64,000 nt of DNA from Flavobacteriales bacterium (GTDB lineage: Bacteria; Bacteroidota; Bacteroidia; Flavobacteriales_E; Vicingaceae). The position numbers and the translations under genes are program-made. The stretch spans positions 62,001-126,000 of the forward strand of contig CAJPFH010000003.1 of assembly GCA_905339165.1 (NCBI GenBank), given 5' to 3'. This document shows positions 1 to 64,000 of this stretch, one piece after another. The notes beneath the pieces were generated by a model, which searched no databases, was not told the DNA's origin, and saw nothing but the letters and a program-made list of their open reading frames with translations. Position 1 is the first letter of the stretch. Each line of letters starts with the position of its first letter.

Positions 1-321
1 CTTTTTTTCCTTGTCGGAATACGTATCAGAAAAAGTAAATTCTACATGAATTTCCGTAACTCTTCTGGGTTCTGTGCCCATTACCTTAGTAACCCGAACC
101 TTCGCATTCTTTAAAGGGATGTTATTCCTTTCGGCTACAATACCCATAATGGTAAGCATGCAAGAACCAAGCGAGGTTGCCAGCAAATCGGTAGGCGAAA
201 AAGCAGCTCCTTTTCCATTGTTATCGGTAGGTGCATCGGTAATTATTTTCTGAGAAGATTTTACGTGTCGGGCTTCTGTTCTAAGCTCTCCTAAATAGAT
301 TATTTCTGATGTATGGCTCAT
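1..321 (-). CDS. OsmC family protein (C-terminus beyond left edge)
   Basis: Reading leftward from ATG at 321, 107 codons are visible before the window ends. OsmC/Ohr family members are thiol peroxidases or hydroperoxide-stress proteins of about 135-140 residues, so roughly the last 30 residues are missing, including the region that normally holds the second redox cysteine. The visible part carries the family signature FSPTDLLATSLGSCM at residues 41-55, with the first redox cysteine at Cys54. The gene is divergent from the secreted protein that starts at 372. Its exact substrate (organic hydroperoxide or another thiol-reactive compound) cannot be told from this fragment. Confidence 0.85.
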   Translation of the reverse strand, partial: MSHTSEIIYLGELRTEARHVKSSQKIITDAPTDNNGKGAAFSPTDLLATSLGSCMLTIMGIVAERNNIPLKNAKVRVTKVMGTEPRRVTEIHVEFTFSDTYSDKEKK

Positions 322-371
322 TTTCTATAACTTTTTTGGTAAATTTGTTTGCTAATGTAGCCTTTTTTTTG

Positions 372-1124
372 ATGAAAAAAATTACAACAAGTATTCTCTG
401 TTTTTGCTTCTGCTCCCTACTTGTGTTAAACGCACAACAAACCGTTTTTGACGAAGTGAGAGTATTGTACCGCTCCGAGAATGCCGGAGGCTTGTTAATA
501 CATACCAATGGTTTTGGATTCAACTATCGAAAGGGAAAAATAGTAAGCGATACAAAAAAAAGGTTTTACGAAATAGATATTGTAACCCTGAAGCACCCCA
601 AAGAAATTAAGAAATTTAATCCCTACAAGGAAGATACACGAGGCTATTTTTATGGTAAAAAAAATGCGGTACTCGTTATACGCCCAAACATTGGATACCA
701 CACTACTTTTATTTCCAAACAAACCGCAAAAGGAGTTGCTGTTAGCTTAGCTACGCACGGAGGCTTTTCGTTGGCCTTTGCCAAACCGGTTTATCTCGAA
801 ATTAAAAACTGGCCATACGATAGTCATGAAATGGTAGTTGAAAAATACAATGAAGATAAACATTTTGTAGATAATATTTACGGAAGAGCTAATGCAACTA
901 AAGGAATAGAAGAAACCAAAATATACCCAGGCATCTATGGTAAATTTGGTTTAAACTTCGAATATGCACCCGAACAAGATGTGGTTCGTGCAATGGAAGT
1001 GGGAATGATGTTCGATGTATATCCGAAAGCCCTTCCCATTATGGCTCAAAAGTATGTGAAACAACAAAATATTTATTTCAATTTATACCTTAATTTCTTA
1101 TTTGGTTCCCGAAAATATGAGTAG
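372..1124 (+). CDS. Secreted or outer-membrane conserved hypothetical protein
   Basis: This 250-aa product begins with a signal peptide ([21 protein letters not shown], cleavage expected before QQ). I prefer ATG 372 to the in-frame ATG at 309, because the earlier start would bury the signal peptide and overlap the divergent OsmC-like gene. The rest alternates polar and aromatic residues and ends in hydrophobic strand-like segments ([12 protein letters not shown]), compatible with an outer-membrane-associated beta protein. I recognise no named family. It overlaps lipA by 8 bp (ATGAGTAG), so the two are probably cotranscribed, although no functional link to lipoylation is visible. Confidence 0.75.
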
Positions 1125-2001
1125 TGAAAAAGTGGAGATGTTTGCTTCATCAACTCCCCAAAAAAACAGAAAACCCGAGTGGCTTCGTGTAAAATTACCC
1201 GTAGGAACAGAGTACACCAACGTACGAAATATTGTTACAGAACACAAACTGCACACCATTTGTCAAAGTGGCAATTGCCCCAATATGGGCGAATGTTGGG
1301 GGGCAGGTACGGCTACTTTTATGATTTTGGGAAACATTTGTACTCGCTCCTGTGGTTTCTGTGCAGTAGCTACCGGAAAACCCTTGCCGGCCGACTTAAA
1401 AGAACCGGAAAGAGTAGCTCATTCGGTTAAATTAATGAAGGTGAAACATTGCGTTATCACTTCAGTAGACCGAGACGATTTGAAAGACGGAGGTTCCGGA
1501 ATTTGGGCCGAAACCGTTAAAAAAATCAGAGAAGTAAGCCCTCAAACCAAATTAGAAACCCTTATCCCCGATTTTAAAGGCGACTGGAATAATCTTCAGA
1601 AAATTATAGATGTAGCTCCCGATATCATCTCTCATAATCTGGAAACGGTACGAAGGCTAACCAAACAAGTTCGAATTCAAGCGAAATACGACAGAAGTTT
1701 GGAAGTGTTGGCACGTTTAAAGCAAGGGGGAATGAAAACTAAATCCGGAATAATGCTTGGTTTGGGTGAAACCAAAGAAGAAGTGGAAGAAACGCTGCAC
1801 GATTTAAGGAATACAGGAGTAGATGTGGTTACCATAGGGCAGTATTTACAACCCACTCCCAACCACCTGCCAGTTGCTGAATTTGTGCATCCTAATACCT
1901 TTAAAGCCCACAAAGAATTTGGATTAAAACTTGGGTTTAAATTCGTAGAAAGCGGCCCATTGGTTCGTTCTTCATACCATGCCGAAAAACATATCTTTTA
2001 A
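1117..2001 (+). CDS. lipA: Lipoyl synthase
   Basis: LipA is the radical-SAM enzyme that inserts two sulfurs into protein-bound octanoyl groups, making the lipoyl cofactor of 2-oxoacid dehydrogenases and the glycine cleavage H protein. Both iron-sulfur motifs are present: the auxiliary-cluster motif ([12 protein letters not shown]) and the radical-SAM motif CxxxCxxC (CTRSCGFC). The C-terminal RSSYHA segment typical of the family is also there. The length of 294 aa is normal. The in-frame TTG at 1102 could add five residues, but ATG 1117, which overlaps the previous stop codon, is the natural start. gcvP, a user of the lipoylated H protein, lies at the far end of the window. Confidence 0.97.
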
Positions 2002-2156
2002 ACCATTGCTTGGCAATTTCCTTCCACTTGTAGGAAAAAAAGAGCCAAATAAAAAAAAGATGAAGCAAAATAACATTTTGTTACGTAAATTTACAGTGGC
2101 TTTTAAAAAATAAAAATAAAGTTAATATATTGCACAACCATTATAAATTTGTTATC

Positions 2157-5075
2157 ATGAAAAAAACTACATTATTTATTAGTGCCACGGTGGCAGGAGC
2201 TATGGCGGTAGGAATATCTCTTTCGGGTTTATTGAATCCTGAAGCGGTATATACACCCCGCATTGAAGGAAGAAGCGTTCTTACAAAAACTCCGAAATCT
2301 ATTGAGGAGTTTAATAAAATATTTCGGTACGACCAAGAAACCGGTAAAATAAACGAGGATGCTTTTTATACCGAGTTAAATGCTTTTATGAAAAGCAATG
2401 CTTCAAAAGCCAAAGCTTTGGGAATAAACTGGATTGAAATGGGCCCAAGTCAGGTGGGAGGAAGAACCCGTGCTATTTTGGTAGATAAAACAGTTCAAAA
2501 TAAAATTTGGGCAGGCTCTGTTTCCGGTGGCCTTTTTTACTCCTTAGATAACGGAAACACTTGGCAGTCTTATAATAACTTAATGGTAAATTTATCTATT
2601 ACTTCTATTTGCCAAACCGCAAATGGCAAAATCTATGTAGGAACAGGTACCACCTTTGAGCAACCCGATGGCAACACAGGCTCCGGAGCATTGGGTGCAG
2701 GTATTTTTGAAATTCTCGGAAATGGAAACTATGAGCAAGTAGTGGGGCCGGTGCCTCCTATTACTTCGGGTTCTGATAAATGGACAACTGTAAACTATCT
2801 TGCTGCTTCCGGAAATAGATTATTGGCGGCAACCAAGGGAGGTCTTTGGGTTTGCGACCCCGATGGAAACGGAAAATACCCTAGTGCCAACTGGTTTAAT
2901 CCAGTAAATATTGTACCCGGCAATCCGCTAAAAGTAAACGGTGCATGTACCGGAGTTGAGGTGGCTTCAGACGGAACAGTGTTAGTCGCTTTTTCAGGCA
3001 AGGTATATGTTTCACCAAACGGTAACAACGAAACCTTTGGCAACCCTATTACCTTATCGGGAAGCAGAATAAATATTGCCATTGCACCCAGTAATCCCAA
3101 TGTGATGTATGCTGCCGGTACTACCGGTCCCGGATGCTTGGCAAAAATATACCGTAGTGAAAATAAAGGGGTGGATGGTAGTTGGGAAACGATTGCTACC
3201 GGTGGAGGCCCTTTTGACCCCTATACCCTATCTCCTGGCCCTCCGGCTTCACAATGTCAAGGTTGGTACGATATGGCCATTGCAGTTTATCCAAACGACC
3301 CCGATAAAATCTTAGTGGGAGGAATTGAATTATTCAAATGGGTTAAAACACAATCGGGCCCTGTAGCCGGACAATGGACTCAAATTTCAGTTTGGCAACC
3401 TGAGTCGTTTTCGAATCCATACTACATTCATGCGGATAAGCATAATATTACCTTTAAAGATAACAATACGGTATTCGTAGGTTCTGATGGAGGTATTGCT
3501 CGCTCAGTAAACGGAGGAATAAACTGGACGCAAAACAACAAAGGGTATAATGTTACTCAATTTTATAGTGTAGGATATACAGCAGGCCCCGGTATTACCA
3601 ACGATATAGTAATGGGTGGGACACAAGATAATGGTACCCGCCTGATTGGTGTAAATCCAGGAGCCTCTGATTTAGATTATGAAGTAATGGGAGGCGATGG
3701 TTTTACTTGCGATATTGCCAACGTAGCAGGTATTGCATTTGGAACTGTTTACAGCGGTGATGTGCGTAGAATGGATAATTTTGGTTCAGGCGATAATTTC
3801 TGGAACAAAGAGTTGGAAACCTTATGTGAAACAGGCGCAGCATGTGCTCCTTTTTATACAACCATTCGTCACTGGGATACCCCTTTTGATCCAAACACCA
3901 AAGACTCGGTTTGGTTTAAAGCCACTAAATCTTACACACAAGGCGAGATGCTTAATTACGTAAGTATGATAGGAGGTATTCCGTTAACATATCCTTCTCC
4001 ATCTGCTTTAAGCCAAGGCGATTCGGTAAAATTACCCGATTTTGTTCAATCTAAATTCGCCTTCAATGTTACTAAAAACGGTTCGGCTATTTATTTAACC
4101 CGCGATGCCTTAACGCTCAGCAAAGATGTACCGGCATGGTTTAGGGTTGCCAGCAGTACCAACGGTTTCTCCGGAACTGCACACCAAATGGAGTTTTCCA
4201 GAGATGGGAATCACCTTTTTGTTTGCACAAACAATGGGCTTTATCGTATTTCGAATTTAGCCGTAGGTTGGGATTCATTAACCCTCGATAACCGTAGCAA
4301 CATGTGCGTGGTTACCTGCACCAAAATAGGAACCAGCATGAGTGGAACCATTGCAGGGGTTGCAATAGACCCTAATGACGCAAATAACGTGGTGGCGGTA
4401 ATAGGAGGCTACGGAGGTACAGCCAAAGTATATCGTTCTACCGATGCACTTTCAGGAGGTAATTTTACAAGCATTACCGGACCAGCTTCCAGCAATGCAG
4501 ATGGTTATTTACCTCGTGTAGCTATTTACGATGCCGAAATAGATTTAAGCGATAAAAACAGAGTTTTACTAGCTACCGATTATGGAGTGTTTGGAAGCAA
4601 CAATGCTTTTACTTCTAATGCAGCTAATGTTAAATGGTACGAAGAAAATACCGGTATGGCTCGTGTACCTGTTCATGAAATACGCCAACAGCACTATCCT
4701 TGGCAGTTTGCCTACAATTCCGGAACTATTTACATTGGAACACACGGAAGAGGATTTTTTAAATCTACTTCCTTGGTGGGTATAAAAGACAACGATATCA
4801 AAGCCGATAATACAGGTGTTTCTCAGCTAAGTGTTTATCCTAATCCTGTTTCGAACAATGGAACGGTATCTTTTAAACTTGAAAAAAACACAGAAACAAG
4901 CATTCGCATCTTTGATATTCGCGGACAGTTAATAAAAGAAATAAATTCCGGAAACTTGAGTGTTGGAAAGCAAAATGTTGCTTTTAACGTAAGCGACTTG
5001 CCAAACGGAACTTACATTATGCAGCTAAAAACAGCAAACGAAACAAAAACTACAAAATTTGTAGTGATAAAATAA
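2157..5075 (+). CDS. T9SS-secreted BNR/sortilin-like repeat protein
   Basis: This 972-aa secreted protein starts with an N-terminal signal peptide (MKKTTLFISATVAGAMAVG). The ATG at 2157 is preferred over a TTG 27 bp upstream. The body contains repeats of the BNR/VPS10 (sortilin-like propeller) type, recognisable as segments such as GGLFYSLDNGNTW and GGIARSVNGGINW. The last ~75 residues form a type A T9SS sorting domain: the opening SVYPNPVSNNGTVSF, an RIFDIRGQLI strand, and the closing PNGTYIMQLKT. It should cross the outer membrane through T9SS and be released or anchored at the surface. Similar proteins are often annotated as glycosyl hydrolases, but I see no basis for calling an enzyme activity. 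It stands alone and is followed by a strong terminator. Confidence 0.88.
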   Translation: MKKTTLFISATVAGAMAVGISLSGLLNPEAVYTPRIEGRSVLTKTPKSIEEFNKIFRYDQETGKINEDAFYTELNAFMKSNASKAKALGINWIEMGPSQVGGRTRAILVDKTVQNKIWAGSVSGGLFYSLDNGNTWQSYNNLMVNLSITSICQTANGKIYVGTGTTFEQPDGNTGSGALGAGIFEILGNGNYEQVVGPVPPITSGSDKWTTVNYLAASGNRLLAATKGGLWVCDPDGNGKYPSANWFNPVNIVPGNPLKVNGACTGVEVASDGTVLVAFSGKVYVSPNGNNETFGNPITLSGSRINIAIAPSNPNVMYAAGTTGPGCLAKIYRSENKGVDGSWETIATGGGPFDPYTLSPGPPASQCQGWYDMAIAVYPNDPDKILVGGIELFKWVKTQSGPVAGQWTQISVWQPESFSNPYYIHADKHNITFKDNNTVFVGSDGGIARSVNGGINWTQNNKGYNVTQFYSVGYTAGPGITNDIVMGGTQDNGTRLIGVNPGASDLDYEVMGGDGFTCDIANVAGIAFGTVYSGDVRRMDNFGSGDNFWNKELETLCETGAACAPFYTTIRHWDTPFDPNTKDSVWFKATKSYTQGEMLNYVSMIGGIPLTYPSPSALSQGDSVKLPDFVQSKFAFNVTKNGSAIYLTRDALTLSKDVPAWFRVASSTNGFSGTAHQMEFSRDGNHLFVCTNNGLYRISNLAVGWDSLTLDNRSNMCVVTCTKIGTSMSGTIAGVAIDPNDANNVVAVIGGYGGTAKVYRSTDALSGGNFTSITGPASSNADGYLPRVAIYDAEIDLSDKNRVLLATDYGVFGSNNAFTSNAANVKWYEENTGMARVPVHEIRQQHYPWQFAYNSGTIYIGTHGRGFFKSTSLVGIKDNDIKADNTGVSQLSVYPNPVSNNGTVSFKLEKNTETSIRIFDIRGQLIKEINSGNLSVGKQNVAFNVSDLPNGTYIMQLKTANETKTTKFVVIK

Positions 5076-5092
5076 ATTTTTCAACTACTTTC

Positions 5093-5124
5093 AAAAAAGG
5101 CTTCCGGTTGCGGAAGCCTTTTTT
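5093..5124 (+). terminator. Rho-independent terminator after the BNR/T9SS gene
   Basis: Perfect 14-bp arms, 5093-5106 and 5111-5124 (core GGCTTCCG/CGGAAGCC), enclose a 4-nt GTTG loop and end in a T run. It separates the T9SS cargo gene from gap. Confidence 0.9.
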
Positions 5125-5131
5125 ATTTTTG
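5124..5131 (+). promoter_or_regulatory. Putative -7 promoter element for gap
   Basis: TATTTTTG matches the Bacteroidota -7 consensus TAnnTTTG exactly and lies 12 bp before the gap start codon. It abuts the upstream terminator. No convincing -33 TTG is visible at the expected spacing. Confidence 0.4.
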
Positions 5132-5143
5132 TAAAAAAACAAA

Positions 5144-6133
5144 ATGATAAGAATAGCAATAAATGGGTTTGGAAGAATTGGCAGGGTGTTAACAAGAGTA
5201 ATTCAAAAATACCCCGAAATACAGTTGGTTGCCATAAACGATTTGGCCGATGCAAAAACACTGGCTCATTTATTAAAATACGATAGTATACACCGCCTTT
5301 TTCCGAATGAAATTTCTTGTAATGAGGAATTGATTTTTATTGGAGGTAATTCGGTGAAAGTATTTAAGGAAAGAGACCCTGCACTACTACCCTGGAAAAG
5401 TTTGGGTGTAGATATTGTGGTAGAATCTACCGGTTTTTTTACCGATAAGCAAGGTGCCGGAAAACATATACAAGCAGGAGCCAAAAAAGTAATTATTTCA
5501 GCTCCGCCAAAGGATGCCGATATTAAGGCTGTGGTAATGGGTATAAACGATTCTATTTTAGACGGTACCGAAAACATTATTTCGAATGCATCGTGTACAA
5601 CGAATTGTGCAGCACCTATGGTAAAAGTGTTGGACGAATTATGTGGCATAGAAAACGGATACATTATAACCGTTCATTCATATACCACCGACCAACGATT
5701 ACAAGATGCTCCACACAAAGATTTAAGAAGAGCCAGAGCGGCTGCCGAATCTATTGTGCCTACCAGTACAGGAGCAGCTAAAGCTATCACAAAAATATTT
5801 CCGCATTTAGAAGGAAAACTGGGAGGCTCAGGCATTAGGGTGCCTGTACCCGATGGTTCGCTTACCGATGTTACCTGTACGGTAAAAAATGTAAAAAATA
5901 TTGAAGAGATAAATAATGCATTTAAAAAAGCCTCTGAAACAACCTTAAAGGGAATTTTACAATATGGTACCGACCCTGTTGTTTCTTCCGATATAATTGG
6001 TAACCCCTTTTCATGCGTTTTTGATACAGAACTTACTTCAGTTATTGGCAATATGGTAAAAGTGGTGGGGTGGTACGATAACGAAATGGGTTATAGTAAC
6101 CGACTTGCCGAGCTGATAAAGAAAATTGCTTAA
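5144..6133 (+). CDS. gap: Type I glyceraldehyde-3-phosphate dehydrogenase
   Basis: GAPDH catalyses phosphorylating oxidation of glyceraldehyde 3-phosphate to 1,3-bisphosphoglycerate in central glycolysis or gluconeogenesis. The N-terminal Rossmann motif NGFGRIGR (residues 7-14) is followed by Asp33 of INDLAD, which favours NAD over NADP. The catalytic cysteine is Cys151 in SNASCTTNC, and the C-terminal NEMGYSNR motif is intact. The 329-aa length is typical. The gene is monocistronic, with a promoter-like element between it and the preceding terminator. Its TAA shares the four bases TTAA with the stop codon of the convergent lpxH gene. Confidence 0.97.
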   Translation: MIRIAINGFGRIGRVLTRVIQKYPEIQLVAINDLADAKTLAHLLKYDSIHRLFPNEISCNEELIFIGGNSVKVFKERDPALLPWKSLGVDIVVESTGFFTDKQGAGKHIQAGAKKVIISAPPKDADIKAVVMGINDSILDGTENIISNASCTTNCAAPMVKVLDELCGIENGYIITVHSYTTDQRLQDAPHKDLRRARAAAESIVPTSTGAAKAITKIFPHLEGKLGGSGIRVPVPDGSLTDVTCTVKNVKNIEEINNAFKKASETTLKGILQYGTDPVVSSDIIGNPFSCVFDTELTSVIGNMVKVVGWYDNEMGYSNRLAELIKKIA

Positions 6134-6879
6134 TTGTATTTTTTCAGTTCAAGTTTTTCTCCATCAAATACTGCATAGGTAAAATGCGAAATCCAATCTC
6201 CTAAATTAATATACCTACTTTGCTGGTTTAGCGGAATATCTAAAGGTAAGTGCCTATGTCCAAAAATAAAATAATCGGAATGTTCTTTATTTAATTCTTC
6301 TCTGCAAAATTTTACAAGCCATTCCTTATCGTTTCCAAGAAAAATAGCGTCTTTTGAAAGATTCATAGCTCGGCTTTTTCCAGAAAAGAAGTGTGCAAGC
6401 CAAATTCCAAAATTCGGGTGCAAACGGGCAAATAACCATTGGCAAAAAGCATTGGCAAATACTTTTTTAATGAATTTATATCCATGGTCGCCAGGGCCTA
6501 AGCCATCGCCATGCCCAATAAAAAAAGTTTTATTATTCCATACTTTTTTAATGGGATTTCGGTAAAGGGTAGCTCCTAATTCTTGGGGCAGGTAGTTAAA
6601 AATCCACATATCGTGATTTCCGGTAAACAAATGTATTTTAATACCTGCATCGCTTAATTCGGCAATTTTTCCCAACACTCTTACATAACCTTTTGGCACT
6701 ACAGTTTTATATTCAAACCAAAAGTCGAATAAATCTCCCAACAGAAAAATTTCTGAAGCATCGTGTTTTATTTCCTCTAACCATTGAATAAATTTAGTTT
6801 CCCGCACCTTGCTTTCTGCTGTGTTGGGTATTCCAAAGTGAAAATCGGAAGCAAAATATATGTGTTTTTTTTTCTGCAT
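6130..6879 (-). CDS. lpxH: UDP-2,3-diacylglucosamine diphosphatase, LpxH-like
   Basis: This calcineurin-like metallophosphoesterase of 249 aa hydrolyses UDP-2,3-diacylglucosamine to lipid X, the fourth step of lipid A synthesis on the inner face of the cytoplasmic membrane. The metal-binding motifs appear in order: SDFHFG (D12, H14), GDLFDFW, GNHDMW, the mid-protein GHGDGLGPGD and the C-terminal GHRH. LpxH and the LpxH2/YbbF-type paralogues are hard to separate by eye, so the family call is firmer than the exact symbol. The gene directly follows the M1 peptidase gene (they share one base at 6879) and converges on gap with overlapping stop codons. lpxB and lpxK are elsewhere in the window. Confidence 0.88.
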   Translation of the reverse strand: MQKKKHIYFASDFHFGIPNTAESKVRETKFIQWLEEIKHDASEIFLLGDLFDFWFEYKTVVPKGYVRVLGKIAELSDAGIKIHLFTGNHDMWIFNYLPQELGATLYRNPIKKVWNNKTFFIGHGDGLGPGDHGYKFIKKVFANAFCQWLFARLHPNFGIWLAHFFSGKSRAMNLSKDAIFLGNDKEWLVKFCREELNKEHSDYFIFGHRHLPLDIPLNQQSRYINLGDWISHFTYAVFDGEKLELKKYN

Positions 6880-9800
6880 TATAATTCAATTTTTCGTAGG
6901 GTTTTGAAAGGATTGAGATGGGTTAAATTAAGGGTGAACCGAATTTTTTCGCTGTACTTTAACTGATTGGCAGTAGGCGAAATCAATACGGGAAAATAGA
7001 TTTCACAAAACGAAGGAAACACCTGATAGGTTATACCAAGGCAATAAACTAATTCAGTAGCGTCATCAATCAAGTTTCCGGATCGGTCGGCATATTCAAA
7101 GCCCGCAATACCGGCATCGGCATACAAGGCAACTGGTATTTTTGGAAGTGTTGTTGAAAGGTTTATTGCATTTAGCCAACGGTTAAAAGGGGCAAGAGGA
7201 ATCAGGTTTTTAAACCCGCCTTCGTAAAGAGTAAATTGTTGAGAGAAAAAACCATTTGCATTGCGGCCGAGGTATAAATCATCGTACATATAATCGGGGC
7301 GTTGACTGAAAGTATAATTAAATCGGGTATTAGTGTTGTTGTTATATAAAAAACGACCTACAAAAAAGCGAATATTGAAACCTTTGCTCTTTGATTCTTT
7401 ATAACGAAAAAAATAGTTGGCTTCTAAATTGGTTTTAAGCATATTCTCATTTTGCTGAATATTTACCGATGCGTGAAAAGGATTAATGGCATCTGAATTT
7501 TGCAGAGTAAAACGTAATTCGTTTATATAATAATAATTGGTTTTAAAAATATTGATGAGGGTGCCCTGAGCATCAATGAAAGGAATATCCAGCATTTCTT
7601 CGGTTACATTCACGTGCCTTATTAAAAGATGAATGGTGTTTTTATTTCGCGCATCTTGTTTTTTAAATGTTATATCTGCTTCGGGAGCCCATTTAAAATA
7701 GTTAAGGGGGGTTGAGTTAAAAGTGTAATGAGAAAAACTGCGTGCATTAACAGCTAACCTTACCGTCCGAAATAAGGCATTAGGAAAAATAGTGTAGGCA
7801 GCCGAGGCAAAACCTGTGGGAGTTTGCGAACCAAAGGCCCATAACGGAGCAAGAACATACTCTGTTTTTTTCTGAAGAATGGCATTATTATATAAAGCTA
7901 TACCAGCCATAAATCCGTTGTGTTTGTTCCATGCAACCAGTGGGGTGTAATAGAGCTGATTCTTGTGCCCGTTATCAATACTGCCAAGCCATTGTAGCCG
8001 AATAGGTTCTGTTTTTTTGAATAAGCCTTTGGTTCGAATGGTATTGTTTTTTCTAGAGAATTCCAACATATTTTCTTCTGCATCTATTCTCAGTTGTTTA
8101 TAATTTCCTTTTGGAAAAGGAACAAATTCTTTTTTTGCAATACTCTCAAAAGTAACAGTGGTATAGATATGTTCTTTATTTATAGCAGATATAGAAAACG
8201 GAGTTGAAATTTTTCCGCGATTTTTAATTTTAACAAGAAAGAGAGAGGAATCTTCATCGTGTTTTTTTATTCGGCCTATTTTATAGTCTATTTTATAAGT
8301 AGTAGTAAGCAAGTCGTTAAAAAACCAACTTAAGTTTTTGCCGCTTATTTCTTCAAAAACATTTTGTAAGTCTTTTGGATAGGGGTGTTTAAACTTCCAT
8401 CGTTCAAAATACGTTTGCATACATTGGTCAAAAACGGCATCGCCAAGGTAGGTTTTAAGTTGCCAAAAAGCAGCAGCTGTTTTAGAATATACTATGGCTG
8501 CGTAGTTAAAGTGCGTGTAGTTTTGCGATTTTTCTTCAATAGCCTGATCTAAATTTCTGCGAGCCTGAAAGAGATACATGAAATAATATTGAGCCTTATG
8601 TGTATAATCCAAATCAAATAGTTTTTTGAGAAAGGGGGAGGAAGAGTCATTTCCTAAAAGAGACGCATTCGGGTATTTGGTTTCAATGTAACGGAGTTCG
8701 TTGAGGGAGTTGATTCCTTCATCCATCCATGGGTGGTATCTTTCGTTGCTGCCTAAGATGCCGTAAAACCAGTTGTGCCCTACTTCGTGCATGATTACGG
8801 TTTCTAAAGAAAAGGCCGAACCGCTTTTTCCAATTACAGTGATATTCGGGTACTCCATTCCGGCTCCAGCACTTAAAGAGCCATCTACCGCAGTAACTTG
8901 CTGGTAAGGGTAGTCGCCATTCCAGAGTGAATAGTAATAAACGGCATCGTGAAGGTATTCTAAACTTTTCATCCACAAATGAGCTTCTTGGTTGGTAAAC
9001 ATGGCCCATGTAGTAACCGTATTTCCGGAATGGGGTAATTTTACTTCGCCTTTTAGAACGTGGAAACGCTTGTCGGCAAACCACGCAAAGTCGTGTACGT
9101 TTTTTTGATGGTAATGCAGCATTTTTGTTTCACGGACAGAAGGGGGAAAGGACATATCCTTTGAGTTGAAAATGTTGGTTGAAGCAGTAGCAATTGCTTT
9201 TTCGTTTAACCATTGAATTTCTGTTTCTCCGTTGATTAAATCTCCGGTGGCTCCTACTACGTAATTGGCAGGTAATGTAATTTGCACATCATAAGTGCCA
9301 TATTCAGAATAAAATTCGCCTTGGTCGAGGTAGGGCATGGGATGCCAGCCTTGTCTATCGTAAACAGCAGGTTTTGGATACCATTGAGTAATCTGGTATG
9401 ATTGGCCCATGTGTCCAAGACGTGAGTATATTCCTTTTGGAATTTTAACATGAAAGGGTGTGGTAATTTTTATTTTCTCGCCTTGTAGCAGAGGTTCTTT
9501 TAAATACACAATACAAATGTCAATGTGTTCTTCGCTAAATTCCCATTGTAATTTTTCTCCGTTTATTTTAAAATCAAGTTCGTCAATATATCCTCTTTCA
9601 TCGTCTTTAGAAAAGTATAAGGCCGTTTCGCCATTATCGGTAAGTTGTTTACAAAGAGCTGTGGCGTTATTTTTATAGGCGTTTGGCCATAAATGAAAGT
9701 AGATGTAAGAGAGGGCATCGGGCGAATGGTTGATGTATTCTATGGTTTCAACGCCTTTTAGTTCGTGGCGTATATCATCTAATTCAACCTGTATCTGATA

Positions 9801-9899
9801 ATTTACTTCTTGTTGAAAGTATTCTTTTTCCTGTGCTAAAAGAAATGGGGTAACAAAAAAAAGTGAAAGAAAAGCAAGGTATGAAAATACATTTTTCAA
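6879..9899 (-). CDS. M1-family metallopeptidase with barrel-like C-terminal region
   Basis: This 1006-aa exported protein has a signal peptide at residues 1-22, then an M1 aminopeptidase-like module. It carries GAGMEYPN at 345-352 (a variant of the GAMEN substrate-binding motif) and the zinc site HEVGH at 371-375, with the third ligand Glu394 in WMDEG. After about residue 640 the sequence changes character: it becomes a run of alternating aromatic and polar segments without globular motifs, ending near a hydrophobic KIRFTLNLTHL strand. That is suggestive of an outer-membrane beta-barrel. No T9SS sorting domain is present, consistent with self-anchoring in the outer membrane. The gene is followed by lpxH and preceded by a thioredoxin-like lipoprotein gene on the same strand. 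Confidence 0.85.
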   Translation of the reverse strand: MKNVFSYLAFLSLFFVTPFLLAQEKEYFQQEVNYQIQVELDDIRHELKGVETIEYINHSPDALSYIYFHLWPNAYKNNATALCKQLTDNGETALYFSKDDERGYIDELDFKINGEKLQWEFSEEHIDICIVYLKEPLLQGEKIKITTPFHVKIPKGIYSRLGHMGQSYQITQWYPKPAVYDRQGWHPMPYLDQGEFYSEYGTYDVQITLPANYVVGATGDLINGETEIQWLNEKAIATASTNIFNSKDMSFPPSVRETKMLHYHQKNVHDFAWFADKRFHVLKGEVKLPHSGNTVTTWAMFTNQEAHLWMKSLEYLHDAVYYYSLWNGDYPYQQVTAVDGSLSAGAGMEYPNITVIGKSGSAFSLETVIMHEVGHNWFYGILGSNERYHPWMDEGINSLNELRYIETKYPNASLLGNDSSSPFLKKLFDLDYTHKAQYYFMYLFQARRNLDQAIEEKSQNYTHFNYAAIVYSKTAAAFWQLKTYLGDAVFDQCMQTYFERWKFKHPYPKDLQNVFEEISGKNLSWFFNDLLTTTYKIDYKIGRIKKHDEDSSLFLVKIKNRGKISTPFSISAINKEHIYTTVTFESIAKKEFVPFPKGNYKQLRIDAEENMLEFSRKNNTIRTKGLFKKTEPIRLQWLGSIDNGHKNQLYYTPLVAWNKHNGFMAGIALYNNAILQKKTEYVLAPLWAFGSQTPTGFASAAYTIFPNALFRTVRLAVNARSFSHYTFNSTPLNYFKWAPEADITFKKQDARNKNTIHLLIRHVNVTEEMLDIPFIDAQGTLINIFKTNYYYINELRFTLQNSDAINPFHASVNIQQNENMLKTNLEANYFFRYKESKSKGFNIRFFVGRFLYNNNTNTRFNYTFSQRPDYMYDDLYLGRNANGFFSQQFTLYEGGFKNLIPLAPFNRWLNAINLSTTLPKIPVALYADAGIAGFEYADRSGNLIDDATELVYCLGITYQVFPSFCEIYFPVLISPTANQLKYSEKIRFTLNLTHLNPFKTLRKIEL

Positions 9900-9900
9900 G

Positions 9901-11031
9901 TTATCCGAAAATTTCTTTTAGTTTGGCTTCTAGTTGTTCGCCTCTCAGATTTTTTCCAATTATTTTTCCTTCTCTGTCAATTAAAAGGGTATGGGGTATT
10001 CCAGAAATATCGTATAGAGGTACAACAGGCGAGTTCCAACCTTGCATATCGCTAACATGGTTTTTCCAAATAAGCCCGTCTTGTTTTATGGCTTGCAGCC
10101 ATTCTTCTTTAGGATTTTGTTGTTGTGGCAACCCATCGAGCGATACACTGAATACATCAAATCCTTTGCTTTGATATGTGTTGTACGCCTTCACCACGTT
10201 GGGGTTTTCTGCCCGGCAGGGTTTGCACCAAGATGCCCAGAAATCTAATAATATAACTTTGCCTTTAAGTGAAGAAAGGGTGGTGGTGTTGCCTTCGTAG
10301 TTTGGTAATACAATATCCGGAGCTACTGACCCAACGGCAAATTTTTTCATTCGGTTTACCTTTTCATGAAATTTTTTAAAATATTTTGAATCGGGATATT
10401 TTTCTGTAAAAGCTTCGTCTACTTTAATAAAATAATCTGCGTATTTATCGGGGTCTAGCTGTTCTACGGCAGCCAAACTTATAAACGAACTTGGATTTTT
10501 AGAAATAAGATCTTTTGCATAGGAAACTAATTCTTCGTAAATAGCTTCATATTTTTTTTGCAACACCTCCATTACAGAATCCATTTTGGGGTGATTGATT
10601 TGTTGCTGATATTCCATGTTAATGGCTTCGCGTTGTGTGTAATTCGCCTTAACCGTTTGGTTGTAACTTCTCAAAAGTGTAGATTCATCTGATCCTTCTA
10701 CGGTATAAGTATCCATCAGATTGTTTGCATCGCCAGTAATTACTACCTTATCGTTTGGCTCTAAAATAAGGTTTATAAAATTCTGATTATCTATCTTTAT
10801 TCTGAAATAACCTTTTTCAGTTACTTCAAAAGCGAATGAAACAAATCCCTTGTCGTTTGTTTTAGCAGAATCGATTGTTCGAACTTGTTCGGGTTCTAAC
10901 GCTTCGAGCCTTACCGTTTGCCCCTCTTTAATATTAGAAAAGGTGACTTTGATGGTATGGTTAGAAGTGTCGGTGCCACATGAAGTAAATAAAATAAGAA
11001 GGGAGCAGATGGATAGAATGATTTTATTCAT
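9901..11031 (-). CDS. TlpA-like thioredoxin-fold lipoprotein with DUF4369-type N-domain
   Basis: This 376-aa periplasmic-side lipoprotein has a type II signal peptide (SLLILFTSC, lipidated Cys at residue 18). Next comes a DUF4369-like beta domain (about residues 24-130), a helical linker, and a C-terminal AhpC/TSA-thioredoxin domain with the redox motif WASWCKPC. Such proteins reduce or isomerise disulfides in exported proteins or support cytochrome maturation; the actual partner is unknown. The gene ends 1 bp before the M1 peptidase gene, so the two are probably translated from one transcript, and a role in folding that exported peptidase is possible. The cis-Pro region (SGIPHT) is intact. 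Confidence 0.88.
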   Translation of the reverse strand: MNKIILSICSLLILFTSCGTDTSNHTIKVTFSNIKEGQTVRLEALEPEQVRTIDSAKTNDKGFVSFAFEVTEKGYFRIKIDNQNFINLILEPNDKVVITGDANNLMDTYTVEGSDESTLLRSYNQTVKANYTQREAINMEYQQQINHPKMDSVMEVLQKKYEAIYEELVSYAKDLISKNPSSFISLAAVEQLDPDKYADYFIKVDEAFTEKYPDSKYFKKFHEKVNRMKKFAVGSVAPDIVLPNYEGNTTTLSSLKGKVILLDFWASWCKPCRAENPNVVKAYNTYQSKGFDVFSVSLDGLPQQQNPKEEWLQAIKQDGLIWKNHVSDMQGWNSPVVPLYDISGIPHTLLIDREGKIIGKNLRGEQLEAKLKEIFG

Positions 11032-11040
11032 AGGTTGTTT

Positions 11041-12501
11041 TTATTTTTCTAAGATTTCTTGGATAAGGTGATTGGCTACTTTAGGGTCGGCTTTGCCTTT
11101 AGAAAGTTTCATTACTTCGCCCATAAAGAGGCCAATAATACCTTTTTTTCCGCTTTTGTATTCGGCTACTTTTTCGGGATACATGGCAATGGCTTTGTTT
11201 ACGAAATCAAGAAGAGCGTCTTGGTTGCTTTCTTGTATCCAGTTATTTTCTTGAGCAATTTGTAGCGGATTTTTTTCGGGTTGCGAAATTAATAAAGGAA
11301 ATATTTTTTGTGAGGCAATACTGTGGCTTACTTTTCCTTCTTCTACCAGTAGTATGAGTTGCCCAATGGTTTTTGGTTTTATTACAAAGTGTTCGATTTC
11401 TATGGCATATTCGTTTAAGTAAGATTTAATACTGCCCATTACCCAGTTGGCGGCCGTTTTAGGATTGGAAACAAAAGTGCACAATTCCTCGAAATATAAG
11501 GCGATGGGTTTTGAATCAGTTAAAATGGAGGCATCGTATTCCGATAGCTCAAATTCGTGGATGTATTTCCGAAAAAGCTGATGGGGCAGAGGAGGCATTA
11601 TTTTTTGTATTTCTGAAATAGTTTTTTCAGAAACAAAAACTGGCAATAAATCGGGTTCCGGAAAATAGCGATAATCGTGTGCCATTTCTTTGGTACGCAT
11701 AGAAATGGTTTTGCCGCTAGGGGCATCAAATCCGCGGGTTTCCATGGTAATGGTTTCTCCGCTTTCTATGGCTTCTATCTGCCTTTTTATTTCGTATTCT
11801 ATGGCTCTTTGCACATTCCGAATGGAATTGATGTTTTTAATTTCTGTTCTTTGACCGAATTGTTTGGAGCCTTTTAGCATTACCGAAATATTGGCATCGC
11901 ATCGCAGGCTTCCTTCTTCCATATTGCCATCGCAAATTTCGAGATAGCGTACTAATTTTCGTATTTCGGTTAGGTAGTTGTAAGCTTCTTCTGGCGACTG
12001 AATATCGGGCTCCGAAACAATTTCCAACAGAGGAACACCTGCACGGTTTAGGTCTATTAATGTATCGAATGGGTCTAAATCGTGAATACTTTTACCGGCA
12101 TCTTCTTCCATGTGAATGCGGGTAATGCCTATTTTTTTTTCTTGTCCGCTTTTGTCTTTTATGGTAATAAATCCGTTTCGGCAAATGGGCGTTTTATCTT
12201 GTGTTATTTGATAGCCTTTGGGTAAATCGGCATAGAAGTAATTTTTACGGGCAAAAATATTTTCTTCGGTTAGGGTGCAGTGGGTGGCAAGGCCAAGTTT
12301 AATAGCCGATTCTACCACTGTTTTGTTAATGCGGGGCAAGGTGCCCGGATGTCCTAAAGAAATAGGGCTTATATGTGAATTGGGTATTCCTCCGTATTCA
12401 GCACTATCGGTTGAATACATTTTGCTTTTAGTTTGCATTTGAGCATGCACTTCGAGACCAATAACCGGCTCGTATTTTTCGTACATTGTAGTGTGTTCCA
12501 T
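11041..12501 (-). CDS. gatB: Asp-tRNA(Asn)/Glu-tRNA(Gln) amidotransferase subunit B
   Basis: GatB activates and amidates mischarged Glu-tRNA(Gln) or Asp-tRNA(Asn) as part of the GatCAB complex. The 486-aa protein opens with the family signature YEPVIGLEVHAQ and contains the conserved segments HPGTLPRIN, KNYFYADLPKGYQITQ and LRCDANIS. It ends in the tail domain (SKGKADPKVANHLI) that binds tRNA. gatA and gatC are not in this window. Start choice: ATG 12501 gives MEHTTMYEKY; the second ATG five codons in is equally possible. A TAAATTTG promoter-like element lies just upstream. Confidence 0.97.
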   Translation of the reverse strand: MEHTTMYEKYEPVIGLEVHAQMQTKSKMYSTDSAEYGGIPNSHISPISLGHPGTLPRINKTVVESAIKLGLATHCTLTEENIFARKNYFYADLPKGYQITQDKTPICRNGFITIKDKSGQEKKIGITRIHMEEDAGKSIHDLDPFDTLIDLNRAGVPLLEIVSEPDIQSPEEAYNYLTEIRKLVRYLEICDGNMEEGSLRCDANISVMLKGSKQFGQRTEIKNINSIRNVQRAIEYEIKRQIEAIESGETITMETRGFDAPSGKTISMRTKEMAHDYRYFPEPDLLPVFVSEKTISEIQKIMPPLPHQLFRKYIHEFELSEYDASILTDSKPIALYFEELCTFVSNPKTAANWVMGSIKSYLNEYAIEIEHFVIKPKTIGQLILLVEEGKVSHSIASQKIFPLLISQPEKNPLQIAQENNWIQESNQDALLDFVNKAIAMYPEKVAEYKSGKKGIIGLFMGEVMKLSKGKADPKVANHLIQEILEK

Positions 12502-12517
12502 TTGGGGCTGAAAATTA

Positions 12518-12525
12518 CAAATTTA
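12518..12525 (-). promoter_or_regulatory. Putative -7 promoter element for gatB
   Basis: On the minus strand the sequence reads TAAATTTG, an exact TAnnTTTG match, 16 bp upstream of the gatB ATG. A -33 element was not found at the usual spacing. Confidence 0.4.
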
Positions 12526-12649
12526 AAAGGAAATGCAAGTTTTCGTTCATCCTTTTACATTCTTTGTAAGGGTGCATAGATTCACGTTTTCTAACGGGTA
12601 GATGTTAGTAAACATTTTTTTTAATTGGAAGGAGTAAAAGGTGGCGTAG

Positions 12650-12657
12650 TATTTTTG
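12650..12657 (+). promoter_or_regulatory. Putative -7 promoter element, possibly leaderless start
   Basis: TATTTTTG matches TAnnTTTG exactly and is only 5 bp before the ATG at 12663. A TTG sits 22 bp further upstream (12625-12627) as a possible -33 element. If it is used, transcription would start at or next to the start codon. Confidence 0.4.
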
Positions 12658-12662
12658 AATTT

Positions 12663-13172
12663 ATGAGATTTTTTGTGAGCTTACTTCTTTCTTTGGCTTT
12701 GCTTTTAACGGGGTGTCATTCTTCCAAAAAAGCCGATAGAAAACAAAAACATAAAACCGAAAGAAGTACAGGCAAAACTGTACCGAAAGAGGCAAATAAA
12801 GTAATTAAAACAGCCCTTACTTACGAAGGAACCAAATATAAGTATGGGGGAATTACCAAAAAAGGCATCGACTGCAGTGGACTGATGTATGTATCTTTTA
12901 AAGAAGCCGGGATAGAATTACCTCGCTCATCGTACGAGCAGAGTAAGAGTTTTAAGGCTATAAAACTGAGCGAGGTGCAAAAGGGCGATTTGGTTTTTTT
13001 TGCTACGGGTAATGATAAAAATAAAATTTCGCATGTGGGATTGGTTATAGAAGTATCTAAAGCAAAAGACATTTATTTTATACATGCCACAACACAGCGG
13101 GGTGTTTGTAAAGATTGGCTTTCGCAAGAGTATTATAAAGAGCGTTATGTAAAAGCGGTAAGGGTGCTTTAA
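12663..13172 (+). CDS. NlpC/P60 (C40) cell-wall peptidase lipoprotein
   Basis: This 169-aa lipoprotein has the lipobox LLTGC (Cys18), a basic linker, and a C40 cysteine-peptidase domain. Its catalytic residues are Cys71 (in DCSGLM), His124 (SHVGLV) and His141 (FIHATT). The family cleaves gamma-D-Glu-diamino-acid bonds in peptidoglycan stem peptides; the lipid anchor puts it on the periplasmic side. It is monocistronic and convergent with arsC, sharing a TTAA that serves as stop codon on both strands. It was found next to the arsenic genes but is probably unrelated to them. Confidence 0.92.
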   Translation: MRFFVSLLLSLALLLTGCHSSKKADRKQKHKTERSTGKTVPKEANKVIKTALTYEGTKYKYGGITKKGIDCSGLMYVSFKEAGIELPRSSYEQSKSFKAIKLSEVQKGDLVFFATGNDKNKISHVGLVIEVSKAKDIYFIHATTQRGVCKDWLSQEYYKERYVKAVRVL

Positions 13173-13555
13173 AAGGTTTGAAATAATTCCTTCACTTTTT
13201 CTGCAATTAAATCACGCACCTTTCTAAATTCATTTTCATTCATATTTTTTGGGTCGGGAATTTGCCAGTCAATTCTTTTTTTTGCAGGCAAATGAGGACA
13301 GTTGTCGCCACAACCCATTGTAACTACGTAATCGTACGTGTCGAATGGAATATCGGTAATGGATTTCGATTGATGAGTGCTAAGGTCGTATCCAATCTCT
13401 TGCATGGCAGCAATGGCTTTCGGATTTATTTTTCCTGAAGGAGAAGAGCCCGCACTAAAGGCCATTATTTTCTCTTTGCCATACATATTGGCAAATGCCT
13501 GAGCCATTTGGCTTCGATTAGAATTTTCTATACAAACAAAAACTATTTTTTTCAT
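13169..13555 (-). CDS. arsC: Arsenate reductase, low-molecular-weight phosphatase fold
   Basis: This 128-aa protein reduces arsenate to arsenite. The P-loop CX5R is at Cys8-Arg14 (CIENSNR), and the redox pair Cys82/Cys86 lies in MGCGDNCP. The three-cysteine layout identifies the thioredoxin-coupled family rather than the glutaredoxin-coupled one. It is the last gene of arsR-arsM-acr3-arsC and follows acr3 by only 4 bp. Its product, arsenite, is the substrate both of the ACR3 exporter and of the ArsM methyltransferase encoded upstream. Confidence 0.93.
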   Translation of the reverse strand: MKKIVFVCIENSNRSQMAQAFANMYGKEKIMAFSAGSSPSGKINPKAIAAMQEIGYDLSTHQSKSITDIPFDTYDYVVTMGCGDNCPHLPAKKRIDWQIPDPKNMNENEFRKVRDLIAEKVKELFQTF

Positions 13556-13559
13556 TTTT

Positions 13560-14591
13560 TTAATATTTCCATTTCAAGGCAATTTTTACAAGACTAAGCA
13601 TAATGGGTACTTCAATTAAAACCCCCACCACCGTGGCTAATGCAGCTCCCGATTCTAAGCCAAACAAAGCAATGGCAACGGCTACGGCTAATTCAAAAAA
13701 ATTGCTGGCACCAATCATTGCAGCAGGAGCACAAATAGGATAAGGTAATTTTAAGAGTTTACCCCCCAGCCAACTAATAAAAAAAATAAAATAGGTTTGA
13801 ATGGTAAGAGGAATGGCAATAAGCAAAATTAGTATGGGATTATCTAAAATCTGCTGTCCCTGAAATGCAAAAAGAAGTATAAGAGTTAATAGCAAAGCAA
13901 ATATTGAAAAAGGTTTTAGTTTTGGCAGAAAAGTGTTGGCAAACCATTCTTTTCCTTTTGTTTTAATTAAATAGTTGTTGGTAATAAATCCGGCCAACAG
14001 AGGTATTACAACAAATACAAGTACCGAGGTAACGAGTACTTCGTAAGGTATTGTAAAATGGGTAATGCCCAATAATAATTGAACGACAGGAATAAAAGCA
14101 ATAAGAATAATTAAATCGTTTAAGGCTACCTGTACCAGTGTATAGGAGGGATTACCCGAAGAAAGATAGGACCACACAAACACCATGGCTGTGCAGGGTG
14201 CAGCCCCGAGTAGAATGGCTCCGGCAATAAACTCGTTTGCTTGTTCAGGGCTAAGCCAAGCTTTGTAAATGTTGCTAAAAAATAACCACGCAAAAAATGC
14301 CATGGTAAAGGGTTTTATAAGCCAGTTGACAATTATGGTAAGGCTTAGTCCTTTAAAATGGCTTCCTGTATTTTTTAAAGAGCCGAAATCAATTTGCACC
14401 ATCATGGGGTAAATCATTAACCAAATTAAAATAGCCACAGGTATATTTACATGATAGATTTCTAAACGAGATATTGAAAGAATATTTTCTCCTGCTATTT
14501 TACCTATAGCTATTCCAAAAGCAATACAGAGCAAAACCCAAAGAGTAAGATATTTTTCAAAAAAACCAATTTGCATTGTTTCTTTTTCCAT
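13560..14591 (-). CDS. acr3: ACR3-family arsenite efflux permease
   Basis: ACR3 exports arsenite (as the thiol-reactive trivalent species) across the cytoplasmic membrane, driven by proton-motive force. The 343-aa protein has about ten membrane segments. The conserved functional cysteine is Cys133 in the fourth helix region LLGAAPCTAMVFVW, and the second-half motif AAMIGASNFFELAVA is also typical of the family. It is cotranscribed with arsM (9-bp gap) and arsC (4-bp gap). No arsA or arsD is present, so extrusion should work without an ATPase. Confidence 0.95.
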   Translation of the reverse strand: MEKETMQIGFFEKYLTLWVLLCIAFGIAIGKIAGENILSISRLEIYHVNIPVAILIWLMIYPMMVQIDFGSLKNTGSHFKGLSLTIIVNWLIKPFTMAFFAWLFFSNIYKAWLSPEQANEFIAGAILLGAAPCTAMVFVWSYLSSGNPSYTLVQVALNDLIILIAFIPVVQLLLGITHFTIPYEVLVTSVLVFVVIPLLAGFITNNYLIKTKGKEWFANTFLPKLKPFSIFALLLTLILLFAFQGQQILDNPILILLIAIPLTIQTYFIFFISWLGGKLLKLPYPICAPAAMIGASNFFELAVAVAIALFGLESGAALATVVGVLIEVPIMLSLVKIALKWKY

Positions 14592-14600
14592 AAAAATGAA

Positions 14601-15440
14601 TTAGCAGCAATTGCCTCCCGGAGCACAGCATGTTTCCGGTTTTTTTGCAAAAACAGTAATGCTGAAAATACCTAGGTTGGATTTTTTTAGTTCATCAATT
14701 TCTTTGTCGGATAAAAAATTAGAAAGAATATCATCGGGGATTATTATTTGTTTTTCGGTTTTTATTTCAATGTTTTTAAAACCTGCATTATCAATAATGG
14801 TTAAATACTCTTCTTTTTGTAAGGCTCCGGAAACACATCCGGCATACATCTCGGCAGCATTTTTTAATGGATTGGGTAGTTCGCCTTTTAACACTACATC
14901 AGAAATACAGAAATGGGCATTCGGTTTAAGTATTCTATAAATCTCGGAAAAGACTTTTTGTTTATCGGGTACTAAATTTAAAACACAGTTGCTAATTACT
15001 ACATCGGCAACATTTGATGTAATGGGTATTTTTTCAATATCACCCAAACGAAATTCTACATTATTAAAGTTTAGTTTTTCGGCATTTTCTCTTGCTTTAT
15101 TTATCATGGTTTCGGTCATATCAATCCCAATAATTTTACCTGTTTCGCCAGTGATTGCCCTGGCCACAAAGCAATCGTTTCCGGCTCCGGAACCTAAGTC
15201 AACCACTGTGTCTCCTTTTTTAATACCGGCAAATTGTGTGGGAATTCCGCAACCTAAGGCAAGGTCGGCATCGGGGTTATAGCCTTCCAGTTTAGTGTAA
15301 TCTTCGCTGAAAATGGAATAATCTACAGTAGAACAGCCGCCCACTCCACAGCAAGAGGATGCATTTTCTGGTTTTGATTGCTGTGCAATTTGGGAGTAAA
15401 TCTCTTTTACAACTTGTTTTATTTCTTCATTCGTTTTCAT
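14601..15440 (-). CDS. arsM: Arsenite S-adenosylmethionine methyltransferase
   Basis: ArsM methylates trivalent arsenic to mono-, di- and trimethyl forms using SAM. The 279-aa sequence shows motif I, DLGSGAGND at 81-89, and the three conserved catalytic cysteines: Cys64 (LGCGIPT), Cys152 (NCVLNLV) and Cys202 (AGCVSG). Extra cysteine clusters occur near the N-terminus (SSCCGVGGC) and at the very C-terminus (CCAPGGNCC); terminal Cys pairs like these are common in the family and may help capture arsenite. It is the second gene of the ars operon. With ACR3 in the same operon, the cell has both export and methylation routes. Confidence 0.95.
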   Translation of the reverse strand: MKTNEEIKQVVKEIYSQIAQQSKPENASSCCGVGGCSTVDYSIFSEDYTKLEGYNPDADLALGCGIPTQFAGIKKGDTVVDLGSGAGNDCFVARAITGETGKIIGIDMTETMINKARENAEKLNFNNVEFRLGDIEKIPITSNVADVVISNCVLNLVPDKQKVFSEIYRILKPNAHFCISDVVLKGELPNPLKNAAEMYAGCVSGALQKEEYLTIIDNAGFKNIEIKTEKQIIIPDDILSNFLSDKEIDELKKSNLGIFSITVFAKKPETCCAPGGNCC

Positions 15441-15476
15441 AGTATTTAAATTTAAAGTTATATTATGACTTAATAA

Positions 15477-15806
15477 TTAGCAACACTTTTTAATGGGTTT
15501 TAATTGACTCAAAAGATGGTTTATTCGTTCCGAAAATTCCTGCCAAACATCAGTATTAATACAGTAACAAACTGTTGTGCCCGAAATGTTTCCCTTAATA
15601 ATTCCCGCTTCTTTTAGCTCTTTTAAATGTTGCGAAACAGTAGATTGAGAAAGAGGCAACTCATTTACAATATCTCCACAAATGCACGTGTTCTTGGAAA
15701 GTAGCAACTCAATGATAGCGATACGAGCAGGGTGCGAAAATGCTTTTGACAATTGGGCTAATCGGTTTTTTTTAACGGTAAAGTATTCGGTTTTTGATAT
15801 TCCCAT
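15477..15806 (-). CDS. arsR: ArsR/SmtB-family arsenic-responsive repressor
   Basis: This 109-aa winged-helix repressor has its recognition helix around residues 53-66 ([12 protein letters not shown]). A CxC pair (Cys41/Cys43, TCICGD) in the alpha-3 region corresponds to the metalloid-binding site of classical ArsR proteins. Further cysteines are at 80/82 and at the C-terminal end (KKCC), as in variant ArsR sensors with additional Cys ligands. It is the first gene of the leftward ars operon. A near-perfect palindrome 12 bp upstream of its start codon is a plausible operator. The porin gene diverges from it, so ArsR might influence both directions. Confidence 0.93.
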
Positions 15807-15818
15807 AAATAAAATATA

Positions 15819-15836
15819 TATCGCAATATTACGATA
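15819..15836. promoter_or_regulatory. Putative ArsR operator palindrome
   Basis: TATCGCAATATTACGATA is a dyad with 16 of 18 symmetric positions, placed in the 124-bp region between divergent arsR and the porin gene, 12 bp before the arsR ATG. Its position and symmetry fit an ArsR/SmtB dimer site. Autoregulation is inferred, not shown. Confidence 0.6.
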
Positions 15837-15857
15837 AATATTTAATCCAATTAAAAC

Positions 15858-15875
15858 TTAACATTAAGTTAATAT
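15858..15875 (+). promoter_or_regulatory. Pho-box-like direct repeat upstream of porin gene
   Basis: TTAACAT-TAAG-TTAATAT: two 7-bp half sites with an 11-bp period, the layout of PhoB/PhoP sites. An almost identical copy sits at 17161-17178. The bases 15855-15870 also form a perfect 7-bp inverted repeat (AACTTAA-CA-TTAAGTT), so another reading is a dyad operator. Confidence 0.45.
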
Positions 15876-15930
15876 AAAATATATTTTAACATAATAGTAA
15901 GGTTAAACATTTGCCGAATATTAATACAAT

Positions 15931-17139
15931 ATGAAAATAATATTTATTTTACTATTTACCATACCGTTGGTTTTACATTCACAAAACGATTCCTTAACGA
16001 AGCAGCCGGTACCTAAGCCGGAAAAGAAAAACTGGTACGAAAGCATAGAAGTGCGGGGTTATGTACAGGTTAGGTATAATAGGTTGTTGGAAACAAATTC
16101 TAATTTAGGTTGCGAACAGTGCGATAAAAGTTGGGGAAACAATAATAGTTTATTTATGAGGCGAGCTCGACTTATATTTTATAGTCAGGTAAGCAAGCAG
16201 GTGTATTTCTATATTCAACCCGATTTCGCAAGTTCGGTTTCTTCTTCCTCCTTAAACTTTGGTCAGCTCCGTGATGCCTACTTTGATATAGGCTTAGATA
16301 AGGAGAATGTATTTCGCTTTAGAATAGGTCAAAGCAAAGTGCCTTATGGTTTCGATAATTTACAATCAAGTCAAAGTAGGTTGCCTTTGGACCGTAGCGA
16401 TGCGTTAAATAGTGCGGTTTCTAATGAAAGAGATTTGGGTGTGTTCTTTTATTACACGCCTAAAAATGTGCAATTGTTGTTTAAAGAAATTTCAAAGGGA
16501 GGGTTAAAGCATTCGGGCAATTACGGATTATTTGGAATAGGTGCTTATAACGGGCAAACCGCTAATAAACCCGAACTTAATAATGAACAACACGTAGTAG
16601 CTCGACTAACTTATCCCTTTAAAGTAGGTTCTCAAATAATAGAGTCGGGTATTCAGGCCTACCACGGAAACTTTGTGATACCCGCATCGCAACTAAGCCC
16701 GGGTGTAAAATTTAAAAAAGGAGCGAATTATATAGACCAGAGAGCGGCAGCCAGCCTGATGCTCTACCCAAAACCATTCGGAATTCAGGCAGAATACAAT
16801 GTAGGCTATGGGCCTGAATTTAACAAGCATACCGATTCTATAGAAGTGAAAAGGCTTGAAGGAGGATATGTTACCCTCTCTTGCAAACTAGATATAAAAA
16901 ATCAAATCATTATTCCTTTTACTCGAATACAATACTATAGTGGGGGCAAAAAACACGAAACAGATGCACGAAGTTATAAGTTAAACGAGTACGAATTTGG
17001 AATTGAATGGCAACCGGGTAAAAATTTTGAATTAGTGGCCATGTACACAATCTCCGGCAGAAAATATGAAGATTTTATAAAACAGGATAATTTTCAGGAA
17101 GGGCAATTACTAAGGCTTCAGGCACAGGTTAATTTTTAA
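15931..17139 (+). CDS. Phosphate-selective porin O/P-like outer-membrane protein
   Basis: This 402-aa exported protein has a signal peptide (residues 1-17) and a 16-18-strand porin pattern ending in the typical C-terminal strand (RLQAQVNF, terminal Phe). The segment FMRRARLIFYSQVSKQVYFY and the following FGQLRDAYFD match the OprO/OprP (Porin_O_P) family of anion or phosphate-type porins. It is the first of four rightward genes that all look connected with phosphate uptake across the envelope. It diverges from arsR and is preceded by a Pho-box-like repeat. Porin_O_P membership does not by itself prove phosphate specificity. Confidence 0.85.
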   Translation: MKIIFILLFTIPLVLHSQNDSLTKQPVPKPEKKNWYESIEVRGYVQVRYNRLLETNSNLGCEQCDKSWGNNNSLFMRRARLIFYSQVSKQVYFYIQPDFASSVSSSSLNFGQLRDAYFDIGLDKENVFRFRIGQSKVPYGFDNLQSSQSRLPLDRSDALNSAVSNERDLGVFFYYTPKNVQLLFKEISKGGLKHSGNYGLFGIGAYNGQTANKPELNNEQHVVARLTYPFKVGSQIIESGIQAYHGNFVIPASQLSPGVKFKKGANYIDQRAAASLMLYPKPFGIQAEYNVGYGPEFNKHTDSIEVKRLEGGYVTLSCKLDIKNQIIIPFTRIQYYSGGKKHETDARSYKLNEYEFGIEWQPGKNFELVAMYTISGRKYEDFIKQDNFQEGQLLRLQAQVNF

Positions 17140-17160
17140 AAAGTGCTAAAAAACAAATTA

Positions 17161-17178
17161 TTAACATTAACTTAATAT
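17161..17178 (+). promoter_or_regulatory. Second Pho-box-like direct repeat
   Basis: TTAACAT-TAAC-TTAATAT differs from the copy at 15858-15875 at one spacer base. It lies 19 bp before TACTTTTA (17198-17205, 7/8 match to the -7 consensus TAnnTTTG) and 38 bp before the start codon of the next gene, a good position for an activator site. Confidence 0.5.
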
Positions 17179-17216
17179 AGCCAATAATTCGTCAAACTAC
17201 TTTTACACGAAATAAA

Positions 17217-17969
17217 ATGAACGAAAAAATGTCTGCATCACAAAAAACCCAGCTATTAAAAAAGCGGTTAAAAACAAGAACTATTGTATTAAATACAATA
17301 GCCGAATTTATAGCGAGTACAATATTTTCTTTGTTGTACTTTGTTTTTATAAGCAGGTATCTGGCCGAAGAATACGATATAAATTATATTATGCTTTCGT
17401 TTGGTATTGGCTTGGCCTTTTTTGCAGCTATTTATATTCCGTTTCATACATATCGAATACATATTATTCCATTTATAACTTTAATTACAGCACTACGAAA
17501 GAGAAAACCTATCATTTTGCTTCATAAAATACCGGCTCAGTTTTTAGGGGCTTTTTTAGGGGTGATACTTTTTAATGTAATCAATGCACATACCACAAGA
17601 GTAAACATTGAAAATTTTCAGTTAATCTACTTAAATGATCATTTATTACTGATTGCTATCAACTCATTTGCAGCAGCTCTTTTGTGTTATATGTTTTACA
17701 TGATTCGCGTTTTGTTTAACTCCCGGCAATTAACCGGAACTATTTACTTAAGTCTTTTTTATGCCGCGTTGTTTGCTCTCACTTCTGTGTTTGCCAATAC
17801 TTCGTCATTGAACCCATTCGGGTACTTTTTTTACGATTTGTTAGGTCAGCAAACTATAAATAATACTTCATTTATTGAAATTATTGCAACACATGTATTA
17901 GCTCCAATAACAGCTGTTGCATTATTGTTTTTTTATGTAAAACCATTGGCATTAAACCAATCAAAATAA
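17217..17969 (+). CDS. Divergent aquaporin (MIP)-fold membrane protein with degenerate NPA motifs
   Basis: This 250-aa integral membrane protein is of unrecognised specificity. Six membrane helices (about 24-46, 58-78, 105-123, 141-166, 172-194, 219-242) and two re-entrant-like loops follow the major intrinsic protein pattern. The first loop, IHIIPFITL (81-89), aligns with the aquaporin AHxNPAVTL box, giving Ile-Pro-Phe in place of Asn-Pro-Ala. The second, SLNPFGYF (197-204), aligns with the second box, giving Asn-Pro-Phe. A TM1 glutamate (Glu30) and the TM3 QFLGAFLG segment also fit. It has its own Pho-box-like site and lies between a porin and a PiT-like gene (9-bp gap to the latter). Arsenite, water or a small solute could be carried, or the altered selectivity filter may exclude water. 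The MIP assignment is by eye. Confidence 0.6.
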   Translation: MNEKMSASQKTQLLKKRLKTRTIVLNTIAEFIASTIFSLLYFVFISRYLAEEYDINYIMLSFGIGLAFFAAIYIPFHTYRIHIIPFITLITALRKRKPIILLHKIPAQFLGAFLGVILFNVINAHTTRVNIENFQLIYLNDHLLLIAINSFAAALLCYMFYMIRVLFNSRQLTGTIYLSLFYAALFALTSVFANTSSLNPFGYFFYDLLGQQTINNTSFIEIIATHVLAPITAVALLFFYVKPLALNQSK

Positions 17970-17977
17970 TATAGTAT

Positions 17978-19096
17978 ATGAGCAAATTAAGTTTGGCATC
18001 ACAAATTATAGGTGATAAAAGGTATCAGTCTTTAATATTATTCGGACTCCAAGAAAAAACTTTTTTGCGTTTGCTGGCCGCCTTTTTAGTAATTGCAGCC
18101 ATATTTTATCCATACCCACAAATTGCCATGTGGATAGGCTTTATGTTTGCCGGATATTCTGCCATTGCGAATGATTCCATTCAAACTATAGGAACTTTTA
18201 TTGCATCAAACCCAAAAACAAAATGGTGGAAATTATGGCTGTGGATTGGGGGAATCTTTGTGTTAACAGTTCTGTACAGTTGGATAAAGTATGATGGAGA
18301 TGTTTCATTTCAACGGCTTTCTTCTAAAGGATTCACTGAGTCGCCTACCTCCTTTCATTTTTTTCAGGTGGTAGCTCCTATTGTGCTTTTATTTATAACG
18401 CGTTTGCGAATGCCTGTTTCTACCACTTTTATGTTATTAAGTTGCTTTAGTTCTAGTGCGTCAGGAATAATTGGTGTACTAGAAAAAAGTTTATACGGGT
18501 ATTTAATAGCGTTTACGGTTGCCATATTATTTTGGTATTTTCTTGCCGGAGCTATTAAACGTTTAACCAGCGGAGAGCCTCATCCTATTTGGATAGTTAT
18601 CCAATGGATTATTAGTGGTTGGCTTTGGAGTATGTGGATAACACACGATGCGGCTAATATTGCCATATTCTTAAACAGGCAGTTAACACTTAACGATTTT
18701 ATCTTTTTTGCATCATTTATCTTTTTTGGTTTAGGCCTATTGTTTTATTTACGAGGCGATAAAATTCAGCGAATCGTATCGGAAAAATCGCAAACCAGCG
18801 ATGTAAGAGGAGCTACGGTTATCGATTTTGTGTATACCATTATTATGTTTGTATTTGCCGAGTGGAGCAAAATACCCATGAGTACTACTTGGATATTTTT
18901 AGGATTATTAGGAGGAAGAGAATTAGCCATGCAGCTTTCTAAAATTTCGGAAACCAACAGAACTCTTGCGGGTACTTTATCTATTCTTGGTAAGGATATA
19001 ATATTTGCTGTTTTAGGATTAATAATTTCCATCGCTCTTGCTATTTCCGTTAATACTACAATACAAACTGAATTAATGCAATACTTCGGTATTTAA
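17978..19096 (+). CDS. Divergent PiT-family (inorganic phosphate transporter-like) membrane protein
   Basis: This 372-aa multi-pass protein shows the two-fold PiT repeat in weakened form. Half one has GYSAIANDSIQTIGTF (59-74, compare GxNDxANxxGT) and MPVSTT (145-150). Half two has THDAANIA (222-229) and IPMSTT (299-304). Classical PiT proteins cotransport phosphate or metal-phosphate with H+ or Na+. Here the GANDVAN-type motifs are altered (THDAAN instead of HGANDVAN), so the ion or substrate may differ. It sits between the MIP-like gene and a Na/Pi cotransporter gene (18-bp gap), in an apparent operon. Confidence 0.75.
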   Translation: MSKLSLASQIIGDKRYQSLILFGLQEKTFLRLLAAFLVIAAIFYPYPQIAMWIGFMFAGYSAIANDSIQTIGTFIASNPKTKWWKLWLWIGGIFVLTVLYSWIKYDGDVSFQRLSSKGFTESPTSFHFFQVVAPIVLLFITRLRMPVSTTFMLLSCFSSSASGIIGVLEKSLYGYLIAFTVAILFWYFLAGAIKRLTSGEPHPIWIVIQWIISGWLWSMWITHDAANIAIFLNRQLTLNDFIFFASFIFFGLGLLFYLRGDKIQRIVSEKSQTSDVRGATVIDFVYTIIMFVFAEWSKIPMSTTWIFLGLLGGRELAMQLSKISETNRTLAGTLSILGKDIIFAVLGLIISIALAISVNTTIQTELMQYFGI

Positions 19097-19114
19097 AACC
19101 TTAAATCATTTAAA

Positions 19115-20809
19115 ATGGAATTCACATTTTTTGATGCACTTGCAATTATCGGCTCGCTCGGTTTATTTATATATGGTATAAAAAAAGCGAGTGAAAGCAT
19201 ACAAAAAGCCATAGGCTTATACCTTACGAAACTTGTAAAAACAATGACCAGAAATCATTTGTCAGGAATTCTTACCGGTTTCTTTTTAACCGCTGCGGTG
19301 TTTTCTTCTTCTTCAACCATTGTAATGGTAGTTAGTTTTGTAAACTCCGGCATCATTACATTAACCGAATCGGTAAGTATCATTTTTGGAGCAGGAGTTG
19401 GTTCTACCGTAATAACATGGCTTGTTTCTATATTTGGCTTTGAGACTAAAATAACCTACTTATTCATTTTACTTTTAACGATTGGTACTCCATTAATTTT
19501 TTCCAGTAAAAACAAATTAAAGTATATAGGTGAATTTGTATTTGGAGTGGCTATAGTGTTTCTTGCGCTCAGTTTGCTAATTCAGTTTGTGCCAATGGTA
19601 TCTGACGCTACGCTTCTCACTTCATTTACGGAAAGTATTCAACCTTTCGGTTTTGCCGAAAATATTTTCTTTGCTCTCGTTGGAGTGATACTCACCATCA
19701 TCATGCAATCATCGGTAGCGTCTATTGTGTTTACGCAAGTGCTGTGTTTTAGCGGAATTATCACTTTTGACGTGGCTATTCCGCTTGTATTGGGTCAAAA
19801 TTTTGGGAGAACAATTAATGCTGAATTAGCAGCTATGTCAGGTAATGTTCATGCAAAAAGAACGGCAAGAATACATTCATTAATAAATATTTTTGGTTTT
19901 CTTTGGATGGTTATTCTTATTTCTTTTTTCCCCGTTTTAAATCACTTAGATTTTATAAATGTTCATCTGTTTAATACAGATTCAGTTTTCTCTACCTATG
20001 GTGCTCCTATTGGTATTGCAGTTTTCCATTCTATGTATAATATTATAAATTCAGTCATATTAATATGGTTTATTCCCACATTGGTTAGGTTGGCCGAGAA
20101 TAACATAAAATCAAGAGGCAGAGCTGATGAAATTTTTCATTTAGAACATCTCTCATCAAATATCTCGTTAAGCACAGATCTTTCCATCTTTGAAGCTCAA
20201 AAGGAACTCTCAAAGTTTGGAGAATTAACACATAAAATGAATACCCTTTCGAAAGAACTTATTACGGAACAAAATGAAGAAAAAATACAAGAGTTGCTTA
20301 AAACCATAGCCCGTTATGAAGAAATTACCGATAAAATGGAGGTAGAGGCAACCGAATTTTTAACTAAAATTTCTCAAGGCGAAATGAGTGAAACTTCTTC
20401 CGTTCAAATAAGAGGAATGTTACGCATTATTATCAACTTAGAAAGAATAGGAGATATTTATTATCAACTTTCTAAAACCATTGAAAGAAAAATTCAAAAT
20501 CAAATTTGGTTCACTCCTCAACAAAGGCAAAACATTTTAGCGATGTTTGATTTAATAGATGAGGCTATGAAGCATATGTGTTTCAATTTATCCAACAGCT
20601 ATAACGAAGCCAATATTGAAAAAGCAAAAGCGTTAGAGGAAAAAATAAATAATTATAGAACAAAACTTAGACAGGAAAACTTTGAAAATATAGAACAAGG
20701 AGAATACAGTTATAAAAATGCCACCGTTTACAGCGAGTTATTTAACTCGTTAGAAAAAGTGGGCGATCATATCATTAACGTATCAGAAGGTGTGGCGGGA
20801 GTTCTTTAA
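19115..20809 (+). CDS. Na/Pi cotransporter family protein with C-terminal PhoU domain
   Basis: This 564-aa protein has an N-terminal transmembrane module holding the two QSS/SSS repeats of the type II Na/Pi (NptA/YjbB-like) family: FSSSSTIVMVVSF near 63-75 and IMQSSVASIVFTQ near 195-207. A cytoplasmic PhoU-like helical bundle (about 345-560) follows. It should move phosphate across the cytoplasmic membrane; bacterial relatives act in uptake or in export of excess phosphate. It is the last gene of the rightward phosphate cluster. The PhoU domain suggests gating by, or signalling of, phosphate status, in keeping with the Pho-box-like sites upstream. Confidence 0.9.
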   Translation: MEFTFFDALAIIGSLGLFIYGIKKASESIQKAIGLYLTKLVKTMTRNHLSGILTGFFLTAAVFSSSSTIVMVVSFVNSGIITLTESVSIIFGAGVGSTVITWLVSIFGFETKITYLFILLLTIGTPLIFSSKNKLKYIGEFVFGVAIVFLALSLLIQFVPMVSDATLLTSFTESIQPFGFAENIFFALVGVILTIIMQSSVASIVFTQVLCFSGIITFDVAIPLVLGQNFGRTINAELAAMSGNVHAKRTARIHSLINIFGFLWMVILISFFPVLNHLDFINVHLFNTDSVFSTYGAPIGIAVFHSMYNIINSVILIWFIPTLVRLAENNIKSRGRADEIFHLEHLSSNISLSTDLSIFEAQKELSKFGELTHKMNTLSKELITEQNEEKIQELLKTIARYEEITDKMEVEATEFLTKISQGEMSETSSVQIRGMLRIIINLERIGDIYYQLSKTIERKIQNQIWFTPQQRQNILAMFDLIDEAMKHMCFNLSNSYNEANIEKAKALEEKINNYRTKLRQENFENIEQGEYSYKNATVYSELFNSLEKVGDHIINVSEGVAGVL

Positions 20810-20964
20810 ATGAATAAAATCTGTAAATTAGTCAGGCCGTTTTGAAAATTTGTCTTTTCTTGTACACTAAGAAATGACATTTTTTCTTAAAAATAATGTA
20901 GCTTTTCTATTGGTATTTTGTTTGATAGTTTTCTGAAAAAAACAATTAAAAAACAAAAATTAAT

Positions 20965-20971
20965 AAGGAGG
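20965..20971 (+). promoter_or_regulatory. Strong Shine-Dalgarno site of hsp20
   Basis: AAGGAGG lies 7 bp before the hsp20 ATG. It is the clearest anti-16S-type ribosome binding site in the window, unusual for this phylum, where initiation mostly lacks such sites. It suggests very high translation of the chaperone. Confidence 0.7.
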
Positions 20972-20978
20972 AAAAACT

Positions 20979-21410
20979 ATGAGTACCCTAGTAAAAAAAA
21001 CAAACGAATTTTTTCCATCATTTATCGGCAATGTATTTGACGATATGTGGAATTTCGACAGATTAGAAAAGACCTCATCTTTTCTGCCTGCCGTAAACAT
21101 TAGCGAAACCGACAAGAGTTTTAACTTAGAAGTTTCGGCTCCCGGATTTAAAAAGGACGATTTTAAAGTGTCTGTAGAGGAAAATGTACTTAGCGTATCG
21201 GGCGAGTATAAAAGCGAAAACGAAGAGAAAAACAAAAACTACACCCGCAAAGAATTTAGAAGCGGTTCTTTTAAACGCCAGTTTACCCTGCCCGATACCA
21301 TTAATCTAGACGAGATTAACGCTACTTACAACGATGGAATTTTAAAAGTAGAATTACCTAAGGTGGATGCCGCTAAACTGAAACCGATAAAGGAAGTAAG
21401 GGTTTCCTAA
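20979..21410 (+). CDS. Small heat shock protein, Hsp20/alpha-crystallin family
   Basis: This 143-aa ATP-independent holdase chaperone prevents aggregation of unfolding cytoplasmic proteins. The alpha-crystallin domain covers about residues 35-135. The sequence PAVNISETDKSFNLEV begins it, and the conserved GILKVELPK motif is near the C-terminus. The tail LKPIKEV provides an I-x-I/V-type oligomerisation element. The gene is monocistronic, with a strong Shine-Dalgarno and a Rho-independent terminator. No known heat-shock operator (HrcA CIRCE type) is visible in the 169-bp upstream region. Confidence 0.95.
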   Translation: MSTLVKKTNEFFPSFIGNVFDDMWNFDRLEKTSSFLPAVNISETDKSFNLEVSAPGFKKDDFKVSVEENVLSVSGEYKSENEEKNKNYTRKEFRSGSFKRQFTLPDTINLDEINATYNDGILKVELPKVDAAKLKPIKEVRVS

Positions 21411-21429
21411 AAGGGTAGGAACTCACTCT

Positions 21430-21460
21430 AAAACGCACCTCAATTCAGGTGCGTTTTTTT
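21430..21460 (+). terminator. Rho-independent terminator after hsp20
   Basis: Arms AAAACGCACCT and AGGTGCGTTTT enclose a CAATTC loop and run into a T tract. Confidence 0.92.
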
Positions 21461-21463
21461 ATT

Positions 21464-21471
21464 TAGTTTTG
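21464..21471 (+). promoter_or_regulatory. Putative -7 promoter element for surE
   Basis: TAGTTTTG, an exact TAnnTTTG match, 15 bp before the surE ATG and just after the hsp20 terminator. Confidence 0.4.
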
Positions 21472-21486
21472 TTTAAAACTAAGTAA

Positions 21487-22254
21487 ATGACAAAACAAAT
21501 TTTAGTAGTAAACGATGATGGAATTACCGCTCCCGGAATTTTAGCCCTAATAAGTGTTGCCTCGAAATTTGGCGAAATAACAGTAGTGGCACCCGACAAA
21601 CCTCAGTCTGGAATGGGGCATGCTATTTCTGTAAATTCTACCATTCGAATAAACCCCGTAAAAATAGAAGGAACTGCGCAAGCATTTGCTTGCAGTGGCA
21701 CTCCGGTAGACTGTGTTAAAATGGCGGTAAATATTTTATTTAAAGGCAAAAAGCCCGATTTAATTGTATCGGGTATTAATCATGGAGCCAACCATTCCAT
21801 TAATGTAATCTATTCAGGCACCATGTCGGCAGCTATGGAAGGAGCTATAGAAAATATACCTTCTATTGGGTTTTCACTTTTAGATTATTCTATTGATGCC
21901 GACTTTTCGGCTTCGAAAATATATGCCGAAAAAATAATTAAACACGCTTTACAGCATGGCATACCCGCATATACCTGCCTAAATGTAAATATTCCTAAAA
22001 TGGAAAGCGAATACATTAAGGGAATAAAAGTTTGCCGACAGGCTATGGCCAATTGGGAAGAAGAATTTGACGAACGTATAGACCCAACCGGGAAACCTTA
22101 TTATTGGTTAACCGGAAAATTTATTAACTACGATAATGGTGCAGATACCGATGTGTGGGCATTAGAAAATAATTTTGTAAGCATAGTGCCTGTTCAGCCC
22201 GATGTTACAGCCCATAACACAATACGTCATTTAAAAACATTTGAAAATGTTTAA
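21487..22254 (+). CDS. surE: 5'/3'-nucleotidase SurE
   Basis: SurE is a metal-dependent survival-protein phosphatase acting on nucleoside 5'- and 3'-monophosphates and on short polyphosphates. The 255-aa protein opens with the acidic metal site NDDGI (Asp10, Asp11) and retains SGTPVDCV and the SGINHGAN segment. The gene starts a tightly packed group with a small membrane protein and lpxB (8-bp overlap, then no gap), so expression is probably joint with lipid A synthesis, although the biochemical connection is unclear. Confidence 0.96.
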   Translation: MTKQILVVNDDGITAPGILALISVASKFGEITVVAPDKPQSGMGHAISVNSTIRINPVKIEGTAQAFACSGTPVDCVKMAVNILFKGKKPDLIVSGINHGANHSINVIYSGTMSAAMEGAIENIPSIGFSLLDYSIDADFSASKIYAEKIIKHALQHGIPAYTCLNVNIPKMESEYIKGIKVCRQAMANWEEEFDERIDPTGKPYYWLTGKFINYDNGADTDVWALENNFVSIVPVQPDVTAHNTIRHLKTFENV

Positions 22255-22555
22255 AAAAAGCAAGCGTTTTGATACATTATGGATTGGCTTAACGGCAGGA
22301 TTGTTAGGTCCGGTAGCAGGTTTCTGGTTTTTTTATTTGCTTAAATTCAGAGCAAGAACTCCGGAATATTATACTCATTTATTTTTAAATGTAAAAGAAT
22401 ACCAGTCGCCCATTTTAAGTTTAAGTGTAATTGTAAATGCTGCTATCCTTTGGCTGTTTCTTAATGGCAATAACAATAAAGCAGGAAGGGGTGTTTTATT
22501 GGCTACCTTTTTATACGTTCCGGTAATTGTATATTTGTTCTTACAAAGAAATTAA
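22247..22555 (+). CDS. Small two/three-helix membrane protein between surE and lpxB
   Basis: This 102-aa protein has hydrophobic segments near residues 11-31, 50-70 and 80-98, and no recognised domain. ATG 22247 overlaps the surE stop by 8 bp (ATGTTTAA); the upstream in-frame TTG at 22241 is less likely. Its stop is immediately followed by the lpxB ATG. Position alone suggests a helper of envelope lipid synthesis; this is inference. Confidence 0.8.
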   Translation: MFKKSKRFDTLWIGLTAGLLGPVAGFWFFYLLKFRARTPEYYTHLFLNVKEYQSPILSLSVIVNAAILWLFLNGNNNKAGRGVLLATFLYVPVIVYLFLQRN

Positions 22556-23671
22556 ATGCGATACTATATTATTGCCGGAGAGGCATCGGGCGATTTGCAT
22601 GCAGCTAATCTTTTAAAAGAAATAAAAAAAATAGATTCTTCAGCACATTTTCGTTGTTGGGGCGGAGATTTAATGCAACAACAAGGAGCCGAATTGGTAA
22701 AACATTACAAAGACTTAGCTTTTATGGGTTTTACCGAAGTGTTGCTAAATATTAATACAATTTTTAAAAATTTAAGTAATTGCAAAACCGATATTTTGCA
22801 GTATGCTCCCGATGTTCTTATTCTTGTAGATTATCCGGGTTTTAATTTACGTATTGCTGAGTTTGCAAAACAAAAAGGTATAAAGGTATTTTATTACATC
22901 TCTCCACAAGTGTGGGCATGGAAGCAATCTCGCGTTCACAAAATAAAAAAAGTGGTAGATAAAATGTTTGTTATTCTACCTTTTGAAAAAGAATTTTATG
23001 CCCGATTTAACTATCAGGTAGATTTTGTTGGTCACCCATTGTTAGATGCAATTAACCTCTTAGAAAAAAAATCGTTTACAGAATTCTGCTCCGAAAATAA
23101 TTTATTAGTAGAGAAACCTATTATAGCACTTCTTCCGGGTAGTCGGAAGCAGGAAATAAATGCAATGTTACCCGAAATGTTAACAGCTTGTAAGCATTTT
23201 AAAAATTACCAGTTTGTAATTGCGGCAGCCCCCTCTCAGCCGCCCGAACTGTATAATACATTTGTAAACGAAAGCACAAAAGTGCTGTTTGGAAAAACAT
23301 ATGCATTGTTGCAGCAGGCTACTGCCGCCCTTGTAACTTCCGGAACGGCAACTTTAGAAACGGCACTTTTTGAAGTACCTGAAGTGGTTTGTTACAAAGG
23401 CAGCAATATTTCATACCAAATCGCAAAGCAATTAATAAAAGTAAAATATATTTCGTTGGTAAATCTCATTTTAGATAAACCTGTTGTGCAAGAATTGATA
23501 CAAGATGATTTTAACGAAAAGCAAATAGCCAAAGAATTAAAGGAAATTTTACCCGGTATGCCTAAAAGAGAACTTATGAAAAACGATTTTGCTTTACTAA
23601 AACAAAAATTAGGAGGCAAAGGAGCCTCCGAAAAAACGGCAAAACTTATGTGGCAATACTTGTCTTGTTAA
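22556..23671 (+). CDS. lpxB: Lipid-A-disaccharide synthase
   Basis: LpxB (GT19) condenses lipid X with UDP-2,3-diacylglucosamine to give the lipid A disaccharide. The 371-aa sequence has the opening motif AGEASGDLHAANL, the PQVWAWKQSR segment, the LLPGSRKQEI motif and the donor-binding TSGTATLE region. It follows surE and the small membrane gene without a gap. lpxH, which makes its substrate, and lpxK, which phosphorylates its product, are also in this window. Confidence 0.96.
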   Translation: MRYYIIAGEASGDLHAANLLKEIKKIDSSAHFRCWGGDLMQQQGAELVKHYKDLAFMGFTEVLLNINTIFKNLSNCKTDILQYAPDVLILVDYPGFNLRIAEFAKQKGIKVFYYISPQVWAWKQSRVHKIKKVVDKMFVILPFEKEFYARFNYQVDFVGHPLLDAINLLEKKSFTEFCSENNLLVEKPIIALLPGSRKQEINAMLPEMLTACKHFKNYQFVIAAAPSQPPELYNTFVNESTKVLFGKTYALLQQATAALVTSGTATLETALFEVPEVVCYKGSNISYQIAKQLIKVKYISLVNLILDKPVVQELIQDDFNEKQIAKELKEILPGMPKRELMKNDFALLKQKLGGKGASEKTAKLMWQYLSC

Positions 23672-23724
23672 TTTCTGTTTTAATAACTCTTAGGTAAAAC
23701 AGGCATACAAATTTTTACTCGATG

Positions 23725-23732
23725 TACTTTTG
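23725..23732 (+). promoter_or_regulatory. Putative -7 element with very short or absent leader
   Basis: TACTTTTG (exact TAnnTTTG) ends 4 bp before the ATG at 23737, so transcription from it would begin at about the start codon. Confidence 0.35.
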
Positions 23733-23736
23733 AAAG

Positions 23737-24900
23737 ATGAGATTCTTCCTTTTTGTTTTTTATTTCTTTGGCTACTTTTTCTCTTTCTCGCAGCAACTGG
23801 TAGATGTTGGAATATATACCAACAAGAAAATACAAAATTTCGTTTTTGCTGTCAATTCGGGTAGATACAACGTATATTCCGAAAACGGAAAAATAATCGA
23901 ACTATCGGTAAACGAGATGGTGTACGTAAATAATATGGGCGGAGGTAAGTTTTCCTTAAAATCATTAGATACCGATTTGGGAATATTTAAAAAACTAACC
24001 TTTGTAGGCACAGAATACGAAAATAATTTTAAGCTAAAACTCATTAATCCATCATACGAGTTCAGAGTGTTCGAAGACAACTTAAAAGTATGGCCACATC
24101 CATACAATAATCATCTTACCCTAATAAACAATATTTTTTTAGATAATTATGTTGCCGGAGTAGTAGAGGCCGAAGTAGGCAAAAGCCCACCTCCGGAATA
24201 TTTTAAGTTGCAGGCCATTATTTGCAGAACGTATGCATTAAATAATTTAACACGCCACTCTTCCGATGGCTTTAATTTGTGCGATGAAGTACACTGTCAA
24301 GCCTATAATGGAAAACCTAAATCGTTGGCAATAAAAAATGCAGCACTACAAACCAATAACATTGTAATAGTAGATAGCGATATTAATTTAATTACCGCAG
24401 CCTTCTTTTCTAATTGTGGCGGACAAACCTGTAATTCCGAAGAGGTGTGGAGATTACCTCTGCCATATCTTAGAGCAGTAAAAGATACTTTTTGTTTAAA
24501 AGAAAACAATGCCGTTTGGTCAAAATCTATTGCTTTATCCGAATGGAAAAACTATATTAAAAGTAAACTGCCTTGTTTCGAAACAAGCACGAACGATTCC
24601 GCTTTTTTTAATCAACTGAATACAGAAAGAAAATTTCTTTTTGGTACACCGGATTGTAATTTAACTTTACGCCAAATCAGAGAAGATTGGAAATTAAAAT
24701 CGGCCTTTTTTACGATTACTCTAAATAATGAACATATAGAAATAAAAGGACGAGGTTTTGGTCACGGGGTGGGCCTTTGTCAGGAAGGAGCTATGCGTAT
24801 GTCTAAACTGGGATACTCTTATCCTTTTATTCTCCACTATTATTACAGTGGTGTACACATGGTAGATTTATCTTTTCTTTCCTTTTTTAAAGAGGAATAA
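23737..24900 (+). CDS. SpoIID/LytB domain protein
   Basis: This 387-aa exported protein has a signal peptide at about 1-20. Its SpoIID-like domain shows DNYVAGVVEAEVG, then a cysteine-containing DGFNLCDEVHCQAY and the final GRGFGHGVGLCQEGA motif, with the C-terminal helix typical of the family. SpoIID proteins are peptidoglycan glycosyl-strand lytic enzymes; in non-sporulating bacteria like this one they are thought to act in wall remodelling. It is probably transcribed alone. The family call is sound; the enzymatic activity is inferred. Confidence 0.9.
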   Translation: MRFFLFVFYFFGYFFSFSQQLVDVGIYTNKKIQNFVFAVNSGRYNVYSENGKIIELSVNEMVYVNNMGGGKFSLKSLDTDLGIFKKLTFVGTEYENNFKLKLINPSYEFRVFEDNLKVWPHPYNNHLTLINNIFLDNYVAGVVEAEVGKSPPPEYFKLQAIICRTYALNNLTRHSSDGFNLCDEVHCQAYNGKPKSLAIKNAALQTNNIVIVDSDINLITAAFFSNCGGQTCNSEEVWRLPLPYLRAVKDTFCLKENNAVWSKSIALSEWKNYIKSKLPCFETSTNDSAFFNQLNTERKFLFGTPDCNLTLRQIREDWKLKSAFFTITLNNEHIEIKGRGFGHGVGLCQEGAMRMSKLGYSYPFILHYYYSGVHMVDLSFLSFFKEE

Positions 24901-24962
24901 TTATACAATTTTCTATAAAAATGCTTCAAATAAATACGTTTTAATATTCGTAAATTCGCAGA

Positions 24963-25529
24963 ATGGTATTTAATGTAAAAGAAATAGCAACCGCCACTAT
25001 GGTATTATTTGCCGTTATTGATGTAATCGGGTCTTTGCCTGTTATAATTGATTTGCGACAAAAGGTGGGGCACATACAATCCGAGAAAGCCAGTATTGTA
25101 GCCTTTTTTATTATGGTTGTATTTTTATTTGTAGGAGAATCTATCCTCTCACTTATTGGTATCGACATCAGTTCGTTTGCCATTGCGGGTTCTCTCATTT
25201 TATTTTTTCTTTCGCTCGAAATGATTTTAGGAATAAAACTATATAAAGACGAGGCCCCTACCACAGCCTCTATTGTTCCCATTGCCTTTCCATTATTAGT
25301 AGGTACCGGAACACTTACCTCACTCCTTTCAATGAGAGCCGAATACCATATCGAAAGCATTATTATAGCTATCATCATTAATGTAATAGTGGTTTATGTA
25401 GTATTAAAATCGGCTGCCCGAATAGAAAAATTTTTAGGTATTGGAGGAATAAACATTTTAAGAAAAGTATTTGGAATTGTGTTGTTAGCTCTCGCAGTAA
25501 AATTATTTCGCACCAATTTAGGAATTTAA
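24963..25529 (+). CDS. MarC-family integral membrane protein
   Basis: This 188-aa protein has six predicted transmembrane helices of the MarC/YchE/YhgN family, including FPLLVGTGTLTSLLS in the fourth to fifth helix region. The function of this family is not established; earlier proposed roles in antibiotic efflux have not been upheld. The stop codon directly abuts the rnhA ATG, so the two genes are likely one transcript. Confidence 0.92.
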   Translation: MVFNVKEIATATMVLFAVIDVIGSLPVIIDLRQKVGHIQSEKASIVAFFIMVVFLFVGESILSLIGIDISSFAIAGSLILFFLSLEMILGIKLYKDEAPTTASIVPIAFPLLVGTGTLTSLLSMRAEYHIESIIIAIIINVIVVYVVLKSAARIEKFLGIGGINILRKVFGIVLLALAVKLFRTNLGI

Positions 25530-26006
25530 ATGTCTAAAATTACCATATACACCGATGGTGCCGCTAAAGGAAATCCTGGCCCCGGAGGGTATGGAATTGT
25601 GCTCATTTCCGGTAAACACCGAAAAGAAGTAGCTCAGGGATATAGGCTTACAACCAATAACCGAATGGAATTATTAAGTGTTATTGTAGGCTTAGAAATG
25701 ATTAAACTGCCTGAGGCCGAAATTCACATTTTTTCAGATTCTAAATATGTGGTTGATGCCGTAGAAAAAGGATGGGTATTTACTTGGCAAAAAAGCGGTT
25801 TCAAAAAGAAAAAAAATGTTGATTTATGGCAGCGTTTTTTAAAAATATACCCCAAACATAAAATAAAATTCAACTGGATTAAAGGGCATGCCGGACACCC
25901 AGAAAACGAGCGTTGCGACCAGCTTGCGGTTGGAGCTGCAGAAGGCCACCATTTGCTTACAGATACAGGATACGAAGCAGAAAAACAAAATCAAACACTA
26001 CGCTGA
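25530..26006 (+). CDS. rnhA: Ribonuclease HI
   Basis: RNase HI degrades the RNA strand of RNA-DNA hybrids. The 158-aa protein has the catalytic carboxylates in order: Asp9 (IYTDGAAKGNPG), Glu47 (NNRMELL), Asp70 (FSDSKYV) and an Asp in HPENERCDQLA. The basic KKKKNVDLW stretch is the substrate-binding handle. The start codon follows the marC-like stop without a gap. The C-terminal extension (TDTGYEAEKQNQTLR) is longer than in E. coli but has no recognisable domain. Confidence 0.96.
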   Translation: MSKITIYTDGAAKGNPGPGGYGIVLISGKHRKEVAQGYRLTTNNRMELLSVIVGLEMIKLPEAEIHIFSDSKYVVDAVEKGWVFTWQKSGFKKKKNVDLWQRFLKIYPKHKIKFNWIKGHAGHPENERCDQLAVGAAEGHHLLTDTGYEAEKQNQTLR

Positions 26007-26085
26007 AAATACATTGCAATTTGTTGGGTTACTTTATAAACGAGGGATATTTCGTAAACTTGTATTTCTTTAATAATCGATAAAA

Positions 26086-27174
26086 ATGAAAAAAAGAGCC
26101 TTAATTACAGGTGTAACAGGACAAGATGGTGCTTATTTGGCCGAATTTTTACTTAAGAAAGGATATGAAGTACACGGAATAAAACGCAGAAGTTCCATGT
26201 TTAATACCGATAGAGTAGACCATCTATACAAAGATTTTCACGAAGAGGGTGTAAACTTTTATATGCATTATGGCGATATGACAGACTCTACCAATTTAAT
26301 ACGCATAGTGCAAGAAGTACAACCCGATGAGATTTATAATTTGGCCGCCCAATCGCATGTAATGGTTTCCTTTGAAACCCCTGAATATACAGCCAATTCA
26401 GATGCAGTAGGAGCACTCAGATTACTAGAAGCAATACGTATTTTAGGCTTAGAAAAGAAAACACGATTTTATCAGGCCTCTACCTCCGAACTATACGGAA
26501 AAGTGCAGGCTGTTCCTCAAAACGAGGAAACTCCGTTTTATCCAAGAAGTCCGTATGCTGCTGCAAAACTCTATGCCTTCTGGATTACAAAAAATTACCG
26601 CGAAGCATATGGAATATATGCTTGTAACGGAATTTTGTTTAACCACGAAAGCCCCGTTAGAGGCGAAACTTTTGTTACCAGAAAAATTACGCGAGGAGTA
26701 GCAAAAATTAAAATGGGATTGCAAAAAAGAATTTATCTTGGAAACCTTGATGCACAGCGAGATTGGGGACATGCAAAAGATTATGTGGAAGGAATGTGGT
26801 TGATGCTCCAACAAAACGAACCCGATGATTTTGTGCTTGCAACAGGGATTACAACCTCTGTTCGTGAATTTATTAATATGGCCTTTCTTGAAGTAGGAAT
26901 AAAATTAGAGTGGAGAGGAAAAGACGAAAATGAAAAAGGATATCATGCCGAAACAGGCGAGGTATTGGTAGAAGTAGACCCCCGTTACTTCAGACCAACC
27001 GAAGTGGATTTGTTAATCGGAGATGCTTCTAAAGCCCATTCAAAAATGGGATGGAAAGCAAGTTGCACCATCAGTGAACTGGTAAATGAAATGGTGCGAT
27101 CCGATTTAAAATTATTTGAACGCGATAAATATTTATTAGATGGCGGGCACAACATTTTAAACTATTATGAATAA
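26086..27174 (+). CDS. gmd: GDP-mannose 4,6-dehydratase
   Basis: This NADP-dependent short-chain dehydratase converts GDP-D-mannose to GDP-4-keto-6-deoxymannose, the first step to GDP-L-fucose. The 362-aa protein shows the Rossmann glycine motif [10 protein letters not shown], the characteristic [15 protein letters not shown], the catalytic YxxxK (SPYAAAK) and [10 protein letters not shown]. It overlaps fcl by 8 bp (ATGAATAA), so the pathway is translated as a unit. The GDP-mannose donor would come from ManC, encoded at 53996-55084. Confidence 0.97.
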
Positions 27175-28099
27175 AAATGCCAAAATATATGTTGCAGGTC
27201 ATCGTGGCATGGTGGGTTCAGCCTTAGTTCGTAAACTAACGGCTCAAGGCTATGCAAATATTGTAACCCAAACCTCTGCTGTACTGGATTTAAGAAATCA
27301 ACAAGCAGTTTTTCATTTTTTTGAAAAAGAAAAACCGGAATATGTTTTTTTGGCGGCAGCCAAAGTGGGAGGAATACAAGCCAACAATACATACCGAGCC
27401 GAATTTTTATACGATAATTTAATGATGGAAGCAAACATCATTCACGCTTCTTTTTTAAACAAGGTTACCAAACTTATGTTTTTGGGATCTTCTTGCATTT
27501 ATCCAAAACTTGCTCCACAGCCCTTAAAAGAAGAGTATTTGCTTACCGGTTTATTAGAGCCAACCAACGAGCCATATGCCATTGCTAAAATAGCAGGCAT
27601 AAAACTTTGCGAAGCATACCGAAGCCAATATGGTTGTAATTTTATTTCGGTAATGCCTACCAATTTGTATGGCCCCAACGATAATTACGATTTAAATAAT
27701 TCGCACGTATTACCTGCCTTACTGCGAAAATTTCATACTGCAAAAATTGAAAATAAACCAGAGATAGAAATATGGGGAACCGGTTCCCCCATGCGGGAGT
27801 TTTTACATGTTGACGATTTAGCCGATGCCTGCTATTTTTTAATGCAGAACGACAACGATTCTACTTTAATAAATATAGGCTGTGGAGAAGATATTTCTAT
27901 TAAAGACCTTGCTTTATTGGTTAAAGAAATTGTGGGCTACAATGGAGTATTAACATTTAACACAACCAAGCCTGACGGAACACCCAAAAAATTACTCGAT
28001 ATATCTAAGCTGAAACAATTAGGGTGGAGCCCCCGCATTTCACTTAAAGAGGGCATAGAGGCTGTATATAACGAAGTGAAAGAAACTCCGTTTGCTTAA
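27167..28099 (+). CDS. fcl: GDP-L-fucose synthase
   Basis: Fcl (WcaG) is the epimerase/reductase that finishes GDP-L-fucose from the Gmd product. The 310-aa sequence has [10 protein letters not shown] at the NADP site, the catalytic YxxxK (PYAIAK) and the [12 protein letters not shown] substrate segment. Gmd plus Fcl imply fucose or a related 6-deoxyhexose in a surface glycan. The next genes encode an outer-membrane protein and a polyprenyl-phosphate sugar-phosphate transferase, consistent with envelope polysaccharide work. Confidence 0.97.
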
Positions 28100-28104
28100 A
28101 AAAC

Positions 28105-29745
28105 ATGAGTCTTAAAAGTACAGTATACGTAATATTTTTTTTTACTTCGTTTATCCTTTCGGCTCAACAACAAAATATTCCATTATCCTGGCAATTTACA
28201 AGAAATACCGATATGTATTATGAAAAATTACAGGAACATACTTCACTGAAACCGCTTTTGCAAAGCAGAATGTATTTACACAAAAATGATAGCAGTTTCG
28301 ATGCTTCCCAAACCGATGCTCATCTATTCCGTTATGCTAAAAATACCCAAGGCCACTGGTTTGTAAGAAAAACTTTGTATGAAAATTTATTAAAAATAGA
28401 TTCGGGAGAATTTTGGCTAACAGCCGACCCACTTTTTCATTTTAGTACGGGTACAGATATTTCAGATACACTAGGGCACAAAATATCTAATAACACCAGA
28501 GGATTTATTATAAGAGGAAATATAGGCAGCACCTTTTCTTTTACCTCTTCTTTTTACGAAAACCAATCTTTTTTTCCGAATTACATAAACGATTATATAG
28601 AATCGAAGGCAGAATGGTATTTTTCTAAAAATACAAATCAATGGCTTCAAAGACCGGGTTACGGACCGGTGCCCGGACAGGGCAGAACCAAGCCTTTTAA
28701 GAAAACAGGGTATGATTATGCTTTTTCCCAAGGGTATATTTCTTATACCCCTGCAAAGTGGATAAACATTCAGCTAGGGCACGATAAGCATTTTGTAGGC
28801 GATGGATACCGTTCATTACTTCTTTCAGATGCAGCTTTTAATTACCCATTTTTTAAAACGACTCTATGGGCATATAATAATAAACTAATGTATTCGGTTA
28901 TTTATAATTCCCTGCTCAATTTAGAACGTACTCCAAATCCTACAACACCCGAAGCAAATTTTAGAAACAAACTGGGTAGTTTTCATTATGCCGCATACCG
29001 TTTTAATAAAATTGTTACTATCGGTTTTTTTCAGGGAATCATTTGGCAACGCATGGATTCTTCAAGCACAAAGCCTTTTAATTTTAATTATATAAATCCT
29101 ATACTATTTGTAAATGCGGCACAATATGGGTTTAATAACAAAAACAATGTACTACTAGGAAATACTATAAAAATAAAGTTGCCTTTTAAAACCATTATAT
29201 ACGGGCAGTTTGCAATTTCGGGCACCAAAAATCAAACGGCATGGCAGACAGGTGTTAAATATTTCGGAATAAAAAAAATGTTTCTACTGGCTGAGTACAA
29301 CATGGCTGCTGCCGATATATATAAGTCATCTATTCCTTTTCAGCATTACACTCATTACTACGAACCCTTGGCACACCCTTATGGAAGTGGTTTTAATGAG
29401 TTTGTATTTATGGCACAGTATAATGTTAAACGATTATTTATTGATTCTAAACTTATTTATGCCTCAAAAGAGGTGTATTATAACGCCCCTTTTACCAGTT
29501 ATTTAGGCAATAATGCTCAAAGCTGGCAAACCGAATTTTATTCTATCCAATCTACTATGAGCTTTATAGTGAATAGAAGAAATAATCTGCATATTTATTT
29601 AGGCTATTGTTACAGGCAAATGCATGAACCCATTATGATGAGCTGGCTTACAACAAATAGTCTAATTGGAATAATAAACAAACAGAACAACATCTTTAGT
29701 ATTGGAATAAAAACACAACTATTTAATACATACTACGATTTTTAA
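28105..29745 (+). CDS. RemB/Wzi-like outer-membrane beta-barrel protein (copy 1)
   Basis: This 546-aa protein has a signal peptide (residues ~1-21) and a barrel-like beta pattern ending in FNTYYDF. Around residues 208-250 lies the motif GYISYTPAKWINIQLG with GDGYRSLLLSDAAFNYP, which recurs in the gene at 30816. This segment resembles capsule-assembly Wzi-family and flavobacterial gliding-motility RemB proteins. A role in attaching or organising surface polysaccharide is inferred from that resemblance and from the neighbours: gmd and fcl just upstream (5-bp gap) and a WecA-like gene just downstream (25-bp gap). Confidence 0.75.
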   Translation: MSLKSTVYVIFFFTSFILSAQQQNIPLSWQFTRNTDMYYEKLQEHTSLKPLLQSRMYLHKNDSSFDASQTDAHLFRYAKNTQGHWFVRKTLYENLLKIDSGEFWLTADPLFHFSTGTDISDTLGHKISNNTRGFIIRGNIGSTFSFTSSFYENQSFFPNYINDYIESKAEWYFSKNTNQWLQRPGYGPVPGQGRTKPFKKTGYDYAFSQGYISYTPAKWINIQLGHDKHFVGDGYRSLLLSDAAFNYPFFKTTLWAYNNKLMYSVIYNSLLNLERTPNPTTPEANFRNKLGSFHYAAYRFNKIVTIGFFQGIIWQRMDSSSTKPFNFNYINPILFVNAAQYGFNNKNNVLLGNTIKIKLPFKTIIYGQFAISGTKNQTAWQTGVKYFGIKKMFLLAEYNMAAADIYKSSIPFQHYTHYYEPLAHPYGSGFNEFVFMAQYNVKRLFIDSKLIYASKEVYYNAPFTSYLGNNAQSWQTEFYSIQSTMSFIVNRRNNLHIYLGYCYRQMHEPIMMSWLTTNSLIGIINKQNNIFSIGIKTQLFNTYYDF

Positions 29746-29770
29746 ATAAATTTGATTAAAATTTAATACA

Positions 29771-30814
29771 TTGAAAATTCTTGCACTGCCCATACTCACA
29801 TCGTTTGTAATTGTGTTGTTTTCTACTCCTGCCTTTATTAGAGTGGCAAAACTAAAGGGCTTGTTCGATATGCCCGATGAAAAGAGAAAGCTGCATAAAT
29901 CGAAAGTGCCATCAATGGGAGGGATTATGATTTTTGCTGGCACCTTGTTTTCTTATCTTTTGTGGTATCCTTCCATCGAGATAGGAAGTTTAAAGTACAT
30001 TATCCCATGCATCTTATCGCTTTTTTTTGTGGGAATAAAAGATGACTTATACGGGGCATCTCCTTTAATGAAGTTGATAGCACACGGCATAGTGGCTTTT
30101 ATAATGGTTTTTTTGGCACAAGTTAAACTAACAAGTATGCATGGCTTGTTTAATATTCGAGAGTTGCCAGAGTGGGGAGGGGTAGCCCTTTCTCTATTTA
30201 CCTATATTGTAGTTGTAAATGCGTACAATCTTATTGATGGACTAGACGGCCTTGCCGGAGGTGTAGGACTTATTGCTTCGGTGGTATTTGGCACCTGGTT
30301 TTTTATGGTTGGAGATTATCCTTATGCGGTACTGGCCTTTTCGTTGGCAGGTTCGTTAGCGGCTTTTTTGATATTTAATTTTTCACCGGCCAAAATTTTT
30401 ATGGGCGATTCGGGCTCTCTTACCATTGGATTTATACTTTGTGTAATGGCTATAGAATTAATTGAATACGATTCGGTAAAAGTTCCGATTCATTTAATTC
30501 ATATTTCAAAACCCATTTTAACAATGGCTATTCTCGCATATCCGCTTACCGATACGTTGCGTGTATTTATTTATAGAACGATAAAAGGAGTTTCTCCATT
30601 CAGTGCCGACCAAAATCATATTCATCATAAACTGTTGCGTTTGGGTTTATCTCATCAGCAAGCGGTTGGGCTAATTTACCTAATGAATATTGCAGTTGTA
30701 TGTGCGGCTGTATTTATAAGCGGATTAACTCCAAGCATTACTTTTTTAATTATTGCTGTAATTTCCACTTCTTTGTTTTTATCGCCCTTTTTGTTTAAAG
30801 ATAAATTGAAATAA
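29771..30814 (+). CDS. WecA/MraY-family polyprenyl-phosphate sugar-1-phosphate transferase
   Basis: This 347-aa membrane enzyme moves a sugar-1-phosphate (often GlcNAc-1-P) from a UDP-sugar onto undecaprenyl phosphate, starting glycan assembly on the inner membrane. About ten helices are present, along with the DDLYGA motif (Asp pair), the NAYNLIDGLDGLAGG motif and FMGDSGSL. The predicted start is TTG at 29771; no ATG is found in a suitable place, and the N-terminus KILALPILTS fits as the first helix. It is bracketed by two paralogous RemB/Wzi-like genes. Whether it starts O-antigen, capsule or another glycan cannot be told. Confidence 0.92.
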   Translation: MKILALPILTSFVIVLFSTPAFIRVAKLKGLFDMPDEKRKLHKSKVPSMGGIMIFAGTLFSYLLWYPSIEIGSLKYIIPCILSLFFVGIKDDLYGASPLMKLIAHGIVAFIMVFLAQVKLTSMHGLFNIRELPEWGGVALSLFTYIVVVNAYNLIDGLDGLAGGVGLIASVVFGTWFFMVGDYPYAVLAFSLAGSLAAFLIFNFSPAKIFMGDSGSLTIGFILCVMAIELIEYDSVKVPIHLIHISKPILTMAILAYPLTDTLRVFIYRTIKGVSPFSADQNHIHHKLLRLGLSHQQAVGLIYLMNIAVVCAAVFISGLTPSITFLIIAVISTSLFLSPFLFKDKLK

Positions 30815-30815
30815 T

Positions 30816-32381
30816 TTGCCCGTACACAAATATATTCTTTTTACCTTGCTCGGTATTATTGTTAAATGGACATACTCCCAGTCGGCACTTTTACCCATGC
30901 AACATACTATGCAAAGTTGGTACGAGAAAGAGTTATACACTAATGAGCTATTTCACACTTCTGTAAAACCCTATATAAAACACGAAGTAGAACAAGTTTT
31001 TCATAGCGATTCGATTGAAAATATATTTTTACCAAAGAACGATGAATTTAAAATAAATGGCTCATTACCTGTACGGCCTATTATTAGCGTAGTGGGCATA
31101 AACGAAAAAACCGATTCCCTATCTCGTTTTCTATTCCAACACAATGTGGGTGCAGATACTTATTATGAGTGGAAAAAAATAGCATTTGGACTTACCTTTT
31201 TTTCAGAACATTCTGCTTACCCCTCTTATTACGATTCTATTATTAAAAAATCGGAAGTTGTTCCGGGCATTGGCTATGCACACCCAACATCATTAGGGCA
31301 CGAAGCCAGTTTTTTTTCGGGCTATATTTCCTATTCTCCAAACAAAATTTTTAATCTGCAAATGGGTTCCGGAAAACATTTTATAGGAGAGGGATACCGT
31401 TCTGTGCTTTTATCTGATGCAGCATATAATTACCCTTATTTTAAAGCCAGTGCAAGGGTTTGGAAGCTAAAGTATTTTATGTTGTTGAGTAATCTTAAAG
31501 ACATTCGATTAGCACAAGGAAAAGCAGAGCATTATTTCAACAAATTTGCAGCTACCCATTACGTAAACTGGAATGTGAGTAAATGGTTGAGTGTTGGATT
31601 TTTCGAAACCATTGTTTGGCAGGCTCAAGATGGCGATTTTTACCGAGGTTTAGATGTTAACTACATAAACCCTGTTGTTTTTTACAGGCCTATTGAATAT
31701 TCATTAGGTTCGTCAGATAATGCATTGATAGGAACAAACCTGAAGTTTACTATAAACAAAAAAAATATTTTATATACGCAACTATTGCTCGATGAGTTTT
31801 TGCTAAAAGAGGTACGGGCAGGAAAAGGTTGGTGGGCTAATAAATTTGCATGGCAACTAGGGTCTAAATTTTTTGATGTATTCGGAGCAAAAAATCTTTT
31901 TTTACAGGGCGAAATCAATTTAGCCCGTCCGTTTACATACGCACACGATACAAAAGTTCCATTCGGATTAGGTGTACAGAATTACGCTCATTTTAATCAA
32001 CCATTGGCCCATCCATTAGGGGCTAATTTTTTAGAAACGATAGGAATTATACGATACAGATTTAGGCGGGTGCAATCGGAATTTTTAGCCACAGCCTCTT
32101 TTTACGGAGCCGATGTAAACGGGAATAATATGGGAGGAAACGTGTACAATCTTTATTCAACAAGGACTAAAAATTATAACAATAAATTATTGCAGGGAAA
32201 TAAGGTAAAACAATTCAATGCACAGGTATCGGTTTCTTATTTGCTCAATTACGCCTCAAATCTTCAGGTATTTGTTGCTTATTCTAAAAGAAATTATGCT
32301 GTGTTAAATCGCAAAGATGAGATAAACCTATTTTCATTTGGTATACGTACTTCTTTAATAAACAGATATTTCGATTTTTGA
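30816..32381 (+). CDS. RemB/Wzi-like outer-membrane beta-barrel protein (copy 2)
   Basis: This 521-aa paralogue of the 28105 gene has a signal peptide, then a barrel-like region with GYISYSPNKIFNLQMG and GEGYRSVLLSDAAYNYP at about 168-210. The C-terminal strand FSFGIRTSLINRYFDF matches FSIGIKTQLFNTYYDF of copy 1. The start is a TTG at 30816, one base after the preceding stop; the signal peptide begins there. The two copies are strongly diverged outside these motifs, so the duplication is old or the pair works as partners. RemB/Wzi-like is the best family guess. Confidence 0.75.
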   Translation: MPVHKYILFTLLGIIVKWTYSQSALLPMQHTMQSWYEKELYTNELFHTSVKPYIKHEVEQVFHSDSIENIFLPKNDEFKINGSLPVRPIISVVGINEKTDSLSRFLFQHNVGADTYYEWKKIAFGLTFFSEHSAYPSYYDSIIKKSEVVPGIGYAHPTSLGHEASFFSGYISYSPNKIFNLQMGSGKHFIGEGYRSVLLSDAAYNYPYFKASARVWKLKYFMLLSNLKDIRLAQGKAEHYFNKFAATHYVNWNVSKWLSVGFFETIVWQAQDGDFYRGLDVNYINPVVFYRPIEYSLGSSDNALIGTNLKFTINKKNILYTQLLLDEFLLKEVRAGKGWWANKFAWQLGSKFFDVFGAKNLFLQGEINLARPFTYAHDTKVPFGLGVQNYAHFNQPLAHPLGANFLETIGIIRYRFRRVQSEFLATASFYGADVNGNNMGGNVYNLYSTRTKNYNNKLLQGNKVKQFNAQVSVSYLLNYASNLQVFVAYSKRNYAVLNRKDEINLFSFGIRTSLINRYFDF

Positions 32382-32483
32382 AGAACCTTTTATTATTTAT
32401 AATTGTTCTAAATAATAAAAACAATTTCATAAAATTAAAAAAAGTAGTATCATTGTCCGATAAAGGACAAGTTTTATTTATAA

Positions 32484-33383
32484 ATGAAATCAAACTCGCA
32501 AACCAAAATTTTTAGTTTAGAGAAAGCGGTAGTTCTTAAATTGAGCGATTATATTGTTTTCTCAAAATTTCGTTTATCCTTGTTGGTTGTTTTTTCTGCT
32601 GCTATAGTATATCTATTGGCATCCGAATCTTTCAATTATGCCGATTTTTTATATTTAATAACCGGTGGTTTTTTAGTTACCGCATCTTCCAATGGTTTTA
32701 ATCAAATAATAGAAAGAGATTTTGATAAGATGATGCAGCGTACTCATCTTAGACCTCTAGTTACCGGAAGAATGAGTTTGCCGGAAGCTTATCTTGTTGC
32801 CTCGCTTTTTGGAGTAGTAGGCATTACTATTTTATGGTTTCGCTTAAATCCACTTTGTGGAATTTTGGGTGCCATGGCTCTTTTTTTATATGTTTTACTG
32901 TACACTCCTCTGAAAAGAATTTCGCCTATTTCGGTATTTGTAGGAGCTTTTCCGGGTTCTATTCCGCCAATGATTGGTTGGGTGGCTGCAACCGGAAAAT
33001 TTGGGGTTGAACCGGGTTTGCTTTTTTTAGTTCAGTTTGCTTGGCAATTCCCACACTTTTGGTCTATTGCATGGAAATTAGATGCTGATTATTCTTTAGC
33101 CGGCTTTAAAATGTTACCAAGTATTAAAGGGAAAAATAAGGCATCTGCTTTAATTATTTTAATTACTACATTATCGGTTATTCCTGCAGGCTTACTCCCT
33201 TTTATTTTTAATATTTCGGGAATCTATTACCTTATTTTTTCAATTATTTTAGGCGCTTTATTAATCTTAAATTCCGTTCTTCTCTTCATTTATCTGAAAG
33301 AAAAATATGCTACCCGTTTAATGTTTTTTTCCTTTTTATATTTACCACTTTTATTTATAATAATGTACTTAGATAAACTTTAA
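32484..33383 (+). CDS. ctaB: Protoheme IX farnesyltransferase
   Basis: CtaB/CyoE adds a farnesyl group to heme B to form heme O, the precursor of heme A for the cytochrome oxidase. The 299-aa UbiA-family protein has the aspartate-rich prenyl-binding site NQIIERDFDKMMQRTHLRPL, about seven or eight further membrane helices, and the second conserved segment near DYSLAGFKMLP. It leads a run of oxidase genes and is 5 bp from the next one. Confidence 0.94.
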   Translation: MKSNSQTKIFSLEKAVVLKLSDYIVFSKFRLSLLVVFSAAIVYLLASESFNYADFLYLITGGFLVTASSNGFNQIIERDFDKMMQRTHLRPLVTGRMSLPEAYLVASLFGVVGITILWFRLNPLCGILGAMALFLYVLLYTPLKRISPISVFVGAFPGSIPPMIGWVAATGKFGVEPGLLFLVQFAWQFPHFWSIAWKLDADYSLAGFKMLPSIKGKNKASALIILITTLSVIPAGLLPFIFNISGIYYLIFSIILGALLILNSVLLFIYLKEKYATRLMFFSFLYLPLLFIIMYLDKL

Positions 33384-33388
33384 AGGAT

Positions 33389-33985
33389 ATGAACATAACC
33401 ACCCACACAGAATATCATTTTTCGGCTGAAGAGATAAAGCAAAAAACATCTAAGCCACTTTTGTGGATTGCCATTGGTAGTATTGTAATGCTTTTTGCGG
33501 CCTTTACCAGTGCAGCCATTGTAAGCAAAGCAGCCAGCAAGGTTTGGGTAACCTTTACCATGCCTTCTATGTTTTATGTAAGCACTATGGTTATTGTAAT
33601 AAGCAGTTTTACTTTTTATTTAGCCGGTAATTCGGCAAAGAAAAATGAAACAGGCAAAACCACTTTATGGGTGCTGTTTACTTTTCTGTTAGGAGTATTG
33701 TTCACCATTTTTCAGGTAATGGCATGGGGCGATTTGGTTAATCAAGGTGTATTTTTTGCCGGAAAGCAGAGTGTGGCAGGAAGTTCTTATATGTACGTTT
33801 TATCGGGTATGCACTTGCTACATTTATTAGGAGGCTTAATAGCTATGGCAGTTGTGCTTTCTAAATCAGCAGCAAAAAAATATACCTCAGAAAATAATTT
33901 AGGTATTCAGTTGGCAGGTATTTACTGGCACTTTTTAGGAGGCCTATGGGTGTACCTGTTTTTATTTTTATTTTTTATATCGTAA
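33389..33985 (+). CDS. Cytochrome c oxidase subunit III (short form)
   Basis: This 198-aa membrane protein of the heme-copper oxidase subunit III family has five helices and the family features WGDLVNQGVFFAG, SGMHLLHLLGG and a closing YWHFLGGLWVYLFLFL segment. It is the first of two subunit III-type genes in a row, a pattern seen in Bacteroidota caa3-type oxidases. The catalytic subunits I and II (ctaD, ctaC) are not in this window. Confidence 0.93.
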   Translation: MNITTHTEYHFSAEEIKQKTSKPLLWIAIGSIVMLFAAFTSAAIVSKAASKVWVTFTMPSMFYVSTMVIVISSFTFYLAGNSAKKNETGKTTLWVLFTFLLGVLFTIFQVMAWGDLVNQGVFFAGKQSVAGSSYMYVLSGMHLLHLLGGLIAMAVVLSKSAAKKYTSENNLGIQLAGIYWHFLGGLWVYLFLFLFFIS

Positions 33986-34008
33986 ACCTTTAAATTAAAT
34001 AAATAGAT

Positions 34009-34875
34009 ATGTCAGCAAACACACATGCAGTAGATGCAAAAACAGCTTGGGGAGGTGGTGGTAAAGCCCCCTTTGGTATGAGCTACGGTAAAATGATGAT
34101 GTGGTTTTTTCTTGTTTCCGATGCCTTAACATTTGCGGGCTTTTTGGCTTCGTATGGTTTTATGCGTCACCGATTTTACGATATATGGCCTAGTGCCGAA
34201 AATGTTTTTACTCATTTCCCTTTTATGCATGGCGACCACCCCTTAATCTACGTGGCTCTAATGACCTTTATCCTTATTATGAGTTCGGTTACTATGGTAT
34301 TAGCCGTTGAAGCCGGACACCGAATGGACAAAAAAGGAGTAAGCTTTTGGATGGGAATGACCATTATTGGAGGACTAATCTTTGTTGGTTCTCAAGCCTG
34401 GGAGTGGTATCATTTTATTCATGGAACAGAATGGGGAGCCATCGAAATGGGAGTGGGTAATTTTACCATGCCCGATGGTAGTGTAAAACAAACTTCGGGG
34501 CTTATGGCTCGTTGGGCAAACGAAACGAAAGATATTCTTGCATTACCCTGGAAAGATTTAAGCGGAGAGTATATTAAAGTTTCCGGAACTCAAGTGGCAG
34601 AAATTGTAAACAACGGAAAAGAAGTATTTGGAGCCAATATGGTGCGAAACGAATATGGTCACCCTCTTTTTGCCAATTTCTTTTTCTTTATTACAGGGTT
34701 TCATGGTACACACGTGTTTAGTGGAGTGGTGCTGAATTTTATTATTTTCTTAAATGTTTTAAAAGGAACCTATCAAAAAAGAGGGCATTACGAAATGGTT
34801 GAAAAGGTTGGTTTATATTGGCATTTTGTTGACCTTGTATGGGTTTTTGTATTCACATTCTTTTACTTAGTATAA
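34009..34875 (+). CDS. Cytochrome c oxidase subunit III (long form)
   Basis: This 288-aa paralogue of the preceding gene has subunit III features such as FVGSQAWEWYHF, TGFHGTHVFSGV and the C-terminal YWHFVDLVWVFVF. About 70 extra residues lie between two helices (roughly 145-215), forming an extramembrane insertion (MPDGSVKQTSG region) not found in classical subunit III. It is 23 bp downstream of the short form, in the same transcription unit. Confidence 0.93.
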   Translation: MSANTHAVDAKTAWGGGGKAPFGMSYGKMMMWFFLVSDALTFAGFLASYGFMRHRFYDIWPSAENVFTHFPFMHGDHPLIYVALMTFILIMSSVTMVLAVEAGHRMDKKGVSFWMGMTIIGGLIFVGSQAWEWYHFIHGTEWGAIEMGVGNFTMPDGSVKQTSGLMARWANETKDILALPWKDLSGEYIKVSGTQVAEIVNNGKEVFGANMVRNEYGHPLFANFFFFITGFHGTHVFSGVVLNFIIFLNVLKGTYQKRGHYEMVEKVGLYWHFVDLVWVFVFTFFYLV

Positions 34876-34894
34876 ACAGTTTAAATATATAATT

Positions 34895-35260
34895 ATGATA
34901 CATTCAGAAAACGAACACTACGAATTTGCCGTTCATCATTCGGAAGAAGATGGTAAAAAAGTGCGTAAAATGATTTGGAATATATTTTGGGTTTTACTGG
35001 GCATTACTGCATTAGAAGTAATGTTGGGTATCTTTTGGAAAAGCTGGGGATTAAACTGGGGTTTAATTAAAACTACGTTTATTTTTCTTACTCTTTTAAA
35101 AGCCTACTTTATTGTTGCCTATTATATGCACATGCGCGATGAGGTAAAAAGTTTTATCTTCACTGTTATTGTTCCTTATAGTATCTTTGTCATCTACACT
35201 GTACTTATTCTTATCAACGAAGCCTTGGCTCTCTTTGATTTTGATGCCTTGTACAGATAG
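34895..35260 (+). CDS. Cytochrome c oxidase subunit IV-like protein
   Basis: This 121-aa protein has three transmembrane helices (about 26-46, 50-73, 84-106), matching the bacterial caa3-type subunit IV (CtaF/CoxIV_pro) family. The AYFIVAYYMHMRDE segment is characteristic. It is a small structural subunit of the terminal oxidase. It sits 19 bp after the long subunit III gene and 11 bp before the SCO1-like gene. Confidence 0.9.
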   Translation: MIHSENEHYEFAVHHSEEDGKKVRKMIWNIFWVLLGITALEVMLGIFWKSWGLNWGLIKTTFIFLTLLKAYFIVAYYMHMRDEVKSFIFTVIVPYSIFVIYTVLILINEALALFDFDALYR

Positions 35261-35271
35261 ATGAAAAGTGC

Positions 35272-35961
35272 ATGAGAAAAAAAAGCAACGTAAAAAAAAT
35301 AATAATACTGGGGGCAATACTTTTGTTGCCCTCTTTTGTTTATCTGTTCTTAACGGTTGGTAAACACAATATCTTTAGTTTACCGTACTACGGCCCTAGA
35401 GAGGCTATTTCTCGCATTGAAAACGGAAAAGAAAAAACAGATACAATCTATTTTACCATTCCGGAATTTTCGTTTATAAACCAGTATGGTAAAAAAATTA
35501 CACAAGAAGAAACGAAAGGAAAAATAGTAGTGGCTAATTTTTTCTTTGTGAAATGCCCCACCATTTGCCCTAAAATGGCAACCCATATTTACGATGTGCA
35601 AAAAACATTTGAAGGAAACAAGGATATTCTTTTTGTTTCGCACACCGTAAATCCTGAAAATGATTCGGTACCTGTACTTGCCGAATATGCCGAAAAAGTA
35701 CATGCCGGTAACCAATGGCATTTTCTTACAGGCAACAAGGATGAGATATATAACATTGCCATGAAAGGATATTTTGTAAGTGCTATGCCCGATGAAATAG
35801 CTCCAGGTGGTTTTTTACATTCCGAAATGCTTATTTTGCTAGATAAAGAAGGCCATATTAGAGGGTATTTTGACGGTACCAGTACATCGGAAGCAAAAAA
35901 ATTAAAAGATGCCATTCGTATTTTAATGGCAAGCGAACATATTCCCAAAAAGAAGAAATAA
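35272..35961 (+). CDS. SCO1/SenC copper chaperone for cytochrome oxidase
   Basis: This 229-aa membrane-anchored thioredoxin-fold protein (N-terminal helix at residues ~8-27) delivers copper to the CuA centre of cytochrome oxidase subunit II. The copper ligands are visible: the CxxxC motif in KCPTICPKM and the distant His in GGFLHSEM. Its place at the end of the oxidase genes supports that role. The start at 35272 gives a lysine-rich N-terminus before the helix. Confidence 0.95.
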   Translation: MRKKSNVKKIIILGAILLLPSFVYLFLTVGKHNIFSLPYYGPREAISRIENGKEKTDTIYFTIPEFSFINQYGKKITQEETKGKIVVANFFFVKCPTICPKMATHIYDVQKTFEGNKDILFVSHTVNPENDSVPVLAEYAEKVHAGNQWHFLTGNKDEIYNIAMKGYFVSAMPDEIAPGGFLHSEMLILLDKEGHIRGYFDGTSTSEAKKLKDAIRILMASEHIPKKKK

Positions 35962-35966
35962 AAAAA

Positions 35967-36482
35967 ATGTTGGGGAGCTTGAAGTATTTTATAATAACTG
36001 TATCAATACTAATTCCATTATTGGTTGTAGTTTTATTTTTTTTACCTAAAATTAATTCCTCAAATTCATTTCTTCATTTTCTCCCATTACTTAATGCCTC
36101 AATAAACGGAATCACTTCTTTGTTTTTAGTACTGGCTGTGCGGGCTGTAAAAAAAGGAAAAAAGATTTTACATAAAAAACTGATGATTACGGCTTTGGTT
36201 TTATCAGTTTGTTTTCTTCTATCCTACGTTTTATATCATTCTACACACGAATCAACCAAGTTTGGGGGAGAAGGAGTAATAAAATACATTTATTATTTTA
36301 TTTTGCTTACACACATTTTATTATCGGCAGTTATTATCCCTCTCGTTTTAATTACATTTTCTAGGGCACTTGCTGAAAAGTTTGATAAGCATAAAAAAAT
36401 AGCAAGGATAACTTTTCCACTTTGGCTTTACGTTACCATTTCAGGAGTATTGGTGTACCTGCTTATTTCACCTTATTATTGA
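35967..36482 (+). CDS. DUF420 family membrane protein
   Basis: This 171-aa protein has five hydrophobic helices. It resembles the DUF420/YozB-like family often found beside SCO1 and cytochrome oxidase genes in Bacteroidota and Bacillota. It contains HSTHESTKFGGEG in a loop and conserved histidines (YHSTH, ILLTHILLS) that could bind a cofactor. It is the last gene of the oxidase cluster (5-bp gap to SCO1). Its biochemical function is not established; assembly of the oxidase is a reasonable guess. Confidence 0.85.
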   Translation: MLGSLKYFIITVSILIPLLVVVLFFLPKINSSNSFLHFLPLLNASINGITSLFLVLAVRAVKKGKKILHKKLMITALVLSVCFLLSYVLYHSTHESTKFGGEGVIKYIYYFILLTHILLSAVIIPLVLITFSRALAEKFDKHKKIARITFPLWLYVTISGVLVYLLISPYY

Positions 36483-36542
36483 ATATCCTTTACATTATTT
36501 TGCATTCTTTTTTTAGCTCGTTATCATTTGGAAGAATTTTCA

Positions 36543-36608
36543 ATAAAAAAGGTGTCAGTTCGAGTTTTTTCTGAAAGAAAAAGTATCGAGAATACACACC
36601 TTTTTTAT
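36543..36608 (+). terminator. Long hairpin, probable terminator of the oxidase cluster
   Basis: Perfect 13-bp outer arms ATAAAAAAGGTGT (36543-36555) and ACACCTTTTTTAT (36596-36608) enclose a second internal pairing (TCGA...TCGA and TTTTTCT/AGAAAAA around a GAA loop). The 3' arm supplies a T6 tract, so it can act as a terminator 60 bp after the DUF420 gene. It is longer than a normal terminator. Confidence 0.6.
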
Positions 36609-36612
36609 CGAA

Positions 36613-36635
36613 AATTTGTATTCTTGATACAAATT
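36613..36635. repeat. Second hairpin that competes with the first
   Basis: AATTTGTAT and ATACAAATT are perfect 9-bp arms around a TCTTG loop. Part of it (36618-36630, GTATTCTTGATAC) is also complementary, with one mismatch, to GTATCGAGAATAC at 36583-36595 inside the first hairpin. The two hairpins and this cross-pairing cannot all form together. Confidence 0.6.
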
Positions 36636-36742
36636 CCACTCATTTCAATCGTAAAAATTCACTCGAATGGACAAATTTTTTACATATGCACAACGGGAAA
36701 TAAAAAAAATCTTTATCTTTAGCCGTACCAAACCCTAAAAAT

Positions 36743-37897
36743 ATGATGCAAGTACAAAAAACAGCAAGGGTAAATTTACCCCCCCCCCAATTATCTAAAA
36801 ATTAGTTTATTATGCTTGCTTATGAGCATATTCTCCTTTTCGGCCATTAGCCAAAACCTACCCAATACCCTGCTCGATACAGGTTTTGTAGGTGTAGGCC
36901 CAACAATCCTAGTTGCAATTTTCAAGTAATAGGCCAAAGCCAAATAAGCGGAAACCTTACCGTAGATAGCAGCATTACTATTTCCGATTCGGCAAGAGTA
37001 GATAATAATTTGCGGGTAAACGGACATTTATTTGTGGGCAAAAACGCATACATTAGCGATACCACTTTTTCTAATGTGTTAAAAGCAAACCGCATTACCC
37101 CAAATGCAGACGATAGCTTACTTTATTTTGGCGACAGTTCCTTGGTAGTAAATACTGTTTCACATTTAATTTACCCCGAAGCCGATTTTGATATTCCGAA
37201 TCCTATTATCAAAGGTACGGGTATTGGCAGTCCGAATATAACACCCAAGGGCGATTATTCCGTAGCAGTAGGGCATAGAATAAAAATAGATATCGTAGCT
37301 AAAAACAGCCTTGCCATAGGCACAGGCGTTTTACCCAACGGACCTTACTTGCAGCAATACATTCCTAACACAATTATGATGGGAACTAATAGTAACTTAC
37401 CCACCCTTTTTATTTCACCAGCAGGCGGACCAAATACTATAGGAAAAGTGGGTATAGGAACACTTTCTCCGGCAGGCACATTACATGTTGCGAATGGCAA
37501 TGCCATATTTGAAGAAAAAGTGGGTATTGGTTCTTCAAATCCTGCCTATAAATTGGAAGTATGCGGAACCATTAAAGCAAAAGAAGTTATTATTGAAACC
37601 GGACCTTGGTGCGATTTTAAACTTAAACCGGAGTATATACGGATGACATGGCAGGAAAAACTTTCTTATATCAAATCTTTTGGACACCTACCTGAAATTG
37701 ACCCCGGTAGCGAAATAGAAAATAATGGATTAAAAACGACAAAAAATTTAAGAGGCATGATATGGAATATTGAGGATAATACCATGGATATTATCAGTTT
37801 GCAACAAGAAAATGCAGAAAAGAATAAAAAAATTGACATGCTGCAACAAGAAATTGAAGATTTAAAAAAAGCCATTATCCTGTTAAAGAAAAAATAA
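36743..37897 (+). pseudogene. Secreted fibre-like protein gene, out of frame at a C10 tract and again downstream
   Basis: The last 295 codons (37010-37897) read as an open C-terminal part: VGIGT/VGIGSSNPAYKLEV repeats, the segment KLEVCGTIKAKEVIIETG, and a final coiled coil. This is the architecture of Bacteroidota tail-fibre-like surface proteins. Upstream, the same protein continues in two other frames. From ATG 36743 the frame meets ten C bases and then a stop. With nine C it would enter a signal peptide (ISLLCLLMSIFSFSAISQ) and run to GVGP, where one base is missing near 36900. Beyond it the frame NPSCNFQVIGQSQISGN joins the open part. The two shifts compensate, so 36743-37897 is exactly 385 codons long. 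It is a phase-variable gene, a true pseudogene, or one damaged by homopolymer base-calling; an alternative start at ATG 36822 would avoid the C tract but not the second shift. Confidence 0.7.
36779..36788 (+). repeat. Homopolymer C10 tract near the 5' end of the fibre-like gene
   Basis: Ten consecutive C bases in a very AT-rich region, 36 bp after the presumed ATG. Nine or twelve would place the signal peptide in frame; ten gives an early stop. Confidence 0.85.
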
Positions 37898-37940
37898 GAA
37901 TTAACGGTTGCATAAAAAAATTTAGGTAAAAAAGTATTCT

Positions 37941-38198
37941 ATGAAAAATATAATTGTGTCCATTCTGCTATTATCTAGCTTAATATCCTTAACTGCATGC
38001 GGAAAATGTATGGTTTATTACGCCTGTTGCAACACAGGTCATGCTCCCTGGCAGGGAAGGGAAAATGTTTCATGCGGAGGAGACAGGGCAGAAACAAATA
38101 TTGACGCAGCAGAAATGCAGGCAAGTCAACATGATGATGCTGTGCATGGAGGAATAAGTACAGCGAAAGTGTGTAGTGTATATAAAAAACCGCAATAA
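37941..38198 (+). CDS. Small Cys-rich lipoprotein (copy 1 of a tandem pair)
   Basis: This 85-aa product has a type II signal peptide (SLISLTAC, lipidated Cys20). The short mature part holds a YYACC motif, a further Cys pair (SCGG and AKVCSV) and an acidic/His segment (ASQHDDAVHGG). No family is recognised. The following 250 bp hold a related copy with a frameshift. Cysteine and histidine content suggests metal binding or disulfides; this is only a suggestion. Confidence 0.75.
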   Translation: MKNIIVSILLLSSLISLTACGKCMVYYACCNTGHAPWQGRENVSCGGDRAETNIDAAEMQASQHDDAVHGGISTAKVCSVYKKPQ

Positions 38199-38205
38199 CA
38201 ATATT

Positions 38206-38456
38206 ATGAAAAAAACCGCTGTATTCTTGCTACTTTTATCTGTTGTGCTAGTTTTTTATCTGCTTGTCTTAAAAAAACAGTTTATTACGCATGTTGCACA
38301 ACCAGTCACTTGAAATGGGTTGGAAAAGAGTACAAAGTGCCTCGATTACATGGAGCAGATAGTTATTATCAGAACGCTAAAAATGAAGCTGAGCAACATG
38401 GCCGTGATTTGCATGGTGGTGTAAAAACAGCAAACATTTGCAGTGTAAATAAATAA
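38206..38456 (+). pseudogene. Frameshifted second copy of the small Cys-rich lipoprotein
   Basis: From ATG 38206 a signal peptide-like start (MKKTAVFLLLLSVVLVF) runs to a T6 stretch, after which the frame is wrong and stops early. In the next frame the sequence continues SACLKKTVYYACCTTSH and later HGGVKTANICSVNK, parallel to copy 1 (VYYACCNTGH, HGGISTAKVCSV). Adding one T (T7) would give FLSAC, a perfect lipobox, and an 83-aa protein. So it is one base short at a homopolymer: either a recent pseudogene or a sequencing error. Confidence 0.75.
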
Positions 38457-38476
38457 TCTTAAAAATAATTTATAAA

Positions 38477-39094
38477 ATGAGAAGATATATTTTATACATA
38501 GTGTTTTCATTATTTTTTCTATCTTCATTTGGGCAGTATTCTTTTAATAAGGAGAAGGATAAATATTGGATATACCGTGAACGTCTAAAAAATTTTATGG
38601 TGCGTTCCAACGGTACTAATTGCAAAGGGTGTGATATACTTGCCGAAAAAAGAGATAAAATAAATATAAATCCACCTAAACCGGAAACTGTCAGTTGGGC
38701 GGATTCTCCATGGATGATTGGCTATTGGATGGGTACGCTGGCAATGGAATATAAATTGTTAATACAATCCGGATTAAGCAGCAATAGCCCTGAAGTAATG
38801 CAAACAAAGCCCAATGCCTTGGTTTCGTTTTTAATTTTTGTCTATTGGATTGTGTTGGCTATTGTATTTCTAACCCCTTTAGGCTCTAAAGGCATTGGTA
38901 TTTTACTTCTCCTTTCGTTCTATCTGCTCATTATACCCTTTATGGTGTTAAGCATATTAGCACTTGTAAAATGGTTAAAATGTAAGGACTGTTATAAAAA
39001 TAATGGTCTTGCCATACCGGGGCTGTTATTTACGGGAGTAGTGCTATTCTCATTAATATATATGTTCGCAGAAATACTTATTGATTCTTTTTAA
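38477..39094 (+). CDS. Membrane protein of unknown function
   Basis: This 205-aa protein has a signal peptide (SLFFLSSFG, about residues 1-19) and a soluble segment with a CxxC motif (NCKGCDIL, residues ~50-57). Three to four hydrophobic helices follow (about 116-134, 139-163, 179-200). A second CKDC sits between the last two helices. No known family is recognised. It follows the Cys-rich lipoprotein pair by 20 bp, so the three may belong together. Confidence 0.7.
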   Translation: MRRYILYIVFSLFFLSSFGQYSFNKEKDKYWIYRERLKNFMVRSNGTNCKGCDILAEKRDKININPPKPETVSWADSPWMIGYWMGTLAMEYKLLIQSGLSSNSPEVMQTKPNALVSFLIFVYWIVLAIVFLTPLGSKGIGILLLLSFYLLIIPFMVLSILALVKWLKCKDCYKNNGLAIPGLLFTGVVLFSLIYMFAEILIDSF

Positions 39095-39146
39095 TTTCCT
39101 TATTTAAAAAAGGAAATAAATACATTTCTCTTCGTACTTTTCGACC

Positions 39147-40022
39147 ATGAAAAATATATGCATTGCATTGCTTTTATTAAGTAGAGTTTCTTTCTCACAA
39201 GAATTAATAGATTTTAATTATAAACGCGATTTCGATAAAATATTAAAGGAAAGCAAAAACAAAAAAAGTCCCGATTCATACCAAAAACTGCTGCCCCGCT
39301 TTTTAAAAGGCGATTCTACTCTTACCGAAAAACAGTTGTTAACCCTGCAAATTGGATTTACCGATAATAAAAAATACTGGCCCTATACCCACCTGAAAAA
39401 GGAACGAGAAATTTGGTTGCTGAATGATGAAGAAAAGTTTGAAGAAGCTATTGTTTTGTGCGATTCCATCTTAAATGAGAATCCTTTTAATTTACTTGCC
39501 AACAGAGAAAAGTCGTATGCTCTGCAAAAATTAAAACGCGATAGTTTCGAAATCTTTTTTAAGCGTTTTGAAATGCTTGTAAATACCAATCTTTCTACCG
39601 GTACCGGATTTAGTATAGATAGTTCCTGGTTTGTATTGGGCCCTGCCGATGGGCAACTGATGATTGTGGCTGTGTTTGCCGCAAAGGTATGTTACATGAA
39701 TTCACAAACCGACACAAATGGGTACATACACGATGTGCTGGGAATGAAATTAAACGATTTAGACTATTGTGCCAAACTGTACTTCAATGTTCATCATGCT
39801 GCCAACCGAATGTTTAGCGAGTCTGATAAAAAGAAAATGAAAACACTCATAAAAGAAGATGCTCGAGAAATAAAAAGAAGTAAGAAAAAAGAAAAGAAGA
39901 AAAATAAAAAGCAAACAGCTTTTTTTAAAAACAACGAGATAAAACTAACTCACGCAAGTTTTTTAATTAGTTCCTCAAAAAGTAAGCTCATAACGGGTTC
40001 TGCTTTTGCAGCAGCCTGCTGA
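39147..40022 (+). CDS. Exported DUF4919-like protein with read-through C-terminus
   Basis: This 291-aa protein has a signal peptide (residues 1-17). The sequence LLPRFLKGDSTLTEKQLL, then CDSILNENPFNLLANREK and GTGFSIDSSWFVLGPADG, resembles DUF4919, a Bacteroidota family of unknown role. The Lys-rich end should naturally stop near 39935: if the T7 run at about 39920-39926 were T8, a TAA would follow at once. As written, the frame continues to 40022, overlapping the end of the convergent pnp gene by 73 bp and adding a tail encoded by antisense pnp sequence. Confidence 0.65.
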   Translation: MKNICIALLLLSRVSFSQELIDFNYKRDFDKILKESKNKKSPDSYQKLLPRFLKGDSTLTEKQLLTLQIGFTDNKKYWPYTHLKKEREIWLLNDEEKFEEAIVLCDSILNENPFNLLANREKSYALQKLKRDSFEIFFKRFEMLVNTNLSTGTGFSIDSSWFVLGPADGQLMIVAVFAAKVCYMNSQTDTNGYIHDVLGMKLNDLDYCAKLYFNVHHAANRMFSESDKKKMKTLIKEDAREIKRSKKKEKKKNKKQTAFFKNNEIKLTHASFLISSSKSKLITGSAFAAAC

Positions 40023-40765
40023 ACTTCTTCATGCGAAACTTCTACTATTTTTCCTTTTATCCCTAAATCGGTAATGATGGAAATGCCAAAAACCGGTATA
40101 TTCATGTGCTTTGCTATAATTACCTCGGGCGTTGTACTCATGCCCACTGCATCGGCACCTATTGCGTTAACCATAACATATTCTGCAGGAGTTTCGTAGG
40201 TAGGGCCTTGCCATCCAAGGTAAATTCCTTTTTTTAAAACAATGTTATTTTTTAACGCAATTTTTTCTGCTTCCCCTATTAGTTTTTTGCAATAAGGTTC
40301 GCTCATATCCGGAAACCTGGGGCCAAGTTCATCAATGTTTTTTCCACGTAGTGGATTATCGGGAAACAGATGAATGTGGTCTTCAATAATCATTAAATCA
40401 CCAATATTAAAAGAGGAGTTAACACCTCCGCTTGCATTAGAAACAAAAAGTTTTTTAATGCCAAGTTTCCCCAGCACACGTATTGGAAAGGTAGTTTGAG
40501 CAAGAGAATACCCTTCGTAATAATGAAACCGACCTTGAAGGGCAAGCACACTTTCTCCATGAATACTTCCGAAAATTAAATTTCCAGAATGGCCCTCTAC
40601 CGTAGAAACAGGAAAGTAAGGTACTTCGGAAAAAGGAATTTTAATTTTAATTTCTATTTTTTCGGCAAATTTTCCAAGTCCGGAGCCAAGTATAATACCT
40701 GTTTCAGGATTTATGATGTTTAAATTTTTCAGAAAATTTTCGCACGTTTTTATTTGCGTTAACAT
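39950..40765 (-). CDS. Purine nucleoside phosphorylase (PNP class, trimeric type)
   Basis: This 271-aa protein is of the PNP/MTAP family, which phosphorolyses purine nucleosides to base and ribose-1-phosphate. The motifs are GIILGSGLG (phosphate loop), VEGHSGNL, GRFHYYEGY and FVSNASGGVN. The start codon at 40765 lies within the 3' end of lpxK, so the two genes overlap by 62 bp on the same strand. The overlap looks real because the N-terminal residues before the phosphate loop have normal family length. It converges on the DUF4919-like gene. Confidence 0.93.
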   Translation of the reverse strand: MLTQIKTCENFLKNLNIINPETGIILGSGLGKFAEKIEIKIKIPFSEVPYFPVSTVEGHSGNLIFGSIHGESVLALQGRFHYYEGYSLAQTTFPIRVLGKLGIKKLFVSNASGGVNSSFNIGDLMIIEDHIHLFPDNPLRGKNIDELGPRFPDMSEPYCKKLIGEAEKIALKNNIVLKKGIYLGWQGPTYETPAEYVMVNAIGADAVGMSTTPEVIIAKHMNIPVFGISIITDLGIKGKIVEVSHEEVQQAAAKAEPVMSLLFEELIKKLA

Positions 40766-41810
40766 ATTTTAAAATGTATTCATTAAACTCACTGCCGTCT
40801 TTGTCATGAAATTGAACAGAAATGGGTACATAAAAAATAGGAAGGTCTTGCAGGAGAGGAAAAATATCGGGCAGAAGTAAACGCATGGCGTCTTTTTCTG
40901 TAGTAATAATGACCTTGTTAGATGAAAACATATCGTTAAACTGTTTTCGAATCCGTTCAATATCGTATTTGCTAAAAACGTGATGGTCCGGATATTCCAC
41001 ATGGTTTATTTCTCGGTAAAACCTTCTTAGGTGAAAAATAAGTTGTTCGGGTTTGGCAATACCCGTAATAAGCAGGCAGCAGGAGCAAGCCTGCACATCA
41101 CTCGTAGAAAAATTTTTGGCAGATGCGGTAAATGGAACAGCCTCTCCGTACAAAATGTGCGAAAAAAATAAACGCTGATAAGTGGCCGGATGAATATCTA
41201 CTTTTATTCTTCTTCGGTCTATAGGCGAAAGAACCGTGGGTGTTTTGGTTACAATAATAATATCGGCACGTTTGCTCTCAAAAGCAAATTCTCTTAGGTT
41301 GCCCGAAGGAATAACAAAATCTTCTAAATACAATTTACTGTAGTCGGTAAGTAGAATATTTATTTCAGGTTTAACGGAACGGTGCTGGAATGCGTCATCT
41401 AACAACACAATACCTAAATCGGGATAGAGTTCTTTTAACTTATTGATGCCGCGTGGTCTTTTCTCGTCAACGGCTACTATTATTTCCGGAAATTTTCTTT
41501 TAAACTGCAGAGGTTCATCGCCTACTTGATACACTGTTGAATGATTCTCTACCAACATAAACCCGGAGGTAAACCGTTTATAGCCTCTGCTTAGAATGGC
41601 TATCTTATAGTTGTTTTTCAGAAGGTTTACCAAGTATTCGGTGTGTGGTGTTTTTCCGGTTCCTCCGGTGGTTAAATTTCCAACGGATATAACAGAAATA
41701 TCAAACTCGTGAATGGAAAGAATTCCCCAATCGTATAATTTGTTTCTTAACCAAACACCTACTCCGTAAAGTACAGAAAACGGATAAGCCAGAATTTGTA
41801 GCAGTTTCAT
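40704..41810 (-). CDS. lpxK: Tetraacyldisaccharide 4'-kinase
   Basis: LpxK phosphorylates the 4'-position of the lipid A disaccharide, following LpxB. The 368-aa protein has an N-terminal membrane-associated helix, the Walker A motif GNLTTGGTGKTPHTE (43-57), the LDDAFQHR catalytic motif and a ribose-binding TTEKDAMRL motif. Its C-terminal end overlaps the start of the PNP gene by 62 bp. The preceding terminator-like hairpin belongs to the gene on its other side. Confidence 0.95.
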   Translation of the reverse strand: MKLLQILAYPFSVLYGVGVWLRNKLYDWGILSIHEFDISVISVGNLTTGGTGKTPHTEYLVNLLKNNYKIAILSRGYKRFTSGFMLVENHSTVYQVGDEPLQFKRKFPEIIVAVDEKRPRGINKLKELYPDLGIVLLDDAFQHRSVKPEINILLTDYSKLYLEDFVIPSGNLREFAFESKRADIIIVTKTPTVLSPIDRRRIKVDIHPATYQRLFFSHILYGEAVPFTASAKNFSTSDVQACSCCLLITGIAKPEQLIFHLRRFYREINHVEYPDHHVFSKYDIERIRKQFNDMFSSNKVIITTEKDAMRLLLPDIFPLLQDLPIFYVPISVQFHDKDGSEFNEYILKYVNANKNVRKFSEKFKHHKS

Positions 41811-41876
41811 TAATCGGTTTCTTAGTCGGGTTAAATGTACATATTGTTAAGAAAGAAATCAAAAAAGGTTTTAAAA

Positions 41877-41905
41877 AAAAAGAGCCGACTTTGTCGGCTC
41901 TTTTT
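41877..41905 (-). terminator. Rho-independent terminator of the T9SS cargo gene
   Basis: Arms AAAAAGAGCCGAC and GTCGGCTCTTTTT enclose a 3-nt loop 19 bp after the stop of the minus-strand gene ending at 41924. A runs on the plus strand give the T tract. Confidence 0.9.
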
Positions 41906-41923
41906 ATAAGGTAGTAATAGAAA

Positions 41924-43366
41924 TTAGTTTTTGATAATGCGGAATTTATATTCTTCGGTATTGTACGAAACTTTTATAAGGTATATTCCTGAATGGTAAT
42001 TGGAAGTGTTTATAGTTTCAGTACTTGTATTGTGTATGATTTTATTTAGTACCATTTTTCCGTCAGCAGCAATAATTTGTAGAGAGGCACTTTCAAGTGT
42101 TTTGCCAAAATCTATATTTACTACTTCGCTCATCGGATTGGGGTAAACTTTAATATTTTCTAACAAAAATTCATTTATCCCTACACAATCATAAACATAA
42201 ATAGAGGCAGTTGCGGAGTTTACACAACCATTTGCATCGGTATAAGTATAAGTGATGTTGTGCATACCTAAGTCGGCTAAATTGGCTGCAAAATAATAAT
42301 TGTTTCCGCCTGTTAATGTACCATTTCCGGAATAAATGCCGCCATTAGGTGAAGCTCCGTTTAAAAGTAAGCTTGGTGCTTGCAAGCAAACAGTGTCGGG
42401 GTTTTGTGTGTAAGTAACATTTGGCAAAGGATTTACAACTACTACTACAGTGTCAAAATCGCTAACACAAGAGAAGCCACACAATTTCATAAAATCAATA
42501 ATGTTAGAACGTAAGTTGTTGGCATTAGGTTGTGGATTATGAAAGTTGGGAGTGGTCATTCCTCCGAACATTACAAGCCCACCGCCCCATGGTTTAGTAG
42601 CTAATACAACATAGTTGTTGTTGGTTCCTGTAATTAAGGTATCTAATCCGCTACCTGTAATATGCGAGTGAGAAAAACTGGAGCCGGTAAAATTAATCCC
42701 TGTAGTGTAAGGAGAATTAAAAATTGGGTGAGCAGGTTGATAACCCGTAACATTTCCTTGCCCGTTATTATAGTTTAATGTGGTACCGCCAAAACCAAAA
42801 TTGATATTACTGCACTGGTTGGGTGCCGAGTTTAAAATAAGTCTGCCTCCCGCATTTACCCAAGCTTCAAGTTGGGTTAAGTTATTAGTTAAGAAAGTTC
42901 CAAAGGCACATGCCCCATTATCGCTTCCGTCCATAAAAATAAGGCAGGTAGATGGGCTAAGAATATTGTTGAGGTTTACAGTTTCAAAAAAGTCCATATT
43001 CCAGTTGCCTGGTCCAAAGATGTCATTCATTGAATTTACATTTCCTTGCTGCCCCCATGGTTCACCAACCTGAGAACGTATGTAATATACATTGGGTCCA
43101 AAACCACCGGTATCTACATTTTGAACATAGAAAGTGTCTGTGCTTGTTCCATTGAAATGTAAAGTATCTCCGGTATAAATAATATTTCCACCAATTTGAT
43201 TATACCAGTTATAAACACCGGGTAAATTGGTTACAGGTAAAATAGTGGAATCGCCAAAACACAAGGTGTCGTTGTTTACAATGGGTTTGGGGGCACATTG
43301 CGAAAAAGCGATATTGTAAAGGCCAAGACCAACAACGGCCAAAAATAGTTTGTATAAATTTTTCAT
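41924..43366 (-). CDS. T9SS-secreted protein with Ig-like start and amidotransferase-like middle
   Basis: This 480-aa exported protein has a signal peptide (residues 1-22), then a short Ig-like adhesive repeat (NDTLCFGDSTILPVTN to YNWYNQIGG). A mid-region (LIFMDGSDNGACAFGTF to GGRLILNSAPNQC) resembles surface proteins with a ThuA/class I amidotransferase-like fold, tentatively. A Gly-rich Ig-like stretch follows, and the C-terminus is a type A T9SS sorting domain (VYPNPMSEVVNIDFG, GIYLIKVSYN). It is 20 bp downstream of a small secreted gene on the same strand and ends at a terminator. The function is unknown; adhesion or carbohydrate contact is plausible. Confidence 0.8.
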   Translation of the reverse strand: MKNLYKLFLAVVGLGLYNIAFSQCAPKPIVNNDTLCFGDSTILPVTNLPGVYNWYNQIGGNIIYTGDTLHFNGTSTDTFYVQNVDTGGFGPNVYYIRSQVGEPWGQQGNVNSMNDIFGPGNWNMDFFETVNLNNILSPSTCLIFMDGSDNGACAFGTFLTNNLTQLEAWVNAGGRLILNSAPNQCSNINFGFGGTTLNYNNGQGNVTGYQPAHPIFNSPYTTGINFTGSSFSHSHITGSGLDTLITGTNNNYVVLATKPWGGGLVMFGGMTTPNFHNPQPNANNLRSNIIDFMKLCGFSCVSDFDTVVVVVNPLPNVTYTQNPDTVCLQAPSLLLNGASPNGGIYSGNGTLTGGNNYYFAANLADLGMHNITYTYTDANGCVNSATASIYVYDCVGINEFLLENIKVYPNPMSEVVNIDFGKTLESASLQIIAADGKMVLNKIIHNTSTETINTSNYHSGIYLIKVSYNTEEYKFRIIKN

Positions 43367-43386
43367 AAGTAAAAAGTTTAAGAGGT

Positions 43387-43671
43387 TTAGTTTTGTTTAG
43401 TAATAAAATATCTCGTAGTGTTTGATTCGATATACTTTTTTACATCGTTGCTAAGAAGGATAAATTTGCTTTCATGAATTTCAAATCGCACGCTGGCAGG
43501 TAATCCATTTTCTAATTGTTGAAAATCGGCAATGGTTTTTTCAGAGAGCGATTTCGAAAGCTCCGTACTGATTTCTTCTTTTGAAGAAAGGATATTTTGT
43601 TCGTTAAAATTGCTTTGAGCCATTAAAGAGAGCGAACAAAACAAGGTAGCAGTGAATAAAATTTTTTTCAT
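43387..43671 (-). CDS. Small secreted hypothetical protein
   Basis: This 94-aa product has a clear signal peptide (MKKILFTATLFCSLSLMAQ) followed by about 75 residues rich in Ser, Glu and Lys. No domain is recognised. It precedes the T9SS cargo gene by 20 bp and is probably cotranscribed with it. An exact -7 match (TACATTTG, minus strand, 43701-43708) lies 29 bp upstream. Confidence 0.65.
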   Translation of the reverse strand: MKKILFTATLFCSLSLMAQSNFNEQNILSSKEEISTELSKSLSEKTIADFQQLENGLPASVRFEIHESKFILLSNDVKKYIESNTTRYFITKQN

Positions 43672-43700
43672 ACTTTTTTATTTAGGTTTTTGTTAAAGAG

Positions 43701-43708
43701 CAAATGTA
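43701..43708 (-). promoter_or_regulatory. Putative -7 element for the small secreted/T9SS pair
   Basis: TACATTTG on the minus strand matches TAnnTTTG exactly, 29 bp upstream of ATG 43671. No -33 TTG is seen at a suitable distance. Confidence 0.35.
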
Positions 43709-43768
43709 TGATGAATATCATATAATACATAATGCGATTACTAAAAAGTGAATAAAATTCAATATCCG

Positions 43769-43776
43769 TATCTTTG
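43769..43776 (+). promoter_or_regulatory. Putative -7 element for the Nif3-like gene
   Basis: TATCTTTG, an exact TAnnTTTG match, ends 20 bp before ATG 43797. Confidence 0.4.
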
Positions 43777-43796
43777 GAAGATTAAGTAAATATAAA

Positions 43797-44891
43797 ATGA
43801 AGATTAAAGAAATTATAGAAACCATAGAGGAATTTGCACCTATATCTCTGCAAGAAGGATACGATAATTGTGGTTTAATTATAGGAAACGCTGAAACTGA
43901 AGTGAGCGGAGTACTGCTTGCCTTAGATTGTACCGAAGAAGTGCTAGAAGAAGCAATACAAAAAAAAATTAATCTGGTTATAACACACCACCCCATTGTA
44001 TTTGTAGGACTTAAAAAAATAAACGGCAATAATTACGTGGAGCGGGTAGTTATAAAAGCTATAAAAAATAATATAGCCATCTATGCTGCTCACACTAATA
44101 CAGATAATGTGCTTAATGGAGTAAACGGATTAATTGCCCAAAAACTTGGGCTTAATATAGAAGGTGTATTGGAGCCCCAAAAAAGTGTTCTACGCAAACT
44201 AGTAACTTTTTGCCCCTTAGAACATGCCGAAAAAGTTAGAAACGCACTATTCAATGTAGGAGCAGGTACCATAGGAAACTATGATGAATGTAGTTTTAAT
44301 ACAGAAGGGATTGGAACCTTTAAAGGGAATGAATTTACAACGCCTTTTGTTGGTAAGCCACAAGAAAGACACCACGAACAGGAAACAAGAATAGAGACGG
44401 TTTTTCCCCATTTTTTACAGGAGAAAATAATTGCTGCACTTTTAAATTCACACCCCTACGAAGAGGTGGCTTACGATATTTTTAAGATGGAAGATACACA
44501 CCCTTTTATTGGGAGTGGTTTAATTGGTAAGCCAGAGAAGGAAGTACCCGAACGAGAATTTCTTGAAGCACTGAAACTAAAAATGAATGTAAAAGTGATA
44601 CGTTATACCTCCTTAAGAAATAAGCCTGTTAAAAGAGTGGCCATTTGTGGAGGCTCCGGCAGCTTTTTACTGACAAAGGCTATAAAAGCAAGAGCCGATG
44701 TGTTTATTTCGGCCGATTTTAAATACCATCAGTTTTTCGATGCCGAGGGAAAAATAGTGATAGCCGACATCGGACACTTTGAGAGTGAGCAATTTACCCC
44801 AGAAATCTTTTACAAGATTTTAATTGAAAAATTTCCTAAATTTGCCGTCCATTTATCAACAGTAAACACAAACCCAATAAATTACCTTTAA
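43797..44891 (+). CDS. Nif3-like dinuclear metal-centre protein
   Basis: This 364-aa protein of the Nif3/YbgI family forms a hexameric ring with a two-metal site; the true reaction is debated (GTP cyclohydrolase I-type or hydrolase roles have been proposed). Metal-ligand segments are THHPIVF and HTNTDN in the first half, and DIGHFESE near the end. The length fits the longer form with an inserted PII-like domain (about 125-235). It is only 3 bp upstream of the zinc-ribbon gene, a pairing common in Bacteroidota. Confidence 0.92.
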   Translation: MKIKEIIETIEEFAPISLQEGYDNCGLIIGNAETEVSGVLLALDCTEEVLEEAIQKKINLVITHHPIVFVGLKKINGNNYVERVVIKAIKNNIAIYAAHTNTDNVLNGVNGLIAQKLGLNIEGVLEPQKSVLRKLVTFCPLEHAEKVRNALFNVGAGTIGNYDECSFNTEGIGTFKGNEFTTPFVGKPQERHHEQETRIETVFPHFLQEKIIAALLNSHPYEEVAYDIFKMEDTHPFIGSGLIGKPEKEVPEREFLEALKLKMNVKVIRYTSLRNKPVKRVAICGGSGSFLLTKAIKARADVFISADFKYHQFFDAEGKIVIADIGHFESEQFTPEIFYKILIEKFPKFAVHLSTVNTNPINYL

Positions 44892-44894
44892 ATT

Positions 44895-45668
44895 ATGTCG
44901 AAAAAAGAGGGCCAAATTAAAACCATAGAAATTTCGGTTGAAGAGAAATTGCGTGCATTATATGAATTGCAATTAATAGATACGCAAATAGATAAAATAA
45001 AAATTGTAAGAGGAGAATTACCCCTAGAAGTTCAGGATTTAGAAGATGAAGTGGCCGGTATGGAAACCCGTTTACATAAATTTGAAGAAGAACTTAAAAG
45101 TATTGAATCCGAAATTAGTAATAAACAACAACTCATTAAAGAATCGAAAGCACTTATAAAAAAGTACGAGTCTCAACAGAACAGTGTAAGAAATAACCGA
45201 GAATATGATTCTTTAAGCAAAGAAATAGAATTTCAGAATTTAGAAGTTCAGTTGGCCGAAAAAAGAATTAAGGAACACAAGTTTGCCATAGAAAATAAAA
45301 AGCAACAAATAGAAGAAGCAAAAGAATTATTTGACGGAAGAAAAAAGGATCTTAAAATAAAGAAAAAAGAGTTAGACGATATTATAGCAGAAACAGAAAA
45401 AGAAGAAGCCGATTTGCTTAAAAAATCTAAAAAGCAAAGTGGCTTAATTGAGGAAAGAATTTTAACGGCATACAGCAGAATCAGAAGTAACGCAAAAAAC
45501 GGATTAGCCGTTGTAACCGTAGAAAGAGATGCATGCGGAGGATGTTTTAATAAAATACCTCCTCAACGCCAGCTAGATATTAAAAGCCATAAAAAAGTAA
45601 TTGTATGTGAACATTGCGGGCGTATATTAGTAGATTCCGCAATCAACTCCGAAAAAGAGAAAGCATAA
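44895..45668 (+). CDS. Coiled-coil protein with C4 zinc ribbon (CT398-like)
   Basis: This 257-aa protein has an N-terminal two-thirds (about 10-195) that is a long coiled coil rich in Glu, Lys and Leu. The C-terminus carries four zinc-ligating cysteines, CGGCFNKIPP and CEHCGRIL. The family (zf-RING_7, CT398/HP0958-like) has members tied to secretion and RNA binding, but none is defined for this phylum. It is cotranscribed with the Nif3-like gene and followed by a terminator. Confidence 0.9.
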   Translation: MSKKEGQIKTIEISVEEKLRALYELQLIDTQIDKIKIVRGELPLEVQDLEDEVAGMETRLHKFEEELKSIESEISNKQQLIKESKALIKKYESQQNSVRNNREYDSLSKEIEFQNLEVQLAEKRIKEHKFAIENKKQQIEEAKELFDGRKKDLKIKKKELDDIIAETEKEEADLLKKSKKQSGLIEERILTAYSRIRSNAKNGLAVVTVERDACGGCFNKIPPQRQLDIKSHKKVIVCEHCGRILVDSAINSEKEKA

Positions 45669-45690
45669 CAAACTAACTAACATTTAATTT

Positions 45691-45723
45691 AAGAGCAGAT
45701 GAAAATTCATCTGCTCTTTTTTT
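45691..45723 (+). terminator. Rho-independent terminator after the zinc-ribbon gene
   Basis: Arms AAGAGCAGATGAA and TTCATCTGCTCTT enclose a tiny loop and run into a T tract, 22 bp after the stop codon. Confidence 0.92.
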
Positions 45724-45736
45724 ATACCTTTAATTC

Positions 45737-47866
45737 ATGTTTACAAAAGCACAAGTGCCTATGCTCCGCCTTTTGTTACCTTTTGTTACAGGGGTTGTGC
45801 TAGCAATTTATGCAAATTATTTTTCTTGGTTTTTACCAGCCTTAAGCCTTCTATTAATCACTGGTTTTCTCATATTACTTAGAGTAAATTCAACCAACGC
45901 ATTTAAGTATAACTTTTTAAATGGAGTACTTATTCATTTATTATTATTTCTATTTGGCTATTTATATACGTTAAATCGCACTTCATTTAACAATTCAAAT
46001 TATTTTACAAAAATAGAAATTCACAAACATGGTGTAGTAATAGGCGAAGTATTGGAATCTCCTGTGGTGCGGTCGCATTCTACCAAAGTCATATTAGATG
46101 TAAAAGGTGTTAGAAACGCCAGTGAATGGAGCAGTACAACAGGTAAAATGATACTATATCTTAAAACCGATAGTTTTTGCCACAAGATACAAGCAGGCGA
46201 TTTATTATCATTCCTACCGAAATTCGAAGATGTACCTGCACCTAAGAATCCGAATGAATTTGATTTCCGCCAGTACATGTCTTTTCATTTAATTCAAAAG
46301 CAGGCTTTTCTAAAATCAGACGAGTGGATACTGATTAAAAACACTCGTTCCAACCTTTTAACGAGGTATGCCGGTAGTTTGAGAAAAAAACTTATTTCAA
46401 TGTTTTCGGAATTTAAGATAGAAGGGAAGCAACTAGCCGTAGCATTGGCATTAGTGCTGGGATATAAAGACGAAATAGATGCTCAGTTGAAGAGGTCTTA
46501 CTCTAGTTCGGGAGCCATGCACGTACTGGCTGTTTCCGGGCTGCATGTTGGAATTATTTTTCTTATCGTTTCCAAATTATTCTTTTTTATTGAAAACAAA
46601 AAGTACGGAAAATTCATTCAATTGTTTTTTCTTTTATTGGCTCTATGGTTTTATGCATTGCTTACAGGGTTGTCTCCTTCGGTGTTGCGTGCGGCAACCA
46701 TGTTTAGTTTTATGGCCATTGCCAAAGCCACCCACCGAAATACCAATTTTTTTAACACACTGGCTTCTTCTGCATTTTTTTTATTACTCATAAATCCATT
46801 TATAATAATGGAAGTAGGGTTTCAGCTCTCTTATTTAGCAGTAATAGGCATTGTGGTGTTTTATCCTTGGATATATTCTATTCTTAAAATAAAAAATAAA
46901 ATCATAGATTATGTGTGGTCTATTACCTCCGTATCGTTGTCGGCACAACTAGTTACCTTTCCCCTAAGTCTTTTATATTTTCATCAGTTTCCAACCTATT
47001 TTTTATTTTCCAATTTGGTGGTTATTCCCATGGCATTGCTCATTCTTCCTGCCAGTATTCTTTTATTTTTAATTTCACCCTTTAAGTATATTGCCTCGTA
47101 TTTAGCCATGGGAATAAACCGTTTACTAATTATCTTAAACCAATTTGTAGAATATGTAGAATCCTTTCCAAACGCTTTAATACAAAATATTTCCTTTTCT
47201 GTTTTTGAAACATGGATGCTTTATCTGTTCTTATTTTTCATTATTTGCTTTGGATGGTACAAACGGTATGGCTATTTTTTTTCTGCCCTATGTTGCATTA
47301 TTTTAAGTTTAGGATATAGGGCACATCTTTCAAACACGTATAAAAACAATTCTAAATTTATTGTTTACAATATTCCGGCATATTCTGCTATCAATCTTAT
47401 TCAGAATACCAACAATGTTTTAATTACCGATTTAGAATTACACAAAAACAGAGAAAAAATGTTGTTTCATATTCAGAACAACTGGATAAAACATGGTTTA
47501 GAAAATGAGAGGGTACTCTATTTAAGTAGTCTTAGCAAACAACATCAGTTATCTAACCTATACAAAACCCTCGGTGCAGGCTTGTATATTAAAGGAAACT
47601 TTATAGGTTTTAACGGAAAGAGAATTTACATACACAATAGTGAGTTGTCTAAGGTGTTTCCCGATAAGCCTGTTTTTGTTGATTATTTAGTGATAACGGC
47701 CAAAGGGAAAATGGATTTTAATCATCTGAGAAAATACTTTTCTTTCAACAAAATTATTTTCGATTCATCTGTATCATTTAGAAAAGCAGAGTATATAAAG
47801 GAAAAAATCAGCAACGAAGATATTCACGAAGTGCAAAAGCATGGATATTTTATGGTAGAAGTTTAA
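45737..47866 (+). CDS. comEC: ComEC/Rec2 DNA-uptake channel protein
   Basis: This 709-aa polytopic protein pulls single-stranded DNA through the cytoplasmic membrane during natural transformation. It has a DUF4131 N-terminal part (about 20-190) and a competence domain with the hallmark SGAMHVLAVSGLHVGI (257-272) and many helices. The C-terminal ~190 residues lack an HxHxDH metallo-beta-lactamase motif, so the extracellular nuclease-like domain is absent or highly degenerate. That short form is usual in Bacteroidota. No other competence genes are nearby. Confidence 0.93.
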   Translation: MFTKAQVPMLRLLLPFVTGVVLAIYANYFSWFLPALSLLLITGFLILLRVNSTNAFKYNFLNGVLIHLLLFLFGYLYTLNRTSFNNSNYFTKIEIHKHGVVIGEVLESPVVRSHSTKVILDVKGVRNASEWSSTTGKMILYLKTDSFCHKIQAGDLLSFLPKFEDVPAPKNPNEFDFRQYMSFHLIQKQAFLKSDEWILIKNTRSNLLTRYAGSLRKKLISMFSEFKIEGKQLAVALALVLGYKDEIDAQLKRSYSSSGAMHVLAVSGLHVGIIFLIVSKLFFFIENKKYGKFIQLFFLLLALWFYALLTGLSPSVLRAATMFSFMAIAKATHRNTNFFNTLASSAFFLLLINPFIIMEVGFQLSYLAVIGIVVFYPWIYSILKIKNKIIDYVWSITSVSLSAQLVTFPLSLLYFHQFPTYFLFSNLVVIPMALLILPASILLFLISPFKYIASYLAMGINRLLIILNQFVEYVESFPNALIQNISFSVFETWMLYLFLFFIICFGWYKRYGYFFSALCCIILSLGYRAHLSNTYKNNSKFIVYNIPAYSAINLIQNTNNVLITDLELHKNREKMLFHIQNNWIKHGLENERVLYLSSLSKQHQLSNLYKTLGAGLYIKGNFIGFNGKRIYIHNSELSKVFPDKPVFVDYLVITAKGKMDFNHLRKYFSFNKIIFDSSVSFRKAEYIKEKISNEDIHEVQKHGYFMVEV

Positions 47867-47950
47867 TTTATAGGCAAACCTGCTTAATTAGTCTATAAAT
47901 AAAACCAATTGCAAATAATTTTAGTAATTTGACTGCGTAAAAAAATAAAA

Positions 47951-50485
47951 ATGAAAGAACTATACAATTTAAAAACAATATTTACAATACTTCTTTGTAT
48001 TTATACTTCGGGAATATTTTCTCAAAATATTTTTCGCGAATACCAAGATGGTAAAATTTGGTTTAAACTTAAAAATGAGCAAGTCATTGTTTTGCCTAAA
48101 AATCATAGTGGACAAGATAAAACTTCTTACTTTAATTTGCCTTTAAATACTCTTTCTTTTATTCAAGAACTGAGTTTAAAATACAACATTATTAAGTTGT
48201 CTCAACCTTTTGTAACATTAAAAAGTTCGCAGGAATTATTACGCACCTACGAATTGCATTTTTCAGATGTTGGATTGGTAGAAGAAATAATAAAAGAAAT
48301 TTTAAAATCGGGAAAAGTAGAATATGCCGAAAAAGTGCCGTACAATCAGTTGGTTTGGACGCCCAACGATCCACAGTTTGTGTCCAACCAGTGGGGCTTG
48401 GTGCAAATAAGTTCTCAGTTAGCATGGAATATCTCACTTGGAAATGCGGCAATAACCGTGGCAACCGTAGATAATGCCGTTCAAACAAACCATGCCGATT
48501 TGCAAAATGCAATGTGGGTAAATCCGGGCGAAATAGCCGGAAATGGAATAGATGATGATGGAAACGGATACATTGACGATATCAATGGATTTGATGTAGC
48601 CGACAATGATAACAATCCCAATCCACCTTCTTCGCAATTTAGTCATGGTACACATGTAGCAGGCATAACAGGTGCTTCTACAAATAACGGAGTTGGCGTA
48701 GCTTCAATAGGTGCAGGAATAAGCATTATAGGAGTAAAAGCAACAGGAAATAACGACAATTCAAATTCTATTACAAATGGATATGCGGGTATCACGTATG
48801 CCGCAGCAGCCGGAGCAAGAGTAATAAACTGTTCGTGGGGAGGTACAGGATTTTCTCAAACTGCCCAAAACATTATTAATAGTGCATGGAACAGTGGTTC
48901 TATTATAGTAGCTGCTGCAGGAAATGATAATGTAAGTACCCTGTTTTATCCTGCCGCCTATAATAATGTAATTTCTGTAGCCTCTACTACTACCAATGAT
49001 GTGAAATCAAGTTTTTCTAACTATGGAGCCTGGGTTGATGTATCTGCTCCCGGAAGCACCATAATGAGCACAACTCCATTCGGAAATTATTCCAACATGT
49101 CGGGTACTTCAATGGCTTCTCCAATGGTAGCGGGTTTGTTAGGTTTAATGTTATCGCATTACCCTACCATGGCTAATAACGATGTAATAACCTGCTTGCT
49201 TTCTACCTGCAAAAATATAAACACACAAAACCCCAATTACATTGGTTTATTAGGTGCAGGGCGTATAGATGCCTATGCTGCATTACAGTGTGTAGACCAA
49301 GCAAAAACAGCTCCGCCCACTGTAGATTTTGTGGCAGATATTACAGAAGCATGTAAAGTGCCGCAACAAGTGAAGTTTACCAACAACTCGTTTAATGCAA
49401 ATACTTTTTTATGGGACTTTGGGAATGGTAACACCAGTACACAAACCAGCCCTACTCACTTTTACACCCAAAGCGGAACATACAATGTAAAATTAGTGGC
49501 TACCGGCAATAACGGAGTAGATTCACTTATTAAAAACATGTATATTGTTATAAGTACTCCTCAATCACCTACGGCTACAGGTGATACGATTTGCGAGAAC
49601 CAAACAGCCACATTAAACGGAAGTGGAAACGGTACTCTTCGATGGTTTGATGCACCAACCGGAGGAACATTGTTTGGAACCGGAAATACGTACACCACCC
49701 CCTCTTTAAGTGTTTCCAAAACATATTATGTGGAAGATTTAATATCAGGAACCACCGCAAATGTAGGTCCGGTAAATAATTCATTTGGAGGCGGAGGATA
49801 CCATAATAACGGTACTAGTCAATATCTTATATTTGATGTTTTAAAACCCTGTACACTACTAACCGCATGGGTAAATGCAAATAGTTCGGGAAGCAGAACT
49901 TTTACTCTCTTAAACAGTTCGGGGGTGGTTTTACAAACAGTAAACGTAAATGTGAGTGCCGGACAAAGTACCGTTAATTTAAATATTCCTCTAACCCCTG
50001 GTACAGGCTACAGAATAGGAGGAAACAATATGGATTTATACAGAAATAATGCAGGAGTTAATTACCCCTATACGTTAAATGGGGTACTTAACATTACAGG
50101 TTCTAGTGCAGGGGCCGCTTACTATTATTACTTATACAACTGGGAAATAAAAGAAGATGATTGTATAAGTGAAAGAACCCCTGTAGAAGCAACGGTTATT
50201 TCTTGCGTTGGTGTAGAAGAATTTATATCGGGTCAAGTTTCCTTGTATCCAAACCCTGCCAAGGAGAATATTACTCTCGAATTTATGTTAGAAGAATCAG
50301 GTAACATTCAGTTTAGTTTTTATGATATTAGCGGAAAACAAATCATAAATTCCGAAATAGTTCATGGGATACAGGGAATGAATAAAAAACAATTCAATGT
50401 AAAATCATTATCACAGGGATTCTATTTCCTTCACATACAAAAGGATAATCAAAAGAAAACATTTAAAGTAATTATTTCAGAATAA
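47951..50485 (+). CDS. T9SS-secreted subtilisin-family (S8) protease
   Basis: This 844-aa exported protease has a signal peptide (residues 1-24), a pro-region (to ~135) and an S8 catalytic domain. Its Asp is in VATVDNAVQ, its His in SHGTHVAGI and its Ser in SGTSMASPMVAG. Then come a PKD domain (WDFGNGNTSTQTSPTH), an Ig-like repeat (GDTICENQTATLNG) and a conserved beta module shared with the next gene (LIFDVLKPC, SSAGAAYYYYLYNWE). A T9SS type A sorting domain (YPNPAKENITLEF, GFYFLHIQK) closes it. It probably works with the adjacent M4 protease in extracellular protein digestion. Confidence 0.93.
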   Translation: MKELYNLKTIFTILLCIYTSGIFSQNIFREYQDGKIWFKLKNEQVIVLPKNHSGQDKTSYFNLPLNTLSFIQELSLKYNIIKLSQPFVTLKSSQELLRTYELHFSDVGLVEEIIKEILKSGKVEYAEKVPYNQLVWTPNDPQFVSNQWGLVQISSQLAWNISLGNAAITVATVDNAVQTNHADLQNAMWVNPGEIAGNGIDDDGNGYIDDINGFDVADNDNNPNPPSSQFSHGTHVAGITGASTNNGVGVASIGAGISIIGVKATGNNDNSNSITNGYAGITYAAAAGARVINCSWGGTGFSQTAQNIINSAWNSGSIIVAAAGNDNVSTLFYPAAYNNVISVASTTTNDVKSSFSNYGAWVDVSAPGSTIMSTTPFGNYSNMSGTSMASPMVAGLLGLMLSHYPTMANNDVITCLLSTCKNINTQNPNYIGLLGAGRIDAYAALQCVDQAKTAPPTVDFVADITEACKVPQQVKFTNNSFNANTFLWDFGNGNTSTQTSPTHFYTQSGTYNVKLVATGNNGVDSLIKNMYIVISTPQSPTATGDTICENQTATLNGSGNGTLRWFDAPTGGTLFGTGNTYTTPSLSVSKTYYVEDLISGTTANVGPVNNSFGGGGYHNNGTSQYLIFDVLKPCTLLTAWVNANSSGSRTFTLLNSSGVVLQTVNVNVSAGQSTVNLNIPLTPGTGYRIGGNNMDLYRNNAGVNYPYTLNGVLNITGSSAGAAYYYYLYNWEIKEDDCISERTPVEATVISCVGVEEFISGQVSLYPNPAKENITLEFMLEESGNIQFSFYDISGKQIINSEIVHGIQGMNKKQFNVKSLSQGFYFLHIQKDNQKKTFKVIISE

Positions 50486-50556
50486 CAAGAATTGATATTT
50501 ATTAATTTGTTTGTGATATGTATTTTTTTGTAATTTAACAGTCAAAATTTAACACT

Positions 50557-53427
50557 ATGAAAAAAATTATTATTCTTTTAGTAGCATTAGCATTTACATC
50601 GGTCTCTTTTTCGTCTATTACCGAAAATATTTATAAAGGTGCTGATGCCAACCGGATAGTTCCTACGGCAAAAATTGTAAGAATGAAATCATATTCTCCT
50701 GTACCTAATTATGTGGAATACGGCATGCCCATTGCCTTTAATCAAAGTACACTGGAAAAATGGTTGCAATCTTTTTTTGGCGAAGAAGGAAGTAATTACA
50801 CCATAGAGAAACGTAACGAAGAAACCGACCAAATTGGATTTACGCATATCAATTTTAATCAGCTATACAAAGGGGTGCGTGTTACTAACGCTACCTACAA
50901 AGCACATATTAAAGAAGGAAAATTAGTAAGTGTGAATGGAGATTTTTTTCCTGTAAACCCTGCTTCAGAAACACCTGTTATCTCAGAGCAAACAGCACTG
51001 CAACATGCACTATCGCATATTGGAGCCCAACTTTATAAGTGGCAAGTTGCCGAAGAGGAGGAGCATTTAAAAGAACACGAAAATAATTCGGCTGCTACTT
51101 ATTTTCCGAAAGCAGAATTACATATTGTGCATCCCGAAAATAAATTTTTTGAGCCGATTACTAAACTCGCATACAAATTTAATATCTACGCACACCAACC
51201 TATGAGCAGACAAGATATTTACGTAGATGCCACCAATGGGAACATTCTTTTATCAATAGACCGTATACATCATGGAAATAGTAACGGTACTGTAGTAACG
51301 GCATACAGTGGCACACACCCCATGACAACAGATAGTGTTTCTCCTACACAATTTCGCTTACGCGAAACCACTAGAGGAAACGGAGTTCGCACATTTAATC
51401 TTTTAACAGGAACCAACTATGGCAATGCAGTTGATTTTACCGATACCGACAATTATTGGAATAATGTAAATCCACAGAAAGACCAATATGCTGGAGATGC
51501 ACATTGGGGAGCACAAATGACTTACGATTATTATTTTCAGAATTATAACAGAAACAGTATTGATAACAACGGTTTTCAGTTAAATAGTTATGTACATTAC
51601 AGCACCAATTACGTAAATGCATTTTGGGATGGACAAAAAATGACGTACGGAGATGGAGATAATTCCTACACACCATTAACTTCGTTAGATATATGCGGAC
51701 ATGAAGTAACCCACGGTTTAACCACTTTTACTGCTGATTTGGTTTACTCTTACGAATCGGGTGCGTTAAATGAATCTTTTAGCGATATTTTTGGAACGGC
51801 AGTTGAATGGTTCGGTAAAAATCCGGGACAAGCAAATTGGCTGATTGGCGAAGATATTGGTTCGGCATTTCGCTCCATGTTAAATCCAAAAGTTTATTCC
51901 GACCCGCATACTTATTTGGGCCAGTATTGGTACGTAGGGCCAAACGATAATGGAGGTGTTCATACCAACAGCGGTGTACAAAATCATTGGTTTTATCGCT
52001 TAAGTGTTGGGGGTTCCGGAACCAATGATAATGGAGATAGTTACAATATTTCAGGAATAGGAATGGCCAAAGCCGGTGCAATAGCTTTTAGAAATTTAAC
52101 TGTATATCTATCTCAAAATTCTCAGTATGCCGATGCCCGCTTTTACGCTATTAAAGCGGCCGAAGATTTATATGGAGCCTGTTCTTTTGAAGTAGAGCAA
52201 TGCACAAATGCATGGTATGCCGTAGGGGTAGGAGGAGTTTATCAAGCTATCGTAATTCCTAATTTCGCAGCCAATTCTACCACAAGCTGTACAGTGCCAT
52301 TTACAGTGTCATTTAACAATACCAGTACCAACGCTTCTACATTTAACTGGAGTTTCGGAGATGGGGGGGGCAGCACACAAATTTCTCCTTCGTATACGTA
52401 CAACCAAGCCGGAACATATAATGTAAAACTAGTAGCCGATGGTGGAAATTGCGGAATAGATTCAATTACCAAAAATACGTACATTGTAATCAATACCCCT
52501 CCGGTTCCAACTTCTGTAGGCGATTCGGTTTGTACCAATCAAACAGCAACCTTAACAGCATCCGGCTCTGGAAATCTTACGTGGTATGATGCTCAAATTG
52601 GAGGAAATATGGTAGGAACAGGAACTACATTTACCACACCGGCTTTAACTGCTACCACATACTATTATGTGGATAATGCTACACCAGGCCCTACAGGAAA
52701 TGTAGGCCCCATTGATAACACTATTGGTGGAGGAAACAACCATAGTAATGGATCATCTCAGTTTTTGATTTTTGATGTGTTGAAACCATGTACTATTGTT
52801 TCTGCATGGGCCTTAGCACAAGGCACTTCGGTAAGAACATTTACTCTTTGGGATAATCAGGGGAATGTGATTCAAACATACCCTGTAAATATTCCGGACG
52901 GACCCGGTACGGTAACGTTAAATATTCCGCTTACTTCTGGTACGGGTTATCGTTTGGGAGGTACGGGTGGAATGAATTTATACAGAAATAGTTCTGGAAC
53001 CAACTATCCCTACACCTTAAATGGAGTAGTTAGTATTACAGGTTCCTCTGCCGGTGCTAGTTATTATTATTATTTATACAACTGGGAAGTAAAAGAAGCA
53101 GATTGTGTGAGCGAACGCACCCCAACCGAAGCGTTTGTTGAGCCTTGTGCCGGCATTTCTGAAAATGGTGTTGGAAAAATATTGGTGTATCCAAATCCTG
53201 CCAATGAGGTGTTAACAATAGAGTTTGATCTTACCCATTCATCTGATGTAGAAATGAAAATGACCGATATTACCGGCAAAGAAGTGTTGAATATTTCTTC
53301 AGGAAATTTTGCAAAAGGAAAAAATAGGGTACAAACGGATATTTCTGGTTTGGCAGAAGGAATGTATATTTATAACCTGCGTGTTGATGGGGTTAATTCT
53401 GCTTATAGAATTGCAATTAGTAGGTAA
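50557..53427 (+). CDS. T9SS-secreted thermolysin-family (M4) metalloprotease
   Basis: This 956-aa exported protease has a signal peptide (residues 1-19), an FTP/PepSY-type propeptide (about 70-235) and an M4 catalytic domain. The zinc site is HEVTH (in DICGHEVTHGLTT), with the third ligand Glu in GALNESFSD; the active-site His is in NDNGGVHTNSGV. The C-terminal PKD, Ig-like and beta modules (LIFDVLKPC, SSAGASYYYYLYNWE) match those of the S8 protease. A sorting domain with VYPNPANEVLTIEFD follows. It is 71 bp from the S8 gene and is followed by a very long hairpin. Confidence 0.94.
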   Translation: MKKIIILLVALAFTSVSFSSITENIYKGADANRIVPTAKIVRMKSYSPVPNYVEYGMPIAFNQSTLEKWLQSFFGEEGSNYTIEKRNEETDQIGFTHINFNQLYKGVRVTNATYKAHIKEGKLVSVNGDFFPVNPASETPVISEQTALQHALSHIGAQLYKWQVAEEEEHLKEHENNSAATYFPKAELHIVHPENKFFEPITKLAYKFNIYAHQPMSRQDIYVDATNGNILLSIDRIHHGNSNGTVVTAYSGTHPMTTDSVSPTQFRLRETTRGNGVRTFNLLTGTNYGNAVDFTDTDNYWNNVNPQKDQYAGDAHWGAQMTYDYYFQNYNRNSIDNNGFQLNSYVHYSTNYVNAFWDGQKMTYGDGDNSYTPLTSLDICGHEVTHGLTTFTADLVYSYESGALNESFSDIFGTAVEWFGKNPGQANWLIGEDIGSAFRSMLNPKVYSDPHTYLGQYWYVGPNDNGGVHTNSGVQNHWFYRLSVGGSGTNDNGDSYNISGIGMAKAGAIAFRNLTVYLSQNSQYADARFYAIKAAEDLYGACSFEVEQCTNAWYAVGVGGVYQAIVIPNFAANSTTSCTVPFTVSFNNTSTNASTFNWSFGDGGGSTQISPSYTYNQAGTYNVKLVADGGNCGIDSITKNTYIVINTPPVPTSVGDSVCTNQTATLTASGSGNLTWYDAQIGGNMVGTGTTFTTPALTATTYYYVDNATPGPTGNVGPIDNTIGGGNNHSNGSSQFLIFDVLKPCTIVSAWALAQGTSVRTFTLWDNQGNVIQTYPVNIPDGPGTVTLNIPLTSGTGYRLGGTGGMNLYRNSSGTNYPYTLNGVVSITGSSAGASYYYYLYNWEVKEADCVSERTPTEAFVEPCAGISENGVGKILVYPNPANEVLTIEFDLTHSSDVEMKMTDITGKEVLNISSGNFAKGKNRVQTDISGLAEGMYIYNLRVDGVNSAYRIAISR

Positions 53428-53433
53428 ACTCTC

Positions 53434-53482
53434 TCGAACATAAAAAAAGCCAAACCATTCGTTTGGCTTTTTTTATGTTCGA
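53434..53482 (+). terminator. Long perfect hairpin after the M4 protease gene
   Basis: Perfect 22-bp arms (53434-53455 and 53461-53482; core AAGCCAAAC/GTTTGGCTT) enclose a 5-nt loop, with A7/T7 tracts inside the arms on both sides. It starts 6 bp after the stop codon and could also stop transcripts arriving from the other strand. Confidence 0.88.
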
Positions 53483-53597
53483 TTCAATTCGAGGAAAAAA
53501 CGAAAATGATACTATAAATATTGATTACTCGTTATTGTGAATGAAAATATTTATTCTTCTAAGAAGATTTCTATAATGACTATATAAGTAAAGCCTT

Positions 53598-53933
53598 ATG
53601 ATTTTGAATTTACTAAGTATGCTTATTCTAATAGTGCTGATATTTCTGCATTATAAAATCATTTTTCATTTTCAGAAATTGGGTAATAAATTAATATTTC
53701 TTTATTACATTCTTTTTTTTGTATTGGGTTTTGGTGTTTTTGCTATTACTTATATCCTTGCATATTCGGGGGCATTACCCAATCACTACAACAGCGAATT
53801 TGAAAGTAAACGTATGAATGATTTAGCTCTTTTCTGTGGGCTTGTTTCAATGATATTATGTGTAACCGGTTTCTTTACTCTTTTATTCAAGCATTTGTTT
53901 TTTCGCAGTAAAAACAAAATAAAATCAGTCTAA
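53598..53933 (+). CDS. Small three-helix membrane protein
   Basis: This 111-aa protein has hydrophobic segments at about 4-22, 34-55 and 76-98 and a basic C-terminus (RSKNKIKSV). No family is recognised. It stands between the protease hairpin and the convergent manC gene. The ORF is plausible but lacks independent support. Confidence 0.5.
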   Translation: MILNLLSMLILIVLIFLHYKIIFHFQKLGNKLIFLYYILFFVLGFGVFAITYILAYSGALPNHYNSEFESKRMNDLALFCGLVSMILCVTGFFTLLFKHLFFRSKNKIKSV

Positions 53934-53995
53934 TAAACGGGTTAATTATTAGTGCGAGAATTAAAAAAGTTTTAAGAGAGAGTTGAGTTTCAATT

Positions 53996-55084
53996 TTAGA
54001 GATATTTATCCCACTTTTTTAGTTTAATATCATTTACAAAATCTTTTATTTTTTGCTCATCGTCTTTTTTGCAAATCAGTAGTACTTCTTTGGTATCTAC
54101 AACAATGTAGTTATCCAATCCTTGTATTACACAAAGTTTGTTTTTTGGAATGTTTACAATGCAATTAGCCGATTCGTATAAAAGTATTTTTTTGCTAATG
54201 AGGGCATTTTTATTTACATCGTGAGGTAAATGGGTGTAAATGGAACCCCAGGTACCAAGGTCGCTCCATCCAATATCGGCACTAATCACAAAAACATTAT
54301 CTGCTTTTTCCATTATACCATAGTCAATAGAGATACTTTTACATTCGTGGTAAATAGAGGCTATGGCTTCTTTTTCATTTTCCAAGAAAGAGGGAAGGTG
54401 TTCATTAAACTGGTGGGCCAACTCGGGCATATATTTTTCAAATGCCGAAATAACGGTTTGTACATTCCATATAAACATTCCCGAATTCCATACAAAATCT
54501 CCGTTTTCTATAAAAACTTTTGCCAGTTCAAGGTTTGGCTTTTCGGTAAATGTTTTTACTTTTTTAATTTCGGAAGAGTACGAAGAGTCTTTATCATCAA
54601 ATTGAATGTAACCGTATCCGGTATCGGGGCGAGTAGGTGTTATGCCAAAGGTTAGTAAACTTTGGTTTTTATTACAATAATACATCGCCTTTTTTGCTAT
54701 TTCGCAGAATACGGTTTCCTTTAATATCAGGTGGTCTGAGGGTGCTATTAGTACACAGGCATTTTTATTTAGTAAAGAAATTTTATAGGTTGCATAAGCA
54801 ATGCAGGGGGCTGTGTTTTTACGCGATGGTTCGAGTAAAATTTGTTCTTCGTTTAGTGTGGGTAGTTGTGTTTTTACCAGCGTTTCGTATTCACTATTGG
54901 TTACAATGAAAATATGCTTTTCGGGTACAATATTTTTTAGTCGTTCAAATGTAAGTTGTAGAAGCGTTTTTCCAACACCCAAGAAGTCGATAAATTGTTT
55001 TGGATAAGAAGTGCGGCTCATAGGCCAAAAGCGGCTACCAATACCGCCTGCCATAATTACGGCATAGTGCGAAGAGTTATTCAT
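53996..55084 (-). CDS. manC: Mannose-1-phosphate guanylyltransferase
   Basis: This 362-aa enzyme makes GDP-mannose from mannose-1-P and GTP, the donor for Gmd at 26086. The nucleotide-binding signature MAGGIGSRFWPMSR (11-24) is followed by PKQF, FTEKPN and NSGMFIWN. The length fits the single-domain form without a phosphomannose isomerase domain. It overlaps nothing and precedes nothing obviously cotranscribed; an aminotransferase gene lies 9 bp upstream on the same strand, so a joint transcript is likely. Confidence 0.95.
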   Translation of the reverse strand: MNNSSHYAVIMAGGIGSRFWPMSRTSYPKQFIDFLGVGKTLLQLTFERLKNIVPEKHIFIVTNSEYETLVKTQLPTLNEEQILLEPSRKNTAPCIAYATYKISLLNKNACVLIAPSDHLILKETVFCEIAKKAMYYCNKNQSLLTFGITPTRPDTGYGYIQFDDKDSSYSSEIKKVKTFTEKPNLELAKVFIENGDFVWNSGMFIWNVQTVISAFEKYMPELAHQFNEHLPSFLENEKEAIASIYHECKSISIDYGIMEKADNVFVISADIGWSDLGTWGSIYTHLPHDVNKNALISKKILLYESANCIVNIPKNKLCVIQGLDNYIVVDTKEVLLICKKDDEQKIKDFVNDIKLKKWDKYL

Positions 55085-55093
55085 TCTATTCTT

Positions 55094-56386
55094 TTACGAG
55101 AGTTTGCTTAAGGCTTTTCGCAGGTTATTGATGATGTCCTCTACATCTTCCGTGGAAGCTGTTCCAACGGAAAGCCTATACCAAGTAGAATTTTTTGTTG
55201 AACCAAAAGCAGAAAAGGGTACTACAGCTAATTTGGCTTCGTTTAAAATATAGGAGGTAATATCTTCTGTGGTTTTAATTTCTTTACCTGTTTCTGTTTT
55301 TAAACCAAAGAGATTAAACTGAATGGTAAGATAAATGGCCGCCTGCGGAGCTATTGCATTTACTTTAAAGCCTTCGTTTTTCAGATGAATAAACCCATTA
55401 TAAAAGGAAGTGAGTCGATTATTTAATTGTGCTTTGAAATTTTCTAAATAAGTATCTACCCATTTATCGTTTTTTAAATACTTTGCGCAAGCTACTTGTT
55501 CTGCTTTGGGTGCCCATGCTCCAATATGCCCTAAAATAGATTTCATTTTATCTATTATTTTTTGCGGCCCGAAAGCCCAGCCTACTCTTACACCGGTTGC
55601 TGCCAAAGCTTTAGAAATACCATCTATAAAGATGGTAAAATTTTTCATTTCCGGAAAAAGACTTACGGGGTCAACGTGTACCGTTTCGCCATAGGTAAGT
55701 GTCCAGTATATTTGGTCGTACATTAAGTAGAGAGGTTTTTTATGCGAGGCTGCCCTTTTTTTATTTTCGTCCATTATTAAGTCGCATATTTTAAAAAGCT
55801 GTTCTTTTCCAAAAGTAGTACCGCTTGGGTTTAGAGGAGAACAAAGAGAAATGAGTGTAGCCGAAGAAATGTATGGCTGTAGTTGTTGTGCCGTTGGCAT
55901 AAAGTTATCTTCTGCTTTTGTTTCAATAAAAATTTGTTTTGCGTGCGATAAATGAGTGTAGTGGTTATTGTTCCAAGAAGGTACCGGAAAAAGAACTACA
56001 TCATCAGGGTTTAAAAGAGTTTGATACAACGAGTAAATAAGAGGGCGGGCACCTCCTGCAATTAATATTTGATTTTCGTTATATTCTAATGTTTGTCGGG
56101 TATGTAAGAAACGAGAAACTACTTCTCTTAATTCTTTGATTCCATCGGCAGGAGGGTAGTTTGTTTCTCCGTTTAAATAGGCATTTGTAATTTCGTTTTG
56201 TAGTTCATTGGGTATGGGAAATATTTTGGGATCAAAATCCCCAATGGTCATATTGTAAATTTTTTCTCCTTTGGCAATTTTTTCTTTTACCTCACCGGCT
56301 AGTTTTATTATTTCAGAACCAACAAGGTTCTCAGCCATTTCAGATACTCTTAAATTAATAATGGGTTCAATTAACGCGTTTGCCAT
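55094..56386 (-). CDS. Class I/II pyridoxal-phosphate aminotransferase
   Basis: This 430-aa fold type I aminotransferase (aspartate aminotransferase-like) has the substrate segment NYPPADGIKELR, a mid-protein SPLNPSG, and the PLP-binding lysine in FIDGISKALAATGVRVG. The closing YRLSVGTASTEDVED is typical. The amino-acid or sugar substrate is not determined by sequence. Because it is 9 bp upstream of manC on the same strand, a role in surface-sugar synthesis is possible, but an amino-acid role is equally likely. Confidence 0.88.
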   Translation of the reverse strand: MANALIEPIINLRVSEMAENLVGSEIIKLAGEVKEKIAKGEKIYNMTIGDFDPKIFPIPNELQNEITNAYLNGETNYPPADGIKELREVVSRFLHTRQTLEYNENQILIAGGARPLIYSLYQTLLNPDDVVLFPVPSWNNNHYTHLSHAKQIFIETKAEDNFMPTAQQLQPYISSATLISLCSPLNPSGTTFGKEQLFKICDLIMDENKKRAASHKKPLYLMYDQIYWTLTYGETVHVDPVSLFPEMKNFTIFIDGISKALAATGVRVGWAFGPQKIIDKMKSILGHIGAWAPKAEQVACAKYLKNDKWVDTYLENFKAQLNNRLTSFYNGFIHLKNEGFKVNAIAPQAAIYLTIQFNLFGLKTETGKEIKTTEDITSYILNEAKLAVVPFSAFGSTKNSTWYRLSVGTASTEDVEDIINNLRKALSKLS

Positions 56387-56443
56387 TGATACAAATTTTA
56401 TGTTGCGAATTTAATAAAACGAAACGAAGAAGAGAGGTTGAAA

Positions 56444-57079
56444 TTACTTTGAATTATTAACAAGTTTCACTTCTGCCAACGCACTCACGTAATAAAGTCG
56501 CCTCGATTTTAATTCCAAGCACTTGTAACGTTTTCTTTGTTTTTCTCCTTTTCTAAAAAATCGTCCTGTATTTAATTCAAAAATAGACCGCTCGGGGATA
56601 TCATCTAATAGCAACGATTTTCTTCCTTTATCGTATTTTTTTAATACCCTCACTAAATTTATATCGGAGTAGATGGTGGCGGTAGGAGATTGTAATTGAT
56701 TTTCTAAGGCAGATTCTATATCTTCCGGAAAAATACCTCGTAAAACAAGCTGTCCCAACAGTGTTGCAAAATCGTTTTTCCACTCCTTTCCGTGTGCTTT
56801 AATACTATTTCCGTATTTAGACCAGTTTGTGTGGTGGGCAAATTCGTGAGTTAAAATAATAAGAAACGAATAGTGATTTAAGTTGTTGTTGACTGTAATT
56901 ACAGGAAGTTCATTTCTTTTGTAGGGTGGTCTGAAATCGCCAAGTTTAGAGGCCCTTTCTTTACTTATTACTAATTCAAAATCTTTTTCTACTTCCCGAA
57001 ACCATCGTAACAATAGGTTTTCACAACCCTCCGGAAGGTAATCCCGAATCAATTCTATTTTCTTTTTGGCGTTTCGCAT
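56444..57079 (-). CDS. SprT-like metalloprotease-fold protein
   Basis: This 211-aa protein has a zinc-site HEFAHH in ILTHEFAHHTNW (residues ~80-91), characteristic of the SprT-like family. The rest resembles the Bacteroidota variant that ends with a basic region (KQRKRYKCLELKSRR). SprT-like proteins may act as DNA-associated proteases. It is 8 bp downstream of feoB on the same strand, so it may be expressed with the iron genes without being functionally related. Confidence 0.85.
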   Translation of the reverse strand: MRNAKKKIELIRDYLPEGCENLLLRWFREVEKDFELVISKERASKLGDFRPPYKRNELPVITVNNNLNHYSFLIILTHEFAHHTNWSKYGNSIKAHGKEWKNDFATLLGQLVLRGIFPEDIESALENQLQSPTATIYSDINLVRVLKKYDKGRKSLLLDDIPERSIFELNTGRFFRKGEKQRKRYKCLELKSRRLYYVSALAEVKLVNNSK

Positions 57080-57086
57080 GAGTTAT

Positions 57087-59021
57087 TTATACAAAAAACT
57101 GATAAGTTAAAAATGCCGAAATCCAAGCCAGTGAGCCCATGTATATTACCTGTAAAATGGGCCATTTCCAACTGTTTGTTTCCCGCTTTACAACGGCCAG
57201 TGTGGCCATACATTGCATGGCAAACGCATAAAAAATAAGCAAAGACATGCAGGTGGCCAGTGTATATTCTTCGTTGCCTGTAATATTATTTTTTGCAAGT
57301 TTCATTTTATTTTTTATGCTCGTTGTTTTTTCTGCATCGCCAATACTGTATAAAGTAGCCATGGTACCTACAAATACTTCTCTGGCGGCAAACGAAGTTA
57401 CTAAAGCAATACCAATTTTCCAGTTAAAGCCAAGGGGTTTTATTAGGGGTTCTATGCTTTTTCCTAAAATACCGGCATAGGAGGCCTCTAGTTTTTCGCT
57501 CTCAATTAGGCTATTTGTTTCATTATCAGTAATATCATGGTTTTTGTATTTTTCTTCAATTTCTTTAAACTTTCCGGGAGGGGCGTATGATGAAAGTACC
57601 CATAAAACTATAGAAATGGATACAATAATTCGGCCTGCTTCCCAAACAAACACTTTTACTTTATTAAGCATTTCCATTACTACCGATGTCCATCGGGGCG
57701 ATCGGTAAATAGGCATTTCCATTATAAAATATGATTTTATATTTTGTTTGATGATATATTTTAATAAAAGCGAGGTAAGTAGAGCTGCTACAAATCCCAA
57801 TAGATACAAGCCCATCATAAGCACTCCCTGAAGATTGAAAATACCTATTTTGCTATCGGACGGAATGCACAAAGAAATTAATAAAGTATAAACGGGTATT
57901 CGTGCAGAGCAGCTAACTAGTGGGATTACGAATATAGTAATAAGTCGGTCTTTTAAATTGCCTATGGTTCTGGCACTCATTATAGAAGGCACGGCACACG
58001 CTGTACCGCTGAGTAAGGGTACCACCGAACGTCCATTTAGTCCAAAGGGTCGAAGTAGCTTATCCATTATAAAACTGATACGAGCCATGTAACCGGTGTC
58101 TTCTAAAATAGCAATAAGAGCAAACAAAATGGCAATCTGAGGGATAAAAACCAGCACTCCGCTCAGCCCTGCCAATATGCCGTTTAATAATAAATCTTTT
58201 GCAGCACCATTGGGGATGGATTCGTTTAGAATGTTACTTAAATAGATAAAACCGTTTTCAATCCATTCCATAGGGTATTGTGCAAATGAAAATACCGCCT
58301 GAAAAATTAAAAACATAATACATAGAAAAGATAAATAACCTCCAATAGGATGAGTTAAAATTTTATCGAGTTTTTGAGTAAAAACAGTTTCTCTAAGTTG
58401 TTTTGCCGATACTACATTTTCCGAAACAAGAGAATTAATTTTTTCTATCCTTTTATTAGAAAACAATTCTGCTTGCCCTGTACCAAGAAATGATTTATGT
58501 GTATAATGAAAATTTTCGAGTACTTTTTTAATATCATCTATTCCTTTACCTATTCTGGCATTTATAGGTATAACGGGTATATCTAACAATCTCGAAAGGC
58601 CTTCAATATTAATATGAATGTTGTTTTTTTGAATAATATCCATCATATTCAATACTAAAACAACGGGTTTTTGCAAATCTATTATTTGGGTGCAAAGTAG
58701 CAAAGAACGTTTTAGTTGGGTGGCATCGGCAATCACTAAAATAATTTCTTTAGAAGAAGTATTTTTAATGTAATTGACGGCTTCTTTTTCATCTTCCGAA
58801 CACGGATTTAAACTGTATGTGCCGGGTAAATCGGTTATTTGCACGGTAGCACCCGAGTAAAGATTAAACTTGCCTGTTTTTTTTTCAACCGTTACTCCGG
58901 GAAAGTTTCCCACTTTTTGATTAAGTCCTGTGAATGCATTAAATAAAGAAGTTTTTCCGCAGTTAGGATTTCCTACTAATGCTACGCGAATGGTGTGGTT
59001 TAAATCGGCTGTTTCGCTCAC
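57087..59021 (-). CDS. feoB: Ferrous iron transporter FeoB
   Basis: FeoB imports Fe2+ through the cytoplasmic membrane. The 644-aa protein has an N-terminal G domain: G1 GNPNCGKTS (17-25), G3 DLPG and NMMD as the G4-like site. A helical region and the membrane Gate/core domains follow, with cysteine-containing helices (SGTACAVPSIM, FVIPLVSCSARIP). Its ATG overlaps the feoA stop by 4 bp (ATGA). The length is a little short compared with the ~770-aa E. coli protein, as is common in Bacteroidota. Confidence 0.96.
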   Translation of the reverse strand: MSETADLNHTIRVALVGNPNCGKTSLFNAFTGLNQKVGNFPGVTVEKKTGKFNLYSGATVQITDLPGTYSLNPCSEDEKEAVNYIKNTSSKEIILVIADATQLKRSLLLCTQIIDLQKPVVLVLNMMDIIQKNNIHINIEGLSRLLDIPVIPINARIGKGIDDIKKVLENFHYTHKSFLGTGQAELFSNKRIEKINSLVSENVVSAKQLRETVFTQKLDKILTHPIGGYLSFLCIMFLIFQAVFSFAQYPMEWIENGFIYLSNILNESIPNGAAKDLLLNGILAGLSGVLVFIPQIAILFALIAILEDTGYMARISFIMDKLLRPFGLNGRSVVPLLSGTACAVPSIMSARTIGNLKDRLITIFVIPLVSCSARIPVYTLLISLCIPSDSKIGIFNLQGVLMMGLYLLGFVAALLTSLLLKYIIKQNIKSYFIMEMPIYRSPRWTSVVMEMLNKVKVFVWEAGRIIVSISIVLWVLSSYAPPGKFKEIEEKYKNHDITDNETNSLIESEKLEASYAGILGKSIEPLIKPLGFNWKIGIALVTSFAAREVFVGTMATLYSIGDAEKTTSIKNKMKLAKNNITGNEEYTLATCMSLLIFYAFAMQCMATLAVVKRETNSWKWPILQVIYMGSLAWISAFLTYQFFV

Positions 59022-59248
59022 TCTTCAATATCTATAACAATTTTTCCGGCATCCGCCACTCTTATGGAAATAAATTGCTCCTGAATTCTCACTTCTATCG
59101 GATCTTTAAACGGGGCGTAATTTTCCACAAACAATTGTTCACCCGGAATACAACCCATGGCAACCAATTGTTGTTCTAATGCACAATCTAGAATTTCTAT
59201 AATTTTCCCTGTTTGTCCTTTATGCATATTGGAGAGTGCAGTTTCCAT
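59018..59248 (-). CDS. feoA: FeoA-family SH3-domain protein
   Basis: This 76-aa SH3-like protein accompanies FeoB and may modulate its activity. The compact sequence has hydrophobic core residues and GCIPGEQL as a typical FeoA turn. It is cotranscribed with feoB through a 4-bp overlap. A promoter-like -7 element and a dyad that could be a metal-repressor site lie just upstream. Confidence 0.92.
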   Translation of the reverse strand: METALSNMHKGQTGKIIEILDCALEQQLVAMGCIPGEQLFVENYAPFKDPIEVRIQEQFISIRVADAGKIVIDIEE

Positions 59249-59251
59249 AAT

Positions 59252-59266
59252 TTAGAATGTTTCTAA
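59252..59266. promoter_or_regulatory. Inverted repeat upstream of feoA, possible metalloregulator site
   Basis: TTAGAA-TGT-TTCTAA is a perfect 6-bp dyad 3 bp from the feoA start codon, downstream of a TATTTTTG promoter element. A repressor binding here could block the transcript. Fur or a DtxR-family regulator is possible; neither consensus matches exactly. Confidence 0.45.
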
Positions 59267-59273
59267 TTAAGGG

Positions 59274-59281
59274 CAAAAATA
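59274..59281 (-). promoter_or_regulatory. Putative -7 element for feoAB
   Basis: TATTTTTG on the minus strand, an exact TAnnTTTG match, 25 bp upstream of the feoA ATG. No -33 TTG is seen. Confidence 0.45.
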
Positions 59282-59365
59282 CGTTTAAAGAATGGTTCCG
59301 TAGTAGCTAAAACAGGGTATTTTACTTCATTTTGGTATAAAGTATAGAAAATGAAGAACTTTTAA

Positions 59366-59521
59366 TTAATGGAAGCTAATAGGTAAAAGAATCATGTGTT
59401 TTTTTCCTCCCCATTTGGGGCAGTCGTTACATTTGTTTTTCTTACGAAAAATGGCACATGAAACAAGCGAGGCGGTAAGGAACAAAATTCCAATGTACTT
59501 CAATATTAACTTGTATTTCAT
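59366..59521 (-). CDS. Small lipoprotein with CxxCP motif
   Basis: A 51-aa product read from ATG 59521 to TAA 59366. It has a type II signal peptide ending in the lipobox SLVSC (Cys22), a basic patch (RKKNK) and then CNDCPKWGGKK, with a CxxC (Cys31, Cys34). The short length and the motif resemble the tiny Cys-Pro lipoproteins scattered through Bacteroidota genomes, but I cannot name the family. It is divergent from mlaE (67-bp gap) and downstream of nothing. Without it, 59249-59588 would be a 340-bp empty gap. Confidence 0.65.
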   Translation of the reverse strand: MKYKLILKYIGILFLTASLVSCAIFRKKNKCNDCPKWGGKKHMILLPISFH

Positions 59522-59588
59522 TGTCTAAAATTACGAATAAAAAGCCTAAAGTAAATTATACCTAATTTTATGGCTTCAAAAATTACAA

Positions 59589-60329
59589 ATGAATATAGTT
59601 TTTCATTTTGGCAGGTACTTTATAATGATGTACAGGGTTTTTAGTAAACCCGAAAAATTTGGTATTTACAGAGAAAACACATTTAAGGAAATGATTTCTT
59701 TGGGAATAGGATCTATGGGTATTGTGGCCATCATTTCCTTATTTATGGGTGCCGTTATCACTATACAAACAGCCTCGAATATAGATAGTCCGTGGATCCC
59801 TTCATACACGGTTGGTTTTACCACAAGGCAATCGGTTATATTAGAATTTTCTCCTACTATTATTGCCTTAATTTTAGCCGGAAAAATAGGTTCCAACATA
59901 GCATCAGAGATTGGCACCATGCGTGTAACAGAGCAAATAGATGCACTAGAAATTATGGGAATAAATTCGGCTTCTTACCTTACCTTACCAAAAATTATTG
60001 CTGCTTTGTTTATTAACCCATTCATTATAATATACAGCATGTTTTTGGGAATGTTTGGTGGTTGGATTGTGGCTGTGAGTACAGGAATAGTTACATCGAA
60101 TCAATATATTTACGGATTACAATACGATTTTAAACCCTTCGACATTACGTATGCCTTAATTAAAACGGTAGTTTTTGCTTTTGTTATTACTTCTATTCCT
60201 GCATATCACGGATATTACACCAGGGGAGGTGCTTTAGAAGTAGGGCGGTCTAGTACGCGGGCCGTTGTTTACAGTAGTATAGCTATTTTAGTAGTGAATT
60301 ATCTATTAACTCAGTTGCTGCTTATATGA
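59589..60329 (+). CDS. mlaE: MlaE-family lipid ABC transporter permease
   Basis: This 246-aa permease with about five or six helices belongs to the MlaE/YrbE family, which forms the membrane part of the Mla phospholipid-trafficking ABC transporter. The SEIGTMRVTEQIDALEIMG motif binds the ATPase and is intact. It overlaps mlaF by 4 bp (ATGA). The MlaD-type MCE substrate-binding gene is not adjacent. Confidence 0.94.
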   Translation: MNIVFHFGRYFIMMYRVFSKPEKFGIYRENTFKEMISLGIGSMGIVAIISLFMGAVITIQTASNIDSPWIPSYTVGFTTRQSVILEFSPTIIALILAGKIGSNIASEIGTMRVTEQIDALEIMGINSASYLTLPKIIAALFINPFIIIYSMFLGMFGGWIVAVSTGIVTSNQYIYGLQYDFKPFDITYALIKTVVFAFVITSIPAYHGYYTRGGALEVGRSSTRAVVYSSIAILVVNYLLTQLLLI

Positions 60330-61078
60330 TTGAGGTAAAAAATATTTCGAAAGCATTTGGAGAAAAGCAAGTGCTCAAAGATGTTTCTTGTTTGTTTGAA
60401 AGAGGTAAAACCAATCTTATTATTGGTGCCAGCGGCTCAGGAAAATCGGTACTCATAAAATGTATTGTGGGTTTACATGAGGTTGATAAGGGTGAAATAC
60501 TTTACGATAATCGCGACTTTAAATCAATGGATATTGTTAAAAGAAGAGAGATAAGGCGAGAACTGGGTATGCTGTTTCAGGCCAGTGCTTTGTTTGATTC
60601 GCTAACGGTTGAGCAAAATGTAATGTTTCCGCTTATTATGTATTCCGGAATGTCTAAATCGGAAATGTTAGATAGAGTTAATTTCTGTCTAAAGCGAGTG
60701 AATCTGGTAAATGCCAATCACCTTTATCCTGCCGAGCTAAGTGGAGGTATGCAAAAAAGAGTGGGTATTGCCAGAGCCATCGCTCTAAATCCAAAATACT
60801 TATTTTGCGATGAACCCAATTCCGGTCTCGACCCACAAACCTCTATATTAATAGATAATCTGATTCAAGAAATTACACACGAATATGATATAACCACCAT
60901 TGTGGTAACGCACGATATGAATTCGGTAATGGAAATAGGAGAAAAAATATTTTTTATTTATAAGGGCGAGCTTTGGTGGAAAGGTGATAAGAACTCCATT
61001 TTAGAAACCGATAATAAAGAAATAGGCGAGTTTGTGTATGCTTCTCACATCATGAAACTACTCAAGAGTAAGCACTAA
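60326..61078 (+). CDS. mlaF: MlaF-family ABC transporter ATPase
   Basis: This 250-aa ATPase of the MlaF type powers lipid movement with MlaE. It has Walker A GASGSGKS (34-41), the Q-loop around LFQASALFDSLT, the signature LSGGMQKRVGIARA, Walker B LFCDEPNSGLDP and the switch His in VTHD. The 4-bp overlap with mlaE supports translational coupling. The gene ends 6 bp before the convergent T9SS cargo gene. Confidence 0.95.
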   Translation: MIEVKNISKAFGEKQVLKDVSCLFERGKTNLIIGASGSGKSVLIKCIVGLHEVDKGEILYDNRDFKSMDIVKRREIRRELGMLFQASALFDSLTVEQNVMFPLIMYSGMSKSEMLDRVNFCLKRVNLVNANHLYPAELSGGMQKRVGIARAIALNPKYLFCDEPNSGLDPQTSILIDNLIQEITHEYDITTIVVTHDMNSVMEIGEKIFFIYKGELWWKGDKNSILETDNKEIGEFVYASHIMKLLKSKH

Positions 61079-61084
61079 CATCTA

Positions 61085-62110
61085 TTATTGTTTTATAAAT
61101 TTTTGGGTTCTTCTTCCGGCCGTGTTATTTCCATACACTGAAAAATAATAAGTGCCGGCTTCTAGATTGCTTATATCTATTTCCATTTGCTGTGAAAGGT
61201 TGTGGTTTTGTTTTAATTTATTTGAATGAACTATTCTTCCATTTAGGTCAATTATTTCTACGTTTAGATTTTCTGATTCTACTTCGGTGGTAATTTCTAC
61301 TTGCATTTTATCCTTTACCGGATTGGGGTAAATCAGTAGTTTCATTCCGTTAAAAAAGGATTGCTTTTCTATGGAATTACTTTCTTCCACTACGGCAAAT
61401 ACGGCCATATTCACATCAAGTGAATTTTGGTACGCTGTATTTGTTTGGTACCAGGTATTCCCGAATTTGGAATAAGCTCCCAAAAAACCGTCTCCATTTT
61501 TATCGGCCCAAATTCCAACAGAATCGGCATTTGCGTAGCAATTTGTAAAGTCTAGTTGAATGAAAAAATTACCTGCAATATTTTTTGCGTTTAAAATAGG
61601 AATTGTGGTAAAAATTAAGCCTAGCGATGAAGTATCGATAGCTGAAAAGGAAATTTGTGAAACATCTCCGATAATGTTTCCGGGGCCTTCTACTATGGTA
61701 CCGTTGGGAAGTTCACCTCCGGTAGCACTGTTGGGTAAAATACTTCTAACCGAAACATCTATACTTGAAAGGGAGTTGCCCTCTTTTTTAATTCCAAACC
61801 AAATCAACACTTCGGAAACCATATCTAAATTGCCCGAATTAATTTGTTTTTGTGCAATTTGTGTAAAACCAACTTGCCCGTTTATTTTGCTTGTGCCAAA
61901 AACATATCCCCCTCCGGAATTTTTATATAGATATACGCTGCCTTGTTTAGCAAAAAAGGCATCTCTGTTTAAGGTATCTATGCCTCCTGTTTTATCGTTA
62001 AACGTATTTTTTTTAAACAGAGAGCTTTTTCCTTCAAGGGCAAATTGAGGGTAGGCGTAAGCCAAAAGAAGAATACTGGTAATAAAAAGAGAAATAATAT
62101 GTTTGCTCAT
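61085..62110 (-). CDS. T9SS-secreted protein (tandem paralogue 2)
   Basis: This 341-aa exported protein has a signal peptide (residues 1-21). Its central beta domain shares a pattern with the next gene: NCYANADSVGIWAD here, ACYAAGDTVGFVLS there, and both carry an xWxGxK segment (LIWFGIKKEG, LAWLGVKDYP). It ends in a T9SS type A sorting domain (IYPNPVKDKMQVEIT, AGTYYFSVYG). The ligand is unknown. It is downstream of its paralogue on the same strand, from which a terminator-like hairpin separates it. Confidence 0.8.
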   Translation of the reverse strand: MSKHIISLFITSILLLAYAYPQFALEGKSSLFKKNTFNDKTGGIDTLNRDAFFAKQGSVYLYKNSGGGYVFGTSKINGQVGFTQIAQKQINSGNLDMVSEVLIWFGIKKEGNSLSSIDVSVRSILPNSATGGELPNGTIVEGPGNIIGDVSQISFSAIDTSSLGLIFTTIPILNAKNIAGNFFIQLDFTNCYANADSVGIWADKNGDGFLGAYSKFGNTWYQTNTAYQNSLDVNMAVFAVVEESNSIEKQSFFNGMKLLIYPNPVKDKMQVEITTEVESENLNVEIIDLNGRIVHSNKLKQNHNLSQQMEIDISNLEAGTYYFSVYGNNTAGRRTQKFIKQ

Positions 62111-62136
62111 TGCTAAGAGTTAGTTTGTGTAAAAAT

Positions 62137-62167
62137 AAGAAAGCCCCGAAACTTTCGGGGCTTTCTT
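62137..62167 (-). terminator. Rho-independent terminator between the two T9SS paralogues
   Basis: The palindrome AAGAAAGCCCCGAAA/TTTCGGGGCTTTCTT lies 22 bp after the stop of the 62189-63253 gene. On the minus strand it is followed by a T-rich stretch. Confidence 0.88.
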
Positions 62168-62188
62168 GTTAAAGAAGTTTAAGAAAAA

Positions 62189-63253
62189 TTATTCAGCAAT
62201 AATCATTTTCATAGTTAAACGGTGACCGTTTGTAGCCAAAGAGTAGAAATAAATTCCTGGAGCTAAATCCCCTTTGTTGAAATCTACGTTGTAGGTTTTT
62301 CCGGCAGCTTTCACACCTTCGTCAAAATAAATTCTTTTTCCTTGGGCATCAATAATTTCAAAAGAAGCCATCATATTTTCTTTTACGCTGTAAGAAATGC
62401 GGGTAAAATCAGTTGATGGGTTTGGTACGTTTTGATAAAGCATTGCACCTTTTAAGTTGTAATCTTCGGGCATACCTACTTTGGTTTGAACACATGGCCA
62501 AATAGCAGGGATATTCAATGCCCAACTTTGCCAAGCATCATAGAAACGAACCCAATCAAGTTGTCCGGGTAAGTAATATTGGAAAACATAATCCTGAGCA
62601 TTGGTATAAGTTACAGAAGGGTTATCAGCAGAAAGAACAAATCCTACAGTATCACCTGCTGCGTAGCAAGCTGTCCAGTTAAGAAATACACCCCAGTTGC
62701 CAGAGTTTGCTTCGATGTTAGCAGGAGTTTGAAGTGGCATATACACAAAGCCAGCCGCACCATTTGAGTTTGTATCAATTGCGGCAACGGTAGTAGAACC
62801 ATTACCACCCACTTGGGTTAAAGGAGCCGGACCTGAAAAGACGGGTACCCCACCTTGAGAATACGAAGTTGTGCCATCAATTTTTAATACTTTAGAAACA
62901 ATAGTAGAGTTTCCTGCACCAGGGTAGTCTTTTACTCCTAACCAAGCCAATATACCTTCAACAGTATATTTTCCGTAGTTAATGTACCCTACAAAAGCAC
63001 CGTGTGAATTTCCGGGAGTTCCGGTTACCCAATAGGTTCCGTTCACGTAACCATCGGCACCATTAATGCCAAAAATTTGAGCTTGTCCGGCATTCAAAAA
63101 TTCGTCTAAACCTAGAGTGTCATCAACTGCTTTGTTGTTTTCCATCTTGGCTTTCATTGTTTTTGCAGTGTAGTGCTGCATAGGTGCTTCAATATTTTGT
63201 GCAAATAATCCGCAACTTATCAATGAAGCAGCAATAAAGTAGATTTTTTTCAT
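62189..63253 (-). CDS. T9SS-secreted protein (tandem paralogue 1)
   Basis: This 354-aa exported protein has a signal peptide (residues 1-18). The same domain architecture as its downstream neighbour: a beta domain with LAWLGVKDYPGAG and ACYAAGDTVGFVLS, then a sorting domain (LYQNVPNPSTDFTRISYS, PGIYFYSLATNG). The QNVPNP variant of the sorting motif is common. Function unknown. A TAAATTTG promoter element lies just upstream. Confidence 0.82.
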   Translation of the reverse strand: MKKIYFIAASLISCGLFAQNIEAPMQHYTAKTMKAKMENNKAVDDTLGLDEFLNAGQAQIFGINGADGYVNGTYWVTGTPGNSHGAFVGYINYGKYTVEGILAWLGVKDYPGAGNSTIVSKVLKIDGTTSYSQGGVPVFSGPAPLTQVGGNGSTTVAAIDTNSNGAAGFVYMPLQTPANIEANSGNWGVFLNWTACYAAGDTVGFVLSADNPSVTYTNAQDYVFQYYLPGQLDWVRFYDAWQSWALNIPAIWPCVQTKVGMPEDYNLKGAMLYQNVPNPSTDFTRISYSVKENMMASFEIIDAQGKRIYFDEGVKAAGKTYNVDFNKGDLAPGIYFYSLATNGHRLTMKMIIAE

Positions 63254-63277
63254 AATTTATTAATTTTAGTTTGACCA

Positions 63278-63285
63278 CAAATTTA
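63278..63285 (-). promoter_or_regulatory. Putative -7 element for tandem T9SS paralogue 1
   Basis: TAAATTTG on the minus strand matches TAnnTTTG exactly, 24 bp upstream of the ATG at 63253 and just after the gcvP terminator. Confidence 0.45.
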
Positions 63286-63288
63286 AAT

Positions 63289-63326
63289 AAAAAAAAACAA
63301 TGGTGAGTACTCCATTGTTTTTTTTT
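63289..63326 (-). terminator. Rho-independent terminator of gcvP
   Basis: Arms of 15 bp (A9-CAATGG and CCATTG-T9) enclose an 8-nt loop, placed 36 bp after the gcvP stop codon on the minus strand. Confidence 0.88.
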
Positions 63327-63362
63327 ATTTATCTCAACACTTTTTATTATAAAAAGAGGATG

Positions 63363-64000
63363 CTAGGCTTCAGCCTTTTCGTATTCTTCTATAGGTAAAC
63401 AGCTACAAACTAGATTTCTGTCGCCATAAGCATTATCTACTCTTCTTACACTTGGCCAAAATTTATTTTGTTTAACAAAAGCAACCGGATAAGCAGCTTT
63501 TTCGCGTGTATAGCTGTGTGGCCAATTGCTGTTTATAAGGCAATCGGCTGTATGTGGTGAGTTTTTTAATACGTTATCGGTTTTATCGGCTAACCCTTCT
63601 GCAATTTCATCTATTTCTTTTCGAATTTGGATAAGGGCAGAAATGAACTTATCTAACTCCGATTTGGGTTCGCTTTCAGTGGGTTCTACCATAATGGTAT
63701 CGTGTACGGGAAAGGATACCGTAGGGGCGTGATATCCATAATCCATTAGGCGTTTTGCGATATCGCCCACTTCAACTCCAGAAGTACTTTTAAACTGGTG
63801 GCAATCTAAAATCATTTCGTGTGCTACTCTTCCGTTTTTATTGGTATAAAGAGTTTTGTAGTGGTTTTGCAAACAAGATTTAATGTAGTTGGCATTTAAT
63901 ATGGCATACTTGGTTGATTGGGTTAGCCCTTCGGCACCTAACATTCTTATATATCCATATGAAATAAGAAGAACGAGTGCACTACCGTAAGGTGCTGCCG
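63363..64000 (-). CDS. gcvP: Glycine dehydrogenase (decarboxylating), P protein, C-terminal part
   Basis: The visible 212 codons are the C-terminal end of the PLP-dependent P protein of the glycine cleavage system; the rest, including the PLP lysine, lies beyond the right edge. The fragment reads through [20 protein letters not shown], so the internal methionine near 63944 is not a start. Typical C-terminal segments follow: [18 protein letters not shown]-type PTESE and the [10 protein letters not shown] tail. Lipoylated H protein, its partner, needs LipA, encoded at 1117. Confidence 0.95.

Follow-up and report, generated by a model that had tools for sequence, protein, structure and literature searches.

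An aquaporin-fold protein with replaced pore residues, encoded directly upstream of a PiT-like transporter, as a candidate partner in phosphate uptake

In a 64,000-nucleotide stretch of a Flavobacteriales genome (the window), one gene encodes a far-diverged relative of the aquaporins, within the MIP superfamily, and its pore-altered product most likely serves in phosphate uptake as a membrane protein dedicated to the PiT-like transporter whose gene follows. This is the best explanation of the data as a whole, and it is held with about as much confidence as doubt. MIPs are regarded as channels that work on their own and are recognized by the Asn residues of two NPA boxes and by the Arg of the selectivity filter. 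The clade considered here has kept the fold scaffold and dropped the pore chemistry, in lockstep with one transporter subfamily. The features of the locus, numbered from the first nucleotide of the window, are as follows.

13169-15806, minus strand: arsR-arsM-ACR3-arsC, a complete ars operon that lies about 0.1 kb from the porin gene and is divergent to it
15931..17139, plus strand: gene for a porin O/P (phosphate-selective, PF07396), upstream, 77 bp before the MIP-like gene
17217..17969, plus strand: MIP-like gene (P0001), encoding a membrane protein of 250 aa with six helices and two half-helices
17460..17483, plus strand: codons of box 1, residues 82-89 (HIIPFITL), located from alignments; the half-helix 85-94 begins here
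17805..17825, plus strand: codons of box 2, residues 197-203 (SLNPFGY), located from alignments; half-helix 200-210
17978..19096, plus strand: gene for the PiT-like transporter, which is the constant partner; it starts 8 bp past the MIP-like stop codon
19115..20809, plus strand: gene for a Na/Pi cotransporter with a C-terminal PhoU domain, following the PiT-like gene

The reading frame of the MIP-like gene runs uninterrupted from an ATG start to a stop at 17967-17969, and the opposite strand carries many stops. As the preliminary description had reported from the letters alone, the product displays a six-helix, two-loop pattern, a Glu in TM1 (E30), the TM3 segment QFLGAFLG (residues 108-115) and two box-like motifs. 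Compared with the canonical H-x-N-P-A-V-T-L, box 1 retains its proline (Pro85) and carries Ile84 in place of Asn and Phe86 in place of Ala, while box 2 retains Asn199 and Pro200, has Phe201 in place of Ala and is followed by Gly202 where the filter Arg would stand. The earlier claim that both NPA motifs are altered is confirmed, with the refinement that box 1 has lost both its Asn and its Ala, and box 2 loses Ala alone and keeps its Asn in every homologue. Beyond what had been described, the protein has lost not only the filter Arg but also the Glu of TM4, now Asn149. This pattern is not a matter of chance, since it is common to 14 homologues, whose genes show dN/dS values of 0.05-0.09 between close pairs.

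Homology to the MIP superfamily emerges once relatives of the window protein are brought in. Single-sequence searches of Pfam and of PDB sequences with the window protein return nothing significant, and TIGR00861 gives a weak match (E 0.0038, 17.1 bits) that is below its curated cut-off of 171 bits. The same profile matches three of eight members of the clade (best 9.6e-5). The homologue in genome G023 matches PF00230 across positions 2-216 of its 222 residues (7.5e-5), at 23.4 bits, just under the curated cut-off of 25 bits, and it is the best homologue in this respect. With these scores under the curated thresholds, the clade is best filed as a diverged relative of MIPs and not as a member of a curated family. 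When 12 MIP-like homologues are aligned as a profile with 10 canonical MIPs, the alignment spans 200 columns with both boxes in register, at a score of 48.6 (E 1.7e-6) and an identity of about 19 %; reversed and column-shuffled decoys reach 10-18 in the same comparison. Together with the G023 match, this score extends the sequence-profile homology over the whole length of the protein. An AlphaFold2 model built from a 12-sequence alignment is of low confidence (pLDDT 61, pTM 0.60), but its six long helices follow one another as in aquaporins, and half-helices 85-94 and 200-210 come directly after the boxes. All of the 50 PDB matches listed for this model are aquaporins (Foldseek probability 1.00, best E 1.3e-3, TM about 0.5). 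The MIP homology of the clade is well supported, and the atomic detail of the model is not leaned on.

The preliminary description had named profile comparison and structure prediction as ways to check its MIP assignment, and a different fold, such as FNT, as the result that would overturn it; both approaches agree with the assignment, and no such fold appeared among the matches listed. That the protein might have another six-helix fold, of an FNT or a DUF family, and only resemble a MIP is an improbable reading. The low confidence of the model and the empty single-sequence Pfam search leave it some room, but the fold matches listed are aquaporins throughout, Pfam scans of the MIP-like proteins contain no FNT, and decoys fall far short of the full-length alignment. 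The FNT family and other folds were rejected on these grounds. Profile comparison of the N- and C-terminal halves detects no internal repeat, and searches of plasmids and PHROGs yielded no relatives. Against a viral fold library, the one noteworthy match was M1GXH3, which carries no name.

The 14 distinct homologues all come from the same Bacteroidota class, and were drawn from the window's own order, two further families (f5 and f10) and a Crocinitomicaceae MAG. Placed in a tree together with canonical MIPs, they form one group on a long branch, the separate clade for which the preliminary description had suggested looking. Seven residues at recognizable MIP positions are invariant in all 14, namely E30, G65 (TM2), P85, Q108 (TM3), N199, P200 and P230 (TM6), and these include the TM1 Glu and both box prolines; TM2 Gly, TM3 Gln, TM6 Pro and the box prolines are conserved packing positions of MIPs (PMC3111385). 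The residues that line the pore have fared differently. In every member Ile or Leu takes the place of the first-box Asn, and Phe, Leu or Val that of the Ala in the same box; the second box invariably reads NPF, the filter Arg is replaced by Gly or Ala throughout, and the TM4 position is always Asn149. The clade thus lacks two hallmarks of orthodox aquaporins and aquaglyceroporins, an Asn in both boxes and the Arg of the ar/R filter. With packing residues invariant and pore residues replaced in all 14 proteins, the core of the fold is constrained and the pore chemistry exchanged. It is reasonable to predict that the ordinary water/glycerol pore would not conduct, given Ile84, the pair of Phe86 and Phe201 at the centre and the missing filter Arg.

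The loss of pore-lining residues might also suggest a decaying aquaporin gene that no longer has a function. This reading has next to no probability, as dN/dS is 0.05-0.09 in several close pairs, 29 residues are invariant across the 14 homologues from several families, and neither frameshifts nor stops occur. The low dN/dS shows that a function is maintained, and the pseudogene reading was rejected on that basis.

A pointer to what that function may be is the neighbouring gene. The MIP-like gene lies directly upstream of a PiT-like gene in 14/14 loci; the spacing ranges from -8 to +41 bp, and in two loci the reading frames overlap. This set was gathered mostly via the MIP-like gene, so that exceptions in unsampled families are possible. 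Given this pairing, the MIP-like protein probably works with the transporter and not as an ordinary water channel. The paired proteins make up a single branch (100/100) in a tree of 38 PiT-like sequences, and the main branching order is common to the MIP-like and PiT-like trees. PiT-like relatives occur in 52 of 395 genomes of the phylum; those outside the paired branch have no MIP-like neighbour, and the loci without a MIP-like gene that were inspected are surrounded by unrelated genes. Within the window's order the PiT-like gene is found in 16 of 46 genomes, and its close subfamily is found in nine, which are exactly those with the MIP-like gene. An N-terminal motif, IGx[KR]RY (IGDKRY in the window protein), is present in all paired PiT-like loci and absent from 36 unpaired loci. 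Since the paired proteins all belong to one clade, the sharing of this motif may stem from descent and not from docking.

As judged from sequence, the partner is probably a remote relative of the PiT phosphate transporters of PF01384. It resembles them in its N-D and STT motifs and in a remote profile match, and differs in falling under the Pfam cut-off and in having a model without a matching solved structure. The PF01384 profile matches 6 of 22 members (best 5.3e-5), and the window member scores 14.2 bits against a cut-off of 33.7, while an hhalign comparison gives 37 over half the length, compared with 24.8 for a reversed decoy. The model of the partner (pLDDT 77) matched no solved structure and had no PiT among its PDB matches, so its assignment draws on the motifs and on weak profiles. 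Members of the PiT-like family (L041-L069, L087-L093) are about 370 aa long and share invariant ANDSIQ and MPVSTT/PMSTTW motifs, and most of them score under the cut-off of the Pfam PHO4 family. In the window genome as a whole, nothing matches PF00230 and canonical PF01384 proteins are absent.

The wider neighbourhood is rich in phosphate genes. In keeping with the preliminary description, the MIP-like gene sits between a porin gene and the PiT-like gene. The Na/Pi-PhoU gene lies downstream of the pair in all nine long loci, and a PF07396 porin O/P, of which there are two sequence types, lies upstream in seven of the nine. A Pst operon is found upstream in loci L020 and L023, in the latter between the porin and the MIP-like gene, while L026 has neither a porin O/P nor a Pst operon upstream. 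In L020, phoU and the MIP-like gene are also separated by a gene on the other strand (6969-7781) that resembles one for a voltage-gated potassium channel. A scan for promoters and terminators did no better than shuffled sequence.

In the window, the divergent arsR-arsM-ACR3-arsC operon close to the porin gene invites another reading, in which the MIP-like protein would be an arsenite or methylarsenical channel of that operon, like AqpS of Sinorhizobium. This is very unlikely. The operon adjoins the locus only in the window and in the sister genome L019, both of one genus, and ars genes are not found beside the MIP-like gene in the other eight long loci. AqpS of Sinorhizobium meliloti is likewise a bacterial MIP near ars genes, but the ars-operon MIPs surveyed keep both NPA boxes and serve as the sole arsenic transporter of their operon, in the absence of ACR3 or ArsB (PMC4435449), whereas the window has an ACR3 gene in the operon and altered boxes in the MIP-like protein. 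The conserved boxes and constant ars neighbourhood without ACR3 or ArsB that characterize genes of the AqpS type are thus not shared by the MIP-like gene. Arsenite or an arsenical, which the preliminary description had put forward as a solute, is therefore disfavoured, the constant elements being the PiT-like partner and, in the long loci, the phosphate genes.

A partner role in phosphate uptake would then work as follows. The MIP-like protein, which has retained its helix-packing core and exchanged the residues of a water/glycerol pore, would act as an accessory or regulatory subunit of the PiT-like transporter. The two proteins would touch, possibly via the N-terminal IGx[KR]RY segment that is peculiar to paired transporters, and the module would take up phosphate as its putative substrate. 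The suggestion in the preliminary description of a role as a scaffold fits the gene pairing best of its ideas, although contact with the PiT-like protein is itself conjectural. In a more specific version, put forward tentatively and at somewhat less than an even chance, an aquaporin fold without a pore of its own would have become an obligate subunit of a secondary (phosphate) transporter; the two would form a MIP-PiT complex in which the IGx[KR]RY segment serves for docking. If true, this might be an instance of a transporter taking on a channel fold as its subunit.

Alternatively, the protein may still be a channel, whose changed pore passes some other small solute or ion needed beside phosphate uptake, e.g. 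Na+, H+, an anion or a small neutral compound; this has an appreciable probability, albeit a minority one. The fold is retained under strong purifying selection, and a gene for a Na+-dependent Pi transporter lies in the same gene run. The NPA region and the filter Arg reportedly keep out protons and cations (PMC4150397; PMC8355241), so their loss could open the pore to ions, and AQP2 of Trypanosoma brucei, which has no filter Arg and boxes reading NSA and NPS, is linked to the uptake of a large drug, pentamidine (PMC4150397). However, the residues at the box centres are bulky (Ile or Leu, and Phe, Leu or Val), the lost Asn has no polar substitute, and the constant neighbour points to phosphate alone, a charged solute and a large one by the standards of a MIP pore. 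This channel reading is the main rival to the partner role.

Comparison with known MIPs places the clade apart from those that also depart from the standard pore. In common with AqpZ, AqpM, GlpF and their relatives (PF00230, TIGR00861), it has the helix order, the two half-helices, the TM1 Glu, TM2 Gly, TM3 Gln and TM6 Pro, the box prolines and the second-box Asn, but it lacks the first-box Asn, both Ala residues and the filter Arg, and has Asn for the TM4 Glu. Diverged boxes are already known in SIPs, AQP11/12, algal MIPs and TbAQP2. The superaquaporins and SIPs (AQP11/12, plant SIPs) and the algal MIPB and MIPC proteins resemble the clade in non-standard boxes, a diverged or missing filter Arg and long branches (PMC3111385), but these change mainly the Pro or Ala of a box, whereas here the first-box Asn is lost in all members and both Ala positions are bulky. 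In the algal MIPCs, moreover, the TM2 Gly, TM3 Gln and TM6 Pro are altered, all of which this clade keeps. Some members of the fungal delta-subgroup of aquaglyceroporins replace the first-box Asn with Ser or His (PMC4236510); those substitutes are polar and confined to some members, in contrast to the Ile or Leu found in all members here, and the fungal channels keep the filter Arg. TbAQP2 shares the absent filter Arg and altered boxes (PMC4150397; PMC8355241), yet it retains the first Asn and is a eukaryotic aquaglyceroporin tied to drug uptake. The open-access papers searched describe no bacterial clade whose first Asn has given way throughout to a branched hydrophobic residue, with bulky residues at both Ala positions and one co-inherited transporter, which is no proof of absence. 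The clade may serve as a natural test of what the NPA Asn residues and filter Arg are for, the fold or selectivity. Finally, the MIP-like proteins of family f5 (L010 1414-2190, L096 and L097) have the box-1 His replaced by Asp and possess a common C-terminal tail ending in FKNYDV.
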